Part shown: one piece after another, positions 1-64,000 of the stretch
Numbering within the stretch: the first letter of the stretch is position 1
Layout: each line of letters opens with the position of its first letter
Source of the DNA: Fodinisporobacter ferrooxydans
Lineage (GTDB): Bacteria > Bacillota > Bacilli > Tumebacillales > MYW30-H2
Assembly (NCBI RefSeq): GCF_022818495.1
Contig: NZ_CP089291.1
Location: forward strand, 1,644,501 to 1,708,500
Length of the DNA: 64,000 nucleotides
Direction: 5' to 3'
The notes under the pieces: model-generated
What the model was told of the DNA's origin: nothing
Seen by the model: the letters and a program-made list of their open reading frames with translations, nothing else
Database searches by the model: none
Position numbers and translations under genes: made by a program

Positions 1-311
1 CCGGCGGACAGAAACAGCGTGTCGCAATCGCCAGATCCCTGGCCATGGAGCCGGAAATTATGCTGTTTGATGAGCCGACATCCGCTCTTGATCCGGAAAT
101 GGTCAAGGAAGTGCTGGAAGTTATCAAATTGCTGGCCCACACAGGTATCACGATGGCGATCGTTACACACGAGATGGGGTTCGCGAGAGAAGTTGCCGAT
201 CGGATTTGTTTTCTGGAAGACGGAACATTATTGGAAGATTCACCGCCAAAAGAATTTTTCAGTGCACCGAAAAGCGAACGTGCCAGACAATTTTTGGACA
301 AAATGTTGTAG
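1..311 (+). CDS. Polar amino acid ABC transporter ATP-binding protein (3' part)
   Basis: This is the C-terminal part of an ABC ATPase that enters from the left edge; the frame is already open at base 3. It shows the signature region GGQKQRVAIARSLAM, a Walker B region with LFDEPTSALDPEM, and the H-loop VTHEMGFAREVADR. The GlnQ/ArtP-type wording of the H-loop region and the short tail ending FLDKML point to the ATPase of a polar amino acid importer. It would energise uptake with a membrane permease and a binding protein, probably encoded to the left. No partner gene is visible, so the substrate cannot be named. The family is clear and the substrate class is inferred. Confidence 0.9.
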   Translation, partial: GGQKQRVAIARSLAMEPEIMLFDEPTSALDPEMVKEVLEVIKLLAHTGITMAIVTHEMGFAREVADRICFLEDGTLLEDSPPKEFFSAPKSERARQFLDKML

Positions 312-400
312 CGGGAGTTTGCAGGCTGCGAATACAAATTCGATGACGTTCCGACAGTGTGTATAATCGATTGAATTTTGAAGAATAGGGTTTATACGCT

Positions 401-431
401 TGCATATCCGCTTCAGGCATGGGAATATAAT
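401..431 (+). promoter_or_regulatory. Possible promoter for the fetAB-like pair
   Basis: TTGCAT at 401-406 and TATAAT at 426-431 are separated by 19 bases, longer than the ideal 17. Another TATAAT at 363-368 has only a weak TTCGAT 17 bases upstream. The gap 312-524 holds no gene, so a promoter for the downstream ABC pair is expected here. Which box is used cannot be decided from sequence. Confidence 0.35.
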
Positions 432-524
432 ATCAACTTCATCCAACATATGGAGAAGAATGCATGGGAACGTTTTTGATTGGATAGCCAAGAAAACGTT
501 TCTTCTTTTTTGGAGGAGACATTT

Positions 525-1247
525 GTGGAGGAAGTTATTCGCTTCAGCAAAGTTGCCAAGTATATTCAAACGCCAATTGGCAGGCAAGCCATACTGAATG
601 AAGTTTCGGGAAGTGTGCCAAAAGGTGTCATTCTCACTTTGATCGGACCGTCGGGAGCGGGGAAAAGCACGTTGTTATCCCTTTGCAATTTGCTCGCGAC
701 GCCGGATGAAGGTCATGTATATGTAGATGGCAAGGAAGTACGGAGTTGGCCAATCACCGAGCTTAGGCGGTCGGTCGGTTATGTCATGCAGACGCCGACA
801 ATGCTTCCCGGCACTGTCATGAATAATCTGGCGATCGCCGCGCAGTTGCATGGAAAAACATTGGAGAACCCAGGGCATTTTCTCGATATGGTGGGGTTGG
901 ATGAGGAGCTTTTAAGCAAATCCGCGCAAGATTTATCAGGCGGACAAAAACAACGAGTGGCGCTTGCACGTACGCTTGTCAATCATCCTTCGATCTTGTT
1001 GTTGGATGAAGTGACATCTGCTTTAGACCCTGGTTCTACAAGGGAGATTGAAGATCTTTTGCTGGGATTGCAAAAAAATACGAGTACAACCATTCTGTGG
1101 ATCACACATGATTTGCAACAAGCAAGACGTGTAGGAGATTATACATGGTTGTTGGCCAATGGCCAAGTCATTGAAGCGGATGAAACGGAGCGCTTTTTTT
1201 CAAAGCCGAAAGAACAACTGAGCCAGCAGTTTTTAACTGGCGTATAA
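525..1247 (+). CDS. ABC transporter ATP-binding protein, FetA/YbbL-like
   Basis: A 240-residue ABC ATPase. Walker A (GPSGAGKST) lies near residues 41-49, the Q-loop Gln near 89, the signature LSGGQ near 137-141, Walker B (LLLDE) near 158-162 and the H-loop His near 195. GTG at 525 was chosen because TGGAGGAG lies 6 bases upstream; an in-frame TTG at 480 lacks such a site. The permease gene that follows after about 18 bases belongs to the UPF0014/FetB family, and FetA-FetB pairs are known iron-export systems that help against oxidative stress in E. coli. The metal role is inferred from family and pairing. The protein would act on the inner face of the membrane. Confidence 0.85.
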   Translation: MEEVIRFSKVAKYIQTPIGRQAILNEVSGSVPKGVILTLIGPSGAGKSTLLSLCNLLATPDEGHVYVDGKEVRSWPITELRRSVGYVMQTPTMLPGTVMNNLAIAAQLHGKTLENPGHFLDMVGLDEELLSKSAQDLSGGQKQRVALARTLVNHPSILLLDEVTSALDPGSTREIEDLLLGLQKNTSTTILWITHDLQQARRVGDYTWLLANGQVIEADETERFFSKPKEQLSQQFLTGV

Positions 1248-1265
1248 CAAAGGCAGGTGACCTGT

Positions 1266-2015
1266 TTGAGTATTGCTGCGCTTGCTTTGACATTGGTTTT
1301 TGTTTTGGTTGCGTTACTCCTGTCCCTTTGGCAAAAGTTTGGCATGGAAAAGGATATACTGATCGCGACGGTACGTTCCAGCGTTCAATTGATTGTTGTC
1401 GGATATCTGCTGAAATTTGTTTTCTCCTTGCAAAGTCCTTTGTATATTCTGCTTATGATTTTGATTATGATTCTGGTTGCTGCCCACAATGTCAAGAAAA
1501 AGACCGCCAAACGGTGGACGCTGTTTCTCAAGATCGTTGCAGCCCTAACCGTTACTGAATGTATTACACAAGGATTTTTGTTAGTGACGGGAATTGTTCC
1601 GGAGAAAGCGCAGTATATCATCCCGATCAGTGGGATGATCATTGGCAACAGCATGGTTGTATCAAGCCTTCTTTTAAATCGAATGCGTGCTGATGTAAAG
1701 GCGCGAACACAGGAAATTCTCGTCGTGCTCTGCTTGGGGGGAACAGCCAAACAAGCGATTTTCCCGATTCTTAAACAATCGATCCGTGCCAGTATGATCC
1801 CGACGATTGATAGTACAAAAACGATTGGACTCGTACAGTTGCCTGGCATGATGACTGGACAAATCATTGCCGGAGCAGATCCCATTCAGGCCGTTCGCTA
1901 TCAAATCTTGATTGTTTTTACGCTGATGGCTTCTGCTGCCATGACAAGTTTTGTGCTGGGGTTCCTGGCGTATACGAATTTTTTTAATCAGTATCAACAA
2001 GTTGTGATGGAATAA
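1266..2015 (+). CDS. ABC transporter permease, FetB/UPF0014 family
   Basis: A hydrophobic protein of about 249 residues with six or seven likely membrane spans. It carries the family-typical stretches VRSSVQLIVVGYLL near residue 40, NSMVVSSLLLNRM in the middle, and TKTIGLVQLPGMMTGQIIAG in the cytoplasmic region that should contact the ATPase. TTG at 1266 is preferred because AGGTGA lies 5 bases upstream; GTG at 1257 is an alternative that adds three residues. It follows its ATPase gene in the same operon. FetB homologues export iron, but the YbbM-like subgroup is poorly characterised, so the substrate is uncertain. The next gene is on the opposite strand, so the operon ends here. Confidence 0.85.
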   Translation: MSIAALALTLVFVLVALLLSLWQKFGMEKDILIATVRSSVQLIVVGYLLKFVFSLQSPLYILLMILIMILVAAHNVKKKTAKRWTLFLKIVAALTVTECITQGFLLVTGIVPEKAQYIIPISGMIIGNSMVVSSLLLNRMRADVKARTQEILVVLCLGGTAKQAIFPILKQSIRASMIPTIDSTKTIGLVQLPGMMTGQIIAGADPIQAVRYQILIVFTLMASAAMTSFVLGFLAYTNFFNQYQQVVME

Positions 2016-2040
2016 TCGACAAGTTTTCATGAACGGTTTT

Positions 2041-2685
2041 TCATATCAGGAATGGTATCAATCCCTCTGCGATAACGCGATGGCCATCGTTATTGGGATG
2101 AATCGGCGGGCTTTTACTTGTGAGAATATCCTCGAGTCGTCCGCGTTTATATCCGGCAATCCATGTTTCCAGATTTCCGGAAAACCAGGCATCAACAGGT
2201 GCGAGTGATAGATGAAAACGGCCGGCAGTCAAATGAATCACCTGATTCAAGGCTGCAATCGCTTCAACTGCGAGCGGTGAATTGGGAAACGGATTATATT
2301 GGCTGCATACAATAATACGTCCGGAACTCACATTGCGAATTGTGTTTACTAACTTGGCCAAATTTCGTTCATATGTTTTTAACGTATCTTGAATGATTGT
2401 TTCCGGTGCCCCTTGCAGTAAGGAAACTCCGGCTGTAATCAAGTCGTCACCGCCAATCCAGATGCTGATCGATGAGGATTTTTTCAAAATCGTAGCGGGA
2501 GTTTGCAATACAGATGTGAGCAAAGCTTCACTCGTCCAACCGGGTTCCGCCAATACATTCGCAATCACGTTTAGCCCCCGTTTGGAACGAAGCAATTTGC
2601 AGATGAGACTGGGATATGCGAGGAATGGGGAACTGGCGCTTGCACCGGCGGTAATGGAATCGCCAAGGGCTGTATAGATAATCAC
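2041..2685 (-). CDS. SGNH/GDSL-family hydrolase
   Basis: About 214 residues. Block I is present as ALGDSITAG with the nucleophile Ser near residue 10. Block III appears as WIGGDDL, where the usual GxND Asn is replaced by Asp. Block V is IHPNNDGH, giving the catalytic His near residue 196 in the HPN context. There is no signal peptide with this start. GTG at 2685 has GGAGGA 9 bases upstream; the ATG at 2694 sits directly against that site and is less likely, and the longer open frame upstream has no start signal. The family covers esterases, lipases and acyl hydrolases; the substrate is unknown. It is convergent with the fetB-like gene. Confidence 0.8.
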   Translation of the reverse strand: MIIYTALGDSITAGASASSPFLAYPSLICKLLRSKRGLNVIANVLAEPGWTSEALLTSVLQTPATILKKSSSISIWIGGDDLITAGVSLLQGAPETIIQDTLKTYERNLAKLVNTIRNVSSGRIIVCSQYNPFPNSPLAVEAIAALNQVIHLTAGRFHLSLAPVDAWFSGNLETWIAGYKRGRLEDILTSKSPPIHPNNDGHRVIAEGLIPFLI

Positions 2686-2906
2686 AGAAAACATTCCTCC
2701 CAGTGATGGATTCAGGCATCTTTCTTTTAGATTACGTAATTCTCCGATGATTCGAACCCGATACATGTGGAGATCCAATGGCGGAAATGAAGTCTGGAGT
2801 AAATTTTTGTAGGATTTTTCATATGATTTGAAACACGACTCAGAAAGTTGTATCTTTGTAAAAGAAGACTTTGCTGTAACGGCGCAAGGGAAAGAAGGTA
2901 TAAAGA

Positions 2907-3335
2907 ATGAATGTTCAAGTGACATGGCAAGGGAAGCGACGCTTTGAGGCACAGGGGGCATCCGGGCACAAGGTAGTGATTGATGCAAAACCTGAAGTAG
3001 GTGGAGAAGATGCCGGACCGCGTCCCATGGAGTTATTGCTGATGGGGCTTGGGGGATGTACAGGGATTGACATAACGATCATTCTTGAGAAAATGCGATA
3101 TACGATTGAAAACTTTGCAGTCGAGATTCAAGGGGAACGAGCGGATCAAGACCCGAAGCGATTTACAAAGATCCAGATGCATTATCGATTGGATGGAAAA
3201 GACATCCCGCCGGAAAAAGTAAAACGGGCCATTCAATTGTCTGCGGAAAAGTACTGTTCTGCTGCCAGTTCTTTAAACGCTGCATTTGTTCATACTTTTG
3301 AACTGAATGGAGTTCATTACGAAATCGAATCATAA
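2907..3335 (+). CDS. OsmC family peroxiredoxin-like protein
   Basis: 142 residues, full length for the YhfA/OsmC-like subgroup. The two conserved redox cysteines are visible: Cys51 in GLGGCTGID and Cys117 in AEKYCSAA. These are the peroxidatic and resolving cysteines in OsmC/Ohr proteins, which reduce organic hydroperoxides in the cytoplasm. The conserved RPMELLLMGLGGC helix precedes the first Cys. ATG at 2907 follows an AAGAAGG site. The gene is monocistronic, with a terminator directly behind it. The exact substrate is not known; many OsmC-like proteins remain uncharacterised. Confidence 0.9.
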   Translation: MNVQVTWQGKRRFEAQGASGHKVVIDAKPEVGGEDAGPRPMELLLMGLGGCTGIDITIILEKMRYTIENFAVEIQGERADQDPKRFTKIQMHYRLDGKDIPPEKVKRAIQLSAEKYCSAASSLNAAFVHTFELNGVHYEIES

Positions 3336-3345
3336 CAAAAATGTG

Positions 3346-3370
3346 CCTTAGCGTATGCTAAGGTTTTTTT
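3346..3370 (+). terminator. Rho-independent terminator after osmC-like gene
   Basis: A perfect 7-bp stem, CCTTAGC / GCTAAGG, with a GTAT loop is followed by seven T residues. It lies 11 bases after the OsmC stop codon. Confidence 0.9.
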
Positions 3371-3463
3371 ATAGCAAATAGTCCAGATGATAAGATGAAA
3401 AGGTGATCAGACCTTTAGAGAAGAAATGGTTTAAATAAGAAATGAAGTAGGGTGGTTCGGTTC

Positions 3464-4162
3464 ATGAAACAAAATCAGCCGTTAATTCTTATCGTTGAAG
3501 ATGATGAGTCGATTGCGTTGTTGACACAGCTCTATTTAGAAAAAGCAGGGTTCCAAGTGGCGATCGCAACGGACGGAAAACAAGGACTGCAGAAATTTAT
3601 TCAGCTTGCACCAAGTCTGGTGTTGTTGGATCTTATGATACCGGAGATGGATGGGTACAGTCTTTGTTCAGAAATTCGATTATATGGATCTACGCCGATC
3701 ATTATGCTGACTGCGAAAACACAAACGATCGATAAAGTAACGGGCTTGGAATTCGGTGCTGATGATTATATCGGGAAACCTTTCGACCCGCCGGAGCTCG
3801 TGGCCCGAGTCAGAGCCGTATTGCGCAGAAGTGAACAGAAGGCGCATTTACTTTTACGCTTTGAACATTTAGTCATTGACTTAACGGCATATACCGTTCA
3901 ACTGGACGGGAAAATGGTGGATTTGCCCCCGAAAGAAATAGAATTGTTATATTTTTTGGCTTCTCATCCAAACCAGGTGTTCAAGCGGGAACATATTCTG
4001 GAGCGTGTCTGGGGAGAAGGGTATGAAGGAGATTTTCGAACGGTGGACGTTCATGTCAAACGACTGCGGGAAAAGTTGGAACAATCGGGACGCGCCTGGA
4101 GCATTCGGACTGTATGGGGGATCGGCTATAAATTTGCGGTGAAAGAGCCGAAACAGGATTGA
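3464..4162 (+). CDS. Two-component response regulator, OmpR/PhoB family
   Basis: 232 residues. The receiver domain (about 1-120) has the acidic pocket VEDDE near 11-15, phospho-acceptor Asp56 in LLDLMIP, Thr83 in MLTAK and Lys105 in GKPF. A winged-helix C-terminal domain (about 135-230) ends with the typical RTVDVHVKRLREK and RTVWGIGYKF motifs. ATG at 3464 was chosen over GTG at 3452 because AGGGTGG lies about 8 bases upstream. The histidine kinase gene follows after 18-24 bases and the efflux operon after that, so this regulator probably controls the efflux genes; three 11-bp-phased TTCAAA/TTCATA hexamers at 5659-5686 are a suitable operator. Confidence 0.95.
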   Translation: MKQNQPLILIVEDDESIALLTQLYLEKAGFQVAIATDGKQGLQKFIQLAPSLVLLDLMIPEMDGYSLCSEIRLYGSTPIIMLTAKTQTIDKVTGLEFGADDYIGKPFDPPELVARVRAVLRRSEQKAHLLLRFEHLVIDLTAYTVQLDGKMVDLPPKEIELLYFLASHPNQVFKREHILERVWGEGYEGDFRTVDVHVKRLREKLEQSGRAWSIRTVWGIGYKFAVKEPKQD

Positions 4163-4180
4163 CCGTGGAATTTGGAGTGA

Positions 4181-5632
4181 ATGGGTATGGGTAGATGGAG
4201 TTTATTTGCAAAATTGACGGTATTGCTTGTCTCAACCATGTTTATGACAGCGTTGGTGCTGGGAGTGGTGGGATCTAGTTTGTATCGCGGATTTATTGTC
4301 AGGGACAGGCAAGAGATCCTGCTGGAGCAAGGCCAAACCATTGCCGATTTGTTAGCCAAACAAGCGTGGTCAAAGACGGATATGCAAGCAATTATCAATT
4401 TATCCGCAAACGCGAGAGTTTCCGTTTACGTGTTTGACCAAAACGCAAAAATGCTGGTTCAATCGACCAATCACACCAAAAATCCGGATAAAAACCAGGA
4501 TGAAAACTGGTACAACGAGTTCAACAAGAATCTCGTCAAACAGGCATTGGGTGGCAAAATACAGTTGCAAAGCAGCGATACCACACTCCAGGAAAGTACA
4601 TTTTTTGGGCCGATGAATGTTACATTGGATGTGGCTGTGCCGATTCGCAAAAACGGACAAGTGACGGGCGCAGTTGTTTTGCGCTGGTTTGGCCTTACGC
4701 ATCATCTCGATGGCGTCTATCGGTTGCTGATCTTTGCGGGAATCGCAGCAATTATCGTTACGTTTGTCTTTTCCTTTTATTTTTTGAGAAGAGTTTCCCG
4801 ACCATTGCGAGAAATGAATGCGATTATTCATAAAATGTCGAAAGGAGATTTTAGCCAAAAATTAGAGGATCGTTCCAAAGATGAAGTAGGAGAGTTGGCA
4901 AAAGCATTTAATCATATGGCCGATGAATTGGCTTCCCTGGAAACGATGCGCAGGGAGTTTATCGCACATGCATCACATGAATTACGTTCCCCTCTCACTT
5001 CCATTCGCGGTTTTGCAGGTGCAATTTTAGATGGGACGATCCCGCAAAATGACCAGAAAACCTATTTGCAAAGAATCCATAGGGAAGTGCTGCGGCTTGG
5101 TGTACTGGTAGACGATCTATTGGATCTTTCACAACTGGAAAATAAACAAACGCAAATGAGTGAAAACACGATGATTTTATCCATGCCTGCCATAATTCGG
5201 GAAGTCATTGCATCATTGGAGCCTTTGCTTTATGAAAAGAAATTACAGATACAGATGGAGTTGGAAGATGTTTGCGTATACGGAGAAGCAGGCAGAATCG
5301 AGCAAGTGATGATTAATCTTTTAACAAATGCGATTCATTTTTCCCATATGGGCGGGGATATTGAGATACGCGTCAGAAAGAATCCGGATCAGGGATTTAT
5401 CGAGATTAAGGATTATGGTCAAGGCATCCCAAAAGAAGAGTTAGAGAAAGTGTTTGAACGTTTTTATAAAGTCGATAAAGCAAGATCTTCCAAAAATAGC
5501 GGAACCGGTTTGGGGTTGTCGATTGCCAAACGGATCGTTGAGATGCACGGGGGCAGAATCGGGCTTGAAAGCGAGAGGGGCCAATGGACCCGAGTATGGT
5601 TCACATTGCCTTTGGTTCCGGATATTGAATAG
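4181..5632 (+). CDS. Sensor histidine kinase with HAMP domain
   Basis: 483 residues. TM1 is near 12-34, followed by an extracytoplasmic sensor of about 145 residues, TM2 near 181-203 and HAMP near 204-256. The dimerisation domain has the phospho-accepting His266 in HASHELRSPLTSIRGF. The ATPase domain shows the N box (NLLTNAIHFS), G1 (KDYGQGIP), the F box (FERFYK) and G2 (GTGLGLSIAKRIV). An in-frame ATG at 4187 is better spaced from GGAG than the one at 4181. The partner is the upstream response regulator; the signal is unknown, and a cell-envelope or antimicrobial cue is inferred from the downstream efflux operon. Confidence 0.93.
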   Translation: MGMGRWSLFAKLTVLLVSTMFMTALVLGVVGSSLYRGFIVRDRQEILLEQGQTIADLLAKQAWSKTDMQAIINLSANARVSVYVFDQNAKMLVQSTNHTKNPDKNQDENWYNEFNKNLVKQALGGKIQLQSSDTTLQESTFFGPMNVTLDVAVPIRKNGQVTGAVVLRWFGLTHHLDGVYRLLIFAGIAAIIVTFVFSFYFLRRVSRPLREMNAIIHKMSKGDFSQKLEDRSKDEVGELAKAFNHMADELASLETMRREFIAHASHELRSPLTSIRGFAGAILDGTIPQNDQKTYLQRIHREVLRLGVLVDDLLDLSQLENKQTQMSENTMILSMPAIIREVIASLEPLLYEKKLQIQMELEDVCVYGEAGRIEQVMINLLTNAIHFSHMGGDIEIRVRKNPDQGFIEIKDYGQGIPKEELEKVFERFYKVDKARSSKNSGTGLGLSIAKRIVEMHGGRIGLESERGQWTRVWFTLPLVPDIE

Positions 5633-5658
5633 GCGATCGATTCGATTTTCTACCTTTT

Positions 5659-5706
5659 TTCAAATCCTATTCATAGTTTGTTCATAATTTCTTGCTACGC
5701 TAAAGA
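5659..5706 (+). promoter_or_regulatory. Candidate OmpR-family operator and promoter of the efflux operon
   Basis: Three hexamers, TTCAAA at 5659, TTCATA at 5670 and TTCATA at 5681, start exactly 11 bases apart. OmpR/PhoB-type regulators bind direct repeats with an 11-bp period as head-to-tail dimers. A possible -35 (TTGTTC, 5678-5683) and -10 (TAAAGA, 5701-5706) lie 17 bases apart, so the regulator would bind next to or over the -35 box. The spacing is seen in sequence; the regulator assignment is inferred from the adjacent two-component genes. Confidence 0.6.
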
Positions 5707-5838
5707 CAGCTTTGCTTCACCACGCTTATCGGCGAAGCCTTCGATGACTTTGAATCGGCTTTTTTAAGAGCCGAAAGATAGTTTTTGAACTGCATGGCGG
5801 AACGATGAATAGGAAAATGATTAGGAGGAATCGATGAA

Positions 5839-7890
5839 ATGGCTGAGATCTCTCTCAAAAATACAGAATCCACTTTCTCAAACATGTCAAATGCAAGAAA
5901 GAAGAAAAAAATAATCGGGATTGCGTTGGCAGGTCTAATTGTAGCGGGCAGCGCCTTTGGAATCTATGAAAAAGTTGCAACACCACAAAATGTGCTTGCC
6001 GATATGCGAATCGCCACTGTCAAACGTGGCGATGTGGCGGAAACGGTGTCTGCCTCAGGAACCATACAGGCTGCTACACAAATCAAATTGAATTTTTCAT
6101 CCGGCAATGGCAAATTAACGGCAGTGAATGTCAAAGTTGGAGATAAAGTGAAAGCAGGGCAAGTATTGGCGACACTTGACGACAAACAACAGCAAGCGCA
6201 ACTCGCCAATGCACAAGCGAACCTGACTTCCGCCGAAGCTAAGCTTGCCCAGGCGCAAGAAGGAGCCACCGCACAGGCGATTGCACAACAAAAAGCAAGC
6301 CTGGCAGCAGCACAAGCACGCTTGGCGCAGGCCCAGGAAGCAGCAACACCACAAGCAATTGCCGTTCAAAACACCAATGTGGAGAAAGCAAAAGCAGCGC
6401 TCGATGGGGCGAAAACGGCATATCAGGATCAATTGGCGATCTTTAATGACCGTTCCCAAGACCAACAGCAACTGACAAACGCGCAAAATCAAGTGGATCA
6501 GGCACAGACGCAATTAAAAAATGCACAAGCGGGCCTCGATTCTGCAAACGCAAAATTGGCGCAGGCAAAAGAAGGACCGACTGCTTCGGAATTGCATGCA
6601 GCCCAGGTAGCTGTTGCCACAGCACATGACCAACTAATCAATGCACAGCAGCAGCAAGGGCTTGGTGGAAGTTACAGCCAGTATTTATCTGCAACAAATG
6701 CGGTCAACCAAGCGCAGGCAAACTTGGCCAACGCGGAAAATAACCTGGCAACACTGGAAAATGGAACAGATGCCAATGTAATTGCACAAGATCAAGCAGC
6801 GGTGACGCAAGCACAGACTGCTGTCGAGCAAGCGCAATCCAATCTCAAAGCAGCACAGCAAAACTACAATACGACCGTTCAGAATTATAATGACCGCAAC
6901 AGCGCAAAAGCTCAGTTGGATCAGGCAAAAAGCAGCCTGGATCAGGCACAGGCATCCTACGATGGTGCGATTGCCCAATTGAATCAGCTGCAAGCTCCGC
7001 CGGATGCGAACGTAGTAAAAGCAGCGCAAGCAGCAGTGGATCAAGCACAAGCCCAATTGGATCAACTGCAGGCATCACCGGATGCGGCTGTCATTCAAGC
7101 GGCGCAGGCAATAGTAGATCAGGCACAGGCACAAGTGCAACAGGAGCAAGCCATTATAAGCGGATATACATTGCGAGCGCCGATCGACGGTGTTGTCACA
7201 CAAGTGAATGGAAATCTCGGTGAAATGACGGCGAATAATACGCCGGTAATCGTCCTGGATGATTCCAATGCGAATGATCTGCAAGTGCTGGCACAAGTCA
7301 GTCAAACCGATATCGGCAAAGTCCAGAATGGCATGGATGCGACATTTAGCACAAGTACATTTCAGAATAAAACGTTCCACGGGAAAGTTTTGATGGTCTA
7401 TCCGGAAGCCACCACACAGAACGGTGTAACTACATACAACGTCTTGTTATCCGTAGACAACCGTGAAGGATTGCTGAAACCGGGAATGACTGCAAATATA
7501 ACGATCCAGGTCGGTGTCCACAAAAATGTGCTGTATGTTCCTTCGATGGCGCTCAAAGAAGTGAATGGCAAAGACGGCGTCATGATGGAGTCGAGTTCTG
7601 CAAACGAAACGGGAACACAAGCAACAAGCACAGCTGCAGATGCGTCCGGCAAAAAACGGAAGAAGAATGCCGCTGCTAGTGCAAATGGCGCTGGACTCCA
7701 TTTTCAGCCAGTAAAAATCGGCTTTTACAGCCCGGATAAAGTGGAGATTGTTTCCGGATTAAAAGAGGGAGACAAGGTAGCCATTACGCTTTCGACGCCG
7801 AGTGGGCCGAATAATCGGCCAGGCGCATTCGGAATGGGAAATCGGGCATTTGGCGGCGGATTTGCCGGAAAAGGAGGGAAAGGCCACTGA
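5839..7890 (+). CDS. Efflux adaptor protein (HlyD/MacA/YknX family) with extended coiled coil
   Basis: 683 residues, against about 370-400 for MacA or YknX. An N-terminal anchor (about 24-43) follows a Lys-rich stretch. The first half of a lipoyl-like domain (about 84-113) is followed by roughly 320 residues of Ala/Gln-rich coiled coil (about 116-436) built of related blocks marked by motifs such as [17 protein letters not shown]. The second lipoyl half begins at [11 protein letters not shown] near 440, then a beta-barrel region. A low-complexity insert with KKRKK lies near 583-617, and the tail is Gly-rich. The start follows AGGAGG by 10 bases. The protein should link the ABC ATPase/permease pair encoded next to the outer face of the membrane. 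The long hairpin is unusual for a single-membrane cell. Confidence 0.88.
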
Positions 7891-8618
7891 TGAAGCAGCC
7901 GCTGATCAAGATTGAAGGGTTAAAAAAAGTTTATCAGATTGGCGATCAACAGATTCAAGCGCTGCGTGGTGTAAGTCTGGAAATCCATGAGGGAGAGTTT
8001 GTTGCCATCATGGGTCCTTCCGGCTCCGGCAAGTCTACCATGATGAATGTGCTGGGATGCCTGGACAAACCGACAGCTGGCGAATATATTCTGGACAATT
8101 ACCGAATATCTGACGCGCATGACGACGATTTGGCGTTTATCCGCAATCGAAAAATCGGATTTGTCTTTCAGAATTTTAATCTCTTGCCCAGGACCACAGC
8201 AGTAGAAAATGTGGAATTGCCTTTGATGTATTCCGGGATACCTGTGCGGGAACGGAAAGAACGCGCTATCATGTCGCTGCAAAACGTAGGCCTTGGAGAA
8301 CGATTATGGAATAAGCCGAATGAATTATCGGGCGGCCAGCAGCAGCGGGTGTCAATTGCGAGAGCGCTTGTGAATCATCCGGTGATCCTGTTGGCAGATG
8401 AACCGACAGGAGCATTGGATACGAAAACGAGCCTAGAGATCATGAGTATTTTCCAACAACTCAATGATAGCGGAAAAACGGTGATTCTCGTTACACATGA
8501 GCCCGATATAGCAGAGTATGCCAAACGAATCATTCGTTTTCGGGACGGGCAAATCGAGGAGGATCAGCCGGTTATGAAGCGAAGAATGGCTTATAAAACC
8601 GAGGTGGCAGCCACATGA
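7890..8618 (+). CDS. ABC transporter ATP-binding protein, MacB/LolD/YknY type
   Basis: 242 residues. Walker [10 protein letters not shown] (42-50), Q-loop Gln94 in [10 protein letters not shown], signature LSGGQQQR (146-153), Walker [14 protein letters not shown] (165-177) and an H-loop [13 protein letters not shown] are all present. The [10 protein letters not shown] wording is typical of the MacB/LolD/FtsE class, which drives mechanotransmission rather than substrate passage through the membrane. Its ATG overlaps the adaptor stop codon (TGATG), and its own stop overlaps the permease start (ATGA), so the three genes are translationally coupled. It would work on the cytoplasmic side with the downstream FtsX-type permease. 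Confidence 0.95.
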
Positions 8619-9832
8619 ACGTATTTGAAAGCTTGCGAGTTGCATTTCGCAGTGTAAAATCCAATACATTGCGTTCGATTTTAACAATGCTTGGAATTAT
8701 TATCGGCGTTGCAGCCGTGATTGCGATGGTGGCAATCGGTCAAGGGGCTACTGCTAGCGTCTCTGCAAGAATTCAGGGACTCGGGAGCAATCTTTTGATT
8801 GTCAGACCGGGTCAGGCAGTGCAAGGCGGCATCAAAATGGGAGCGGCATCGCTGGATACGCTGACACTGAATGATGCCAACGCAATCGCCAAACAAAGTT
8901 CCATCGCCGGAGTTGCCCCAGATATCAGCAGGCCTGCTCAGGTTGTGTATGGAGATCAAAACTATGCCACAAGCATTGAAGGTACGACAGCCGATTATCC
9001 TCTTGTACGCAGCACAAATGTGCAGAGCGGCCGGTTTTTTAACAAATTCGAAGTGAACGGCGAGGCAAATGTAGCAGTACTCGGCACAACCGTTGTGCAG
9101 AATTTGTTTGGCGATGCAAATGCGAACCCGCTTGGAAAAGTGATTGAAATCAATCAGATGCCTTTTACCGTTATCGGCGTTTTGGAAAGTCAGGGCAGTC
9201 AGGGAGTGACGAACAATGACGATCGCATCATCATACCGATTACCACTGAAATGAACCGTCTGTTTACGATTAACAAGATCCGAACGATTTTTGTGTCGGC
9301 TAAATCGGCAGATCTCATGAATCAAGCCCAATTTGATATCGAAGCGGCCATGCGGGCACAGCATAATTTGGCGCCAGGACAGGACGACGATTTCATGATC
9401 AGTTCCCAAGCGCAAATTTTAACTACGGCTCAAAATGTAAATTCGGTCATGACGACACTTTTGGCCGGAACTGCAGCCATATCATTGATCGTTGGCGGTA
9501 TCGGGATTATGAATATCATGCTGGTTTCCGTTACGGAGCGCACACGGGAAATCGGAATCCGAAAGGCGATCGGCGCCACACGCGGCGTCATTCTCACACA
9601 ATTTTTGATTGAATCTGTGATGCTTAGCGTTCTTGGAGGCATCATTGGCATTTTGCTCGGTGTCGGATTATCTTTGCTTTTAAATCATATGGGTGTTATT
9701 GCTACTGCGATCACACTTTCCCCAATTTTGTACGCATTCTTCTTTTCTTTGTTGGTCGGGATTGTCTTTGGCGTATATCCGGCTCGCAAGGCGGCGAGTC
9801 TGAATCCGATCGATGCGCTGCGATATGAATAG
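8615..9832 (+). CDS. ABC transporter permease, MacB/YknZ (FtsX) type
   Basis: 405 residues. TM1 (about 19-41) follows an amphipathic start and carries the family motif [17 protein letters not shown] large extracytoplasmic MacB-PCD domain spans about 42-275. Three C-terminal TM segments follow, with the conserved [21 protein letters not shown] stretch before an IRKAIGA coupling helix. The last helix ends with [19 protein letters not shown], typical of MacB/YknZ. It completes an adaptor-ATPase-permease exporter. In Bacillus subtilis the related YknWXYZ protects against the SDP toxin; in Gram-negatives MacAB exports macrolides and peptides. The substrate here is unknown. Confidence 0.94.
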
Positions 9833-9918
9833 GTGGCAAGATATAAAGAAAATAGATTATAATTTTCTTTAAATAAGACATCCTTAACATGGATCCTTTA
9901 CAATCATAAGCCACGTCT

Positions 9919-9946
9919 TTTACATGCAGCTGTTTACATGCAACTG
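9919..9946. repeat. Tandem 14-bp direct repeat upstream of the LytTR gene
   Basis: Two adjacent copies of TTTACATGCARCTG (9919-9932 and 9933-9946) differ at one position. They lie about 72 bases before the LytTR regulator start. Direct repeats are the binding-site form used by LytTR domains, so an autoregulatory site is possible, though the sequence does not closely match the repeats at 10777-10815. Confidence 0.5.
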
Positions 9947-10017
9947 AATGAACGAAACGGATGCATGACCTTTGCCTTTTACGGAAATCGAATCGGGATA
10001 TAGGAGAGCGGTAAAAT

Positions 10018-10746
10018 ATGACCGAAGAATTTTCGGTGGAAAATTTCCAATTAAGTGAACAGAACGGGCAGTTGGATTTGAAAGTCATATACCAGGTACT
10101 TCAGTCTCTCAATGAATTTTTCCCTAAAGACACTTCGATTGCATTATCCGACGAAAAACAATATGTAATCTATCGGCCAAGTCCGGCGATCGATCTTAAG
10201 ATTGCCCCGGGACAACCGGTTAAAATGGGGTCAATCGCGCAACAGACATTGCTTGAACGACAGAAAATCATGAGCCACGTTCCGGCCAATGTGTTTGGCA
10301 TCCCGTATTACGGATTGGGTACGCCTCTTTATAATGAACATGGTCATGCGGTTGGCGCATTAACGTTGATTTTCCCGCCGGAACAGGCTGCATTTTTGCA
10401 GCGCACGCCAAAAGACCGCTTTTTGGTCGGGCAAGTGGATGAACACTTTGTTCCAGTTGCGATTGACTCGATTGTATTTGCCACAAGTATCGATGGGAAT
10501 ACGTATATCCATACCAAATCCGATCAATTCCGCGTCAAACATACCCTCCAAGAGTTGGAATGGCGCTTGCCAACAGATCAATTTGTACGCTGTCACAGAG
10601 CGTTTTTGGTCAATGTTGCAGGTGTTGAGGAGATTCAAAGAGATTTTCACTCGACGTTTTTACTCATTATGAGGGACTCTGATCGTACGCGCATTCCTGT
10701 GAGCCAGAAGTATACAAGTGCGTTTCGGCGAGCGCTCGGTTTTTAA
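10018..10746 (+). CDS. LytTR-domain transcriptional regulator with N-terminal sensor region
   Basis: 242 residues. The C-terminal third (about 140-242) is a LytTR DNA-binding domain: SIDGNTYIHTKSDQFRVKHTLQELEWRL, the FVRCHRAFLVN core, and the final IPVSQKYTSAFRRALGF. The N-terminal 130 residues have no receiver Asp pocket; their layout (SLNEFFPKDTSIALSDEK, then FGIPYYGLGTPLYNEHGHAVGALTL) resembles a PAS/GAF-like sensor module, so this looks like a one-component regulator. The RBS is AGGAG before ATG 10018. The next gene encodes a CoA-transferase, and 20-bp-phased repeats lie between them, suggesting it controls that gene in response to a metabolite. The ligand cannot be deduced. Confidence 0.85.
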   Translation: MTEEFSVENFQLSEQNGQLDLKVIYQVLQSLNEFFPKDTSIALSDEKQYVIYRPSPAIDLKIAPGQPVKMGSIAQQTLLERQKIMSHVPANVFGIPYYGLGTPLYNEHGHAVGALTLIFPPEQAAFLQRTPKDRFLVGQVDEHFVPVAIDSIVFATSIDGNTYIHTKSDQFRVKHTLQELEWRLPTDQFVRCHRAFLVNVAGVEEIQRDFHSTFLLIMRDSDRTRIPVSQKYTSAFRRALGF

Positions 10747-10776
10747 CAGGAATGTTTGAATGCTTTGAAATACCGC

Positions 10777-10815
10777 ATATTAATATTTACAACCAGATAT
10801 TAACACCGGTAACCA
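10777..10815. promoter_or_regulatory. Candidate LytTR operator: 20-bp-phased direct repeats
   Basis: ATATTAA-N7-AACCA occurs at 10777-10795 and again at 10797-10815, a period of 20 bases (about two helical turns). LytTR-family regulators bind pairs of direct repeats with about this spacing. The site lies between the LytTR gene and the CoA-transferase gene. It is roughly 160 bases upstream of the CoA-transferase start, so action from a distance or on another promoter is possible. The repeat is seen; its binding by the neighbouring regulator is inferred. Confidence 0.5.
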
Positions 10816-10850
10816 AGAAAAGGAATCGCTCTGAATGCGGTTCCTTTTCT
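10816..10850 (+). terminator. Hairpin after the LytTR gene, probable terminator
   Basis: A 14-bp stem, AGAAAAGGAATCGC paired with GCGGTTCCTTTTCT (one T-G pair), encloses a 7-base loop. The following sequence is T-rich but broken (GCTTTATTTCTATTTTTTC). It starts directly after the second operator-like repeat. Confidence 0.6.
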
Positions 10851-10976
10851 GCTTTATTTCTATTTTTTCTGCTTTATCCACTTATTTTGTCGATTAACCG
10901 GAATGCGAAGCCACGGTAAGGGGGGTATGATATTATCTTTGTAAACGCTATCAAATGTTAGGGTGGGGTGATCGAC

Positions 10977-12491
10977 TTGATCGAACAACGCATTCGCAAT
11001 AAAAAATTTTTCGATAAAATTGTAACAGCCGAACAAGCGGCTGCTTTGATAAAAAATGGCATGACCGTTGGCTTGAGCGGCTTTACCCGATCCGGAGACG
11101 CGAAAGTAGTGCCGATTGCTTTGGCAGAACGAAAAAAATCGACAAATCAGCCATTGAAAATAAACGTTTTTACAGGTGCGTCCATTGGCGACGAAGTTGA
11201 TGGAATTCTCGCCGAAGCAGATATGATTCATAAACGACTGCCATTCCAGGCAGAGAAAAAACTGCGTACAAAGATCAATAGCGGCGACGTTTTATTTATC
11301 GATCAGCATTTGTCTCATACTGCCGAACAAATTCGAGCCGGCCAGCTGCCTGCGATTGATGTTGCAATTATTGAAGCGGTTGCTATTACGGAGGAAGGAG
11401 GAATTGTTCCTACCACTTCTGTCGGCAATTCATCTACATTCGCCAAAAACGCCAAGGAAATTATTATCGAGTTGAATATGGCACAACCTCTCGGTTTGGA
11501 AGGGATTCATGATATCTATGAATTGGAAAATCGTGGACAACGGATGCCCATACCGCTGACTCAAATTGATCAGCGAATCGGAAAAACGTATATTGAAGTT
11601 GATCCGCAAAAGGTGAAAGCGATTGTTATAACGGAAAAACAAGACAATACCTCATCCATTGCTTCACCTGACGCCGAAACCGAACAAATGGCCGGTCATT
11701 TAATTGATTTTTTTCGTAATGAAGTCAACCATGGCAGACTGCCGGCAAATTTGATGCCGTTACAATCAGGTATTGGTTCGGTTGCAAATGCAGTGTTCCA
11801 CGGCTTTCTTCAATCGGAGTTTTCTGATCTAAAAGTCTTTTCTGAAGTTTTGCAGGATTCGGTGTTTGATTTGATTGATGCAGGAAAAATTTCCTATGCA
11901 TCTGCATGTTCCATTACGCTTTCTCCGAAGCGTGCGGCTGAAGTAGTATCCAGTATTGAAAAATACCGCGACAAACTGATTTTGCGGCCACAGGAAATAA
12001 CGAATCATCCGGAGTTGATTCGCCGTCTTGGATTGATTTGTATCAATACAGCACTTGAATTCGATATATATGGGAATGTCAATTCTACACATGTCATGGG
12101 AACCAATATGATGAATGGGATCGGCGGATCCGGTGATTTCGCCCGCAATTCTCTATTAGGCGTATTTGTATCGAAATCGACTGCAAAACATGGTCAAATT
12201 TCCAGCATTGTTCCAATGGTTTCACATGTGGATCACACAGAGCATGATGTGGATATCGTAGTTACCGAACAAGGTCTTGCTGATTTGCGCGGACTGGCAC
12301 CACGTGAACGCGCGAAAGTGATCATTGAGAATTGTGCGCATCCGATGTATAAGGATGCACTCCGGGAGTATTTTCATGAAGCTTGCAAGCGCGGCGGTCA
12401 AACCCCGCATATGCTTGAGCAGGCACTTTCCTGGCATGTCCGATATCAGCAGTCAGGGAGTATGTTAGCGGCACAAGAGGTTCTTATCTAA
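10977..12491 (+). CDS. Succinate/acetate-type CoA-transferase (acetyl-CoA hydrolase/transferase family)
   Basis: About 504 residues, full length for the succinyl-CoA:acetate CoA-transferase family. It transfers CoA between acyl groups such as succinyl-CoA and acetate in the cytoplasm. Family hallmarks are VGLSGFTRSGDAKVVP near the N-terminus, the catalytic Glu near 290 in VFSEVLQDS, GIGGSGDFARN, and VVTEQGLADLRGLAPRERA near the C-terminus. TTG at 10977 was chosen because GGGGTGATC, nearly matching the anti-Shine-Dalgarno sequence, ends 3 bases before it; GTG at 10968 lies inside that site. It is preceded by a LytTR regulator and candidate operator, and followed by a strong terminator, so it forms a single-gene unit. 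The acyl substrate is inferred from family. Confidence 0.9.
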   Translation: MIEQRIRNKKFFDKIVTAEQAAALIKNGMTVGLSGFTRSGDAKVVPIALAERKKSTNQPLKINVFTGASIGDEVDGILAEADMIHKRLPFQAEKKLRTKINSGDVLFIDQHLSHTAEQIRAGQLPAIDVAIIEAVAITEEGGIVPTTSVGNSSTFAKNAKEIIIELNMAQPLGLEGIHDIYELENRGQRMPIPLTQIDQRIGKTYIEVDPQKVKAIVITEKQDNTSSIASPDAETEQMAGHLIDFFRNEVNHGRLPANLMPLQSGIGSVANAVFHGFLQSEFSDLKVFSEVLQDSVFDLIDAGKISYASACSITLSPKRAAEVVSSIEKYRDKLILRPQEITNHPELIRRLGLICINTALEFDIYGNVNSTHVMGTNMMNGIGGSGDFARNSLLGVFVSKSTAKHGQISSIVPMVSHVDHTEHDVDIVVTEQGLADLRGLAPRERAKVIIENCAHPMYKDALREYFHEACKRGGQTPHMLEQALSWHVRYQQSGSMLAAQEVLI

Positions 12492-12521
12492 ATTTTGTTT
12501 ATCAACCATACCTTTCGATAA

Positions 12522-12562
12522 AACCCGTTGTCAGATGCAAGATCTGAAGCGGGTTCTTTTTT
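12522..12562 (+). terminator. Terminator after the CoA-transferase gene
   Basis: The outer stem AACCCG / CGGGTT and inner stem CAGAT / ATCTG form a bulged hairpin followed by CTTTTTTCT. Confidence 0.85.
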
Positions 12563-12624
12563 CTGGAAAGATTTTTAGGTTTTAGCCGATTGCATGTTGG
12601 ATAAAAAAGTGATAAGTTTATTTC

Positions 12625-12662
12625 GATTAGATAATTAGATATTTTTCTAAATATATAATTTA
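12625..12662. promoter_or_regulatory. AT-rich candidate operator of the sdpR/sdpI-like pair
   Basis: The stretch contains two TTAGATA copies 8 bases apart and an inverted pair TTAG / CTAA, and runs into TATAAT at 12654-12659. ArsR-family repressors bind symmetric sites over their own promoters. No clear -35 box is present at 17 bases, so the assignment is weak. Confidence 0.35.
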
Positions 12663-12731
12663 AGAAAGGAGACTGGTTGTTCGGTTTCTAAGTTAGCGGA
12701 TGATTGAAATTTGCGGAAAAGGTGAATGTAC

Positions 12732-13016
12732 ATGTTTGATGAGAGTTTTAAAGCGCTAGCAGATCCGACACGTCGACAAATTTTACTGATGCTTCGCGAT
12801 CGAGACATGACTGCCGGGGAAATTGCAGGATGTTTTTCCATTTCAAAGCCGAGTTTAACTCATCACTTGAATTTGTTGAAGCAGGCAAATATGGTCATTG
12901 ATACAAGGGAAGGCCAATTTATCCGATATTCATTAAATACAACGGTTATGCAGGATTTGATCGGTTGGATGATGGGGAAATGGCAGAAAGGTGATACAAA
13001 TGATGAACAAAAGTAG
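12732..13016 (+). CDS. ArsR-family repressor, SdpR-like
   Basis: 94 residues of winged helix-turn-helix: FKALADPTRRQILLMLRDRDMTAGEIA, the recognition helix SKPSLTHHLNLLK, then a beta-wing DTREGQFIRYSLN. The wording ALADPTRRQIL and SxPxLTHHL is that of SdpR-type autorepressors; no metal-binding cysteine pair is seen, so it is not a typical metal sensor. ATG at 12732 has AAGGTGA 6 bases upstream; ATG at 12726 is too close to it. The gene overlaps the following SdpI-like gene by 17 bases. In Bacillus subtilis SdpR represses sdpRI and is sequestered at the membrane by SdpI bound to toxin. The same circuit is inferred here. Confidence 0.85.
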   Translation: MFDESFKALADPTRRQILLMLRDRDMTAGEIAGCFSISKPSLTHHLNLLKQANMVIDTREGQFIRYSLNTTVMQDLIGWMMGKWQKGDTNDEQK

Positions 13017-13650
13017 AATTTCTAAATGGAGCATATATGGTTGGTGTGTTATCGTATTTACTTTCATTGGAGGAGTATTTCTGCAATCGCATATGCACCA
13101 TCGCATTCCTATTCATTGGAATATTACAGGAAATGTAGATGGTTATGCACAGCCATGGGTGGCTGTTTACATTATGCCAGTGGTGCATGCGATTATTTAC
13201 GGATTTTTGTTGATTCTTCCTAAAATTGATCCGAAACGCGACAATTACTTGACCTTTGATCATACGTATCGACTGTTTACATTCGTTTTTGTGCTATTTT
13301 TTAGTGCGCTTATATGGATGGTGGACTTGCAAGGGATTGGCATGCAATTTCCGTTGGTTATGCTTCTGCAACTGATGTTGGGAATCCTTTTTGTGATTTT
13401 GGGTAATTGGCTGGGCAGAGTGCGTCATAACTATTTTATTGGAATTCGTACTCCATGGACGTTAGCCAATGAGACCGTTTGGAAAAAGACACACCGATTT
13501 GTTGGCAAATTATATGTGATATCTGGTGTTATCATTGGTTTCGCCGCTGCTTTGCCGCATACCGTTGGATTTGTCGTCATGATTGCTCTGATCCTGTTAA
13601 GCAGCAGCATGGGAATCGTTTATTCCTTCATGATTTACAGGCGTATATAA
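13000..13650 (+). CDS. SdpI-family membrane protein (toxin immunity/signal transduction)
   Basis: 216 residues with about six membrane spans. The N-terminal half matches the DUF1648 pattern (HHRIPIHWNITGNVDGYAQPW, between TM1 and TM2), and the C-terminal half has the SdpI signature LGNWLGRVRHNYFIGIRTPWTLANETVWKKTHR. ATG at 13000 follows AAAGGTGA; it overlaps the end of the upstream SdpR-like gene, so the two are coupled. SdpI in Bacillus subtilis gives immunity to the SDP peptide and captures its repressor. No sdpABC toxin genes are present in this window, so this would be an orphan immunity module or a sensor for toxin made elsewhere. Confidence 0.88.
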   Translation: MMNKSRISKWSIYGWCVIVFTFIGGVFLQSHMHHRIPIHWNITGNVDGYAQPWVAVYIMPVVHAIIYGFLLILPKIDPKRDNYLTFDHTYRLFTFVFVLFFSALIWMVDLQGIGMQFPLVMLLQLMLGILFVILGNWLGRVRHNYFIGIRTPWTLANETVWKKTHRFVGKLYVISGVIIGFAAALPHTVGFVVMIALILLSSSMGIVYSFMIYRRI

Positions 13651-14341
13651 AATTGATTGCAGATTGTGAACTCGAGATGGAACAGTCGCTTTGCTTTGTT
13701 TCACTTTATCAAATAAGATAGTTTTGTGTCATTATTTCTCGGGAAATGACGAATAGGAAGTAATGAATCGACTTGACTCGACATCTGACAACCAATGTTA
13801 AATGAACACGGATCTGAATCCGTGACGATAGTCACTGATTGCAGGGGGGTGGCACGAGTACACATGCAGTTGCTCAAACAGTGCCGATCATCTTGCTCGG
13901 ATTACGTTTATAATGTCGCAAGACGATCGGCAAACTCGCCCTTTGCATGTGTACGTATACCGCCCCCAATTTGCTTTTGATGATTGTAAGCATACTTTAA
14001 TGAACCCTTGAAAATAAAGGATTGTAAAGGTGTTACCCTCTATTTTTTCTTCTCGCTTTACGTCGTACATGCCGCGTATATCCTATGAAAAGCAAGGAAC
14101 CACGGATTGTTTCTGCCAAATCGAAGTCGAATCTGTCTGACTTGTTTCCCATGGCATAAAAGGCCAAGATAAGAAACAGCAACATCCCTATATGAGATAT
14201 CCGGTGAAGGATTATCAGGCACATGAGATTGGTTTAAGCGTTACGGATTCTGGTGTGAGTAATAAGATTTTGGGGTGATTGAATAGAATCCCCTATTCAT
14301 GTATATTTGCAGCAGATAACGATGGGAATTGGGGGATTTAT
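13651..14341. other. Gene-poor accessory gap
   Basis: No convincing gene is seen between the SdpI-like and HAD genes. The short open frames here lack start signals and recognisable domains. The only clear structure is the palindromic element copy at 13823-13975. Confidence 0.7.
13823..13975. repeat. Palindromic element, copy A
   Basis: A small hairpin GTGAC-GATA-GTCAC starts the element. A long imperfect palindrome follows: GGGGGG at 13844-13849 pairs with GCCCCC near 13962-13968, GTACACATGCA with TGCATGTGTAC (11 bp, perfect), and GCCGATCATCTTGC with GCAAGACGATCGGC (one mismatch). An internal loop carries GCTCAAAC. The 5' part matches copies at 15214 and 16101. It could be a mobile palindrome (bcr/MITE-like) or a structured RNA. 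I do not recognise it. Confidence 0.8.
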
Positions 14342-15211
14342 ATGGGCTCATTGGCAGCTATTGATTATAGCAAGGTTAAGTTGGTGATATTCGATTTGGA
14401 TGGCACATTATATGAGGACGATGATCATTTTGAATATTATGCAGAACAATTGAAACATAGGCTGCCAGAGCATCTGCAAGCCTCCTTTTCAAATGACTAT
14501 AATCAAGCGAAAGATGGAAAACTGCCTTTGCAAATTGGAAGAGTGTATGATCAACAAAAGGATTGGATTTTTGTTCAAAAGGCGGGTGAGATTGAGGAAG
14601 TATACGACTGGAAAGGAGATGCAGTTGATACACCCGAATGGCAACGTGTTTACGGGGAAGGTTGGCAGATTGATTTTGAACGTATTTTTTCGATCGGGGA
14701 TTCATGGTGGATTCCTAATGCGATTGCGAGACATTATGGATTGGGTGCAGACAAGAGCCACGAGGCATTTATCGCAACTCGTGAATTGATGATGAAGCCG
14801 GAATTTCGTATAGCCCAAATACCTAGACTTGCGGAAACCATTCAAAAGCTACAATCGGAATATGGGTGGATTACAGTACTGATGACGAACAGTCCGGAAA
14901 TAGACAGTCGGGTGATATTGCAAAAATTGGGATTGGAAAGCTATTTTGCAAAATTTATTTTTCGGGCCCGAAAACCTGTTCGAACAAAAGAGATCGTACA
15001 ATCATTATCTGAACAATTTCATGTTGGATATTCGAAAATTCTAAGTATTGGAGATAATCTCATAAATGAAATTTTGCCGGTCATTCAACTTGGCGGTCAA
15101 GGGATTCATATCAATATTGGTAAAATTTCGGAAGAGTTTTTAGAGCCGGCGCCACGCGTCGATTCGATGACAGAAATCATTGAAGATCTTGAAAAGCGCC
15201 ACTTGATATAG
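14342..15211 (+). CDS. HAD-superfamily hydrolase
   Basis: 289 residues. Motif I is FDLDGTLYED with nucleophile Asp18 and Asp20. Motif II is VLMTNSPE, motif III is probably the Lys in FRARKPVRTKEI, and motif IV is SIGDNLINE near 237. The cap region (about 30-150) is large and unusual, with YDWKGDAVDTPEWQRVYGEGWQ. ATG at 14342 has GGGGG 6 bases upstream; a TTG at 14279 would add 21 residues but abuts its RBS. The family contains phosphatases and related hydrolases; the substrate is unknown. It lies alone between two copies of the palindromic element, with no operon partner. Confidence 0.85.
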   Translation: MGSLAAIDYSKVKLVIFDLDGTLYEDDDHFEYYAEQLKHRLPEHLQASFSNDYNQAKDGKLPLQIGRVYDQQKDWIFVQKAGEIEEVYDWKGDAVDTPEWQRVYGEGWQIDFERIFSIGDSWWIPNAIARHYGLGADKSHEAFIATRELMMKPEFRIAQIPRLAETIQKLQSEYGWITVLMTNSPEIDSRVILQKLGLESYFAKFIFRARKPVRTKEIVQSLSEQFHVGYSKILSIGDNLINEILPVIQLGGQGIHINIGKISEEFLEPAPRVDSMTEIIEDLEKRHLI

Positions 15212-15213
15212 GT

Positions 15214-15300
15214 ACCGAGTGTCAGGGGTGGGCATGATTACACATGCTGACGCTCAAACAGTACCGATCATCTTGCATGATTAACAGATGTATAGTGGCA
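15214..15300. repeat. Palindromic element, copy B (truncated or divergent)
   Basis: The 5' arm matches copies A and C: AGGGGTGGGCATGATTACAC, the ATGC end of the outer stem, the GCTCAAACAGT loop, and CCGATCATCTTGC. After GGCAAG near 15298 the sequence departs, so the expected 3' arm is missing. It begins within a few bases of the HAD stop codon. Confidence 0.7.
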
Positions 15301-15597
15301 AGCGCACCGATCAACGGACGCTTGGCGGATTGTTTTGTGTTTGCTGAGCGACGAGGCAAACACCTTGGGCTGGGAATTGCCTTGCAACAGCTTCTTAACT
15401 GTATCGGAGATCACATTTCTATTTCAAGATGCAAAAGTTGAGTAAAATAAGATCCGAGAAAATTAGGAACTTCATGGATTTCAATGGATAGTTTAGGCAT
15501 ACTGATTTAATAAAGGGATTTACTTCTCATAGATGAAAAGAAACTTTATAATGGAAAGAACAGAGGGGCTGTTATGCCTAGAGGAGGTTTATACAAA
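15301..15597. other. Intergenic stretch between copy B and the bacilliredoxin gene
   Basis: No gene is supported. A hairpin GTGTTTGC / GCAAACAC lies at about 15338-15363, and AAGCG / CGCTT flank the divergent tail of copy B. Nothing else is recognised. Confidence 0.6.
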
Positions 15598-16038
15598 ATG
15601 AGTATTCAATTTTTTGAATCTGATATTTATCGGCAAATGTTCCAACAAATGCGGGATGAGCTTACGCAAGTCGGTTTTAAAGAGTTGTTGACGGCTGATG
15701 AAGTAAAAGCAAATCTCGACAATGCTCAAGGGACGACGTTGGTTTTTGTAAATTCCGTTTGCGGTTGCGCCGGCGGAATTGCACGGCCTGGAGTGGCTAA
15801 GGCGATTCAACACTCCATTCGCCCGGATCATTTGGTAACTGTGTTTGCAGGCCAGGATAAAGAAGCAACAGCCGAAGCGAGAACATATTTCGTTGGATAT
15901 CCGCCATCGTCGCCGTCTATGGCCTTGTTAAAAGACGGCAAACTGGTATATATGATGGAACGGCACCAAATTGAAGGCAGAGATACTGATGCAGTTGCCG
16001 GTGATCTCATTCGTGCATTTGAACAATACTGTGGATAA
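15598..16038 (+). CDS. Bacilliredoxin (BrxA/BrxB, YphP/YqiW family)
   Basis: 146 residues, full length. The active-site CGC motif is Cys55-Gly-Cys57 in VNSVCGCAGGIARPG. The family wording FAGQDKEATAEAR and GYPPSSPSMALLKDGKLV follows. Bacilliredoxins remove bacillithiol from S-bacillithiolated cytosolic proteins, so the organism probably makes bacillithiol. ATG at 15598 follows GAGGAGG by about 10 bases; the frame is open to 15574 but without an RBS there. A terminator follows directly, so it is a single-gene unit. BrxA and BrxB paralogues cannot be told apart here. Confidence 0.93.
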   Translation: MSIQFFESDIYRQMFQQMRDELTQVGFKELLTADEVKANLDNAQGTTLVFVNSVCGCAGGIARPGVAKAIQHSIRPDHLVTVFAGQDKEATAEARTYFVGYPPSSPSMALLKDGKLVYMMERHQIEGRDTDAVAGDLIRAFEQYCG

Positions 16039-16045
16039 AAGATAG

Positions 16046-16071
16046 GCACCCATTTTGGGTGCTTATTTTTT
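16046..16071 (+). terminator. Terminator after the bacilliredoxin gene
   Basis: Perfect stem GCACCCA / TGGGTGC with a 3-base loop, followed by TTATTTTTT. Confidence 0.9.
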
Positions 16072-16100
16072 GCAACTTACTTTTAATAACTTACCTGAGT

Positions 16101-16250
16101 CCGTGACGATAGTTACCAGGTGCCGGGGGCATGCGTGAACACATATCAGGTCGCTCAAACCGGCATCGATCGTCTTGCTCTTGATTGATTCGTAGCGGCC
16201 GCAAGACGATCGATAAACTTAGCACTGCATGTGTAACACCTACCCCAAGG
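16101..16250. repeat. Palindromic element, copy C
   Basis: It starts with the same CCGTGACGATAGT run as copy A, including the GTGAC-GATA-GTTAC hairpin. ATCGATCGTCTTGC pairs perfectly with GCAAGACGATCGAT (14 bp), where copy A has GCC/GGC at the same stem end, which is a compensatory change. The loop carries GCTCAAAC, and ACACAT / ATGTGT forms part of the outer stem. It ends near TACCCC, about 50 bases before the IS left end. Confidence 0.8.
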
Positions 16251-16298
16251 TTCACTTCTTTATGCAAGCACCCCAAAGAAATACTTGATAATTAAAAA

Positions 16299-17758
16299 AC
16301 TTGAGTCTTGCAAAAATTTTGCTGTAGAAATTTGGCGAAGCCTGTCAAATCTTTAGAACCTTTGTCGCATTGAAAAAATAATAAAGGACACCTGTCATCT
16401 TTTGCGGAAATTATAAGTTACCACACAAATAATCCCAAAAGAGGAGATGTCCACTTTCATGGTAACTTTGTATTCTGCTATCGTCAAGTTTATTTTGGCA
16501 ATGCAATTGCAATTTACAGCGCCACAACGGAACCATCTCCTTCACATCATGCAAGGAATTATTTTGTGTGAAGGGCGTAAAACCATTACACAAATTCGAA
16601 GCTCTACGAATTCCTATCGTCATCTCAGTTGCATGACGAAATTCTTGAAACACTCACCTTGGTGTGTAAACCGAATGCAAAAACGCCGTATGCAGTTTTT
16701 GTTGGAAAAGATCAGGCGTAAGCATTCTAAAAAGGGAGATACCCGATCCATCGTATTCTTGATCATCGATGATACGAGCTGTAAAAAAGATGTTTCTACC
16801 AAACATATTGAAGCACTTGATTTTCATTTTTCCCATGATGAAGGGAAAGGTGTGTGGTCCCATTGTTTAGTTACCGCCCATCTTGTTAGCGAAGGGTATT
16901 CCTTCGCATGGGATTTCCGACCCTACTTTCGTGAGGGATACTGTAATGTCAACCAAATTCCATTCAAGAGCAAAAATGATTTGGCTCTGGAACTCATTCA
17001 AAGCTATGAAGCATCTGATGATGAGTTGGTTTATGTTCTAATGGATAGTTGGTATACCAGCAAGAAAATCATAGATGCATGTAATGCAAAAGGGTTTCAC
17101 ATTATTGCTGCCGTTAAAACCAATCGCAAAATCCGCCCTGCGGGCATTCGAATTCAGATTGCTGAATTTGCAACGAATTATATTCACCAGTCCGATCTCC
17201 ACTCTGTTACCGTGGGGAATCAGAACATGTACTGGGTATATGAATATGAAGGCCCGCTGGCAGACGTTGAAAATGTTAAAGTCTTGCTCTCCTGGGAAAA
17301 GGAATTCGATTCAAGCAAAACACCGTTTTGTATCCTTTGCACAGATCAAACGTTGGATCTCGAAACCATCCTTCGGTATTATCAAGTGCGCTGGAATATT
17401 GAAACCGGATATCGATATTTTAAGGAGATGCTAGGCTTTGACCAATATCAATTGCAATCGTTTTATGCCATTCAGCGTTATTGGGCAATTCAATTCTTGG
17501 TCTACAATTTTCTTGAATTACAACGAAACGAATGGTCCACTGAGCAGGATCCAATGACGTTAGGGGACGTAGTACGTCGAATTCGAAAGGAATATTTCGG
17601 ACAAATCGTTACCTACGTCTATCAACAAGCCCTAGCTCAACGACCTCTTTTCGAAGTGTTAGACGAATTGAAACTAAGTGCCTAATTGCTGTTTTTACGA
17701 ACACACTATACGTGTGCCCATTTTTCGGCCTAATCGGCCCAAAATGCAAGACTCAAGT
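16299..17758 (+). mobile_element. Complete insertion sequence, IS4/IS701-like, 1,460 bp
   Basis: Perfect 14-bp terminal inverted repeats ACTTGAGTCTTGCA lie at 16299-16312 and, inverted, at 17745-17758. They enclose one intact DDE transposase gene. Both flanks are runs of A (five before, seven after), so a short A-only target duplication is possible but cannot be sized. A GGCC-TAATC-GGCC hairpin lies just inside the right end. Confidence 0.85.
16459..17685 (+). CDS. DDE transposase, IS4/IS701-like
   Basis: About 408 residues. The catalytic triad can be placed at Asp near 105 (LIIDDTSCKKD), Asp near 197 (LMDSWYTSKK) and Glu near 315 in YQVRWNIETGYRYFKEMLG, which fits the Y-(2)-R-(3)-E-(6)-K signature of IS4-type enzymes. 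It cuts and rejoins the IS ends. GAGGAG abuts an ATG at 16447, while ATG at 16459 is 12 bases downstream; both starts are possible. The frame is unbroken, so the element may still be active. Confidence 0.9.
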   Translation: MVTLYSAIVKFILAMQLQFTAPQRNHLLHIMQGIILCEGRKTITQIRSSTNSYRHLSCMTKFLKHSPWCVNRMQKRRMQFLLEKIRRKHSKKGDTRSIVFLIIDDTSCKKDVSTKHIEALDFHFSHDEGKGVWSHCLVTAHLVSEGYSFAWDFRPYFREGYCNVNQIPFKSKNDLALELIQSYEASDDELVYVLMDSWYTSKKIIDACNAKGFHIIAAVKTNRKIRPAGIRIQIAEFATNYIHQSDLHSVTVGNQNMYWVYEYEGPLADVENVKVLLSWEKEFDSSKTPFCILCTDQTLDLETILRYYQVRWNIETGYRYFKEMLGFDQYQLQSFYAIQRYWAIQFLVYNFLELQRNEWSTEQDPMTLGDVVRRIRKEYFGQIVTYVYQQALAQRPLFEVLDELKLSA

Positions 17759-18349
17759 AAAAAAATTAAAAATTAAATTGAATAGAGGCCGCATATATAA
17801 TTTAGGTAGTACATGCAGTGTAAATCCTTTAAAAAACGGAAAACCAATCCTCGTGGATTCAGGAACTTACTTCATTCAATACTATTTGTGTGTATTAAGT
17901 ATGTGTGAACGAAAGAGTATACGTGATATCTACAGATCATTGACAGCAAAATCGTTTATTTTTGAAGAAATTTGTTTTGAAATAGAGGTTGTGATAAGAA
18001 TGTGTGTCGTGTTAAGATAGCACCTGTCGCTTTGAGAGAAGCGAATACTAAATGAAAATTAACGGTGTTTATGGTTGTATGGAAGAAGTAATAAAATGTG
18101 CGAAATAGAACATGTTAAAAAATATCCGTTGATTTTATTTTTCGAATATGTTAAATTATAAAAACGTCACTGCTTTGGCTGTGTCGGAATGATTTATGAA
18201 GTTCCTTGAAAACTAAACAAGTGCAGGGAGTTATTATGTAACTCCTGTCATTAGTCAGCAATGATTCTGACAGGGTCAAGTAATGAATAGGTAGCTCCAA
18301 CGACCTTCGGTTGCGGAGTAAATTCACACGAAGTGCTGAAGCACTAAGT
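17759..18349. other. rRNA operon upstream region
   Basis: No supported gene. A 102-codon frame at 17712-18020 begins inside the IS end and has no domain or RBS. The AT-rich stretch from 18100 holds the likely rRNA promoter, then a leader with TTCCTTGAAAACTAAACAAG near 18201, similar to pre-rRNA leader sequences of Bacillales. Confidence 0.6.
18129..18157 (+). promoter_or_regulatory. Candidate rRNA operon promoter
   Basis: TTGATT at 18129-18134 and TAAATT at 18152-18157 are 17 bases apart, in an AT-rich block about 195 bases before the 16S gene. Neither box is perfect; other promoters may exist upstream. Confidence 0.45.
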
Positions 18350-18350
18350 G

Positions 18351-23602
<5,252 letters not shown>

Positions 23603-23716
23603 AAACAAAAAGGTTTACGTGCGCAAAGGATACGATAGCATTCGCATCTGGTTTTGAGAGTGCATATCAATTATATAAAATGTGTATGAAGGAATTTTTC
23701 ATATAGCCTCTAGTAA
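23603..23716. other. 23S-tRNA gap without a 5S gene
   Basis: In Bacillales a 5S gene of about 117 bases normally follows 23S. These 114 bases have none of the conserved 5S segments, and none appears after the tRNA cluster either. Confidence 0.8.
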
Positions 23717-23809
23717 GGATGGATACTCAAGTGGCCGAAGAGGGCGGTTTGCTAAACCGTTAGGAGGATATAAATTCTCGCGAGGGTTCAAATCCCTCTC
23801 CATCCGCCA
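23717..23809 (+). tRNA. tRNA-Ser (GCT)
   Basis: 93 nt with a long variable arm. The acceptor GGATGGA / TCCATCC closes, the anticodon loop has GCT in GGTTTGCTAAACC, the T arm is GAGGGTTCAAATCCCTC and CCA is encoded. Confidence 0.96.
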
Positions 23810-23826
23810 GCTTTATTATTTGTTTT

Positions 23827-23906
23827 GCGGGTGTGGCGGAATTGGCAGACGCACTGGATTTAGGTTCCAGCGGGCGACCGTGGGGGTTCAAGTCCCTCCA
23901 CCCGCA
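23827..23906 (+). tRNA. tRNA-Leu (TAG)
   Basis: Acceptor GCGGGTG / CACCCGC with discriminator A; the anticodon loop TTTAGGT between CTGGA and TCCAG gives TAG. The variable arm is long, as expected for Leu. CCA is not encoded. Confidence 0.95.
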
Positions 23907-23938
23907 TTTTCTTGCTTGTTGTATTCAAAAAAATATAT

Positions 23939-24015
23939 GTGCCCTTAGCTCAGCTGGATAGAGCGTTTGACTACGAATCAAAAGGTCGGGAGTTCGAATC
24001 TCTCAGGGCACGCCA
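23939..24015 (+). tRNA. tRNA-Arg (ACG)
   Basis: Acceptor GTGCCCT / AGGGCAC, D arm GCTCAGCTGGATAGAGC, and the anticodon stem-loop TTTGA-CTACGAA-TCAAA with ACG. CCA is encoded. Confidence 0.96.
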
Positions 24016-24019
24016 TTAT

Positions 24020-24095
<76 letters not shown>

Positions 24096-24272
24096 TAACT
24101 GTTGTCATTCTCTTCTAGAACAATCGCAGGCCAAATAGTATATCCAAGACCATTTATCACCATTTCTCTGCAAGTTTCCATTTTATCCACTTCCATTGCA
24201 ATCTTCGGTGGTTTTGAAACGACCTTAAATTAACCTCCCGTTAAAGTTGAACAGCCATACCGAACAAAAACT

Positions 24273-24752
24273 TTATTTTATAGGCATAATTCGCCCGTGT
24301 GTCATTCCGACTAATTCATCTGGTGTTAATTCAAATACTGCTTTGGGATGCCCTGCTGCAGCCCATATTGTGTTGAATTGAAAGAGGTCTTCGTCAACTA
24401 TTGTCAAAATGGTTTCTATATGCCCGAGTGGCGCAACCCCGCCAATTACAAACCCGGTGCGTTCACGTACAAAATCTGCATCGGCTTTTCCAAGTTTGTC
24501 ATTTAACTGATTGGCAATTTGCTTCTCATTCACACGATTCACCCCGCTAGCAACAACCAGTAGCGGCTTGTCTGAATTTTTGAGATGGAAAATAATCGAC
24601 TTAGCAATTTGTGCAACCTCACAACCGATAGCTTCTGCAGCTTCTTGGGCAGTTCGCGCGCTGTCCGGTAATTCCACAACTTTATTTGAATATCCCAATT
24701 CTAACAATTTGTCTTGCACCCGTTGTGCACTTTCTTTTAGCTGATTCGTCAA
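24273..24752 (-). CDS. YbaK/EbsC-type aminoacyl-tRNA deacylase
   Basis: 159 residues, the usual length for a YbaK domain. Characteristic parts are TAQEAAEAIGCEVAQIAKSIIF, the LVVASGVNRVNEKQI segment with the conserved Lys nearby, GFVIGGVAPLGH, and WAAAGHPKAVFELTPDEL. Family members hydrolyse mischarged tRNAs such as Cys-tRNA(Pro) or Ala-tRNA(Pro) in trans. TTG at 24752 is chosen since GGAGGG lies 7 bases upstream; the frame extends to ATG 24785 without an RBS there. It stands alone, downstream of the tRNA cluster and convergent with it. The exact tRNA substrate is unknown. Confidence 0.88.
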   Translation of the reverse strand: MTNQLKESAQRVQDKLLELGYSNKVVELPDSARTAQEAAEAIGCEVAQIAKSIIFHLKNSDKPLLVVASGVNRVNEKQIANQLNDKLGKADADFVRERTGFVIGGVAPLGHIETILTIVDEDLFQFNTIWAAAGHPKAVFELTPDELVGMTHGRIMPIK

Positions 24753-24903
24753 AGCAAATCCCTCCGTATATGATGAATTTTTCATAATTCGACTCTAAAA
24801 ATGCATGACTATCCGTGCCTTTCTATATTGTTCGGAACAAAGTATGTTTGGATTTTAACTGCAATACTTTAACCGAAACGATTTCATCCATTTTTGGTCC
24901 ATT

Positions 24904-25809
24904 TCAAGATACGGTATTCTCTCGTTGAGGAATTCGTTTTTCCAGGATCCCCGTTACAAGAACGACTGCAATCAATATGACAAAAAGCCCTAAAATTTCA
25001 TTCCACGCAATCTTTTCATGTAAGAAAACAGCGCCCCAGATAATTCCGAAACCGGGGACTAAAAATGTAACAGTAAGTGTTTTCGTCCCGCCGATTTTTG
25101 CCAAAAGGCGAAAATAAATGATATACGCGAGCGCTGTACACACAATTGCTAGTGCCAGTGTGGAAAAAACAATCAACTGTCCAGGCGCATGTTGCGGCAA
25201 AAATGCAAGACTGAATGGAAGCAAGAAAATAGAAGCGCCTAATTGCTGACCGTAAGCAGCAGTGATCGGATGCATGCCGGCTGTAATACGTCTGGCATAA
25301 ATGGTGCCAATACTATAACAAAAAGCAGCACCGAGGGATGCAGCGATAAACAGACCGTTGCCATGTGCAGATGAGGAATCTGAGGAGACAGGACCAACGC
25401 TTGTCAAAATGATCACACCTGCGATACCTGCTATAATGCCCGCTAATTTACTTGGCGTGATTTTTTCATTCAATACAATAGCTGACACGACTAATGAAAA
25501 AAGTGGGGTAGTCGCATTTAAAATCGATGAAAGTCCGGATGAAAGTTTCAATTCAGCTGTAGCAATCAAAACAAAGGGGATGGCAGCATTAATTGCACCG
25601 ACTCCGATCAAATGCAGGATCGTTTTCCAAGGGATTTTCCATGATCGAATTTTCCAAACGAAAAATGCCAACGCAGCCGTTGCGATGACCACACGTAACT
25701 CGATTAAAACAATCGGGCCCAAGACAGGTGCAGCAATTCTCATGAACAGAAATGAACCGCCCCATAGTGCACCTAAGCAAATAATCCAAAGAAAATCTAT
25801 AATTTCCAC
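24904..25809 (-). CDS. EamA/DMT-family transporter
   Basis: 301 residues with about ten membrane spans in two EamA repeats (about 5-137 and 150-292). Typical wording is ALWGGSFLFMRIAAPVLGPI at the N-terminus and the repeat-end motif IGVGAINAAIPFVLIATAEL. GTG at 25809 follows GGAGG by 9 bases. The family exports amino acids and other small metabolites; the substrate cannot be named. It is a single minus-strand gene without operon partners, 118 bases upstream of the YbaK gene in transcription order. Confidence 0.9.
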   Translation of the reverse strand: MEIIDFLWIICLGALWGGSFLFMRIAAPVLGPIVLIELRVVIATAALAFFVWKIRSWKIPWKTILHLIGVGAINAAIPFVLIATAELKLSSGLSSILNATTPLFSLVVSAIVLNEKITPSKLAGIIAGIAGVIILTSVGPVSSDSSSAHGNGLFIAASLGAAFCYSIGTIYARRITAGMHPITAAYGQQLGASIFLLPFSLAFLPQHAPGQLIVFSTLALAIVCTALAYIIYFRLLAKIGGTKTLTVTFLVPGFGIIWGAVFLHEKIAWNEILGLFVILIAVVLVTGILEKRIPQRENTVS

Positions 25810-26042
25810 TGTTTCGAACCTCCGAACTTTTTACTAACTCAATAATAGAGGATAGCTAAAGAATCGTAAATGTATCATTAGGAAGAAAATTTTGCATGGC
25901 ACATGTCCCAAACAAATTATTTTCCAATGAATACACTAATAGCAAAACAAATCCGTTGTTTAAACCATTCAAAATGGCAAAAGCGCGGGATACTCAATCG
26001 TTTTATAAGACTTCTGCCAGAAAGAGATGAAGGTGGTAGGCT

Positions 26043-26363
26043 GTGAGATTTGATACATTTTTGAAAATGGGTTCTTATCTAGCAGACATTTGGAAGCATG
26101 AATCCTTTCAGGAAATGTCCAAAATGGTTCATAAGGGAATTCGACGCAGAATGGATTCCTATGATTCCAGTGATCGATATTTATCGCATCCCTATTCCTC
26201 GATGAATCCAAATCGTCCGCAAAAACGACAGTCGGATCGGAAACAAATGTTACTGCCACAACAACAGAATAGAAAAAATTTAGGAGAGTTAATTACTCCC
26301 GAGACGATACAATCCGCTTTTCAATTGCATCAGACGATTAAAAAATTTTTAGATCATAAATAA
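26043..26363 (+). CDS. Hypothetical small basic protein
   Basis: 106 residues from GTG 26043, with AAGGTGG 6 bases upstream. The N-terminal 35 residues look helical and amphipathic; the middle is a basic, Gln/Pro/Arg-rich linker (HPYSSMNPNRPQKRQSDRKQ); the C-terminus forms a second helix (TPETIQSAFQLHQTIKKFL). No membrane segment or catalytic motif is visible. A perfect terminator directly behind the stop supports a real gene. It is not recognised; the layout recalls small spore-coat or sporulation proteins of Bacillales, but that is only an impression. Confidence 0.6.
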   Translation: MRFDTFLKMGSYLADIWKHESFQEMSKMVHKGIRRRMDSYDSSDRYLSHPYSSMNPNRPQKRQSDRKQMLLPQQQNRKNLGELITPETIQSAFQLHQTIKKFLDHK

Positions 26364-26388
26364 GTTTGAGAACATGCATTTGAGGGGC

Positions 26389-26424
26389 AATTCCACAAAA
26401 GGGAACATTTTGTGGAATTTTTTT
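26389..26424 (+). terminator. Terminator after the small basic protein gene
   Basis: Perfect 12-bp stem AATTCCACAAAA / TTTTGTGGAATT with a GGGAACA loop, followed by a T tract. Confidence 0.92.
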
Positions 26425-26602
26425 GTGTTATGCAGAATCGCAGAATAGAAATTCTCGTAAAGTAGCAGATTCAATCTTTTTGAGTATCCTCTGTATCTTC
26501 TGTATCTTCTGTAGCTCTCTATTAGAAAAGTGGAAAATAGACAAGAAACAAAAATTCAGAGACAATATATATATACTAGATAATTGTAAGGGGCAGCTCA
26601 AT

Positions 26603-27220
26603 GTGAATCAGCGAACAAAGGGTCAGGCAGGACCGAAAGAATCGGATGGTGCTTGGACAATTGAATCTCCCTCTGCGCTCGTACAAGGATTGGCCAAGGA
26701 AAGCCGATTTTACTACCAGGGAAAACCGTTTATCATTCAGATCGTACGTCCTCAGAATGGGCAGGCCTCTCCTAAAAAAGGCCATGTAGCAATGGAATTC
26801 AAAGATGGCAAACTTCGAATCATTTGGCTGCCAGATATAAACAGACCGCATCCATTACTTGTGCGCAGGGTATTGTTGGAATGGTACAAACAAAATGCCA
26901 GACAATTGATTCCGGAAAGAGTTCGATTGCTTAGCAAACGAATGAATCTTTCCTATAATCGGATTACATTGAAAGATCAAAAGACCCGTTGGGGAAGTTG
27001 CTCTTCTTTGCGAAATTTGAATTTTAATTGGCGGCTCATCATGGCTCCACCGGATGTTTTGGATTACGTAGTCATACATGAATTGGCCCATTTGCGCGAA
27101 ATGAATCATTCCAAACAGTTTTGGTCTATAGTCGAGCAGTTTATGCCACAGTATCGTATACACAAAGATTGGCTGAAAGAAAATGGAGCACAATTGTTTA
27201 CACTGAAGGGCGATGTATAA
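26603..27220 (+). CDS. YgjP-like metallopeptidase (M48/SprT-related, DUF45)
   Basis: 205 residues. The zinc site is HELAH at about 159-163, with the third ligand His about six residues later in NHSKQFW; the strand before it, KTRWGSCSSLRNLNFNWRL, is the family hallmark. YgjP-type proteins are soluble zinc peptidases, often near restriction or repair genes, with unclear substrates. GTG at 26603 follows AAGGGG by 9 bases. An upstream extension of the frame to 26423 would encode a poor-quality hydrophobic start and has no RBS. The MOSC gene follows after 48 bases on the same strand, so co-transcription is possible. Confidence 0.88.
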   Translation: MNQRTKGQAGPKESDGAWTIESPSALVQGLAKESRFYYQGKPFIIQIVRPQNGQASPKKGHVAMEFKDGKLRIIWLPDINRPHPLLVRRVLLEWYKQNARQLIPERVRLLSKRMNLSYNRITLKDQKTRWGSCSSLRNLNFNWRLIMAPPDVLDYVVIHELAHLREMNHSKQFWSIVEQFMPQYRIHKDWLKENGAQLFTLKGDV

Positions 27221-27268
27221 AGATTCGATACATAGATGTATCCAATATAAAATCCAGGAGGGACGAAT

Positions 27269-27910
27269 ATGCAGATCAAATCGATTAATGTTGGAGTTCC
27301 GGCGCCAATGGTGTATGCCGATCAAGAGATTGCGACGGGGATTTTTAAACAGTCGGTAGGCGCAAAGGCTGTTTTTTTGGATTTGATCAATATAGCCGGG
27401 GACAGGCAAGCAGATCTGGTCAACCACGGCGGGAAAGATAAGGCCGTTTGTTTGTATCCCTACGATCATTATCCGTATTGGGAGAAGCGCTTAGGGAGAA
27501 AGCTGCCATTTGCATCCTTTGGCGAAAATCTTACAGCAGCGGACATAACAGAAGAAAGTGTATGCATCGGTGATGTATACCAATTGGGTGATGCGATTGT
27601 TCAGATCAGCCAACCTCGTCAACCTTGCTACAAACTGGCCACACGCTTTCAAATACCCGACATGGTGGATCAAATTCGCATGAATGGATACAGCGGGTTT
27701 TATATGCGAGTGCTCAAGCCTGGCATGATTTCCATTGAAAAAGGAATAAACATAATGGAAAAACATCCGGAAGGGATAACGGTAGCATTCACAAATCATA
27801 TTATGTTTCACGATCGATTCAACCGGGAAGCATTACTACAATTGATTCATTTGGATGTACTTGCAGAAAGTTGGAAAAAGACCTTTCGAGAGCGACTGGA
27901 ATCCCTTTAA
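27269..27910 (+). CDS. MOSC domain protein, YiiM-like
   Basis: 213 residues. The MOSC core shows HGGKDKAVCLYPYDHYPYW, SFGENLTAADI and the conserved Cys near 120 in QPRQPCYKLA, which binds the molybdenum cofactor sulfur. YiiM proteins reduce N-hydroxylated bases such as 6-hydroxylaminopurine, and related MOSC proteins handle Moco-linked sulfur. The RBS is AGGAGGG before ATG 27269. A nitrite/sulfite reductase gene lies beyond the next intergenic repeat, so this may belong to a redox or sulfur group. YiiM identity is a family-level reading. Confidence 0.9.
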   Translation: MQIKSINVGVPAPMVYADQEIATGIFKQSVGAKAVFLDLINIAGDRQADLVNHGGKDKAVCLYPYDHYPYWEKRLGRKLPFASFGENLTAADITEESVCIGDVYQLGDAIVQISQPRQPCYKLATRFQIPDMVDQIRMNGYSGFYMRVLKPGMISIEKGINIMEKHPEGITVAFTNHIMFHDRFNREALLQLIHLDVLAESWKKTFRERLESL

Positions 27911-28070
27911 GTGCGTGTTCAAAAAGTGGTTAAGTAAGACACAAGGAGTGCGAAGTCGAAGCACGAAAAGGCGACGGAGTGTACGTGTTTGGTACATGAG
28001 TAAGCTTTTTTGGGATTCGACAAAGCAATCCGCCGTGGAGTTTTGACTACTTTTTGAACATCCTCTTTAA
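27907..28070. repeat. 164-bp repeat element with GTTCAAAAAGT inverted ends, long copy
   Basis: It runs from TTAAGTGCGTGTTCAAAAAG to CTACTTTTTGAACATCCTC. GTTCAAAAAGT and ACTTTTTGAAC are terminal inverted repeats. The interior has small hairpins: GTGC-N9-GCAC, TGTAC-N7-GTACA and GGATT-N9-AATCC. A 43-bp version with the interior missing occurs at 30281-30323. MITE-like mobile repeat or structured RNA are the main options. Confidence 0.75.
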
Positions 28071-28094
28071 AAATTTCGTTTCCGTTTTATTTTG

Positions 28095-28133
28095 CACTTG
28101 CTATCTTCACTTCATGGCAAGTGTCTTTTTTTT
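28095..28133 (+). terminator. Terminator before the reductase gene
   Basis: CACTTGC / GCAAGTG stem with a 15-base loop, followed by TCTTTTTTTT. It ends transcription from the MOSC side. Confidence 0.8.
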
Positions 28134-28155
28134 GATTGGATCTTTTGAATGGGAG

Positions 28156-28184
28156 TTTACAGAATGCAAGAAAACCTGTATGAT
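28156..28184 (+). promoter_or_regulatory. Sigma-A-type promoter of the nitrite/sulfite reductase operon
   Basis: TTTACA (28156-28161) and TATGAT (28179-28184) are exactly 17 bases apart, 50 bases before the reductase start and just after the terminator. Confidence 0.75.
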
Positions 28185-28233
28185 ATTAATATTAGTAATC
28201 CGAGTAGTTTAGTTTGAAATTGGAGGTACCCTG

Positions 28234-29880
28234 ATGGCAACTTATACAAAAGTTTGGGCAGAAGATACAAGCAAGTTAAATAAACTAGAGTTGGCAAAAT
28301 TAGAAAAAGATGGACTTGATGTCATTGCAGACGTTTATCGATATGCAAATTTAGGCTTTGATGCAATTACTCCTGATGACATGGATCGGTTCAAGTGGGC
28401 GGGTATTTATCAGCAAAAACCGAAAACCGGCCATTTCATGATGCGTGTGCGCATCCATTCAGGTGTCCTGTCCACGAAACAGGCGCGGGCGATTGCAGGC
28501 ATCAGCCGTGATTATGGACGGAATTTGATCGATGTAACGACACGCCAGGCGGTTCAGTTCCATTGGCTGCAAATCCAGGATATGCCGGATATTTTCGGAC
28601 GCTTGGCGGCAGTCGGTTTGTCTTCCTTCGAAGCGTGCGGCGACTGCCCGCGTACATTTATCGGCAATCCGCTTGCAGGGATCGATCCGGACGAATTGAT
28701 GGATACCCGTCCGCTGATTGAAGAGTTATCCAAGGCGCTGCATTTAAATCGGGAATTTTCCAATCTTCCGCGCAAATACAAAGTATCTTTGTCTGCAAAT
28801 GTGTACAATACGTCACATGCGGAAATCAACGATTTGGCATTTGTGCCTGCTACAAAAGAGATCGATGGAGAAGAAGTGGTTGGTTTCCATATTCTCGTCG
28901 GCGGCGGATTATCTACAAAGCCGCATTTGGCATTGCCGATCGATATATTTGTCCGTCCTGAAGATGTAGTAAAAGTAGCGCTTGGCGTTACTACAATCTT
29001 CCGGGATTATGGCTATCGGGAAAAGCGTACACATGCCCGTTTCAAATTCTTGGTGGCTGACTGGGGAGCAGATACGTTTTTGGAAAAATTGACGGAAATC
29101 ATCGGGCCGATGCCTTCGCGCGGGGTCGATCAAGGAAAAGGATGGAACGCTGGTTACTTTACAGGTGTTCATCCGCAGAAACAAGAGGGACTGTCATATA
29201 TCGGACTCTCGATCCAAGTGGGCCGTTTAAGCGCGGAAGAGTTGTTCGAGTTGGCTGATTTGGCAGACCGTTATGGCAATGGGGAACTGCGGACATGTAA
29301 TTCCCAAAATATTATTCTGCCGAACATTCCGAATGAAAAAATCGACGAAGTATTGGCGGAACCATTGTTAAAGCGTCTCACTCCTTTTCCAAAACTGTTT
29401 GCCGGCCACGTGATTTCTTGTACGGGTAATGAGTTTTGCAACTTGGCCGTCACGGAAACAAAAGAGCGGATGAAAGCAATCTCCAATTATTTGGATGAGC
29501 ATGTCGAATTGGATACGCCAGTCCGAATTCATGTGAATGGCTGTCCGAACTCTTGCGGCCAGCAACAAATCGCGGACATCGGTTTGCAGGGTGCATTAGT
29601 GAAAAAACCGGATGGCGTGCGTGATGCGTTTGATATTTTTGTTGGCGGTACACTGGGGCCGGATGCAAGATTCAACACGAAGCTAAAAGGCAGAGTGGAA
29701 GGGGACTTGGTCGGACCGGTTCTGGAACGCCTCATTCTTTTCTACAAAACGGAACGTACGCCGAATGAGTTGTTTTATCAATTTGTTGCGCGTGTTGGAA
29801 TTCCGGCAATGCAACAAAAGCTAGACCAAGCGATCGCTGAAGTGGCAGAAGTGCAAGAAGTAGCAGCAGGAAAGGAATAA
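28234..29880 (+). CDS. Nitrite/sulfite reductase (siroheme, ferredoxin-type)
   Basis: 548 residues with two ferrodoxin-like halves (PKTGHFMMRVRIHSG near the start; HPQKQEGLSYIGLSIQVGRL in the middle). The [4Fe-4S]/siroheme ligands are Cys396 and Cys402 in CTGNEFCNLA, and Cys437 and Cys441 in NGCPNSCGQ. It reduces nitrite to ammonia or sulfite to sulfide by six electrons in the cytoplasm. The RBS is GGAGG before ATG 28234. The neighbours (DUF3906-like protein, rhodanese, rhodanese-MBL protein) favour a sulfur role; no nitrate genes are seen. Which anion is used cannot be settled from sequence alone. Confidence 0.92.
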   Translation: MATYTKVWAEDTSKLNKLELAKLEKDGLDVIADVYRYANLGFDAITPDDMDRFKWAGIYQQKPKTGHFMMRVRIHSGVLSTKQARAIAGISRDYGRNLIDVTTRQAVQFHWLQIQDMPDIFGRLAAVGLSSFEACGDCPRTFIGNPLAGIDPDELMDTRPLIEELSKALHLNREFSNLPRKYKVSLSANVYNTSHAEINDLAFVPATKEIDGEEVVGFHILVGGGLSTKPHLALPIDIFVRPEDVVKVALGVTTIFRDYGYREKRTHARFKFLVADWGADTFLEKLTEIIGPMPSRGVDQGKGWNAGYFTGVHPQKQEGLSYIGLSIQVGRLSAEELFELADLADRYGNGELRTCNSQNIILPNIPNEKIDEVLAEPLLKRLTPFPKLFAGHVISCTGNEFCNLAVTETKERMKAISNYLDEHVELDTPVRIHVNGCPNSCGQQQIADIGLQGALVKKPDGVRDAFDIFVGGTLGPDARFNTKLKGRVEGDLVGPVLERLILFYKTERTPNELFYQFVARVGIPAMQQKLDQAIAEVAEVQEVAAGKE

Positions 29881-29894
29881 GTGTGGAGTTCCCC

Positions 29895-30101
29895 ATGTTT
29901 CTTTATAAATTAGAATGTCAGATAGCTGAGCACGGACTGACAACGGTTATTTTAGCAGCAAATGATGACCATTCTGCCTTGGAGTTGGCAGAACAATTAG
30001 TAAAACGGCAGTTTTTAACATCTGTTGCGATTGAAGAAACAGCCTTGCTTGAGAAAAAACCGGTAAAATCGGGAGCCGGTTATTTTCTTGACCGCAATTG
30101 A
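29895..30101 (+). CDS. DUF3906-like small protein
   Basis: 68 residues from ATG 29895, with GGAG 6 bases upstream. It begins only 14 bases after the reductase stop, so it is in the same operon. The pattern MFLYKLECQIAEHGLTTVILAANDDHSALELAEQLVKRQFL and the ending EKKPVKSGAGYFL resemble Bacillales DUF3906 proteins found beside sulfite reductase genes; this is from memory and not searched. It lacks cysteines beyond Cys near 8 and has no membrane segment. A reductase accessory role is inferred from position only. Confidence 0.7.
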   Translation: MFLYKLECQIAEHGLTTVILAANDDHSALELAEQLVKRQFLTSVAIEETALLEKKPVKSGAGYFLDRN

Positions 30102-30151
30102 ATACTTGGCAGCAAATTCGATCGAAATTCAAAAATATCTGCAATTGTTCC

Positions 30152-30187
30152 AACAGGTGATGGGTTCGTGTCCTTCACCTGTTTTTT
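30152..30187 (+). terminator. Terminator of the reductase operon
   Basis: AACAGGTGA / TCACCTGTT stem with a 14-base loop and a TTTTTT run. Confidence 0.85.
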
Positions 30188-30203
30188 GCGCGTGAAAACA
30201 GTT

Positions 30204-30232
30204 TTGGATAACCTCTGTTTTTTTGATATACT
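30204..30232 (+). promoter_or_regulatory. Promoter of the rhodanese gene
   Basis: TTGGAT (30204-30209) and TATACT (30227-30232) are 17 bases apart. The resulting leader of about 115 bases contains the short repeat copy at 30281-30323. Confidence 0.65.
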
Positions 30233-30280
30233 ATCAGCAATTATAAGTGACATAACTGTATAAGCTTAGTTTCACTTTAA

Positions 30281-30323
30281 GTGCGTGTTCAAAAAGCGAC
30301 TACTTTTTGAACATCCTCTTTAA
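30281..30323. repeat. Short copy of the GTTCAAAAAGT repeat
   Basis: It has both ends of the 164-bp element at 27907 but lacks about 120 interior bases, forming one hairpin of GTTCAAAAAG and CTTTTTGAAC. It is flanked by near-identical direct repeats TAAGCTTRGTTT (30261-30272 and 30321-30332). Confidence 0.8.
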
Positions 30324-30356
30324 GCTTGGTTTTTTCATGGGAAGGGGTATATAGAG

Positions 30357-30680
30357 ATGAACGAAAATGGAAATGTATTTTTTGAAGAGATTGATCCGGC
30401 TGAAGTAGAGCAAAGTATAGCGGAGCGACAGACGAAAATTATCGATGTCCGGGAAGTGGATGAATACAATAGCGGACATATTCCAAGCGCCAAGTTAATT
30501 CCCCTCAGCGAGTTTGCCGAACGTTTTCAGGAGATCGATCCGGAAGATTCGGTGATTCTCGTCTGCAGAAGCGGAAAACGAAGCGCAATGGCTTGTGAAT
30601 TTTTGGCGCGGCAAGGATATTCCAAGATTAAAAATATGGTCGGCGGAATGCTTGCATGGCAAGGCGACGTTGAAAAATAG
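30357..30680 (+). CDS. Single-domain rhodanese-like protein
   Basis: 107 residues. The domain shows IIDVREVDEYNSGHIPSAKLIPLSEF and an intact active-site loop with Cys70 in CRSGKRS, so it can carry a persulfide. It ends with the usual NMVGGMLAWQGDV. Such proteins relay sulfane sulfur in the cytoplasm. The RBS is AAGGGG before ATG 30357. It is transcribed from its own promoter, downstream of the reductase operon, consistent with a shared role in sulfur handling. Confidence 0.93.
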   Translation: MNENGNVFFEEIDPAEVEQSIAERQTKIIDVREVDEYNSGHIPSAKLIPLSEFAERFQEIDPEDSVILVCRSGKRSAMACEFLARQGYSKIKNMVGGMLAWQGDVEK

Positions 30681-30760
30681 CCAGCGACTAAAAAAGCGCG
30701 GCTAAAGCGAAAAGACTGCTAGACAAATGGGAATCGGATTTTTGAAAATTGGACAAATAT

Positions 30761-30832
30761 GACTCCTCTATGGCACGTAAAAGTTCTCTCATGCAATCGG
30801 AAAACATGTGCTTTAGAGGAGTCTGTGCCATA
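30761..30832. other. Interleaved inverted repeats between convergent genes
   Basis: GACTCCTCTA (30761-30770) pairs with TAGAGGAGTC (30814-30823), and TATGGCAC (30769-30776) pairs with GTGCCATA (30825-30832). The order A-B-A'-B' allows a pseudoknot or two exclusive hairpins. It lies between the rhodanese and ABC ATPase genes and may act as a two-way terminator, though T tracts are lacking. Confidence 0.6.
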
Positions 30833-30834
30833 CA

Positions 30835-31617
30835 TTAGGATCTGTTCACAATTTGAATCCACGGCCGATCATTGTTCCATTCCAATTTTACATCCACTTG
30901 GAATGTATCCCGCAAATGCTGCTCTGTCAATATTTCACGCTTTGGACCACTAGCGACAAATTTTCCATTTGCAATCAGTGCAACATGTGTAAATACAGGC
31001 AAAATTTCTTCGATGTGATGTGTAACCAGAATAATAGACATGCTTTGATCCTGTCCCATTGTTTGCAATACTTGCAAAAATTGCTCCCGCGCCCGCAGAT
31101 CCAACCCGAAACAAGGTTCATCCAGGATCAACAAATGCGGCTGAGCCATTTGCGCACGAGCCAATAGCACTTTTTGTTTTTCCCCTTGCGAGAGCACACC
31201 ATATCGGCTCTTCGCAAGTGTCTGGCAGTTCATGTGTTCGAGGATCTGGTGTGCTTGTTCATAATCCCCGTGCTCCGGCTTTGTCCAAATGCCGATGGAT
31301 GCATATTTCCCGCTGACCACTACCTCCAAGACAGAATCACTGGGATAGATTTGTTCGCGAATGGCGGAACTTACCCAGCCAATCGACTTTCTCACATGTT
31401 GAATTTCACATTCGCCAAATGTGTTTCCAAGTACTTGTATCTTGCCGCGAGTGGGCCATTCATACCCGGTAATCATTTTTAACAAGGATGTTTTTCCGGA
31501 ACCGTTCAGACCAACGAGGGCCCAATGTTCATGTTCTTTGATTTGCCATTGAATATCGTCTAATATCGGTTTTTGTTCGCGAATCCAGGAAAGATTTTTT
31601 ACGTCTAACATGTTCAT
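30835..31617 (-). CDS. Stand-alone ABC ATPase, YlmA/ModF-like
   Basis: 260 residues. Walker A GLNGSGKTS (36-44), signature LSQGEKQK (142-149), Walker B LLILDEP (162-168) and the H-loop VTHHIEEILP are present. The LSQGE signature and LNGSGKT wording fit the YlmA/ModF group of lone ATPases. ATG at 31617 has GAGGTG 5 bases upstream; the longer frame to 31722 has no RBS. No permease gene is adjacent, so it may work with a distant partner or have a non-transport role. The stop codon abuts the interleaved inverted repeats. Confidence 0.88.
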   Translation of the reverse strand: MNMLDVKNLSWIREQKPILDDIQWQIKEHEHWALVGLNGSGKTSLLKMITGYEWPTRGKIQVLGNTFGECEIQHVRKSIGWVSSAIREQIYPSDSVLEVVVSGKYASIGIWTKPEHGDYEQAHQILEHMNCQTLAKSRYGVLSQGEKQKVLLARAQMAQPHLLILDEPCFGLDLRAREQFLQVLQTMGQDQSMSIILVTHHIEEILPVFTHVALIANGKFVASGPKREILTEQHLRDTFQVDVKLEWNNDRPWIQIVNRS

Positions 31618-31816
31618 CCTAACACCTCGTGAAAAATTGTAATTCTTATATAGTTCGCAATTGTCCGGCAAATTCCTTTTCGCAATGAAGAAACTGGAAA
31701 CAAGTTGCAGTATGGATTGCAAACCATTGTGGTTATCCTAACTGTAACGAAAAACAGCAAGTGTTAGAGTGATACACGTATGTCTACATTGGCGCGTGTT
31801 AAAGGAGGAACCTTAT

Positions 31817-32923
31817 ATGGCAGTGCAGGCAATTACAACACGTGAGATGTATGATCGGATGCGGGCAGGTGAATCCTTTTTTATACTGGATGTTCGCAAT
31901 CGTGTGGATTACCAGGATTGGCGCATACAAGGGCAAGCATTGAAAGCGATCAATATTCCGTATTTCGAGTTTCGTGAAGATGAAATCAATAATCAGTTGA
32001 TACCAAAAAACACACATGTGATTGTCGTCTCGCTGGAAGAGGAATCAGCCAACAAAGTGGCTGAGCATATGCAGGAGAAAGGATACAATGTTTCATATTT
32101 ACAAAGCGGTTTCCAAACCTGGTACCAATTTTATGTGCAATCCAATATTATTGAACAGCCGCAACTGAAGCTGATTCAAGTCAATCGCGTGGCGAAAGGC
32201 TGCTTGTCTTACGTCATTGTTTCCGGGAAACAGATGTGTGTCGTCGATCCGGCCATTCATATACAGCAGTATTTGGAAATTGCCGAACGGGAAAATGCAA
32301 AAATCACGCATATTATTGACACGCATATTCATACGGATCATATCTCTGGCGCCCGCGAATTACTCAAGCATACCAAGGCGGAATACTACATTCCAAAAAG
32401 TGAAGCGCATCAAACTCAACTGCATTGTACATTTTTAAATCAGGGTACGATTCGTTGCGGCTCTGTCGAGATTCGGACGGTTTATGTACCGACGGAAGGA
32501 CAAACGATGGGGGGGTCTGCCGCTCTTGTCGTCAACAACCAGGCGCTTCTTTCCGGTGACTCCATTGTTGTAGGCGAAGTGGGGATTCCTGATATGGCCG
32601 GAAAAGCACAAGAATGGGCAGAAAAATTATTTAATACTACATTTCGACGAGTGAAAAATCTTGATAACGATGTATTGGTTCTGCCTGCACATTATGCAGA
32701 TATCCAGGCGATTAACAGAGGCGGGTATGTGGGTGCGTTTTTGGGCGACCTTCGTCACGGCGCCGAGGCCATGGCAAAGAATCCATCGATTACCTTTAAA
32801 AAACGCGTCGAAGGGGCTGTAGCCGCTTTGCATCCCAATTATCTGGACATCGTCGATGTCAACCGCGGTGTCATGGACATTGATCAGGTAAACGTGCAGG
32901 AATTGGAACTGGGAGATCTCTAG
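31817..32923 (+). CDS. Rhodanese-metallo-beta-lactamase fusion protein
   Basis: 368 residues. An N-terminal rhodanese-like domain (about 1-115) has FFILDVRNRVDYQDWRIQG, but its active loop reads VVSLEEESANK, so the catalytic Cys is replaced and the domain is probably inactive. An MBL domain (about 120-368) has the metal motif HIHTDH at 170-175, a GDS motif later in LLSGDSIVVGEVG, and LPAHYAD near the C-terminal metal site. The MBL half resembles ETHE1/persulfide dioxygenase-like proteins. AAAGGAGG precedes ATG 31817. Given the nearby sulfite reductase and rhodanese genes, a role in persulfide or sulfide metabolism is inferred. Confidence 0.88.
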   Translation: MAVQAITTREMYDRMRAGESFFILDVRNRVDYQDWRIQGQALKAINIPYFEFREDEINNQLIPKNTHVIVVSLEEESANKVAEHMQEKGYNVSYLQSGFQTWYQFYVQSNIIEQPQLKLIQVNRVAKGCLSYVIVSGKQMCVVDPAIHIQQYLEIAERENAKITHIIDTHIHTDHISGARELLKHTKAEYYIPKSEAHQTQLHCTFLNQGTIRCGSVEIRTVYVPTEGQTMGGSAALVVNNQALLSGDSIVVGEVGIPDMAGKAQEWAEKLFNTTFRRVKNLDNDVLVLPAHYADIQAINRGGYVGAFLGDLRHGAEAMAKNPSITFKKRVEGAVAALHPNYLDIVDVNRGVMDIDQVNVQELELGDL

Positions 32924-33068
32924 CGTTTAGGAAATGATAAACAGCAGAAAACAGTTTTCGAAGGATTCAGGAAGTTCTTTGAATCGTGGTACAACGCGGT
33001 TTTTTGTGCATTCGTTATTTACACCGCCAAAAAAGGGTGTTACAGTATGTACATACGACAAGCCGCAA

Positions 33069-33102
33069 AACACTCCCACAAGCAACTTGGGAGTGTTTTT
33101 TT
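33069..33102 (+). terminator. Terminator before the CDF gene
   Basis: AACACTCCCA / TGGGAGTGTT stem with a short loop, followed by seven T residues in all. Confidence 0.9.
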
Positions 33103-33208
33103 AATCATCAGGATTCCTTGCAACGATCGGTTGATCTGAATTCAAAAGAATACCATAAAGGGCAAACGAGAGATACGTCTTTGGGTTCTATATATCGAGG
33201 TGAAACGA

Positions 33209-34165
33209 ATGGAGAGGGAGAGAATCAGCCGTTGGGTCGGTGGGGTCAGCACTTTCAGCAATATACTTCTGACAGCAGTGAAATGTATTGTAGGCATTTG
33301 GGCTGGGAGCGATGCGTTATTTGCTGACGGAATTCATTCTGCTACCGACTCATTAGCCTCAATGGCAGTCCTGGGAGCAATCAGTATTTCCAATCGCCCG
33401 GCAGATGAAGATCATCCATATGGTCATGGAAAAGCGGAGGTCATTGCATCCGCTGTCGTAGCGGTTGTCTTGATTTTGGCAGGGTTTGACGTGATATACT
33501 CCTCGACAAAATCAATTTGGCATCACCAGCAGACAGGCAGTGATTCGGTTGGCATGGAGAGCTGGGCGCTTTGGGCTGCTATCGTTTCGTTAGTAATTAA
33601 AGAAATATTGTACAGATATACGATACGTAAGGCGAGAATGCTGCAAAGTCAGGCATTGGAAGCGTTGGCGGAAGATCACCGTTCGGATGTCTGGGCATCT
33701 TTGGCGGCGGCCATCGGCATCGGCATTGCCATCATCGGAATTGTCAAAAACATGCCGCTGCTCACTTACGCAGATCCTGTAGCCGGTATTTTAGTCGGTT
33801 TACTGATCTTGTATATTTCCTATCGGATGGGTTATGGGGCTGTCCAAACATTAATGGAGAGAAATGCGCCTCCCGAGTTTATACAATCGCTTGAGGATTT
33901 GGTGTCATCTGTAACAGGCGTGGAACGAATCGACCGGATCCGGGCACGTGAACACGGTCACTATATTTTGGTGGATGTCAGAATTTCTGTTCTTGGCACA
34001 CTTACCATCCAGGAAGGTCATGATTTGTCGCGGGAAGTGAAACATTCCATTATGGAAAAACATAAGCGGGTACATGAAGTACTGATTCATTTAAATCCGT
34101 ATTATAAAGAGAATGGCAATAAAGAGGATGATTCTGGTTCAGACGATGAACCGGTCATCGATTGA
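33209..34165 (+). CDS. Cation diffusion facilitator (CDF) family transporter
   Basis: 318 residues, full length, with six membrane spans and a C-terminal cytoplasmic domain (about 215-300). Metal-site motifs are the Asp in DALFADGIHSATDSLAS (TM2) and HRSDVWAS (TM5). The DEDHPYGHGKAE loop and VHEVLIHLNPYY end are typical of CDF exporters for Zn, Fe, Mn or Co. ATG at 33209 follows GAGGTGA by 5 bases; GTG at 33200 lies inside that site. The tail is very acidic (KEDDSGSDDEP). It lies 38 bases before acpS, so the two may be co-transcribed. Confidence 0.92.
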   Translation: MERERISRWVGGVSTFSNILLTAVKCIVGIWAGSDALFADGIHSATDSLASMAVLGAISISNRPADEDHPYGHGKAEVIASAVVAVVLILAGFDVIYSSTKSIWHHQQTGSDSVGMESWALWAAIVSLVIKEILYRYTIRKARMLQSQALEALAEDHRSDVWASLAAAIGIGIAIIGIVKNMPLLTYADPVAGILVGLLILYISYRMGYGAVQTLMERNAPPEFIQSLEDLVSSVTGVERIDRIRAREHGHYILVDVRISVLGTLTIQEGHDLSREVKHSIMEKHKRVHEVLIHLNPYYKENGNKEDDSGSDDEPVID

Positions 34166-34203
34166 TGGCATGGATTCGATTGATCAAATGAGGAAGCGTG
34201 GGA

Positions 34204-34608
34204 ATGTTCGTGATCGCAGGCATTGGCGTTGATTTGGCGGATTTGAAACGAATTCGGGAGGTCTTGGAAAGACACAGGGAAGGATTTATACGGCGAATTT
34301 TTTCAGGACAGGAGCAAAGGAATCATACTGCATTCTTGCAAACTCCCACATCATCACGGACCGTTGAGTTTATCGGCGGCCGTTTTGCCGTCAAGGAAGC
34401 TGTTTCGAAGGCTCTTGGCTGCGGCATTGGGACGATTGGCTGGCATGACATCGAAGTCGTGCAATTGCCAAGCGGCGCTCCGTCTGTGCAACTAACCGGC
34501 CAGGCGCTGGCATTGGCTGCTGCGAGGAAGATTGAGAAATGGCATGTGTCGATCAGTCATGCGAAGGATTCGGTGGTTGCTTTTGTGGTGGCGGAAACCA
34601 AGGATTAG
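34204..34608 (+). CDS. acpS: Holo-[acyl-carrier-protein] synthase
   Basis: 134 residues. It transfers the 4'-phosphopantetheine arm from CoA to acyl carrier protein in the cytoplasm. The metal-binding Asp10 is in GIGVDLADLKRI, the Glu near 63 in GGRFAVKEAVSKALGCGIG, and the C-terminal motif is WHVSISHAKDSVVAFVVAE. ATG 34204 has GAGGA 9 bases upstream; GTG at 34198 is an alternative. The order acpS, ydcC-like, alr, ndoAI, ndoA is conserved in Bacillales, which supports the name. Confidence 0.96.
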   Translation: MFVIAGIGVDLADLKRIREVLERHREGFIRRIFSGQEQRNHTAFLQTPTSSRTVEFIGGRFAVKEAVSKALGCGIGTIGWHDIEVVQLPSGAPSVQLTGQALALAAARKIEKWHVSISHAKDSVVAFVVAETKD

Positions 34609-34767
34609 ATTTTAACAAAAAAGACGAAGAAAATTTCACCGATCATTTCTATTTCTCCATCCATTTCTAAAACTCTCGATAGCACTACGTCAACTTGTAC
34701 ATAAATATTGGACGAGTGGAATATATGTGTTATCAAGGAAACTTGAAATCGGTGAGGAGTGGTTGGA

Positions 34768-35766
34768 GTGCGAAAATATTTCCGCTGGCTGCTGACGCTG
34801 TTGTTGGTCATGGGTCTGGGACTGGCCGGGTGCGGGATCAAAACATCCGATTCCGTAGTGAAAGAGTTGGATCATGTCAGCAAGTCGCTAACATCCTACA
34901 AAAGTACTGCGATGATGTCTGTCAAGATGCAAAACAGCATTCAAAAGTATTATATTGAAACATGGTATCAAGCGCCTGATGAATATCGAATCGCCCTTGG
35001 CAATGAGAACAAAGAGATTTCACAGGTGATCGTTAAAAACAAAGAAGGGATTTTCATCGTAAGCCCCCAGTTAAAAAAGACGTTTCGTTTTAAAGGGGAA
35101 TGGGCAGAAAACCAAGGCCATATTTACTTGTATCATTCTGTGATTCATAGAATCCTGGATTCAAAAGATAAACATTATTCTTCGGGAGACGGATATGTGG
35201 CCTTTGACATGCCGATGAATCCTGAAAATCCTTTGGTAGCCAGGCAAAAAATCGAATTGGATGCAAAAACGCTTTATCCCAAACAGGTGATTTTGTTAGA
35301 CCGCAAGGACACTCCGATTGTAACGGTACAGTATGATTCATTCAAAACAGGCGTCAGCTTTGACAAAGACGCATTTGACCCGCAAAAAGCGCTGGCGCTG
35401 GCACAGAACAGCGATGTGGCGGTCATGGCTGGTTCCAAGGATTTCGGTGTAGTGGAGCCGGCGTATTTGCCGATCGGAACAAAGAAACTGGCGCAAGATA
35501 CGGAAACGGATCATACGATCTTGATTCGCTATGCCGGACAACATCCCTTAACATTAGTCGAAGAGCGCCCTGCACCGAAAGAATCCGTATTAACAAGCGG
35601 AACCCTATATGATATTTATGGACTGCCGATTATCCTTACAGGAACAAACGATGCCCGGACGATGTATTGGCTGAATCACAATGTCCAATATTCCCTCTCT
35701 TCGTCCATGCCGATCGGGGAAATGGAGAAAGTGGCGGCATCAACCATGGCGTCCGTCGGAAAGTAA
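34768..35766 (+). CDS. YdcC-like outer-leaflet lipoprotein (LolA/DUF4367-type fold)
   Basis: 332 residues with a lipoprotein signal: MRKYFRWLLTLLLVMGLGLA followed by Cys22 in a LAGC lipobox. The mature part reads as the beta-rich LolA-like fold (YKSTAMMSVKMQNSIQKYYIETWYQAPDEYRIAL; ARQKIELDAKTLYPKQVILLDRKD). In Bacillus subtilis the YdcC gene lies between acpS and alr, as here. YdcC/GerS-type proteins relate to sporulation; the biochemical role is unclear. GTG 34768 was chosen because GAGGAG lies 8 bases upstream. Confidence 0.85.
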   Translation: MRKYFRWLLTLLLVMGLGLAGCGIKTSDSVVKELDHVSKSLTSYKSTAMMSVKMQNSIQKYYIETWYQAPDEYRIALGNENKEISQVIVKNKEGIFIVSPQLKKTFRFKGEWAENQGHIYLYHSVIHRILDSKDKHYSSGDGYVAFDMPMNPENPLVARQKIELDAKTLYPKQVILLDRKDTPIVTVQYDSFKTGVSFDKDAFDPQKALALAQNSDVAVMAGSKDFGVVEPAYLPIGTKKLAQDTETDHTILIRYAGQHPLTLVEERPAPKESVLTSGTLYDIYGLPIILTGTNDARTMYWLNHNVQYSLSSSMPIGEMEKVAASTMASVGK

Positions 35767-36132
35767 AGCAGGATAAAAACCGGCATCAAGGATCCGGGGA
35801 AAAAAACAGCATGTTACATGGAAGCATCTACAGAAGTTACATGGAAGCATGACAGAGTAAGCTAACCAGCAGCAAAACAGTAGCTGACCAGTTGCAAAGC
35901 GTTCGCATTGCAACTGGTTTCCGTTCATGGATTGATATATACTAGATTTCGGAATAAAATTTCTGATCAAGAGAAATGGAAAACCTGGGTTTGTACTATA
36001 GCTGAAATTGCAAACAGGTTTTGTTCAAAGCGGATGCCTGCCAAATGAACTTGTTTCGTTTTTTACACATAAAAAGCAGACAGCATTCGTATACTTTGAA
36101 CGGATGATTAAGGAGATGGCCGGAAGGTGCAA
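35767..36132. other. Gap between ydcC-like gene and alr
   Basis: No gene is seen. It holds a 15-bp direct repeat GTTACATGGAAGCAT (35813-35827 and 35836-35850) and a perfect 11-bp hairpin ACCAGTTGCAA / TTGCAACTGGT at 35887-35918 that may end the ydcC transcript. TATACT at 35938-35943 may be an alr -10 box, with a poor -35. Confidence 0.55.
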
Positions 36133-37284
36133 ATGCTACGTCCAACTTGGGCAGAAGTGGATTTGGATGCAATATCATGGAATGTACGACAGTTTAAATC
36201 ATTGGTTGGCGAACACGTAAAAGTGCTTGTTGCAGTAAAAGCGGACGCATATGGCCATGGCGCTGTTCCGGTTGCCCGCACGGCGATTGCTGCCGGCGCG
36301 GAGTATTTGGGTGTGGCGACGGTGCAGGAAGGCATGGAGCTTCGAAGCGCGGGAATTGATACGCCGATTTTGATACTCGGTTATGTACCTGTCGAAGCAG
36401 CGGATTTGATCGTACAAAACGATTTGAGTCAGGCAGTCTATCAGGCGGAATTAGTGTCCGCATTGGCGAAAGCTGCGGAAGACCAGCGCAAACGAGTCAA
36501 AGTGCATATCAAAGTGGATACCGGAATGAGCCGTATCGGGATTATGAACCCAAATGACGTTGTAGAACTGGCGACTCGGATTCTCCAGTCTCCGTATCTG
36601 GAGTTGGAGGGTATTTTTTCGCACTTGTCGCGAGCGGATGAAGTGGATAAAACCTATACATTTGCCCAATACGAGCGCTGGCTCCGGTTTATTTCCGCAT
36701 TGGAGCAAGCGGGCATCAGCATTCCCATTCAGCATATTGCCAATAGTGCCGCTGCGATTGATTTGCCCGAATTCCATTTGCAAATGGTTCGAATCGGCAT
36801 TGGAGCATACGGATGTTATCCTTCATCAGAAGTGAAACGGGAAAACGTCAAGCTGCGGCAGGCGTTGCATCTCTATTCCAAAATTGTGCGCATTGAACAA
36901 CTGCCGCCAGAGTATCAAGTCGGTTATGGCGGAACATTTTCTTGTGCCGAAGCAGCAAGGACATGTCGAATCGCCACGGTTCCCATCGGTTATGCAGACG
37001 GATATAGCCGTCTCTTGTCAAATCAAGGAACGGTGATTGTTCGCGGACAAAGAGTGCCGGTAGCAGGACGGGTGTCGATGGATCAACTGATGCTGGATGT
37101 ATCTGAAATTGAGTCGGCACAGGTTGGTGATACCGTTTGTTTGTATGGCCGTATGGGGGACCAATGGATCTCTCTTGATGAAGTGGCAGAAAAAATCGGG
37201 ACAATTTCATATGAAGTTTCTTGTGCTCTGGGAAAGCGGGTACCTCGTATATATCGTGCACATCCGCCTGAAACGATGGTCTGA
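36133..37284 (+). CDS. alr: Alanine racemase
   Basis: 383 residues. It is a PLP enzyme that interconverts L- and D-alanine for peptidoglycan. The PLP Lys36 is in VAVKADAYGHG and the catalytic Tyr265 in QVGYGGTFS. IGYADGYSR and VAGRVSMDQLMLDV are the usual C-terminal domain motifs. ATG 36133 follows GGAAGG by 5 bases; GTG 36127 overlaps that site. It lies in the conserved acpS-ydcC-alr-ndoAI-ndoA order. In spore formers a second alr acts in spores; this one is the housekeeping position. Confidence 0.96.
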   Translation: MLRPTWAEVDLDAISWNVRQFKSLVGEHVKVLVAVKADAYGHGAVPVARTAIAAGAEYLGVATVQEGMELRSAGIDTPILILGYVPVEAADLIVQNDLSQAVYQAELVSALAKAAEDQRKRVKVHIKVDTGMSRIGIMNPNDVVELATRILQSPYLELEGIFSHLSRADEVDKTYTFAQYERWLRFISALEQAGISIPIQHIANSAAAIDLPEFHLQMVRIGIGAYGCYPSSEVKRENVKLRQALHLYSKIVRIEQLPPEYQVGYGGTFSCAEAARTCRIATVPIGYADGYSRLLSNQGTVIVRGQRVPVAGRVSMDQLMLDVSEIESAQVGDTVCLYGRMGDQWISLDEVAEKIGTISYEVSCALGKRVPRIYRAHPPETMV

Positions 37285-37416
37285 AAATGTTCGCAACTGC
37301 AACAGGCAAAACATAACAAAAGGATTTTTTGATCTGTTGTCGAATTTTTTCTGGACTGTCAAAAATCCGTTTCCTGTTAAGTCCTCTCTTGGCAAGAGTA
37401 TGAAAAGTTGGGGACT

Positions 37417-37446
37417 TTGACATACTGTTGGAAAGATCGGTATAAT
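37417..37446 (+). promoter_or_regulatory. Promoter of the EndoAI/EndoA pair
   Basis: Consensus TTGACA (37417-37422) and TATAAT (37441-37446) are 18 bases apart, 45 bases before the antitoxin start. Confidence 0.88.
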
Positions 37447-37490
37447 AACGGGTGGAATGTAGTAGCAGGGTGTGATGTTGGAGGTGCCGT

Positions 37491-37766
37491 ATGTTGTCTG
37501 AAACCAAACGGATCATGATTAGCATACCGAATAACCTATTACAGGAGGTAGACGGAATCGTGGAAATGGAACACTCGAATCGCAGTGAACTTATCCGTCA
37601 AGCCATGCGTCTGTATCTTACAGAGCGTAAGAAACGCTATATTCGGGAAAGTATGCAAAAAGGCTACCTTGAAATGGCTAAGATTAACTTGAATATTGCA
37701 TCGGAAGCATTTCTTGCTGAAGAAGAGGCAGACCTCACTTTAGACCGTTTGGTGAGCGGGGTGTAG
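37491..37766 (+). CDS. ndoAI: Antitoxin EndoAI (MazE-type, ribbon-helix-helix)
   Basis: 91 residues. The N-terminus is a ribbon-helix-helix DNA-binding fold (KRIMISIPNNLLQEVDGIVEMEHSNRSELIRQAMRLYL), and the acidic C-terminal tail (SEAFLAEEEADLTLDRLVSGV) should wrap the toxin. The RBS is GGAGGTG before ATG 37491. It is followed by the toxin gene after 4 bases and driven by a strong consensus promoter. It neutralises EndoA and probably autoregulates the pair. Confidence 0.95.
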   Translation: MLSETKRIMISIPNNLLQEVDGIVEMEHSNRSELIRQAMRLYLTERKKRYIRESMQKGYLEMAKINLNIASEAFLAEEEADLTLDRLVSGV

Positions 37767-37770
37767 ATGA

Positions 37771-38121
37771 TTGAACGTCAAGCGTGGGGACATTTTTTTC
37801 GCTGATTTATCGCCTGTTATCGGTTCTGAACAAGGCGGGTTTCGACCTGTGCTGATTATTCAGAACGATATCGGGAATCGATTTAGTCCAACAGTGGTTG
37901 TAGCTGCCATTACTGCCCAAATTCAGAAAGCGAAACTCCCCACACATGTGGAAATTGATGCGAAATCATATGGACTGGATCGGGATTCTGTTATTTTGCT
38001 TGAGCAAATTCGGACGATTGATAAGCAACGGTTAACAGATAAAATTACACATCTGGATGAAGAACTCATGACGCGTGTGAATGAAGCGCTGCAAATCAGT
38101 CTGGGACTCATAGATTTTTAA
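37771..38121 (+). CDS. ndoA: Endoribonuclease toxin EndoA (MazF family)
   Basis: 116 residues, nearly the same as the Bacillus protein: [20 protein letters not shown] at the start, then [21 protein letters not shown] with the catalytic region, [18 protein letters not shown] and the end [10 protein letters not shown]. It cuts mRNA at short sites related to UACAU in Bacillus. The start is TTG 37771, as the only nearby ATG (37767) is out of frame; GGGGTG lies 8 bases upstream. The unusual TTG may keep toxin synthesis below that of antitoxin. It is coupled to the antitoxin gene. Confidence 0.96.
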
Positions 38122-38193
38122 TAGACGCGTTCAAAAAACGGAATATACTGTCGATGATTGAATCGATTATCGGATGCAAATGATACGGATACC

Positions 38194-38219
38194 GGGGGGA
38201 TGACCCCCTTATTTTTTTT
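38194..38219 (+). terminator. Terminator of the EndoAI/EndoA unit
   Basis: GGGGG / CCCCC stem with an ATGA loop, followed by TTATTTTTTTT. Confidence 0.85.
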
Positions 38220-38344
38220 GCAAGCCGTTTGTAAGCCGCAATCGTTTATGTATCGTTGAAATCAATCAGACCCCGTCATTTGATTACATATTTTTATCCA
38301 GCATGGCAATAGTAAAGAGACATATACCAAGGAGACGAATTTGT

Positions 38345-39328
38345 ATGCACTGGCTGCGAATGGGCTCGGTTATGTTTTTCTTCTGTTTGCTTATGCTATG
38401 TTGGGGATCTGCCGCGTTTGCAGCTCCGGTCTTGGAGCCGCCAATACTTAGAATTGCTGTTTTGTCAGACGTTCATGTCATGCACACAACCGACGCTTGG
38501 GGTCGGAAAGCTGCGCTAAAATTTGAACAGGCGCTTGCAGACATTGATTCCTATGCCCCCGATATAACAATTATAAATGGAGATATAACAAATGGTGAGC
38601 CGACGGATTATCGGATCTTTTGGGACATTGTTCACCGACATAAAACAGGTCGAATATTTGCGTCCATTGGCAACCATGAATATTACCGTGTGCACCACGC
38701 AACGCAGTGGACGGATGATGATGCAAAGAAATTGTTCCGAAAAGAATTTGGTCTGAATCGGCTTTACTACGATCAATATATGAAAGGGATCCATATGGTG
38801 TTCCTCGGATCGGAAGCATATACGAGCCTGCGGGCACATCATCCCGATGCTGCGTGGATCTCGCCAGAGCAAGTGCGCTGGTTTAAAGCCCAATTGCAGA
38901 AACAATCGAAAGCAACCCTTGTTTTTTTGCATCAGCCTCTGCAGGGAACGGTTGATTTTTCTGGTGATACGACTTTACAAGTATTGCAATCCCGGGAACT
39001 GAAGCAATTGGCAGAAGCGCATACACCATTGATTTGGTTTTCCGGCCATACGCATGATTCCATTACAGGCGGGGATCAGTCCTGCCTGCAACATGGCGTG
39101 CTGTATCTCGGAGGCGGCGGCACGTTTACGATCCATAAGCGCCGTTTGTTTCCTTTCCCGGATGCTGCACGGGAAGGATATGTGTTTGCAAAAGATACGC
39201 TTTCAGAAAGCGAGAGTCGGCTTGTGACTGTTTTTAACGATCATGTGATCGTGCAAGTTCGAGACCATATACATAAAGTCTGGCTGCCGGCGTATGAAAT
39301 ACGGTATGATTTAAAAAGCGTTCATTAA
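38345..39328 (+). CDS. Secreted metallophosphoesterase
   Basis: 327 residues. A signal peptide (MHWLRMGSVMFFFCLLMLCW followed by GSAAFA) probably ends near residue 26. The calcineurin-type metal sites follow in order: SDVHVMH, INGDITNGE, IGNHEYY and SGHTHDS, with a His in VFLHQPLQG. It should act outside the membrane on a phosphoester; the substrate is unknown. ATG 38345 follows GGAG by 10 bases; the frame is open to 38303 but that would disrupt the signal peptide. No operon partner is evident; the next gene starts after 200 bases. Confidence 0.9.
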   Translation: MHWLRMGSVMFFFCLLMLCWGSAAFAAPVLEPPILRIAVLSDVHVMHTTDAWGRKAALKFEQALADIDSYAPDITIINGDITNGEPTDYRIFWDIVHRHKTGRIFASIGNHEYYRVHHATQWTDDDAKKLFRKEFGLNRLYYDQYMKGIHMVFLGSEAYTSLRAHHPDAAWISPEQVRWFKAQLQKQSKATLVFLHQPLQGTVDFSGDTTLQVLQSRELKQLAEAHTPLIWFSGHTHDSITGGDQSCLQHGVLYLGGGGTFTIHKRRLFPFPDAAREGYVFAKDTLSESESRLVTVFNDHVIVQVRDHIHKVWLPAYEIRYDLKSVH

Positions 39329-39456
39329 GAGTTGAGAAATCCTGCGAAGATCAGCCGACAATTTTGGTATACTGATTACAGAAGAGATGGATCGAATCAG
39401 TTTTGGGAAATGAAGCTGCATTCTGCATGATTTTTTGCAAGATTCATGTGGAACAT

Positions 39457-39464
39457 CATACAAT
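39457..39464 (+). promoter_or_regulatory. Possible sigma-E-type -10 box upstream of the M50 protease
   Basis: CATACAAT matches the -10 consensus of the mother-cell sigma factor E, 69 bases before the gene. No good -35 box is visible at the expected distance, so this is a weak call. Confidence 0.3.
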
Positions 39465-39532
39465 GAATATAAGTGTACAAGATTGACAATACGCGTTGTT
39501 GAAAAACATGGATGTACGTTGGGGGCGGATCG

Positions 39533-40567
39533 ATGAGTATATTGTATGGGTTATTGGGAATCAGTTTTCTTGTATTTGTCCATGAATTAGGACATTTCTT
39601 ATTTGCAAAATGGTCGGGAGTGCAAGTGGACGCGTTTGCCGTTGGTTTTGGTCCAGCCATTGTCAAGTTTCGTTTTGGGGAGACTGTGTATCGCCTGAAC
39701 TGGATTCCCTTGGGCGGATATGTACAGATGGCCGGTGAGTTTGGTGAAGATGGTTCGACCAGTGAGAATCCGCGATTGTTTTATAATCGTCCCATCTATG
39801 CCAGAATTGCCGTGATTGTAGCGGGTGTTTTGTTTAATGTGATTGCAGCTGTCCTCATGTTATCTGTGGCATATATCGGATACGGGCAACAGGCGGGTCC
39901 TGGACAACCGGCCAACCAGATCGTAATTAACAAAGTATTAGACGGGTCGCCGGCTGCCAAAAGCGGACTGCACAACGGGGATCATGTGGTAAGTATCAAT
40001 GGACAACCGATTACAAGCTATGACATGTTTACAAATATTCTGCAAAGCAGTCAAAGTGTGCAATTAGGTGTTGAACGTACAAATCAGCATTTGCAGATTT
40101 CCGTAACTCCTCAGGGACAAGGAAATCAGAAAAAAATCGGTGTGGAAATTACTGCGATTCAACAGGCGCCTTTCTTTGAAAATATCAAGCAGGCAATGAA
40201 ACAGACCTGGGGCATGATCGTCATGATCGTATCGGGATTAAAACAAATGATTACCGGTCATGTCTCGATGGCGGATGTCGCCGGTCCGGTGAAGATTATT
40301 CAAATTACCGGCCAGGCCTCGCAAGCGGGCTTTCCGAACCTGTTATTCTTCCTGTCCTTGCTTAGCGTCAATCTGGCAGTGTTGAACATATTGCCATTGC
40401 CGGCGCTGGATGGAGGACGTTTGGTCGTTTTGCTGATTGAAATGATTCGCGGCGGGAAACGTCTGCGAATGGAAGTAGAAGCAATGATTAACACGATCGG
40501 ATTTGCAGTTTTAATTCTATTAATGATTCTTGTCACCATCAAGGATGTAGGTTCTGTATTGCGATAA
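39533..40567 (+). CDS. M50 site-2 protease, RseP/RasP family (short form)
   Basis: 344 residues, shorter than the usual 420. The zinc motif HELGH is at residues 17-21 inside TM1, a single PDZ domain lies around 115-185 (KVLDGSPAAKSGLHNGDHVVSINGQPI), and the third ligand region is LPLPALDGGRL near 290. It cleaves membrane-embedded anti-sigma factors or signal peptides. The flanking genes differ from the usual dxr-rseP-proS setting, so this may be a paralogue with a special substrate. ATG 39533 follows GGGGG by 7 bases. Confidence 0.9.
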   Translation: MSILYGLLGISFLVFVHELGHFLFAKWSGVQVDAFAVGFGPAIVKFRFGETVYRLNWIPLGGYVQMAGEFGEDGSTSENPRLFYNRPIYARIAVIVAGVLFNVIAAVLMLSVAYIGYGQQAGPGQPANQIVINKVLDGSPAAKSGLHNGDHVVSINGQPITSYDMFTNILQSSQSVQLGVERTNQHLQISVTPQGQGNQKKIGVEITAIQQAPFFENIKQAMKQTWGMIVMIVSGLKQMITGHVSMADVAGPVKIIQITGQASQAGFPNLLFFLSLLSVNLAVLNILPLPALDGGRLVVLLIEMIRGGKRLRMEVEAMINTIGFAVLILLMILVTIKDVGSVLR

Positions 40568-40579
40568 CAAAAAAGAAAG

Positions 40580-40615
40580 CGGCGGGATCCTGCAGCTGTG
40601 CATCCTGCCGTTTTT
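40580..40615 (+). terminator. Terminator after the M50 protease gene
   Basis: CGGCGGGAT / ATCCTGCCG stem with one mismatch, then TTTTTCTT. Confidence 0.75.
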
Positions 40616-40751
40616 CTTGCTTCCAAGGGGCAATTCCATGCTATACTAGCTGTGAAATGACAGAAAACCAGAACTTCAGATGGAAATGAAGTTATAAAGA
40701 CCGAAAGAAACCTGTACAGCTCAAAGAGAAAGGAAAAGGGGTGAGAACTGT

Positions 40752-41681
40752 TTGCAGCAGAAAAAATGTCCGGTTCCACCCATATTGATCATGGCAGTAG
40801 GGGTAATTGCCGTTTCTTTTTCTGCCATCTTTATTAAATGGTCAAATGCACCGGCATCGATCTTGGGAATGTATCGATTGTTTTTCACGGTTGTGATCAT
40901 GTCACCTCTATTAATTCCGCGGATGCAGGAGATTCGTCGATTGTCCCGAAAAGACTGGGGGATATTGACTGTTTCCGGCTTATTTTTAGGTTTGCACTTT
41001 CTTTTTTGGATTGGATCCTTAAAGTTTACAACGGTAGCGAGTTCGATGATTCTGACTACACTGGAACCTATTTTTGTGATGGTCGGAGCCTATGTTTTAT
41101 TTAAGGAGCGGACAAATGTACTTGCTCTTGTCAGTATGCTGATAGCAATGGGAGGAACGGTTTGTATCGCGTGGGGGGATTTTGGCGGAACCGGCCATGC
41201 CTTAAAAGGGGATATGTATTCGATCATCGGGACAATAGCCGTATCTGTGTATATGTTGGCAGGGCAAAATTTGCGCAATCGAATGTCATCTTTTGTATAC
41301 AATATTCTTGTTTTTTTTGTTGCTTCAATCGTGTTCGCCGTGTATAACATATTTGCCGGATACTCTTTTGTGCAATATCCGGGGAAAGAGTGGGGAATCT
41401 TTGTTCTGTTGGCGATTGTGCCGACGATATTCGGCCATGCATTATTTAATTGGCTGTTAAAGTATGTGAATGCAACGACGATATCGATGAGCATTCTGGG
41501 TGAACCGGTCGGAGCCATTGCCCTCTCCGTGCTATTGCTGAATGATACGGTTACACCCTCCCAATGGATCGGGGGATGCATGGCGATTCTCGGCGTCTGG
41601 CTGTTTTTGCGCACGAACCAAGGATCGCACCAACAAACCCCCGCAGCTTCTTTGGATCATGTGATTCACCCAAATTCGTGA
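40752..41681 (+). CDS. EamA/DMT-family transporter
   Basis: 309 residues with ten likely spans and two EamA repeats; the second shows NWLLKYVNATTISMSILGEPVGAIALSVLLLND. The N-terminal IAVSFSAIFIKWSNAPASILGMYR pattern is common in family members annotated as drug/metabolite exporters. TTG 40752 follows GGGGTGA by about 9 bases. It is a single gene, convergent with the mini-CDF gene. Substrate unknown; it is unrelated in detail to the EamA protein at 24904. Confidence 0.9.
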   Translation: MQQKKCPVPPILIMAVGVIAVSFSAIFIKWSNAPASILGMYRLFFTVVIMSPLLIPRMQEIRRLSRKDWGILTVSGLFLGLHFLFWIGSLKFTTVASSMILTTLEPIFVMVGAYVLFKERTNVLALVSMLIAMGGTVCIAWGDFGGTGHALKGDMYSIIGTIAVSVYMLAGQNLRNRMSSFVYNILVFFVASIVFAVYNIFAGYSFVQYPGKEWGIFVLLAIVPTIFGHALFNWLLKYVNATTISMSILGEPVGAIALSVLLLNDTVTPSQWIGGCMAILGVWLFLRTNQGSHQQTPAASLDHVIHPNS

Positions 41682-41720
41682 AATGCCTGCATTTCTCTAA
41701 AGCACCAAGCGGCTGTATTC

Positions 41721-42323
41721 CTATTCATTTTGGGCTTGATGGCTTTGGGTTGTGAGGGTCTTGAGCAGCAGAGACCAGCCATTGCTCATGAGATAGATGC
41801 TCACACCCACGGCAACCAAAGAATCCAGCCGATTAAATCCTGTCAGTGCTACAAATGCGGAACTGACGATCACGCCAATCGATGAAATCATGTCGCCGAG
41901 CACATGGAATGTTACGGCCCGAATGTTATCATCATGGTTGCCGTGTGTCAGTCTTTGCAGGATGAGCAAGTTTAGGATGAGACATATCACTGCTACCAGC
42001 AATGTCTGTTTGGCAATAATGACTTGCGGATGTACCAAGAGCGGTATGGTTTCCCAAGCGATCATACAACTGGTGGCGATCAACAGAACTGCATTGAATA
42101 ACGTACAGACGGTTTTTAAAAAGGGGATGCGCGACCCGCTGATAACCGCCAGCCAAGCCAGCAGGACGGCAAATCCATCCAGGAAAATATGGGCGGCGTC
42201 TGCAGATAATGCAAGGCTGTGGGTATATTGTCCACCAACATATTCAAAGTATGCCAAAGCACCCGTGATCAAAAAAGCGATAAAGAGCTGGAAACTCATT
42301 TGTCTGGTTGTATGCAGATGCAT
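41721..42323 (-). CDS. Mini-CDF cation transporter lacking the cytoplasmic domain
   Basis: 200 residues, about 100 fewer than standard CDF proteins. Both metal-site motifs are present: HIFLDG in TM2 (HxxxD) and HVLGDMISS in TM5 (HxxxD), which suggests the transport core is intact. Six spans fill the whole length and it ends just after TM6 with LTTQSHQAQNE, so the C-terminal regulatory domain is missing. The stop is natural, with no sign of a frameshift downstream. ATG 42323 follows GGAG by 9 bases. Zn or another divalent metal is the likely substrate. Confidence 0.85.
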   Translation of the reverse strand: MHLHTTRQMSFQLFIAFLITGALAYFEYVGGQYTHSLALSADAAHIFLDGFAVLLAWLAVISGSRIPFLKTVCTLFNAVLLIATSCMIAWETIPLLVHPQVIIAKQTLLVAVICLILNLLILQRLTHGNHDDNIRAVTFHVLGDMISSIGVIVSSAFVALTGFNRLDSLVAVGVSIYLMSNGWSLLLKTLTTQSHQAQNE

Positions 42324-42433
42324 GCCGATCGACTCCTTGTCTTTCCAAAGGCGTACAGGAGAGAGCCTGTCTAATTCATCTTATGAAGCAGATCGAATCG
42401 TCATGACTTGGACTGCCACACGTTTCCGCCAGG

Positions 42434-42910
42434 CTATAAGCGGCTATAGACATCGCGCAACAAATCCAGCGGCGCAAAGCGATCCTGCACCAATTGTTCC
42501 ACCGTCTTCGATATGGCAAGCAATACATGACGAACATCTTGTTCCGGATATCGCCACGAGCTTTCCTGCCATAAATCAATATCGTCGATCACCAGAGAAC
42601 GGTTCGTTACGAGTATGGATACATCATAATCGACAAATTGAATGGTCTGCCCGGTCATCCAATAGGGTGTACTAAAATGGATCGATATTTGTTCTTCCGG
42701 CGTTCTCGAATACCAGACATTAAAATACTGGTGATTGGGAATATAGGCAAGCCTATGAATGCTTTCTGACAGTTTATGCCCGCTCGCGCTATAAATAGGC
42801 GTTCGTTTGGGTGTTTCACAGATCAGAAATGTATCATGATGTATCACAACATCCGTTGCATGTTGCCAGACAATGGTGTTCGGATACTTTTTTTTCGCAA
42901 TTTGATACAT
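42434..42910 (-). CDS. DUF402-like protein (YgaC-type)
   Basis: 158 residues. The central YWMTGQTIQFVDYDVSILVT, followed by NRSLVIDDIDLWQESS, fits the DUF402 core, in which acidic residues bind a divalent metal; some members hydrolyse nucleoside di- or triphosphates. The C-terminal helix VEQLVQDRFAPLDLL also fits. ATG 42910 has GAGGAG 7 bases upstream. It is divergent from recU with an 88-base gap, so the two promoters must lie there. The activity is a family-level inference. Confidence 0.7.
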   Translation of the reverse strand: MYQIAKKKYPNTIVWQHATDVVIHHDTFLICETPKRTPIYSASGHKLSESIHRLAYIPNHQYFNVWYSRTPEEQISIHFSTPYWMTGQTIQFVDYDVSILVTNRSLVIDDIDLWQESSWRYPEQDVRHVLLAISKTVEQLVQDRFAPLDLLRDVYSRL

Positions 42911-42998
42911 AGAGGAACTCCTCTCCCTTGTTCCATTCATCTTTACTATAAACGATTTCCTGGACGAGGGGAACTCTAATGAACGGAAGGGATTTCAG

Positions 42999-43655
42999 AT
43001 GATACGATACCCGGCAGGAACCAAGCCGAAGCGTGTGCAAAGCATTCCCGGCCAACTGGCGTCATCTCGCCCGTATTCCAGTGTCGGGCGTGGTATGACG
43101 CTTGAAAAAGATATCAATGAAACAAACCAGTATTACAATGAAACATTGCGGGCACTGGTATTTAAAAAACCTACTCCTGTGAATATCGTGCATGTGGAGT
43201 ATCCCCAACGTTCCGCAGCAGTGATTCGTGAAGCATATTTTCAAAAAGCTTCCACCGTCGACTATTCCGGAGTATATCAAGGTAAAGCTCTTGAATTTGA
43301 AGCAAAGGAAACACGCTCGAAAACGAATTTCCCGCTGGACAATTTCCATGCACATCAAATTGAACATTTGCGCAAAGCGCTGTATCATGGTGCAATCGCG
43401 TTTGTTATTGTTCGCTTTACATCATTAGAGAAAACGTATTGGCTGGATGCCTGTCATGTGATCGAGCATTATAGGAAACAGGCGGAAGGCGGTAGAAAGT
43501 CGATACCATTGTCTTGTTTCCAAAAGAAAGGATACGAAATTCCGATCAGTTATGGCGCAAGTGTGGATTATCTGCAAGTGATCGATCAGTTGCTATTTTC
43601 ATCTGAAACTATTGAAACTATTGAAACTGTGATAGAAAATCATAGACATATATAG
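42999..43655 (+). CDS. recU: Holliday junction resolvase RecU
   Basis: 218 residues. RecU resolves four-way DNA junctions during recombination and chromosome segregation. Typical regions are the basic N-terminal arm, GRGMTLEKDINETNQYY, the catalytic VDYSGVYQGKALEFEAKET (Asp, Glu and Lys of the nuclease site) and NFPLDNFHAHQIEHL. ATG 42999 follows GGAAGGG. In most Bacillales recU precedes a penicillin-binding protein gene; here a UPF0182 gene follows after 20 bases, so the context differs. Confidence 0.95.
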   Translation: MIRYPAGTKPKRVQSIPGQLASSRPYSSVGRGMTLEKDINETNQYYNETLRALVFKKPTPVNIVHVEYPQRSAAVIREAYFQKASTVDYSGVYQGKALEFEAKETRSKTNFPLDNFHAHQIEHLRKALYHGAIAFVIVRFTSLEKTYWLDACHVIEHYRKQAEGGRKSIPLSCFQKKGYEIPISYGASVDYLQVIDQLLFSSETIETIETVIENHRHI

Positions 43656-43675
43656 ATGAAGAAAAGGAGATCATT

Positions 43676-46408
43676 ATGGGAATTTTTCGAAACAAGCAGC
43701 AAGGCAGAAGCGGGAATTGGCTTCGCTGGATGGCCGGCATCGTCGTTGTATGTATTGTATTGCTGACTGCATGCATTCGCTTGATTACGGAATATGAGTG
43801 GCAAGCAAGTGTTCATTATGCAGAGGTATACATTACGCGTATTGCTGCAAGCATAGGAATTGAAGTGATTGGATTTCTTTTGTATGCAGTCGTATTGTTC
43901 GGGACGTTTTTTATCATCCGCAGAAACCTCATAAAATCGGGAAATCACGTGTTTGGAAATCCGATTCTCTCGAAGATGTACTGGATCGTAGGGGCACTTT
44001 TTACGTTGTTTATCGCGGGGATTGGGGGAGGCAGTCTATCTTCCATCGGTTGGCGGGAAGCATTGCTGTTTTTTGATCATGTGCCATTTGCCGCGAGCGA
44101 TCCTGTATTTCATAAAAATATCGCCTTCTATGTATTTGAATTGCCGGTTTACGAGATTGTCTTGCATGCATGTATGGTGCTTGTATTTTTAGCGGGAATC
44201 ATGGCTCCAGCCGCGTATTTTATATTTGCACCGCTGAAGAAAGAAATCCTGATGGATCGTAAAGCGAGAAGGCATGTTGCGGCAATCTGGGCGTTATTTT
44301 TAATTTTATGGGGTATCGGTTATTACTTGAATCGTTATGACCTGTTGTACGATGATTCAGGAGTTGTGTATGGCGCCGGATATACGCAAATCCACGTACA
44401 ATTGCCGTATGATGTAGCTGCAATGGTGATAAGTATCGTGGGAGCGGCATTGTTGTATGCAGGAGTTTTGCGAGGAAAATTAAAATGGGCTGCCACAGGG
44501 CCGCTTGCCCTTGTGGCCTTGATGATCGTCGGGGGAATTGTTCAACTTTGGGTGCAGAAAGTGAATGTCGGCGGAAATGAAGTCGCTTATGAGACGCCAT
44601 ACTTGAAACGGAATATTGAAGCGACGCGGGCAGCTTTTGGAATTGATGCAAAGCATGTAGCCGATCAGCAAATGGATCCCACCGGCACAATTACCGGGAA
44701 AGAAATTGCCCGGAATGCGGATACGATCAAGAATATCCGAATCAACGATGTGCGGGAAGTCGGCGAAGTATTGAATCAGTTGCAAGGATTGAAGCCGTAC
44801 TACCATTTTAACGATGTGGATGTAGATCGGTACCAGGGGCAAGAAGTGTATATCAGCGCACGCTCTTTGCAGCCGGAAAAACTGCCGCAGCGGGCACAAA
44901 CGTGGTTAAATCAAACATTGGTCTATACACATGGATACGGGGCAGTCGTAAGCCCGGTCAACCAAGTGACAGCAGATGGACTGCCGGAATTTTTGGCTAA
45001 AGACATGCCTCAAGCGGGTACATTTGGGATTCGCCGACCTGAAATTTATTTTGACGAATCCACCGCAAAACCTGTTATTGTCGATGCAACACTGCCTGAA
45101 TTTAATTATCCGAACGGCGATACGGATATCACGAGCCGATATTCAGGGAAAGCAGGTATTTCTCTCGGCGGATGGAATCGATTGCTCTTCGCATGGCGGC
45201 AGGAAAGTTTGAAACTGCTGACAAGTCCGCAAATTTCCGCCAATAGCAAAATTCTTTTTCATCGCAATATTTATGAGCGGTTGCAGGAAATTGCGCCATT
45301 TTTGCAGTTTGATCAGGATGCGTATCTGGTCAAACGGGATAACGGACATCTGGTCTGGATTGTCGATGCATATACGACATCGTCCAGATATCCCTATAGC
45401 GAAGGCACTACGTTTAACGGTCAAACGATCAACTATATCAGAAACTCTGTAAAAGCGGTTGTCGATGCGTATGACGGAACGGTGCAATTGTATCGGGTCG
45501 ATCCCAATGATCCGATCGCTGCCAGTTATGCGAAGATTTTCCCAAACTTGTTTGCAAAGGTGATACCGGATGATATCAAAGCACATTTTCGATATCCGGA
45601 ACATTTATTCTCCGTACAGGCAAATACACTGTTGACATATCATGTCAATGATCCGCAATCCTTTTACAATCGGGATGATGTCTGGTCTGTAGCAAATGAA
45701 GTATTTAATGGAAAGCCCATACCGATTCAACCTCTCTATCAAATGATGAAGCTGCCGCAGCAAAATCAATCGGAGTTTGTCCTTACATTGCCGATCACTC
45801 CGCAGCATAAAGACAACTTGGTAGCGTGGATGGTCGCAAGAAACGACGGTGACAATTACGGGAGGCTTGAGCTGTATGAATTTCCGCGGGGGAAGTTAAT
45901 TTATGGACCTTTGCAGGTGGAAAGCCGAATTGATCAAGAGCCTTCTGTCAGTCAGCAACTGACATTATGGAATCAACAGGGGAGCCATGTCATCCGAGGA
46001 AACCTGCTGCCGATATTTATTGACAAAGGGTTGCTCTATGTAGAGCCGATCTATATACAGGCAGATCGGGCCGGCGCATTGCCGCAGGTAAAACGGGTGA
46101 TTGTGGTATACCAGGATAAAATCGTAATGGAAGATTCCATTGCTGCTGCCTTCGAAAAATTATTCGGTACTGGTCAATCTTCCGGAAATGCAGTTAGCCA
46201 AAGGGATTTGGGGCAAGGAAAACCATCGCCTGCGGGACAAAGTCAAACACCAGGTTCAGGAACGGATCAGAAGCAATTGGCAGATCAGGCATATCAAATT
46301 CTCCAGCAGTACCAGCAAGCAACAGCCAAAGGAGATTTTGAGGCCGCTGGAAAAGCGTTAAAGCAATTGCAAGATGTTTTGAAACAGCTAAAAGGAACGA
46401 TTCAGTAA
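43676..46408 (+). CDS. UPF0182 family membrane protein
   Basis: 910 residues. Seven likely N-terminal spans (first about 300 residues) are followed by a large soluble part with the family pattern ETPYLKRNIEATRAAFGI and VFELPVYEIVLHA. The C-terminus is a Gln-rich region (QILQQYQQATAKGDFEAAGKALKQL) that looks helical. Function unknown in all members. AAAGGAG precedes ATG 43676. It shares a transcript with recU, judging from the 20-base gap. A role in the envelope is plausible but not shown. Confidence 0.92.
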   Translation: MGIFRNKQQGRSGNWLRWMAGIVVVCIVLLTACIRLITEYEWQASVHYAEVYITRIAASIGIEVIGFLLYAVVLFGTFFIIRRNLIKSGNHVFGNPILSKMYWIVGALFTLFIAGIGGGSLSSIGWREALLFFDHVPFAASDPVFHKNIAFYVFELPVYEIVLHACMVLVFLAGIMAPAAYFIFAPLKKEILMDRKARRHVAAIWALFLILWGIGYYLNRYDLLYDDSGVVYGAGYTQIHVQLPYDVAAMVISIVGAALLYAGVLRGKLKWAATGPLALVALMIVGGIVQLWVQKVNVGGNEVAYETPYLKRNIEATRAAFGIDAKHVADQQMDPTGTITGKEIARNADTIKNIRINDVREVGEVLNQLQGLKPYYHFNDVDVDRYQGQEVYISARSLQPEKLPQRAQTWLNQTLVYTHGYGAVVSPVNQVTADGLPEFLAKDMPQAGTFGIRRPEIYFDESTAKPVIVDATLPEFNYPNGDTDITSRYSGKAGISLGGWNRLLFAWRQESLKLLTSPQISANSKILFHRNIYERLQEIAPFLQFDQDAYLVKRDNGHLVWIVDAYTTSSRYPYSEGTTFNGQTINYIRNSVKAVVDAYDGTVQLYRVDPNDPIAASYAKIFPNLFAKVIPDDIKAHFRYPEHLFSVQANTLLTYHVNDPQSFYNRDDVWSVANEVFNGKPIPIQPLYQMMKLPQQNQSEFVLTLPITPQHKDNLVAWMVARNDGDNYGRLELYEFPRGKLIYGPLQVESRIDQEPSVSQQLTLWNQQGSHVIRGNLLPIFIDKGLLYVEPIYIQADRAGALPQVKRVIVVYQDKIVMEDSIAAAFEKLFGTGQSSGNAVSQRDLGQGKPSPAGQSQTPGSGTDQKQLADQAYQILQQYQQATAKGDFEAAGKALKQLQDVLKQLKGTIQ

Positions 46409-46440
46409 ACGGATCGAACGTGAACATGATCATGCAAATG

Positions 46441-46486
46441 GTGGTCGAATTGCCGCGATGGGGAAGTCCTGCGGCGATACGGCCAC
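46441..46486. other. GC-rich imperfect hairpin between convergent genes
   Basis: GTGGTCG / CGGCCAC and GCCGC / GCGGC form an imperfect stem in the gap after the UPF0182 gene. No T tract follows on either strand, so termination is uncertain. Confidence 0.4.
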
Positions 46487-46544
46487 CGTAATTGTTTGCA
46501 GTTTGTTTTGTTCGCACATTGTTTTCCTTCAATTGCCGTTTTGC

Positions 46545-47027
46545 TCATGCTCCGCTATGTGCAATTCGACTGGCCGCTGCAGCCGCCAAAGCGCCGACGA
46601 TATCGTCGAGAAATGTATTGATTTTTCCAGTTGATTTATCATTTAATTGATGCAGAATTCCATATTTTAATTTATCGATATATCCGTAATTTGTGAGCCC
46701 AATCGTTCCATAAATGTTTAAAATAGAAAGGGCGAGTGTTTCGTCGACTCCATATAACCCTTCATCTACCTCGATAATTTGTTGCAACGGCTGTTCAAGC
46801 AAATGTTTCTCCGCTAATATATCCAATTGAATGCCTGTCAGAACAGCCAATTGCACTTCATGTTTTTTTAAAACATGAGTTACATTTTCCAAACAGCGAT
46901 CAATTGTTAGGCCGGGAACGTAGTCTTTTTGCAGAAATAGCACCAATTCTGCAATATCGCTCAGCTCCACACCGCGGTCTTTGATTGCTTGCTTTGTGAT
47001 TTCGTGAAGATCGCCATATTTTTGCAT
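46545..47027 (-). CDS. PgpA-like phosphatidylglycerophosphatase A family protein (YutG type)
   Basis: 160 residues. The pattern IIEVDEGLYGVDETLALSILNIYGTIGLTNYGY, then the end FLDDIVGALAAAAASRIAH, is that of the Firmicutes YutG branch of PF04608. It lacks strong membrane spans, unlike E. coli PgpA. The Asp-rich last helix (FLDDIVGA) carries the presumed metal site. ATG 47027 has GGAGG 8 bases upstream. The protein may dephosphorylate PGP, but the branch is not well tested. It is downstream of the MFS gene by 68 bases on the same strand. Confidence 0.85.
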   Translation of the reverse strand: MQKYGDLHEITKQAIKDRGVELSDIAELVLFLQKDYVPGLTIDRCLENVTHVLKKHEVQLAVLTGIQLDILAEKHLLEQPLQQIIEVDEGLYGVDETLALSILNIYGTIGLTNYGYIDKLKYGILHQLNDKSTGKINTFLDDIVGALAAAAASRIAHSGA

Positions 47028-47095
47028 CGCCATATCCTCCACCTCACAATAGGATCTTTCTATTATACGTTTCAAAATTGCCTATTGAACCCGTT

Positions 47096-48385
47096 TTACC
47101 GAATTTTATTGCGAAACGTCCAAACTCTCCGTTCTTTCAAATGGCTGAATGCATCTGCTTGTTGCTTTTTTTCACTCTGACTTTTTTCCGGATGAATGAA
47201 GATCATGCATAATAAGCCGCCAGCGGCAGCCAGTGCAGCAACGCTGATAAACATAAGGGCTGTGGATAGATCCATCAACCAACTGAAAATCGGCGGTCCA
47301 AATGCTACACCCAAGAAACGTACACTGCCGTATAGCGATGTTACAATCCCCCGTTCTTGTGATGACACGGCGCTTGTGATCAGCATATTCAAACAGGGAA
47401 GTGCTAAACCGGTGCCAATTCCGCTAATTGCAAGTAAGCCAATACGAATATATGTATTGGAAAAAAAAGCGTTGCAAACCAGGGAACCGCCAAGCAAAAA
47501 TAAACCTGTGGCAATCAGCCATTTCATCAATACCACGTTCTTTTTGATGACAGCACCAGTAATATAGGAAGTCGTGCACATCGCTCCAAGCGGAATTGCC
47601 AAAATCAGTCCTTTTAAAATCCCGTCTATATGATATTGACTTTCCAATACTTCAGAAAGAAAAAACAATACGCCAAATAATGTAAAAAGTGCGATTACGC
47701 CACATGCATATGCAGAGAATAGCCAACGGCCTTCCCGCTTCAAGATCTCTTTCACGTTTTTAACGTACGTTCCAAATGGCAGCGGCTCTCGTTTCTGATC
47801 CGGTTCTTTTACCAAAAACCATAATGCCAAAGCTGCCGCAACACAAAACACGGGAAATGCAAAAAAAGCGGCATACCATACGATGAAGCCCAATAAGGAT
47901 CCGATAATTGGGCTGAGAACTTTTCCGAATCCATTTGACGCTTCATTAATCCCCAATATTTTACTCCGGCTGCTTCCTTTAAAAAGATCTCCAATCAAGG
48001 CCATCGTAATGGGAGCCGTACCGGCAGCACCAAGTCCTTGAATGACACGCCCGACCATGATCATGAAATACGGATGTTTTAAAAAACCTGCTGCAAAACC
48101 GGCGATTAAACCGCCGATGCCATATAAAAAAAGGCTGGGAATAATGATTTTTTTTCTGCCGAATCGATCGGATAAAAAACCGCTCAACGGTATGATAATT
48201 CCTGCAGGAACCGAAAAAAGACTAATCACAAGTGATGTTTGAAATTTGCTGACATGCAATGCTTTTTGCATATCCTGCAATACTGGAATTAACATGGAAT
48301 TTCCAAGTACCATGATCAATGGTATGGAACTTAAAACAATAATCTGCGACCATGGCAAGGATTGTTTTTCAGCGCCAGATGACAT
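47096..48385 (-). CDS. MFS transporter, 12-TM DHA1-type
   Basis: 429 residues with twelve spans. The loop 2-3 motif is GFLSDRFGRKKI and motif C-like GPIIGS appears as SPIIGSLLGF, typical of drug:H+ antiporters of the Bmr/Tet class. The C-terminal tail is highly polar (HPEKSQSEKKQQADAFSH). ATG 48385 follows GGAG by 7 bases. It probably exports a drug or metabolite; the substrate cannot be named. The PgpA-like gene follows on the same strand. Confidence 0.9.
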   Translation of the reverse strand: MSSGAEKQSLPWSQIIVLSSIPLIMVLGNSMLIPVLQDMQKALHVSKFQTSLVISLFSVPAGIIIPLSGFLSDRFGRKKIIIPSLFLYGIGGLIAGFAAGFLKHPYFMIMVGRVIQGLGAAGTAPITMALIGDLFKGSSRSKILGINEASNGFGKVLSPIIGSLLGFIVWYAAFFAFPVFCVAAALALWFLVKEPDQKREPLPFGTYVKNVKEILKREGRWLFSAYACGVIALFTLFGVLFFLSEVLESQYHIDGILKGLILAIPLGAMCTTSYITGAVIKKNVVLMKWLIATGLFLLGGSLVCNAFFSNTYIRIGLLAISGIGTGLALPCLNMLITSAVSSQERGIVTSLYGSVRFLGVAFGPPIFSWLMDLSTALMFISVAALAAAGGLLCMIFIHPEKSQSEKKQQADAFSHLKERRVWTFRNKIR

Positions 48386-48575
48386 GCTTCCACTCCTTAG
48401 GCGATCATGTTTACTCTGCGATCATATTTATTCTTAAGATGAGCTGCCGGCAGCAGTCTCATGCATGTTCCGACATTACGAAGTATTGGTCGTATGTGCA
48501 AGATATGTCGCGAGTAAATATCCTTTCATAAGGAAATCGTATGGATAGTGGTGTAAAACGTAAGGGGGGCTGAAG

Positions 48576-48863
48576 ATGAAGAAACACGCCGATCAAAACT
48601 TTTCACAGCAAAATGCTGATACAAATCAACTTCCATTACAAGAAAAACAGGCACCGTGGCGGAATACACCACTGGACTATTGGAGTACAGATATTGATCC
48701 GGCTATTCTGTCCGGGGACCAATGGGTGGATGATCAAAGGGATCCCGGATTCCAGCGCAGGGAAAATCAGGCGCTTGCAGACGGGGATACGTCTATGTTA
48801 ATGGCCCCGTTCATGCACCCGGTACATGATGTCACATACGGGATTGAAGAGCGGGAATCATAA
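48576..48863 (+). CDS. DUF3905-like small protein
   Basis: 95 residues without membrane segments. The core TPLDYWSTDIDPAILSGDQW, then VDDQRDPGF, and the end FMHPVHDVTYG resemble DUF3905 proteins that are restricted to spore formers; this is from memory of the family. The RBS is AAGGGGGG before ATG 48576. A strong terminator follows directly, so it is a single-gene unit. A sporulation role is inferred from the family's distribution only. Confidence 0.7.
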   Translation: MKKHADQNFSQQNADTNQLPLQEKQAPWRNTPLDYWSTDIDPAILSGDQWVDDQRDPGFQRRENQALADGDTSMLMAPFMHPVHDVTYGIEERES

Positions 48864-48867
48864 AGTG

Positions 48868-48912
48868 AAACCGGCGTGTAAACCGGATTTTCTGTTTACA
48901 CGCCGGTTTTTT
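48868..48912. terminator. Bidirectional terminator between DUF3905-like gene and MFS gene
   Basis: Perfect stem AAACCGGCGTGTAAA / TTTACACGCCGGTTT with a 12-base loop, T tract on the plus side and A-rich flank giving some U on the minus side. It serves the convergent genes. Confidence 0.9.
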
Positions 48913-48916
48913 CTGT

Positions 48917-50533
48917 TTATTTACTGCTGTGGTCACGACCGAATGGACGGCTATTTTTAGATAATTGAATATTTCCGAGAAAAAATGTCAGCAGTACACC
49001 CAACCCTACAAATAGCAATCCATATAGATATACGTTGTGCAATGTTTCAACGAGTGCAGTTTTTAAAATCGGCACAGCGGTTTGTTGAATTTCATTTGGC
49101 ATTTTTGCAAGTGCTTCCGGGCTTAACAGCAAGGAGTACAATCCTTGTGGATTTGTTTGGATCATTGCTTCCAGTTGATTCACCATTCCATGTGCCTGCA
49201 CAGGCAGTTTTTCTAAAAAAGGCGTTAACTTTACAGTCAATAAACGGGTCGATCCTTCGTTCATCACTGCACCCAAAATCGTCATCCCAAATGTTCCGCC
49301 GATCTGACGGAAAAACTGGCTGGATGAAGTCACGACACCAAGTTCAGACTTCGGAAACGATTCTTGCAAAGCCAAAGTAATCGTCGGCATCACAAGCCCT
49401 ACGCCAAGTCCGAGTACGACCATATGACCCATTGCGACCAATTTTGTCGTGTGCATTCCCATTGTGGACAACAGCCAGAACCCGATACCCATTGTGACCA
49501 TTCCGATTATAATTTGTGTTCGGACCCCGATTTTCCGCACAATCCGTCCGCCCAAAATGCTTGTAAGGATCATGGACAGCATCATTGGCAACATAATCGT
49601 TCCCGAAGCGGAAGCGCTGATCCCAATCACTCCTTGCATAAATAATGGAACGAACATAATGGCGCCAAACATTCCTACAGCCATCAGAAAACCAATTCCA
49701 CTTAAAAGAGAAAATGTCTTGTTTTTAAACAAATGGAGAGGAAAAATCGGTTCACCGACTTTTGACTCGATCAAGCCGAAACTCGTCAAAAACACTGCGG
49801 AGCCAATCAATAACGCAACAATTTGCCAGGAAGACCAGGGATAATTCTTGCCGCCAAATGTAAGTGCAAGCAGCAGGAAGACAACGCCGCCGATCATAGT
49901 GAAGATTCCGCCGATATCAATTTTGACGCGTCCGGTGCCGCGCTGGCCTTTTAAGCCGATGGCAATCAGAACGGTCGCAATGATTCCAACAGGAAGGTTA
50001 ATATAAAATACCCAGCGCCAATTCAATGAATCCACAATCCATCCGCCGACTTGCGGACCGATGATGGAAGCAAGCCCAAAAACCCCTCCGAATACTCCTT
50101 GCCATTTGGCGCGCTGCTCACCAGTGAATAGATCGCCAATGATGATCATCGCCATCGGCATCATGATGCCGCCGCCAATCCCTTGCAGTCCACGGAATAG
50201 AATCAATTGATTCATCGATTGGGCTGTACCACAAAGGGCAGAGCCAACCATAAAAATCAGCAATCCTGCCACATAGACAGATTTACGTCCAATCATATCG
50301 GCCAGTTTTCCGGCGATTGGCACCACTGTGGTGGAAGAAAGCATATAGGCGGTGGTTAGCCATGTCATGACGCCCAAACCGCCAAGCTCCCCGACAATTC
50401 GCGGCATGGCCGTTCCCACAATCGTATTGTCCAGTGCAGAAAAAAGCATAGCGACAAGCAGACCGATAATCAAAATGCCGCGATTGGCTCCTTCATGATC
50501 GATGCCAATCGTTGCTGTTTGCTGTTGATTCAA
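48917..50533 (-). CDS. MFS transporter, 14-TM DHA2/EmrB-QacA type
   Basis: 538 residues with fourteen spans. Motif A is GKLADMIGRKSVYV, motif B/C parts are FRGLQGIGGGIMMP and GPQVGGWIVDSLNWRWVFYINLPVG, and the D1 motif is LDNTIVGTAMPRI. These mark multidrug/H+ antiporters such as EmrB, Lmr or QacA. TTG 50533 follows GGAGGG by 7 bases. A MarR regulator gene lies 29 bases upstream on the same strand, so the two form an operon in which MarR would repress efflux. Confidence 0.95.
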   Translation of the reverse strand: MNQQQTATIGIDHEGANRGILIIGLLVAMLFSALDNTIVGTAMPRIVGELGGLGVMTWLTTAYMLSSTTVVPIAGKLADMIGRKSVYVAGLLIFMVGSALCGTAQSMNQLILFRGLQGIGGGIMMPMAMIIIGDLFTGEQRAKWQGVFGGVFGLASIIGPQVGGWIVDSLNWRWVFYINLPVGIIATVLIAIGLKGQRGTGRVKIDIGGIFTMIGGVVFLLLALTFGGKNYPWSSWQIVALLIGSAVFLTSFGLIESKVGEPIFPLHLFKNKTFSLLSGIGFLMAVGMFGAIMFVPLFMQGVIGISASASGTIMLPMMLSMILTSILGGRIVRKIGVRTQIIIGMVTMGIGFWLLSTMGMHTTKLVAMGHMVVLGLGVGLVMPTITLALQESFPKSELGVVTSSSQFFRQIGGTFGMTILGAVMNEGSTRLLTVKLTPFLEKLPVQAHGMVNQLEAMIQTNPQGLYSLLLSPEALAKMPNEIQQTAVPILKTALVETLHNVYLYGLLFVGLGVLLTFFLGNIQLSKNSRPFGRDHSSK

Positions 50534-50562
50534 AAGAAAACCCTCCTTTACGGTTTCTCGGT

Positions 50563-51018
50563 TTATTTCTTGATTTCGTGCTCATCCTTGATTGTGATTT
50601 GCGCCAGTTTCTCAAAAATGTGCACGAGGTTTTTCATTTCCTCCGGTTCAAGCTGGCCGAGATATTTCTCAATGACTTGTTTCCGTTTCTTTTTTGCCTG
50701 AACTAATGTCGCAAGTCCTTCGTCGGAAATTTGAATATAAACGACTCTGCGATCACTATCATCCCGATCACGCAGGACAAAATCATTTTTATACATCCGA
50801 TCCACCATCGCGGTTATTGCACTTGGTTTCACTCCTATTGCTTCTGAAAGTTCAGTCACGGTACATTTGCCATATGTGTAAAGTCGATGCAATATGAAAA
50901 ATTGCGGTCCGGTCAAACCGCATTCCGACTCAGAAAGTTCTGGACCGAGCTTTCTCATTGTCGTTACAAAAGCCGTTTGCAGACGTTCAATCAACCGCTC
51001 AAAATCCTGTTCATACAT
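50563..51018 (-). CDS. MarR-family transcriptional regulator
   Basis: 151 residues. The winged helix reads CTVTELSEAIGVKPSAITAMVDRM for the HTH and DRDDSDRRVVYIQISDEG for the wing. The ends (YEQDFERLIERLQ; EKLAQITIKDEHEIKK) form the dimer helices. ATG 51018 has GGAG 8 bases upstream; GTG 51027 abuts it. It is the first gene of an operon with the DHA2 exporter, so it most likely represses its own operon and releases it on binding the exporter's substrate. Confidence 0.94.
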   Translation of the reverse strand: MYEQDFERLIERLQTAFVTTMRKLGPELSESECGLTGPQFFILHRLYTYGKCTVTELSEAIGVKPSAITAMVDRMYKNDFVLRDRDDSDRRVVYIQISDEGLATLVQAKKKRKQVIEKYLGQLEPEEMKNLVHIFEKLAQITIKDEHEIKK

Positions 51019-51049
51019 TTCCGCCACTCCTGATCGATTTCAAGGTACA

Positions 51050-51075
51050 AGTCGTTTGTTCTAAAGTAGTTTGTT
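51050..51075. promoter_or_regulatory. Candidate MarR site upstream of the efflux operon
   Basis: AGTCGTTTGTT at 51050-51060 and AGTAGTTTGTT at 51065-51075 are direct repeats with a 15-base period, about 32 bases upstream of the MarR start. MarR sites are usually inverted repeats, so this is a weak candidate. Confidence 0.3.
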
Positions 51076-51189
51076 TCGTTTTATAGAGTGCATTATATTT
51101 TTGTATAAAATATTTAACATATTTAAATATATATCAATTGAATGTTTCTGTCAATGAAATTTTGTGCAGAGTTTTAAAAATAGGCTTTG

Positions 51190-51237
51190 ATTACAAAAAC
51201 CACAAAATGCCCGCATCACTAGTAAAGTGATACGGGC
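51190..51237 (-). terminator. Terminator of the YozQ-like gene
   Basis: On the minus strand, GCCCGTATCACT / AGTGATGCGGGC forms a 12-bp stem followed by ATTTTGTGGTTTTT. It lies downstream of the small gene at 51360-51620. Confidence 0.7.
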
Positions 51238-51359
51238 GAGGGAATAGCTATCGGATACAAGGCTAAAGGCTAAATGTCTTATGCAAATTCCATGTGCAAA
51301 TTTCTCGTTCATGATATTCATGTGTAAGGACGGTTATTCATAGTGTATTTAAATCGCGT

Positions 51360-51620
51360 TTATGTCAGGTCATTCGGGGTTTGAGGAATGGCTTTCCGAT
51401 CATTTTTGGATTGCTCGATATGCGCATCAATTGTCCCTTCCCGATACGAATCGTGAATTTGCATATGTGTAAATAACGTAGATTCTTCGTCAAATCCATC
51501 GACCGTATTGGTAAAAGAGGGGTAATTGTATACTTCATTTAATACTTGATCTGTTGTTTGCTGCAGAGATTGGCTTTGCTTGCCGGCATTTGCATTGGAT
51601 TGATTTTGTTTCTGTTTCAT
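51360..51620 (-). CDS. Small hydrophilic protein, YozQ/DUF4025-like
   Basis: 86 residues from ATG 51620, with GGGAGTG 6 bases upstream. It is Gln/Asn-rich at the start and ends with SYREGTIDAHIEQSKNDRKAIP; the EGTIDAxIE core resembles Bacillales YozQ proteins. No membrane segment or cysteine is present. The C-terminal terminator supports a real gene. Function unknown; a spore or starvation role is only inferred from the family's distribution. Confidence 0.6.
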   Translation of the reverse strand: MKQKQNQSNANAGKQSQSLQQTTDQVLNEVYNYPSFTNTVDGFDEESTLFTHMQIHDSYREGTIDAHIEQSKNDRKAIPQTPNDLT

Positions 51621-51853
51621 TCGGATCACTCCCGGGCGATTTAAGTGTGTTGCATCGTTCTCACATTTAAACTGCCCAAGAAATTCTTATTTTACTCTAA
51701 AATGGCTGGAAATGTTATGTCGCAAAAAGATTCGAATCGCAAAAAGAAGCCCAGGAGTCTCCATCAATCGAAGAGAGTGTCCTGAGCTTACTAGATGATG
51801 TGATAAAATGAATGTTGCTGCATCATGTGCGATCGGCGAACTTGCAGATAGTT

Positions 51854-53254
51854 TTAGTGTGCGCTTTGGCCAAGCGCCGCATCGGCAGCTTCCATCGCCA
51901 TTTCCCCGAGAGTTGGATGTGCATGGATCGACAAAGCGATGTCTTCAAGCACCACATGTGTTTCGATTGCAATGCAGAATTCCGCAATTAAGTTGGAAGC
52001 TTCCGCACCCACGATTTGTGCGCCAATGACTCGGCCATCATCTTTGCGGGCAACGATCTTGACGAAACCTTCCGCATCGTTTAATGCCAAAGCACGACCG
52101 TTTGCACCATAGGATGTGCGGCCTGTCACAACTTCAATGCCTTGTTCTTTGGCCTGTGTTTCCGTCAAGCCGACGTTTGCAATTTCCGGATCGGAAAATA
52201 CGACGCTTGGAATGCAAAGATAATCAATTTTGCTTGGCAAGCCGGAAATCGCTTCGGCAGCCACTTTTGCTTCATAGGAAGCTTTGTGTGCCAAAGCCAG
52301 TCCTGGTACGATGTCGCCAATTGCGTAGATTCCGGGTACGTTGGTTCTGCACTGGTCGTCCACTTCAATGTAATTCCGTTCATTGAGTTTGACACCGGCG
52401 ATATCCAATCCAAAATCGTTCGTATTGGGAACTCGTCCGACAGTGACAAGCACATACTCAGCGGTCACTTGCTTCTCTTCTTCGCCAACTTTAAATGTTA
52501 CAGTCACATCGTTGTCTGTTTGTTCCGCAGACTGGGCGAACGCTGTTGTATGTACTTCAATTCCTGCCTTTTTCAGGCGGCGATCCACCCATTTGGTGAT
52601 TTCCGAGTCGAATCCCGGAAGAATCGAACCGGCGCCTTCAAGCACCGTAACTTTGGTGCCGAATTTTGCATACATTTGTCCCAACTCGATGCCGATGTAC
52701 CCGCCGCCGATGACCACCATGCTTTTCGGGATTTCTTGCAAGGACAAAGCTTCTGTCGATGATAAAATTCGTTTGCCGAACGGGAACGCCTTTAATTCGA
52801 TGGGACGTGAACCTGTTGCAATAATACAATTTTTAAAGCGCAAGCGGTCAGACTCGTACCCTTTATAGACGCGCACTTCATTCGGGCTTACGAATAATGC
52901 TTCGCCTTTAATGACTTGTACTTTATTGGCTTTCATCAGTGTGCCGACACCGCCGGTCAATTTTTTAACCACGCCGTCTTTCCACACTTGAACTTTTGAA
53001 AAGTCAACGCTGACTTCTTTTGCGCTAATTCCCATTTCATCGGAATGTTTGGCAATTTCATAGCGATGGGCAGCAGAAATCAGCGCTTTTGATGGAATAC
53101 AGCCACGGTTCAGGCACACGCCGCCAAGTTCATCCTTATCTACGAGCGTTACCGTCTGTCCCAACTGGGCAGCGCGAATGGCTGCCACATAACCTCCGGG
53201 ACCTGCTCCAATGATTAACGTATCAACATCTGTAGTAAATTCACCTACAACCAT
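51854..53254 (-). CDS. pdhD: Dihydrolipoyl dehydrogenase (E3)
   Basis: 466 residues. FAD site GAGPGGYVAAIRAAQLG, redox cysteines Cys47 and Cys52 in GGVCLNRGCIPSK, NAD site VVIGGGYIGIELGQMYAKFG, and the C-terminal catalytic pair in HAHPTLGE (His446, Glu451). It reoxidises dihydrolipoyl groups of the E2 component, producing NADH. GGAGGTG lies 6 bases before ATG 53254. It is the last gene of the pdhABCD operon, 3 bases after pdhC. Confidence 0.97.
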   Translation of the reverse strand: MVVGEFTTDVDTLIIGAGPGGYVAAIRAAQLGQTVTLVDKDELGGVCLNRGCIPSKALISAAHRYEIAKHSDEMGISAKEVSVDFSKVQVWKDGVVKKLTGGVGTLMKANKVQVIKGEALFVSPNEVRVYKGYESDRLRFKNCIIATGSRPIELKAFPFGKRILSSTEALSLQEIPKSMVVIGGGYIGIELGQMYAKFGTKVTVLEGAGSILPGFDSEITKWVDRRLKKAGIEVHTTAFAQSAEQTDNDVTVTFKVGEEEKQVTAEYVLVTVGRVPNTNDFGLDIAGVKLNERNYIEVDDQCRTNVPGIYAIGDIVPGLALAHKASYEAKVAAEAISGLPSKIDYLCIPSVVFSDPEIANVGLTETQAKEQGIEVVTGRTSYGANGRALALNDAEGFVKIVARKDDGRVIGAQIVGAEASNLIAEFCIAIETHVVLEDIALSIHAHPTLGEMAMEAADAALGQSAH

Positions 53255-53257
53255 CGA

Positions 53258-54571
53258 TTACACCTCCATCAGTAAGACTTCCGGATCTGACAACAGACGC
53301 TTGAGATGATTCATAAAATATTGTGCTGTTGCTCCATCGATCAAGCGGTGATCAAAGCTTAACGACAATGCGAGAACAGGTGCAATCGCCAGCTCGCCGT
53401 CACGTACAACCGGCTTTTCCGCAATTCGTCCAACTCCAAGAATGGCCACTTCCGGATAGTTGATAATCGGTGTAAAGAACATGCCGCCAGCGGATCCGAT
53501 ATTTGTGATCGTAAACGTGCTGCCTTTCAATTCCGGCAATGTCAGTTTGCCTTCGCGACCGCGTACTGCCAAATCGGAAATTTCTTTTGCAATTGTCAAC
53601 ATGCTTTTGCGATCGGCAGACTTGACGACCGGAACGAGCAATCCTTGATCTGTATCTGTTGCAATTCCAATATGATAATCGTATTTATAGATAATTTCTT
53701 CTTTCTCATCGTCAAGAGATGCATTCAATACCGGGAACTCCCGCAGCCCGCTGACAATTGCCTTGACAATAAAAGGCAAATAGGTCAATTTTACACCTTT
53801 TTGTTCTGCTGTTGCTTTTTGCTTTTTCCGCAGTTCGACCAATTTGGTGACATCCACTTCATCCATAATCGTAACGTGTGGCGCGGTGTACATGGATTTC
53901 GCCATCGCATTGGCGATTGCTTTGCGAATGCCTTTGAGCGGCACGCGTTCTTCAGCGACAACCGTTTGCTGTTGAACGGCTGCAGGTGCCGCATTCGTTT
54001 CCGGAGCAGACGCTGTTTGGGCAGTTGGTGCGGCGGCAACTTCGGCAGCTTGCGCTTGTGCCGTGGGTGCACCGCCAGCAGCGCGATCGACATCGTCACG
54101 AGTAATGCGATTGTTTCTGCCGGTACCTGTAATCGTTGTTAAGGTCACACCTTTTTCTCGCGCATATTTGCGGACACTTGGCGTTGCCAAAACTTCTGCA
54201 TTGGTTTCAGGTGCCGCTTGAGCCGTTGCTGCAGCGGCAGGTGCTGCAGTTTTCGCAGCCGTTGCGGTTGCCGTCGCTGTTTGTGCAGGAGTTGCTGCCG
54301 CTTGCGCAGATGCTGCCGCATTTCCTGCGCCTTCTACTTCAAACGTGACGATGATATCGCCGACGGTAGCGATGGTTCCTTCTTGAATTTTGATTTCTAC
54401 GACTTTTCCATTCACAGGGCTTGGAAGTTCTACGAGAATTTTATCTGTTTGCACTTCCACGATGGGTTGATCTTCCGTAACAGCATCACCGCTTTTGACC
54501 AACCATTTGGTAATTTCGCCTTCATGAATTCCTTCGCCGATGTCCGGCAACTTAAATTCGAATACTGCCAT
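53258..54571 (-). CDS. pdhC: 2-oxo acid dehydrogenase dihydrolipoamide acyltransferase (E2)
   Basis: 437 residues. A single lipoyl domain (1-80) has the lipoyl Lys44 in VQTDKILVELP. An Ala-rich linker (about 83-128) leads to the E1/E3-binding domain (ATPSVRKYAREKGVTLTTITGTGRNNRITRDDV, about 129-165), a second Ala/Pro linker, then the catalytic domain with His408 and Asp412 in SFDHRLIDG. It forms the core of the complex, moving acyl groups to CoA. It follows pdhB by 29 bases with AGGAGG before ATG 54571. Confidence 0.96.
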   Translation of the reverse strand: MAVFEFKLPDIGEGIHEGEITKWLVKSGDAVTEDQPIVEVQTDKILVELPSPVNGKVVEIKIQEGTIATVGDIIVTFEVEGAGNAAASAQAAATPAQTATATATAAKTAAPAAAATAQAAPETNAEVLATPSVRKYAREKGVTLTTITGTGRNNRITRDDVDRAAGGAPTAQAQAAEVAAAPTAQTASAPETNAAPAAVQQQTVVAEERVPLKGIRKAIANAMAKSMYTAPHVTIMDEVDVTKLVELRKKQKATAEQKGVKLTYLPFIVKAIVSGLREFPVLNASLDDEKEEIIYKYDYHIGIATDTDQGLLVPVVKSADRKSMLTIAKEISDLAVRGREGKLTLPELKGSTFTITNIGSAGGMFFTPIINYPEVAILGVGRIAEKPVVRDGELAIAPVLALSLSFDHRLIDGATAQYFMNHLKRLLSDPEVLLMEV

Positions 54572-54600
54572 GTCGTATTGTCCTCCTTTCTGACTCCAAT

Positions 54601-55581
54601 TTAAAAATCGAGTACTTCATTTATTGTTTTTACGATCCGTTCAGGTGTCGGAAGCCACTTGTCTTCAATTTGCGCAAATGCATAGGGAGTATCCGGAGCA
54701 GTAACACGCAGTACGGGCGCTTCCAAATGCAAAATCGCTTTTTCATTGATTTGAGCAATCACTTCAGCAGCAACACCGGCAGAACGCTGCGCTTCCTGTA
54801 CGACAATCGCCCGATTGGTTTTGCGCACAGACGCAAGGATGGTCTCCGTATCGATCGGTTGAATCGTCCGCAAGTCGATCACTTCCACATCCACACCGCG
54901 TTCTTTCTTCGCCAGTTCTGCCGCTTTTAATGATGTATGAACCATGGCTCCGTACGTAATAATGGTCAAATGCGCGCCTTCTTTGACAACATTCGCTTTC
55001 CCGATAGGCACGGTATATTCGCCTTCCGGCACTTCACCGCGGAAGGAACGATACAATTTCATGTGCTCCAGGAAAAATACCGGGTCATTATCCCGAATGG
55101 CGGAAATCAGCAACCCTTTGGCATCGTATGGATTGGATGGTACGACCACTTTTAATCCTGGTGTTTGAGTCAAAAGACCTTCCAATGGGTCAGCATGACA
55201 TTCCGGAGTTTTCACGCCGCCGCCAAAAGGAGCGCGGAATGTAATCGGGCTTGTATAGCGGCCGCCGGAACGGTAACGCATGCGTGTCGCTTGTGAAGCG
55301 ATTTGGTCAAATGTTTCAAAAACAAAGCCGATAAACTGAACTTCCGCGATCGGACGAAAGCCTGTCAGTCCAAGACCGACTGCCAAGCCGCCAATCCCTG
55401 ATTCAGCCAGCGGCGTATCAAATACGCGGTGTTCGCCGAATTCTTTTTGCAAACCATCTGTCGCTCGGAATACACCGCCGTTTTTACCGACGTCTTCACC
55501 GAATAATAGTACATTGGGATCACGTGCCAGCTCTATGCGCATCGCATCTGTGATCGCTTGAATCATTGTCATTTGTGCCAT
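54601..55581 (-). CDS. pdhB: 2-oxo acid dehydrogenase E1 component, beta subunit
   Basis: 326 residues. The thiamine-diphosphate partner domain has [32 protein letters not shown], and the conserved [20 protein letters not shown]. The C-terminal transketolase-like domain has [19 protein letters not shown]. Together with the alpha subunit it decarboxylates the 2-oxo acid. ATG 55581 follows AAGGGGTG by 8 bases; a GTG at 55590 is inside that RBS. It starts within a few bases of the pdhA stop codon (55587), so translation is coupled. Confidence 0.95.
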
Positions 55582-55586
55582 GTGAC

Positions 55587-56997
<1,411 letters not shown>

Positions 56998-57903
56998 ATG
57001 AAAAAAACGATTGGCTTTATCGGCTTAGGCATCATGGGAAAACCTATGTCATTAAACCTCATGAAGGCAGGATATCAATTAACCGTATACGATATAAATA
57101 AAGAAGCAGTACAAAAATTAGTCGCTTCAGGAGCTGCTGCTGCTGCATCGCCAAAAGAAGTAGGAGAAAATAGCGATATTATTTTTACAATGCTCCCAAA
57201 TTCAGGACATGTAAAAGAAGTAGTTTTGGGTGAAAACGGAATTGTAACAGGTGCAAAAGCAGGTGCCGTTATTATTGATATGAGCTCGATCTCACCAGTA
57301 GTTTCTAAGGAAATTGCAAAAGAGGCTGCGAAAAAGGGAATTGAAATGCTGGATGCGCCTGTAAGCGGAGGAGAACCGAAAGCGATTGACGGCACCTTGG
57401 CGATCATGGCAGGCGGCAAGGAAGAAATTTTTGAAAATGTTAAAGATGTGCTTTTTTGTATGGGAAAAGACGTGACATTGGTGGGCGAAAACGGATGTGG
57501 CACGACTGCCAAATTGGCGAACCAAATTATTGTAAATTTAAATATTGCGGCAATGTCAGAAGCACTTGTGTTGGCTGCAAAAGCTGGCATTGATATTCAA
57601 AAGATGTATCAGGCCATACGGGGAGGACTTGCAGGAAGTGCTGTGCTGGATGCAAAAGTGCCTTTGATTCTTGAGAGAAATTTCGTAGCTGGCGGAAGAA
57701 TTGACATCAACCTTAAGGATATAGCCAATGTCATGGAAACCGCACATGAAATCGGTGTTCCGCTGCCGCTATCCAGTCAGCTTTTGGAGATCTTTCATGC
57801 ATTGAAAGTCGATGGAAAAGCAAGCCATGATCATGGTGGCATCGTACAGTACTATGAAAAACTGGCAAATGTTGAAGTGAAACGTGCAGAGGTGCAAAGA
57901 TGA
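56998..57903 (+). CDS. NAD(P)-dependent 3-hydroxyacid dehydrogenase, GarR-like
   Basis: 301 residues. The Rossmann motif is GFIGLGIMGKPMSLNLMKAG; substrate-binding DAPVSGGEPKAIDGTLAIM and the catalytic Lys172 in GTTAKLANQIIV follow. It fits the tartronate semialdehyde reductase/3-hydroxyisobutyrate dehydrogenase family, reducing or oxidising short beta-hydroxy acids. Strong GGAGGAAT RBS before ATG 56998. It stands as a single-gene unit with its own terminator. The precise substrate is not defined by sequence. Confidence 0.92.
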   Translation: MKKTIGFIGLGIMGKPMSLNLMKAGYQLTVYDINKEAVQKLVASGAAAAASPKEVGENSDIIFTMLPNSGHVKEVVLGENGIVTGAKAGAVIIDMSSISPVVSKEIAKEAAKKGIEMLDAPVSGGEPKAIDGTLAIMAGGKEEIFENVKDVLFCMGKDVTLVGENGCGTTAKLANQIIVNLNIAAMSEALVLAAKAGIDIQKMYQAIRGGLAGSAVLDAKVPLILERNFVAGGRIDINLKDIANVMETAHEIGVPLPLSSQLLEIFHALKVDGKASHDHGGIVQYYEKLANVEVKRAEVQR

Positions 57904-57937
57904 TAAAGCAAGTTTCATGTGTGCAAATGAACATTCA

Positions 57938-57967
57938 GGTCCCTTGAAAAATCAAGGGGCCTTTTTT
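57938..57967 (+). terminator. Terminator after the garR-like gene
   Basis: GGTCCCTTGA / TCAAGGGGCC stem (one G-T pair) with an AAAA loop, followed by six T residues. Confidence 0.9.
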
Positions 57968-58032
57968 CTGCAATATTTCTTAAAAGGTTGGGAAAGCTAC
58001 CAAAAGTCGTAATGTACAGGGAGGCTTTACCA

Positions 58033-59967
58033 ATGTCAAATATGCTGAAAAAGCTATTAGGATTCCAACAATCCCATTTTGATATGGTGTATAAACAATT
58101 TAAAAACGAAGGTTTCTCGTTGCGACAGGATTCCGGATCTTCCCGACAGGATGCTGATGCTTCTGTTGATGATGCTTCTTCAGAAGGGGAACAAGCGACT
58201 GAAGATGACAAAAAGGAGTCCCAAAAGGATTCCCAACAGCATGAGCCTGCTGCTGTCGAGCAAAATCATGCGGGCGGTCCGGTGGAATTGCGCAAGCCGA
58301 TAAAAATCAAGGATTGGAAAGAACACAAAGGCGAGCCGGAACACAGCACAAAAAAAGAGCAGGATACATCCCAGGATACTTCTGAAAATAAGGATGATCG
58401 TACGTATATCGATACAGATCTGAAAACAAATCGTGCCTATCTGGAGAAAAAATTCGGATTACCTGCGAACGCTGATATTATCATCCGTGATTTTACGATT
58501 GCTACACATCCGGAAACAAAAGCTTTAGTGGTATACCTGGAAGGATTGTCTGATAAAACGGTCATCAATGATTCAATCCTAAAATCATTGATGCAATTGA
58601 CTGCGCTCCATCCTACGTCAAATACGGGAGATCGGGCCGAGCTTGTCAAAGAGACGTTGTTGCCCGGCAATCAAGTCATGACATACGAAAAATGGGAGGA
58701 TGTCATCAAAAATGTGTTGATGGGATCTTCTGCCTTGTTGATCGAAGGCAGCAATAAAGCATTGGTGATCGAGACAAAAGGCTGGCAGCAGAGGTCCGTC
58801 AGCGAACCGAATTCAGAAAAAGTCATACGCGGCCCGCATGACTCATTTACGGAAAATTTGCGGACAAATACGGCCCTTATCCGTTTGCGATTGCAGACAA
58901 ATGCTTTGATTACTGAGATGCTGCAGGTGGGAAAACGTTCCGGAACAACGGTTGCCATTATGTATCTGAAAGGAGTCGTGAATCCAAAACTCGTCAAAGA
59001 GGTAAAAAAACGGATCAAAAAATTGGACACCGATATGATTTTAGACAGCGGAATGATTGAACAACTGATCGAAGACAGGCCGGGCAGCATGATTCCGACG
59101 CTTTTGTCTACCGAGCGCCCCGATCGGGCGAGTGCATTTATAGCGGAAGGGCATGTTGTCATCATTATCAATAATTCACCGTATGTGTTAATCGCACCTG
59201 TTTCCTTATGGGCGATGCTGCATACGGCAGAAGATGCATACTTGCGTTGGCCTTTTGGTACATTTTTACGGATTATACGATTTCTTTCGATGGTTTGCGC
59301 CATGTTGCTGCCAGGAATCTATATTGCAGTTACCAATTATCATGCAGAAATGATCCCCACCGAACTTATGATTGCCATTGCAGCATCGCGGGAAAACGTG
59401 CCCTTTCCCGTTGTGCTGGAAGTTTTGTTGATGGAGTTTGCAATCGAATTAATTCGCGAAGCCGGAATACGAATTCCTTCTGTTATCGGTCCGACGATTG
59501 GCATTGTCGGTGCGTTGATTTTAGGACAAGCAGCCGTTCAGGCAGGCATTGTCAGTCCATTATTGGTGATTGTAGTGGCAGTGACGGCATTGGCATCTTT
59601 TACGGTACCCAATTATAATCTTTCCTTCGGTGTACGAATTGTAAGATTTCTGTTTTTGATTGCCGGCGCCATTTACGGATTTTTTGGCATTGGATTGCTG
59701 GTGATTGTTGGCATTACATATCTTGCCGGAATCAAATCCTTTGGCGTGCCTGTACTTGCTCCGGTCGCGCCATTTTCCCGATCCCATGATGTTCTTATAC
59801 GCAAAAAATTATTTGAATTGGAAGAGCGTCCAACTTACATGAGTCCACTCGATAAACGAAAACAAGAACCTTTGCAGCGGCCCTGGAGTTTGCAATCCGA
59901 GACCACGGAGGAGCATCAATCGGGCGGCGTAAATTCTGATGAAAGGAGCAAACGGGATGATTCATGA
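58033..59967 (+). CDS. Spore germination protein GerXA (GerA family)
   Basis: 644 residues. A long acidic/hydrophilic N-terminal part (about 20-130, rich in Ser, Gln, Lys) precedes the conserved N-terminal domain (DLKTNRAYLEKKFGLPANADIIIRDF) and about five membrane spans (from about 375). The segment LLSTERPDRASAFIAEGHVVIIINNSPYVLIAP is a GerA family hallmark. It is the A subunit of a germinant receptor in the spore inner membrane. ATG 58033 follows GGGAGG by 8 bases. It overlaps gerXB, starting an A-B-C operon. The ligand cannot be predicted. Confidence 0.96.
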   Translation: MSNMLKKLLGFQQSHFDMVYKQFKNEGFSLRQDSGSSRQDADASVDDASSEGEQATEDDKKESQKDSQQHEPAAVEQNHAGGPVELRKPIKIKDWKEHKGEPEHSTKKEQDTSQDTSENKDDRTYIDTDLKTNRAYLEKKFGLPANADIIIRDFTIATHPETKALVVYLEGLSDKTVINDSILKSLMQLTALHPTSNTGDRAELVKETLLPGNQVMTYEKWEDVIKNVLMGSSALLIEGSNKALVIETKGWQQRSVSEPNSEKVIRGPHDSFTENLRTNTALIRLRLQTNALITEMLQVGKRSGTTVAIMYLKGVVNPKLVKEVKKRIKKLDTDMILDSGMIEQLIEDRPGSMIPTLLSTERPDRASAFIAEGHVVIIINNSPYVLIAPVSLWAMLHTAEDAYLRWPFGTFLRIIRFLSMVCAMLLPGIYIAVTNYHAEMIPTELMIAIAASRENVPFPVVLEVLLMEFAIELIREAGIRIPSVIGPTIGIVGALILGQAAVQAGIVSPLLVIVVAVTALASFTVPNYNLSFGVRIVRFLFLIAGAIYGFFGIGLLVIVGITYLAGIKSFGVPVLAPVAPFSRSHDVLIRKKLFELEERPTYMSPLDKRKQEPLQRPWSLQSETTEEHQSGGVNSDERSKRDDS

Positions 59968-61048
59968 AGGACATATCGGCCACCGGGAAGCGATTGCGGT
60001 AGTCTCTTTATATAGCGTTACGAAAATATTTTTAAGTTTTCCGGAGGAAATGGTGAAGCTGGGGGGGACGGCCAGTTGGCAAATTCCACTGCTATCGGGA
60101 ATCTGGACAGCCATTTTCGTTTTTTTGATTTATCGTTTGTATGTGCGGACAGAAGGTGCATCCATTTTTGAAGTCGCTTATGCGTATGGCGGAAAGTTTT
60201 TTGGCGGTTTGTCTTCCTTGATCTATACATTGTTTTTTCTTGCACTGGGGTCGTTGATTCTCCGGGAGTTTACCGAGACTGTCGTCGCTACCGTATTGCC
60301 GGGTACACCGGTGTCAGCTGTCGCGATTCCATTTATGCTGGCAATTCTATATATTGCGTATCAAGGATCTGAGATATTTTCCCGGGTTGGATTTATTATT
60401 GCACCGATTGTATTTGTGGGGATCGCCATCATTTTTTTATTAAATACCAACTGGATGAATCCGAATTACTTGCTGCCGATTGAAGGATGGGGAATGTCGT
60501 CAGTGATTTATAACAGCTTTTTTCGCACCAGCATGTACGGCGAATTGTTTATATTGGTACTGCTCATACCATCCTTTCGAAAAAAACAGGAATTTCGCAA
60601 GGTTTGCTTTTGGAGCTTGGGGATTTCCATTGTTGCATTAACACTTACGATCCTATGTTATCTGATGATTTTCTCTTCAGAAGAGGCATCGCGGCTGCCG
60701 TTTCCGATGTTTCAAATCTCCCGCATGATTTATTTGGGGAGATTTTTGCAGCGGATCGAATCGATTTTCATTTTTTTATGGGTCAGCAGTGCGGTCATAA
60801 AAGTGGGAGTGAGTTTGTGGGGAGCCACATTTTCATTTGCGGAAGGGATCCGGGTGCCATTATACAAACCGCTTTTGTTTCCGATGGCAATCCTGATGTA
60901 TACACTGTCTTTTGTACCTAAAAACTTCCCGGAAGCTGCGAATTGGGATATTTCGATTTTCCGTTTGTGGGGAGGATTGATTCCATTTGGTTTCATCGTG
61001 ATTCTCTATATGTTGACTCTCGTTCGTAAAGAAAGGGGAAATGGCTGA
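59957..61048 (+). CDS. Spore germination protein GerXB (endospore germination permease)
   Basis: 363 residues with ten spans, a member of the GerB branch of the APC superfamily. Patterns GHREAIAVVSLYSVTKIFLSFPEEMV at the start and FEVAYAYGGKFFGGLSSLIYTLFF near TM3 are typical. It probably forms the germinant-binding pocket. ATG 59957 follows AAAGGAG by 8 bases; it lies inside the end of gerXA, so translation is coupled. Its TGA overlaps the gerXC start (TGATG). Confidence 0.95.
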   Translation: MIHEGHIGHREAIAVVSLYSVTKIFLSFPEEMVKLGGTASWQIPLLSGIWTAIFVFLIYRLYVRTEGASIFEVAYAYGGKFFGGLSSLIYTLFFLALGSLILREFTETVVATVLPGTPVSAVAIPFMLAILYIAYQGSEIFSRVGFIIAPIVFVGIAIIFLLNTNWMNPNYLLPIEGWGMSSVIYNSFFRTSMYGELFILVLLIPSFRKKQEFRKVCFWSLGISIVALTLTILCYLMIFSSEEASRLPFPMFQISRMIYLGRFLQRIESIFIFLWVSSAVIKVGVSLWGATFSFAEGIRVPLYKPLLFPMAILMYTLSFVPKNFPEAANWDISIFRLWGGLIPFGFIVILYMLTLVRKERGNG

Positions 61049-62367
61049 TGGGAAGGAGGAAGTTCGCAAGCTGGTTTCTCAGTGTTGTGATGTTCGTGCA
61101 AATTCCCCTTCTATCCGGATGTTGGAGCCGAATGGAACTCGAAGAACAAGCGTTTGTTCCTTCGATTGGTCTGGACAAAGTTCCGGGGGGTGGAATCAGT
61201 CTTACTGCACGTATCGCCATTCCATCCGCATTAGGCGGCGGGGTTGGCGGTGGTGGGGGCGGTGGAGATAAGACTTCCAAAATTGTTTCTGTTCAGGCGC
61301 GAACGATTGGCGAAGCGATTTCTTTATTAAGCCAAACGGTGGAACGCACGCCTTCTTTCACCCATTGTTCAGCGGTGGTATTTGGCGAATCAATCGCCCG
61401 GGAAGGCATTATGAAGTATTTGCGGTCTTTGGTACAATATCGGGAATTTCGGCGGACCATTTTTATTTTTACAGCAAAAGGCAAAGCGGCTGACGCTTTT
61501 AAAAATAATAAGCCGGTGATTGAACGATCACCGACACGCTATATAGAAAATATCGTAAAGTCCGCCGATCATACGGGATTGATTTCAACGGTGGCATTGC
61601 ACGATTTTTTATTGGCGAGTGAGACTCCCCACTCGGATGGATTTACGATGTTGATCGGAAGCAATCAAAAAGTTGAGAAACAGGCCAAAAAGCAGGAAAA
61701 ACAAGCCGCCAAACAGTCAACGGCACAGTCAAGAGTCCTGCCGGTATTCGGCGACACAAGCAAGAACGCTCCCGATTCTGCCGGATCCATGAAACGAAAT
61801 GGAGGAAATCCGATTGAATATATCGGAACAGCCCTGTATAAAAAAGGGAAATTTATCACGGAACTGGATGGTAATGAAACCCAACTTCTGAATATGATTC
61901 GAGGAGATTTTAAACGGGGAACGATAACGATTATGGATCCGGTGCAGAAAAAGGGCTATGTAACCATTACAACATCGGAAGCACGTCCACCGAAAACAGA
62001 AGTGACATTTCGACCCGATAAAATGCACCCGGATATACGGATCAGCATACATCTTGAGGGGGATCTGTTCGGTCAGCAAACCAATACGGATTTTACCAAA
62101 GGCCAGAATCGAACAGAACTGCAAAAAGAAGCGATACAAGAATTGGAAAGCCGATTGCGTTTGCTGGTTACAAAATTACGGCATCAGTTTAAAGTCGATC
62201 CCATGGGAATCGGGACATCCACACGGAAATTATTTACGAGAAGCCAGGATTTTGACAGCTACGATTGGGCAAAAGCATTTGACCAGGCCAACGTACATTA
62301 TGATATTTCCTATCAATTGCGAAGAATTGGCGTGCAAGGTACGCCTCCATCAGTAAAAGAAAGGTAG
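61048..62367 (+). CDS. Spore germination lipoprotein GerXC
   Basis: 439 residues. A lipoprotein signal ends at Cys25 in LLSGCWSRMELEEQAFV, the standard Ger(x)C opening. Domain I contains a Gly-rich loop (GGGVGGGGGGG near 73-83), and the middle holds a Lys/Gln-rich insert (KVEKQAKKQEKQAAKQ). The C-terminal domain with FQVDPMG-like RHQFKVDPMGIGTSTRKLF is clear. It anchors outside the spore inner membrane with GerXA/XB. Germinant receptor C subunits are needed for function. Confidence 0.95.
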   Translation: MGRRKFASWFLSVVMFVQIPLLSGCWSRMELEEQAFVPSIGLDKVPGGGISLTARIAIPSALGGGVGGGGGGGDKTSKIVSVQARTIGEAISLLSQTVERTPSFTHCSAVVFGESIAREGIMKYLRSLVQYREFRRTIFIFTAKGKAADAFKNNKPVIERSPTRYIENIVKSADHTGLISTVALHDFLLASETPHSDGFTMLIGSNQKVEKQAKKQEKQAAKQSTAQSRVLPVFGDTSKNAPDSAGSMKRNGGNPIEYIGTALYKKGKFITELDGNETQLLNMIRGDFKRGTITIMDPVQKKGYVTITTSEARPPKTEVTFRPDKMHPDIRISIHLEGDLFGQQTNTDFTKGQNRTELQKEAIQELESRLRLLVTKLRHQFKVDPMGIGTSTRKLFTRSQDFDSYDWAKAFDQANVHYDISYQLRRIGVQGTPPSVKER

Positions 62368-62375
62368 ATGGTTTC

Positions 62376-62570
62376 GTGACTTTGGTGAAATTACTTCTGT
62401 ATTTTGCAATTCCGGTTTGCATCAGTCTCTATACGATAAATTTTGGACGCTGGCTGCTTTCCAAGGAGAATCGTTATGGCGGCATGTGTACGATCGGATT
62501 AGGCATTCTTGCAATTATTCTCCCCATTGTAGTCGTGTGGACAAAACAGATGGAAATGGTAAACCCCTAG
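62376..62570 (+). CDS. Small two-TM membrane protein, candidate germinant-receptor D subunit
   Basis: 64 residues from GTG 62376, 8 bases after gerXC, with AAAGGTAG upstream. Two membrane spans (about 5-22 and 38-55) and a short loop with LSKENRYGG between them. Genes for two-TM proteins of this size sit beside some Bacillus gerA operons and modulate receptor function (D subunits). The match here is by position, size and topology; sequence homology was not tested. Confidence 0.75.
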   Translation: MTLVKLLLYFAIPVCISLYTINFGRWLLSKENRYGGMCTIGLGILAIILPIVVVWTKQMEMVNP

Positions 62571-62658
62571 AATGTCGGTGGAACAGTTCTTGCGATCGCC
62601 GAATAGACTGTCGAGAGTCACGCGAGTGCAAAAATGATTCGGGCGGGAGGAAGTATGC

Positions 62659-62880
62659 ATGCCAGCAATGATCGGTGCTTTTAAAGCCATTAGCGTATCA
62701 GCCGGCGGAGTCCTTCAAGTGGGGGACACTGCAGCGATCGTACCCAAAGGCACTTCAAAAACATGTGGAGGTTCAGGCACGTTTAATACGGGGGATTTTA
62801 TCTTGACGCAAAATATTTTAAATACAACAAATACGATCGATATGGATGCGAGCGATCAAAATATTGCAAGCGGATTGTAA
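62659..62880 (+). CDS. GerPA/GerPF-like spore germination protein
   Basis: 73 residues. The pattern MPAMIGAFKAISVSAGGVLQVGDTAAIVPKG, followed by SKTCGGSGTFNTGDFI, is that of the GerPA/GerPF family; these coat proteins help germinants cross the spore coat. The RBS is GGGAGGAAG. It follows the germinant-receptor operon by 89 bases, though gerP genes usually form their own six-gene operon. It appears here alone, so it may be a stray paralogue. Confidence 0.88.
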   Translation: MPAMIGAFKAISVSAGGVLQVGDTAAIVPKGTSKTCGGSGTFNTGDFILTQNILNTTNTIDMDASDQNIASGL

Positions 62881-62960
62881 GATATGCAAGCAGAAAATGG
62901 GGGATACTGCTTGTACGAATGGCAAACAATTCGATACAATGATAAATAGTCATGCAAACG

Positions 62961-62995
62961 GAGAATGGCTCAGATCCATTCTCTTTCTGTTTATT
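62961..62995 (+). terminator. Terminator after the GerP-like gene
   Basis: GAGAATGG / CCATTCTC stem with a CTCAGAT loop, followed by TTTCTGTTTATT. Confidence 0.65.
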
Positions 62996-63071
62996 GTTGT
63001 CACTACATAATTTTCACATATAATTTTTCTGCGTTGCATGCGGTCATTTTATGGGAAAGGGGGAGAAAGAA

Positions 63072-64000
63072 ATGGAATCATCGGCTTTGGAAGTCGTAAA
63101 CCATACGTTATTTTTGTTTTTTATCGTGTTCTTATGTGGAACAATTGGCGGAAAAATTGCAGAACAGTTAAAATTGCCAGATGTCGTAATCTATCTTTTG
63201 ATTGGAATCGTAGTGGGACCTGAGGCGGTAAGCTGGGTGGACGTACCGACAAGTTCGATATTGAATCAATTCATCCTTACATTTGGTTCTGCTTTTATTT
63301 TGTTTCATGGCGGAACGGTTACGCATTTTCATGTGTTAAAGAAAGTGTGGCGGACAATCGCATTGCTCGCCACCATTGGGGTATTGATCACAGCACTCGT
63401 AGTCGCAGGATCGACCACTTGGCTGTTTTCCATTCCGTTTACTTCTGCTCTTCTTTTAGGTGCAATGATTGCTTCGACAGATCCGGCGGCACTGGTGCCG
63501 ATATTTAAAAAATTTCCTGTCAAACCACAGGTTGCACAAACGGTTATTTCCGAATCGGCATTTAACGATGCGACCGGTTCGATCTTGACAATCGTTCTTT
63601 TAGGCATATTGACCGCTTCCAAAGGCGGCGGCGCTTCATTCGGATTTGGATCGACATTGTTGCAATTTCTCCAATTGGCAGGTGGAGGCATTGCAGTAGG
63701 AGTCGTATTTGGTTTTGCGGGAGCCATTTTGATCTCAGAGCAAAAGCGTGGCTTACTGACCGACTTTGCCCCTATGGTGTCTGTATTGCTTGTATTAGGC
63801 GCATATCTGGGTGCGGAATGGATTCACGCCAGCGGTTTTATGAGCGTATTTTCTGCGGGGCTTATGATTGGCAATCCAGCCACTTTAAAATTGACGATTC
63901 TGCCGAGCGTCAATCGGGGAATGCATTATTTTATTGATATAATCAGCTTAAAACTCCGAATGATGATTTTCATACTTTTGGGTGCGCAGATCGACTTTTC
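63072..64000 (+). CDS. CPA1/CPA2-type cation:proton antiporter (5' part)
   Basis: The frame is open from ATG 63072 to the right edge (309 codons seen). TM helices carry VYLLIGIVVGPE near the start, then LLGAMIASTDPAALVPIFKKF and the ion-binding SESAFNDATGSILTIVLLGIL with the paired Asn-Asp. This pattern fits NhaP/CPA1-type sodium or potassium:proton exchangers. AAAGGGGGAG precedes the start. The C-terminal part, which may hold a TrkA domain, is outside the window, so the exact group cannot be settled. Confidence 0.88.
   Translation, partial: MESSALEVVNHTLFLFFIVFLCGTIGGKIAEQLKLPDVVIYLLIGIVVGPEAVSWVDVPTSSILNQFILTFGSAFILFHGGTVTHFHVLKKVWRTIALLATIGVLITALVVAGSTTWLFSIPFTSALLLGAMIASTDPAALVPIFKKFPVKPQVAQTVISESAFNDATGSILTIVLLGILTASKGGGASFGFGSTLLQFLQLAGGGIAVGVVFGFAGAILISEQKRGLLTDFAPMVSVLLVLGAYLGAEWIHASGFMSVFSAGLMIGNPATLKLTILPSVNRGMHYFIDIISLKLRMMIFILLGAQIDF

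Follow-up and report, generated by a model that had tools for sequence, protein, structure and literature searches.

Palindromic repeats are common in bacteria, and how they multiply is mostly unproven. The bcr1 and other bcr repeats belong to the Bacillus cereus group. The PATE-type derivatives of IS200/IS605 have palindromic ends, a fixed short target-like left sequence and no long target duplication. The repeats described here were found in a stretch of 64,000 nucleotides from Fodinisporobacter ferrooxydans (contig NZ_CP089291.1, positions 1,644,501 to 1,708,500), hereafter called the window. They make up a new family of large repeated palindromes, shared by two related bacteria, F. ferrooxydans and a genome of the same order (G004). 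Like bcr1, the repeats are dispersed, palindromic and mostly intergenic, measure some 150 bp and occur in a Bacilli genome, and a first inspection of the window by its letters alone (the sequence-only reading) had drawn this comparison. As a claim of membership it does not hold, since no terminal inverted repeat or target duplication could be defined for the copies named A-type below, and the hairpin family, unlike bcr1, has an internal loop, outer shells and nesting. We know of no sequence in common between the two. All three traits of the PATE elements recur in the hairpin family, but G004 has no Y1 gene and its inner unit is repeated inside its own loop.

In the portion of the source available, the NEMIS/Correia, ERIC and RPE elements are presented as small mobile repeats of 100-200 bp, multicopy, with a long stem-loop and no transposase of their own (PMC2229807), and the hairpin family resembles them in all these respects. 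It differs in that TA-type terminal inverted repeats were not found on A-type copies, and in its self-nesting, of which that portion of the source makes no mention for NEMIS-type repeats (PMC2229807). The GTAG-tagged REPs measure 20-40 bp and occur with RAYTs (PMC3733652). In G004 the shells are likewise extragenic and close with a hairpin that at 43 of 57 ends has GTAG nearby on one strand, but that genome has giant nested hairpins and no RAYT. Literature searches (titles and abstract beginnings) returned no description of the hairpin family or of self-nested bacterial palindromes.

Copies in the window and the home genome

The window contains three related palindromic copies, A, B and C (Table 1), which confirms the initial observation.

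Table 1. Coordinates of the hairpin copies and of the adjoining insertion sequence in the window
Feature	Position	Strand	Basis
Copy A, complete A-type element: small 5' hairpin, giant hairpin, 3' module ending TAAGCA	13814-13992	+	Sequence; R1 match 13814-13984
Small 5' hairpin of copy A, GTGAC-GATA-GTCAC	13822-13835	+	Sequence; start conserved in 17 copies
Asymmetric internal loop of copy A, 5' side GCTCAAAC	13872-13879	+	Sequence
Asymmetric internal loop of copy A, 3' side CAAACTCGC	13931-13939	+	Sequence
Inner stem of copy A, 13883-13896 with 13918-13931; 21-nt apical loop 13897-13917	13883-13931	+	Sequence
Copy B, decayed, nearly full-length core without small 5' hairpin	15214-15341	+	R1, R2 model scores
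Copy C, complete A-type element	16094-16270	+	Sequence; R1 match 16095-16263
Inner stem of copy C, 16165-16178 with 16201-16214; 22-nt apical loop	16165-16214	+	Sequence
Neighbouring IS, DDE transposase ORF 16447-17685, inverted repeat ACTTGAGTCTTGCA; outside element	16299-17758	+	

The GTGAC-GATA-GTYAC hairpin reported for A and C is real, although its position in copy A had been given one base off; copy C carries GTGAC-GATA-GTTAC at 16103-16116. The G-rich outer arms, the internal loop GCTCAAAC and the inner stem were also found in both sequences, the last as GCCGATCATCTTGC/GCAAGACGATCGGC with one A-C mismatch in copy A and as ATCGATCGTCTTGC/GCAAGACGATCGAT in copy C. Compared to dinucleotide shuffles, copy A is far more stably folded (z -6.4), while the gain is only modest for C (z -2.6) and B (z -2.2). 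Copy B, which begins 3 bp past the HAD stop codon, was supposed to have kept its 5' arm and lost its 3' arm. The 3' arm is not simply lost, since the copy can be aligned to the full length of the joint core model R2 (15231-15341; E 9e-4 in the window, 22.7 bits), but pairs in its stem are broken. Its match to model R1, built from five copies, is weak (18.5 bits); copies A and C reach 194 and 152.7 bits, scores that are high by construction because both sequences belong to that model.

The genes around the three copies were correctly named: a HAD hydrolase, a PF06491 Disulph_isomer gene, which we take to be bacilliredoxin-type, and a DDE transposase. The IS carrying the latter sits inserted immediately behind copy C, so that the reported adjacency stands, but it has inverted repeats of its own and is not part of the element.

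The home genome is a single contig of 4.86 Mb. With copy A as a BLAST query 14 matches were obtained, the best other place being 81% identical over query positions 14-199 (E 6.5e-43). A search with R1 gave 24 rows at E <= 1, that is, 20 distinct places after four opposite-strand echoes were dropped. Five of these, R, S, T, U and V, score weakly, with E from 0.006 to 0.37; they were counted because each opens with the conserved start. Together with B, K and W the home genome has 23 places, 22 of them outside ORFs (plain ORF calls). Seven have well-scoring cores and one a weaker core (74-97 and 33.6 bits, respectively, with R2); the remainder are truncated, decayed or without the giant stem. The conserved start, CCTGAATCCGTGACGATAGTCACC, is present in some form in 17 copies; I, J, K, R, U and V end shortly after it, and L, M, Q and T have lost the giant stem or most of it. 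A GTAC duplication inferred from the core-less copies Q and T was rejected, as a slippage deletion accounts for it equally well. Three kinds of shell surround the core: the A-type with its small 5' hairpin, an unrelated inverted-repeat MITE (N, O and W) and yet another kind of flank (P). Copy F (G000:C1 about 1080850-1081030; L016:650-830) continues into a very A+T-rich low-complexity stretch.

Covarying stems and nested hairpins in a relative

Among 13 other genomes of the order, R1 matched only G004, which belongs to a different family. The covariance-model search proposed in the sequence-only reading did recover further copies, since R2, built from seven copies of the home genome and ten of G004, found at least 149 cores in G004, close to the ceiling of 150 candidates, in addition to those above. 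The inner stems of G004 and the home genome are homologous (GGTCGTCTCGC/GCGAGACGACC vs. GATCGTCTTGC/GCAAGACGATC), the asymmetric internal loop is present in both (3' side CAAAGTCGC vs. CAAACTCGC) and the apical loop measures about 19-22 nt. In searches with strict filters and nine candidates scored per genome, only these two genomes matched among 398 genomes of the class, and only the home genome among 398 of the phylum. One exact-pattern scan of viral contigs for the G004 stem gave no match. The corresponding scan of genome contigs gave two places, in an Arenicella MAG and an Acidobacteria MAG, which were taken as chance; it is no proof of absence, because the two host genomes went unrecovered as well. 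At the gathering threshold no Rfam family fell on the element (the only hits were to rRNA, tRNA and a T-box leader next to one copy), and a relaxed search gave only chance-like sub-threshold matches, eukaryotic miRNA-like and similar. Thus, as far as Rfam goes, the family matches no described one, as had been stated. The T-box leader lies close to one repeat copy of G004 (L035:1728-2063).

The unit is an imperfect hairpin of approximately 105-115 nt with an outer stem, an asymmetric internal loop of nearly fixed sequence, an inner stem (GRTCGTCTYGC/GCRAGACGAYC in most copies) and the apical loop. Stem covariation, noted before for A and C, is real both across the two genomes, where seven of the 14 inner-stem pairs have two-sided changes (17 sequences), and within G004. 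In 61 G004 cores 98.4% of 1464 cells are paired, but the rows were selected on their inner stem and on the internal loop's 3' side, and the pairing and conservation of these parts are therefore flattered. There are 76 two-sided changed cells compared to 27.6 in shuffles (none of 500 as high), and 0 to 3 when the structures are slid by 1-3 columns; further pair types do not exceed shuffles (124 of 500 as high). Row choice made no use of the outer helix or of the 5' side of the loop, and of these the former has two-sided changes in three of nine pairs, while the latter, GCTCCGTG, is nearly invariant. One-sided changed cells number only nine, and the excess of two-sided ones is explained by concerted change of both DNA arms or by subtype mixing equally well as by RNA compensation.

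In G004 the hairpin also sits within the apical loops of further copies, with as many as three levels. Counted by chromosome position among 71 loci, there are 17 empty and 23 filled places for type-2 shells, and 16 and 10, respectively, for type-1 shells. An empty shell is closed by its own stem, with some 20 nt in the loop, whereas most filled ones hold one further hairpin in the loop, which adds about 105 nt. Accordingly, type-1 shells measure 90-92 when empty and 196-198 when filled, and type-2 shells 34-37 and mostly 139-144. Six type-2 places at 235-250 have three levels, about twice the 105-nt gain, and collapsed or rearranged shells were seen at 135 (two of type 1) and at 96, 127-128, 172 and 183 (type 2). 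All 22 orientable inserts among the 23 of type 2 share one direction; of the inserts in the 10 filled type-1 shells, nine are clearly the same and none runs opposite. The 5' junctions of the inserts are variable. In shells of either type the insert is succeeded by the tail ...AAGGAAGC. The likeness of this tail to the empty loops is not significant (14 of 200 shuffles reach it), so that the loop may have been exchanged for a unit bringing its own tail, rather than have received a plain insertion. Given the single orientation and the common 3' tail, few founding events may lie behind the many nested copies. Orphan shell ends were considered as possible autonomous elements and rejected, since the 12 regions with such ends hold only empty or filled shells, with no gene inside one.

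Mobile repeat, structured RNA or transposon derivative

The sequence-only reading had offered two options, a mobile palindrome and a structured RNA family; the many genomic copies, the covarying stems and the relative in the same order agree with it; taken as a whole, that reading is partly supported. We favor, with a probability of roughly 0.6, a non-autonomous palindromic mobile repeat with a self-nesting habit, moved in trans. This is suggested by the unequal spread (23 places in one genome, at least 149 cores in another and no other genome in the searched sets), by one core type in several unrelated shells, by empty and filled shells differing by the length of a unit, and by the decayed, truncated and stem-less copies at places mostly outside ORFs. 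One unit of about 105-115 nt would thus be carried within different outer shells in the two genomes. The copies would have moved as DNA, with an enzyme supplied in trans that may recognize the folded hairpin, perhaps via its internal loop, and the apical loop itself may be a target. By analogy with NEMIS one might guess at consequences for the host, for instance RNase III acting on transcripts. Against the mobile repeat speak the Y1, reverse transcriptase and TnpB searches of the two genomes, which revealed no mobiliser, the 3' end of A-type copies, which is not sharp and leaves no target-site duplication definable, the one-way inserts with their common tail, which may trace to few founding events, and the gene-orientation bias of G004, which hints at function.

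It is more doubtful that the hairpin prefers the apical loop of a folded hairpin, chiefly of its own kind, sensing single-stranded structure with the internal loop as a signal and building concentric palindromes. Large nested palindromes are generally thought to be selected against by replication and repair, and if the loop is truly a target, it would offer a route to them. As one genome contains both empty and filled shells, the junctions left when one hairpin enters another are open to direct reading, and the genome pair, with about eight cores vs. at least 149, is a place to look for the missing enzyme.

The main alternative, although an unlikely one, is a structured RNA element kept by selection on transcripts (a 3'-UTR stabiliser, a processing site or similar), its dispersal being secondary. 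The covarying stems around a conserved unpaired internal loop speak for it, and none of the 23 home copies lies between divergent genes (plain ORF calls). Among 61 places in G004, 35 copies are antisense and five sense to flanking co-directional genes (30 vs. four with a wider mask), with six convergent, six divergent and nine undecided; two places are inside an ORF of 250 aa or more. This strong bias favors an RNA role, but it is absent from the home genome (nine vs. seven). Shell variety, many decayed copies, very unequal copy number and nesting also speak against selection on a transcript, as do the rarity of one-sided pair changes, expected too from concerted DNA-arm change or subtype mixing, and the Rfam result. 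Strand in G004 also tracks chromosome arcs (65:17 vs. 24:37), more closely than did any of 200 shuffles, for which a coarser grid was used; a replichore effect was rejected as the account of strand, the gene-orientation bias being stronger.

A bcr1-like explanation, with the repeats as ordinary DDE-transposon MITEs that have inverted repeats at their termini, is improbable. It would fit copies N, O and W, whose core is enclosed by GTGTTCAAAAAG and its inverted copy, an end with 17 further short matches in the home genome, and copy N, which carries TCTTTAAG on both sides. These terminal inverted repeats, however, are common to N, O and W only and missing from other copies, the ends of A-type copies not being inverted repeats of one another, and the same core is found in several unrelated shells. 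Moreover, two of the 17 matches are at core-less MITE-like repeats in the window whose CTTTAA flanks are similar, and this flank may therefore belong to the element. These core-less repeats (27905-28070 and 30275-30324) are bounded by GTGTTCAAAAAG/CTTTTTGAACA, the same ends as around N, O and W, and one is only about 50 bp, nearly bare ends.

Least probable of all is that the repeats are REP/PATE-like and use CTAY sites with the help of a Y1 transposase (IS200/RAYT-type): the two shell types of G004 open with CTAYC-TTGAAAA (51 of 61 isolated starts have a TTGAAAA-like stretch, 29 of them with CTAY exactly before it) and close with a hairpin and then CTAY (within 16 nt at 43 of 57 ends, 24 of which run straight into the next copy), which reads GTAG on the opposite strand, as in the tag of GTAG REPs (PMC3733652), but the units are much larger than REPs, no such tag is visible at A-type ends, PF01797 has no match in G004 at E 1e-3 and the only Y1 gene of the home genome stands alone, with no copy in its 3.4-kb locus.

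As for a mobile repeat moved in trans, neither genome has a copy at its loci for Y1, reverse transcriptase or TnpB. At 11 loci checked for reverse transcriptase or TnpB next to a copy there was no real match (one of 14 bases, E 0.085), and a group II intron, a retron or a TnpB-associated element was rejected, as no such gene adjoins a copy at these loci. Three reverse transcriptase genes of the home genome (L160, L162 and L163) have equal scores and an open frame of 509 aa and are possibly one group II intron that was copied, while two matches in G004 about 0.7 kb apart (G004:C1 1738856-1740513; L159, L161) are perhaps one broken gene or two neighbouring ones.
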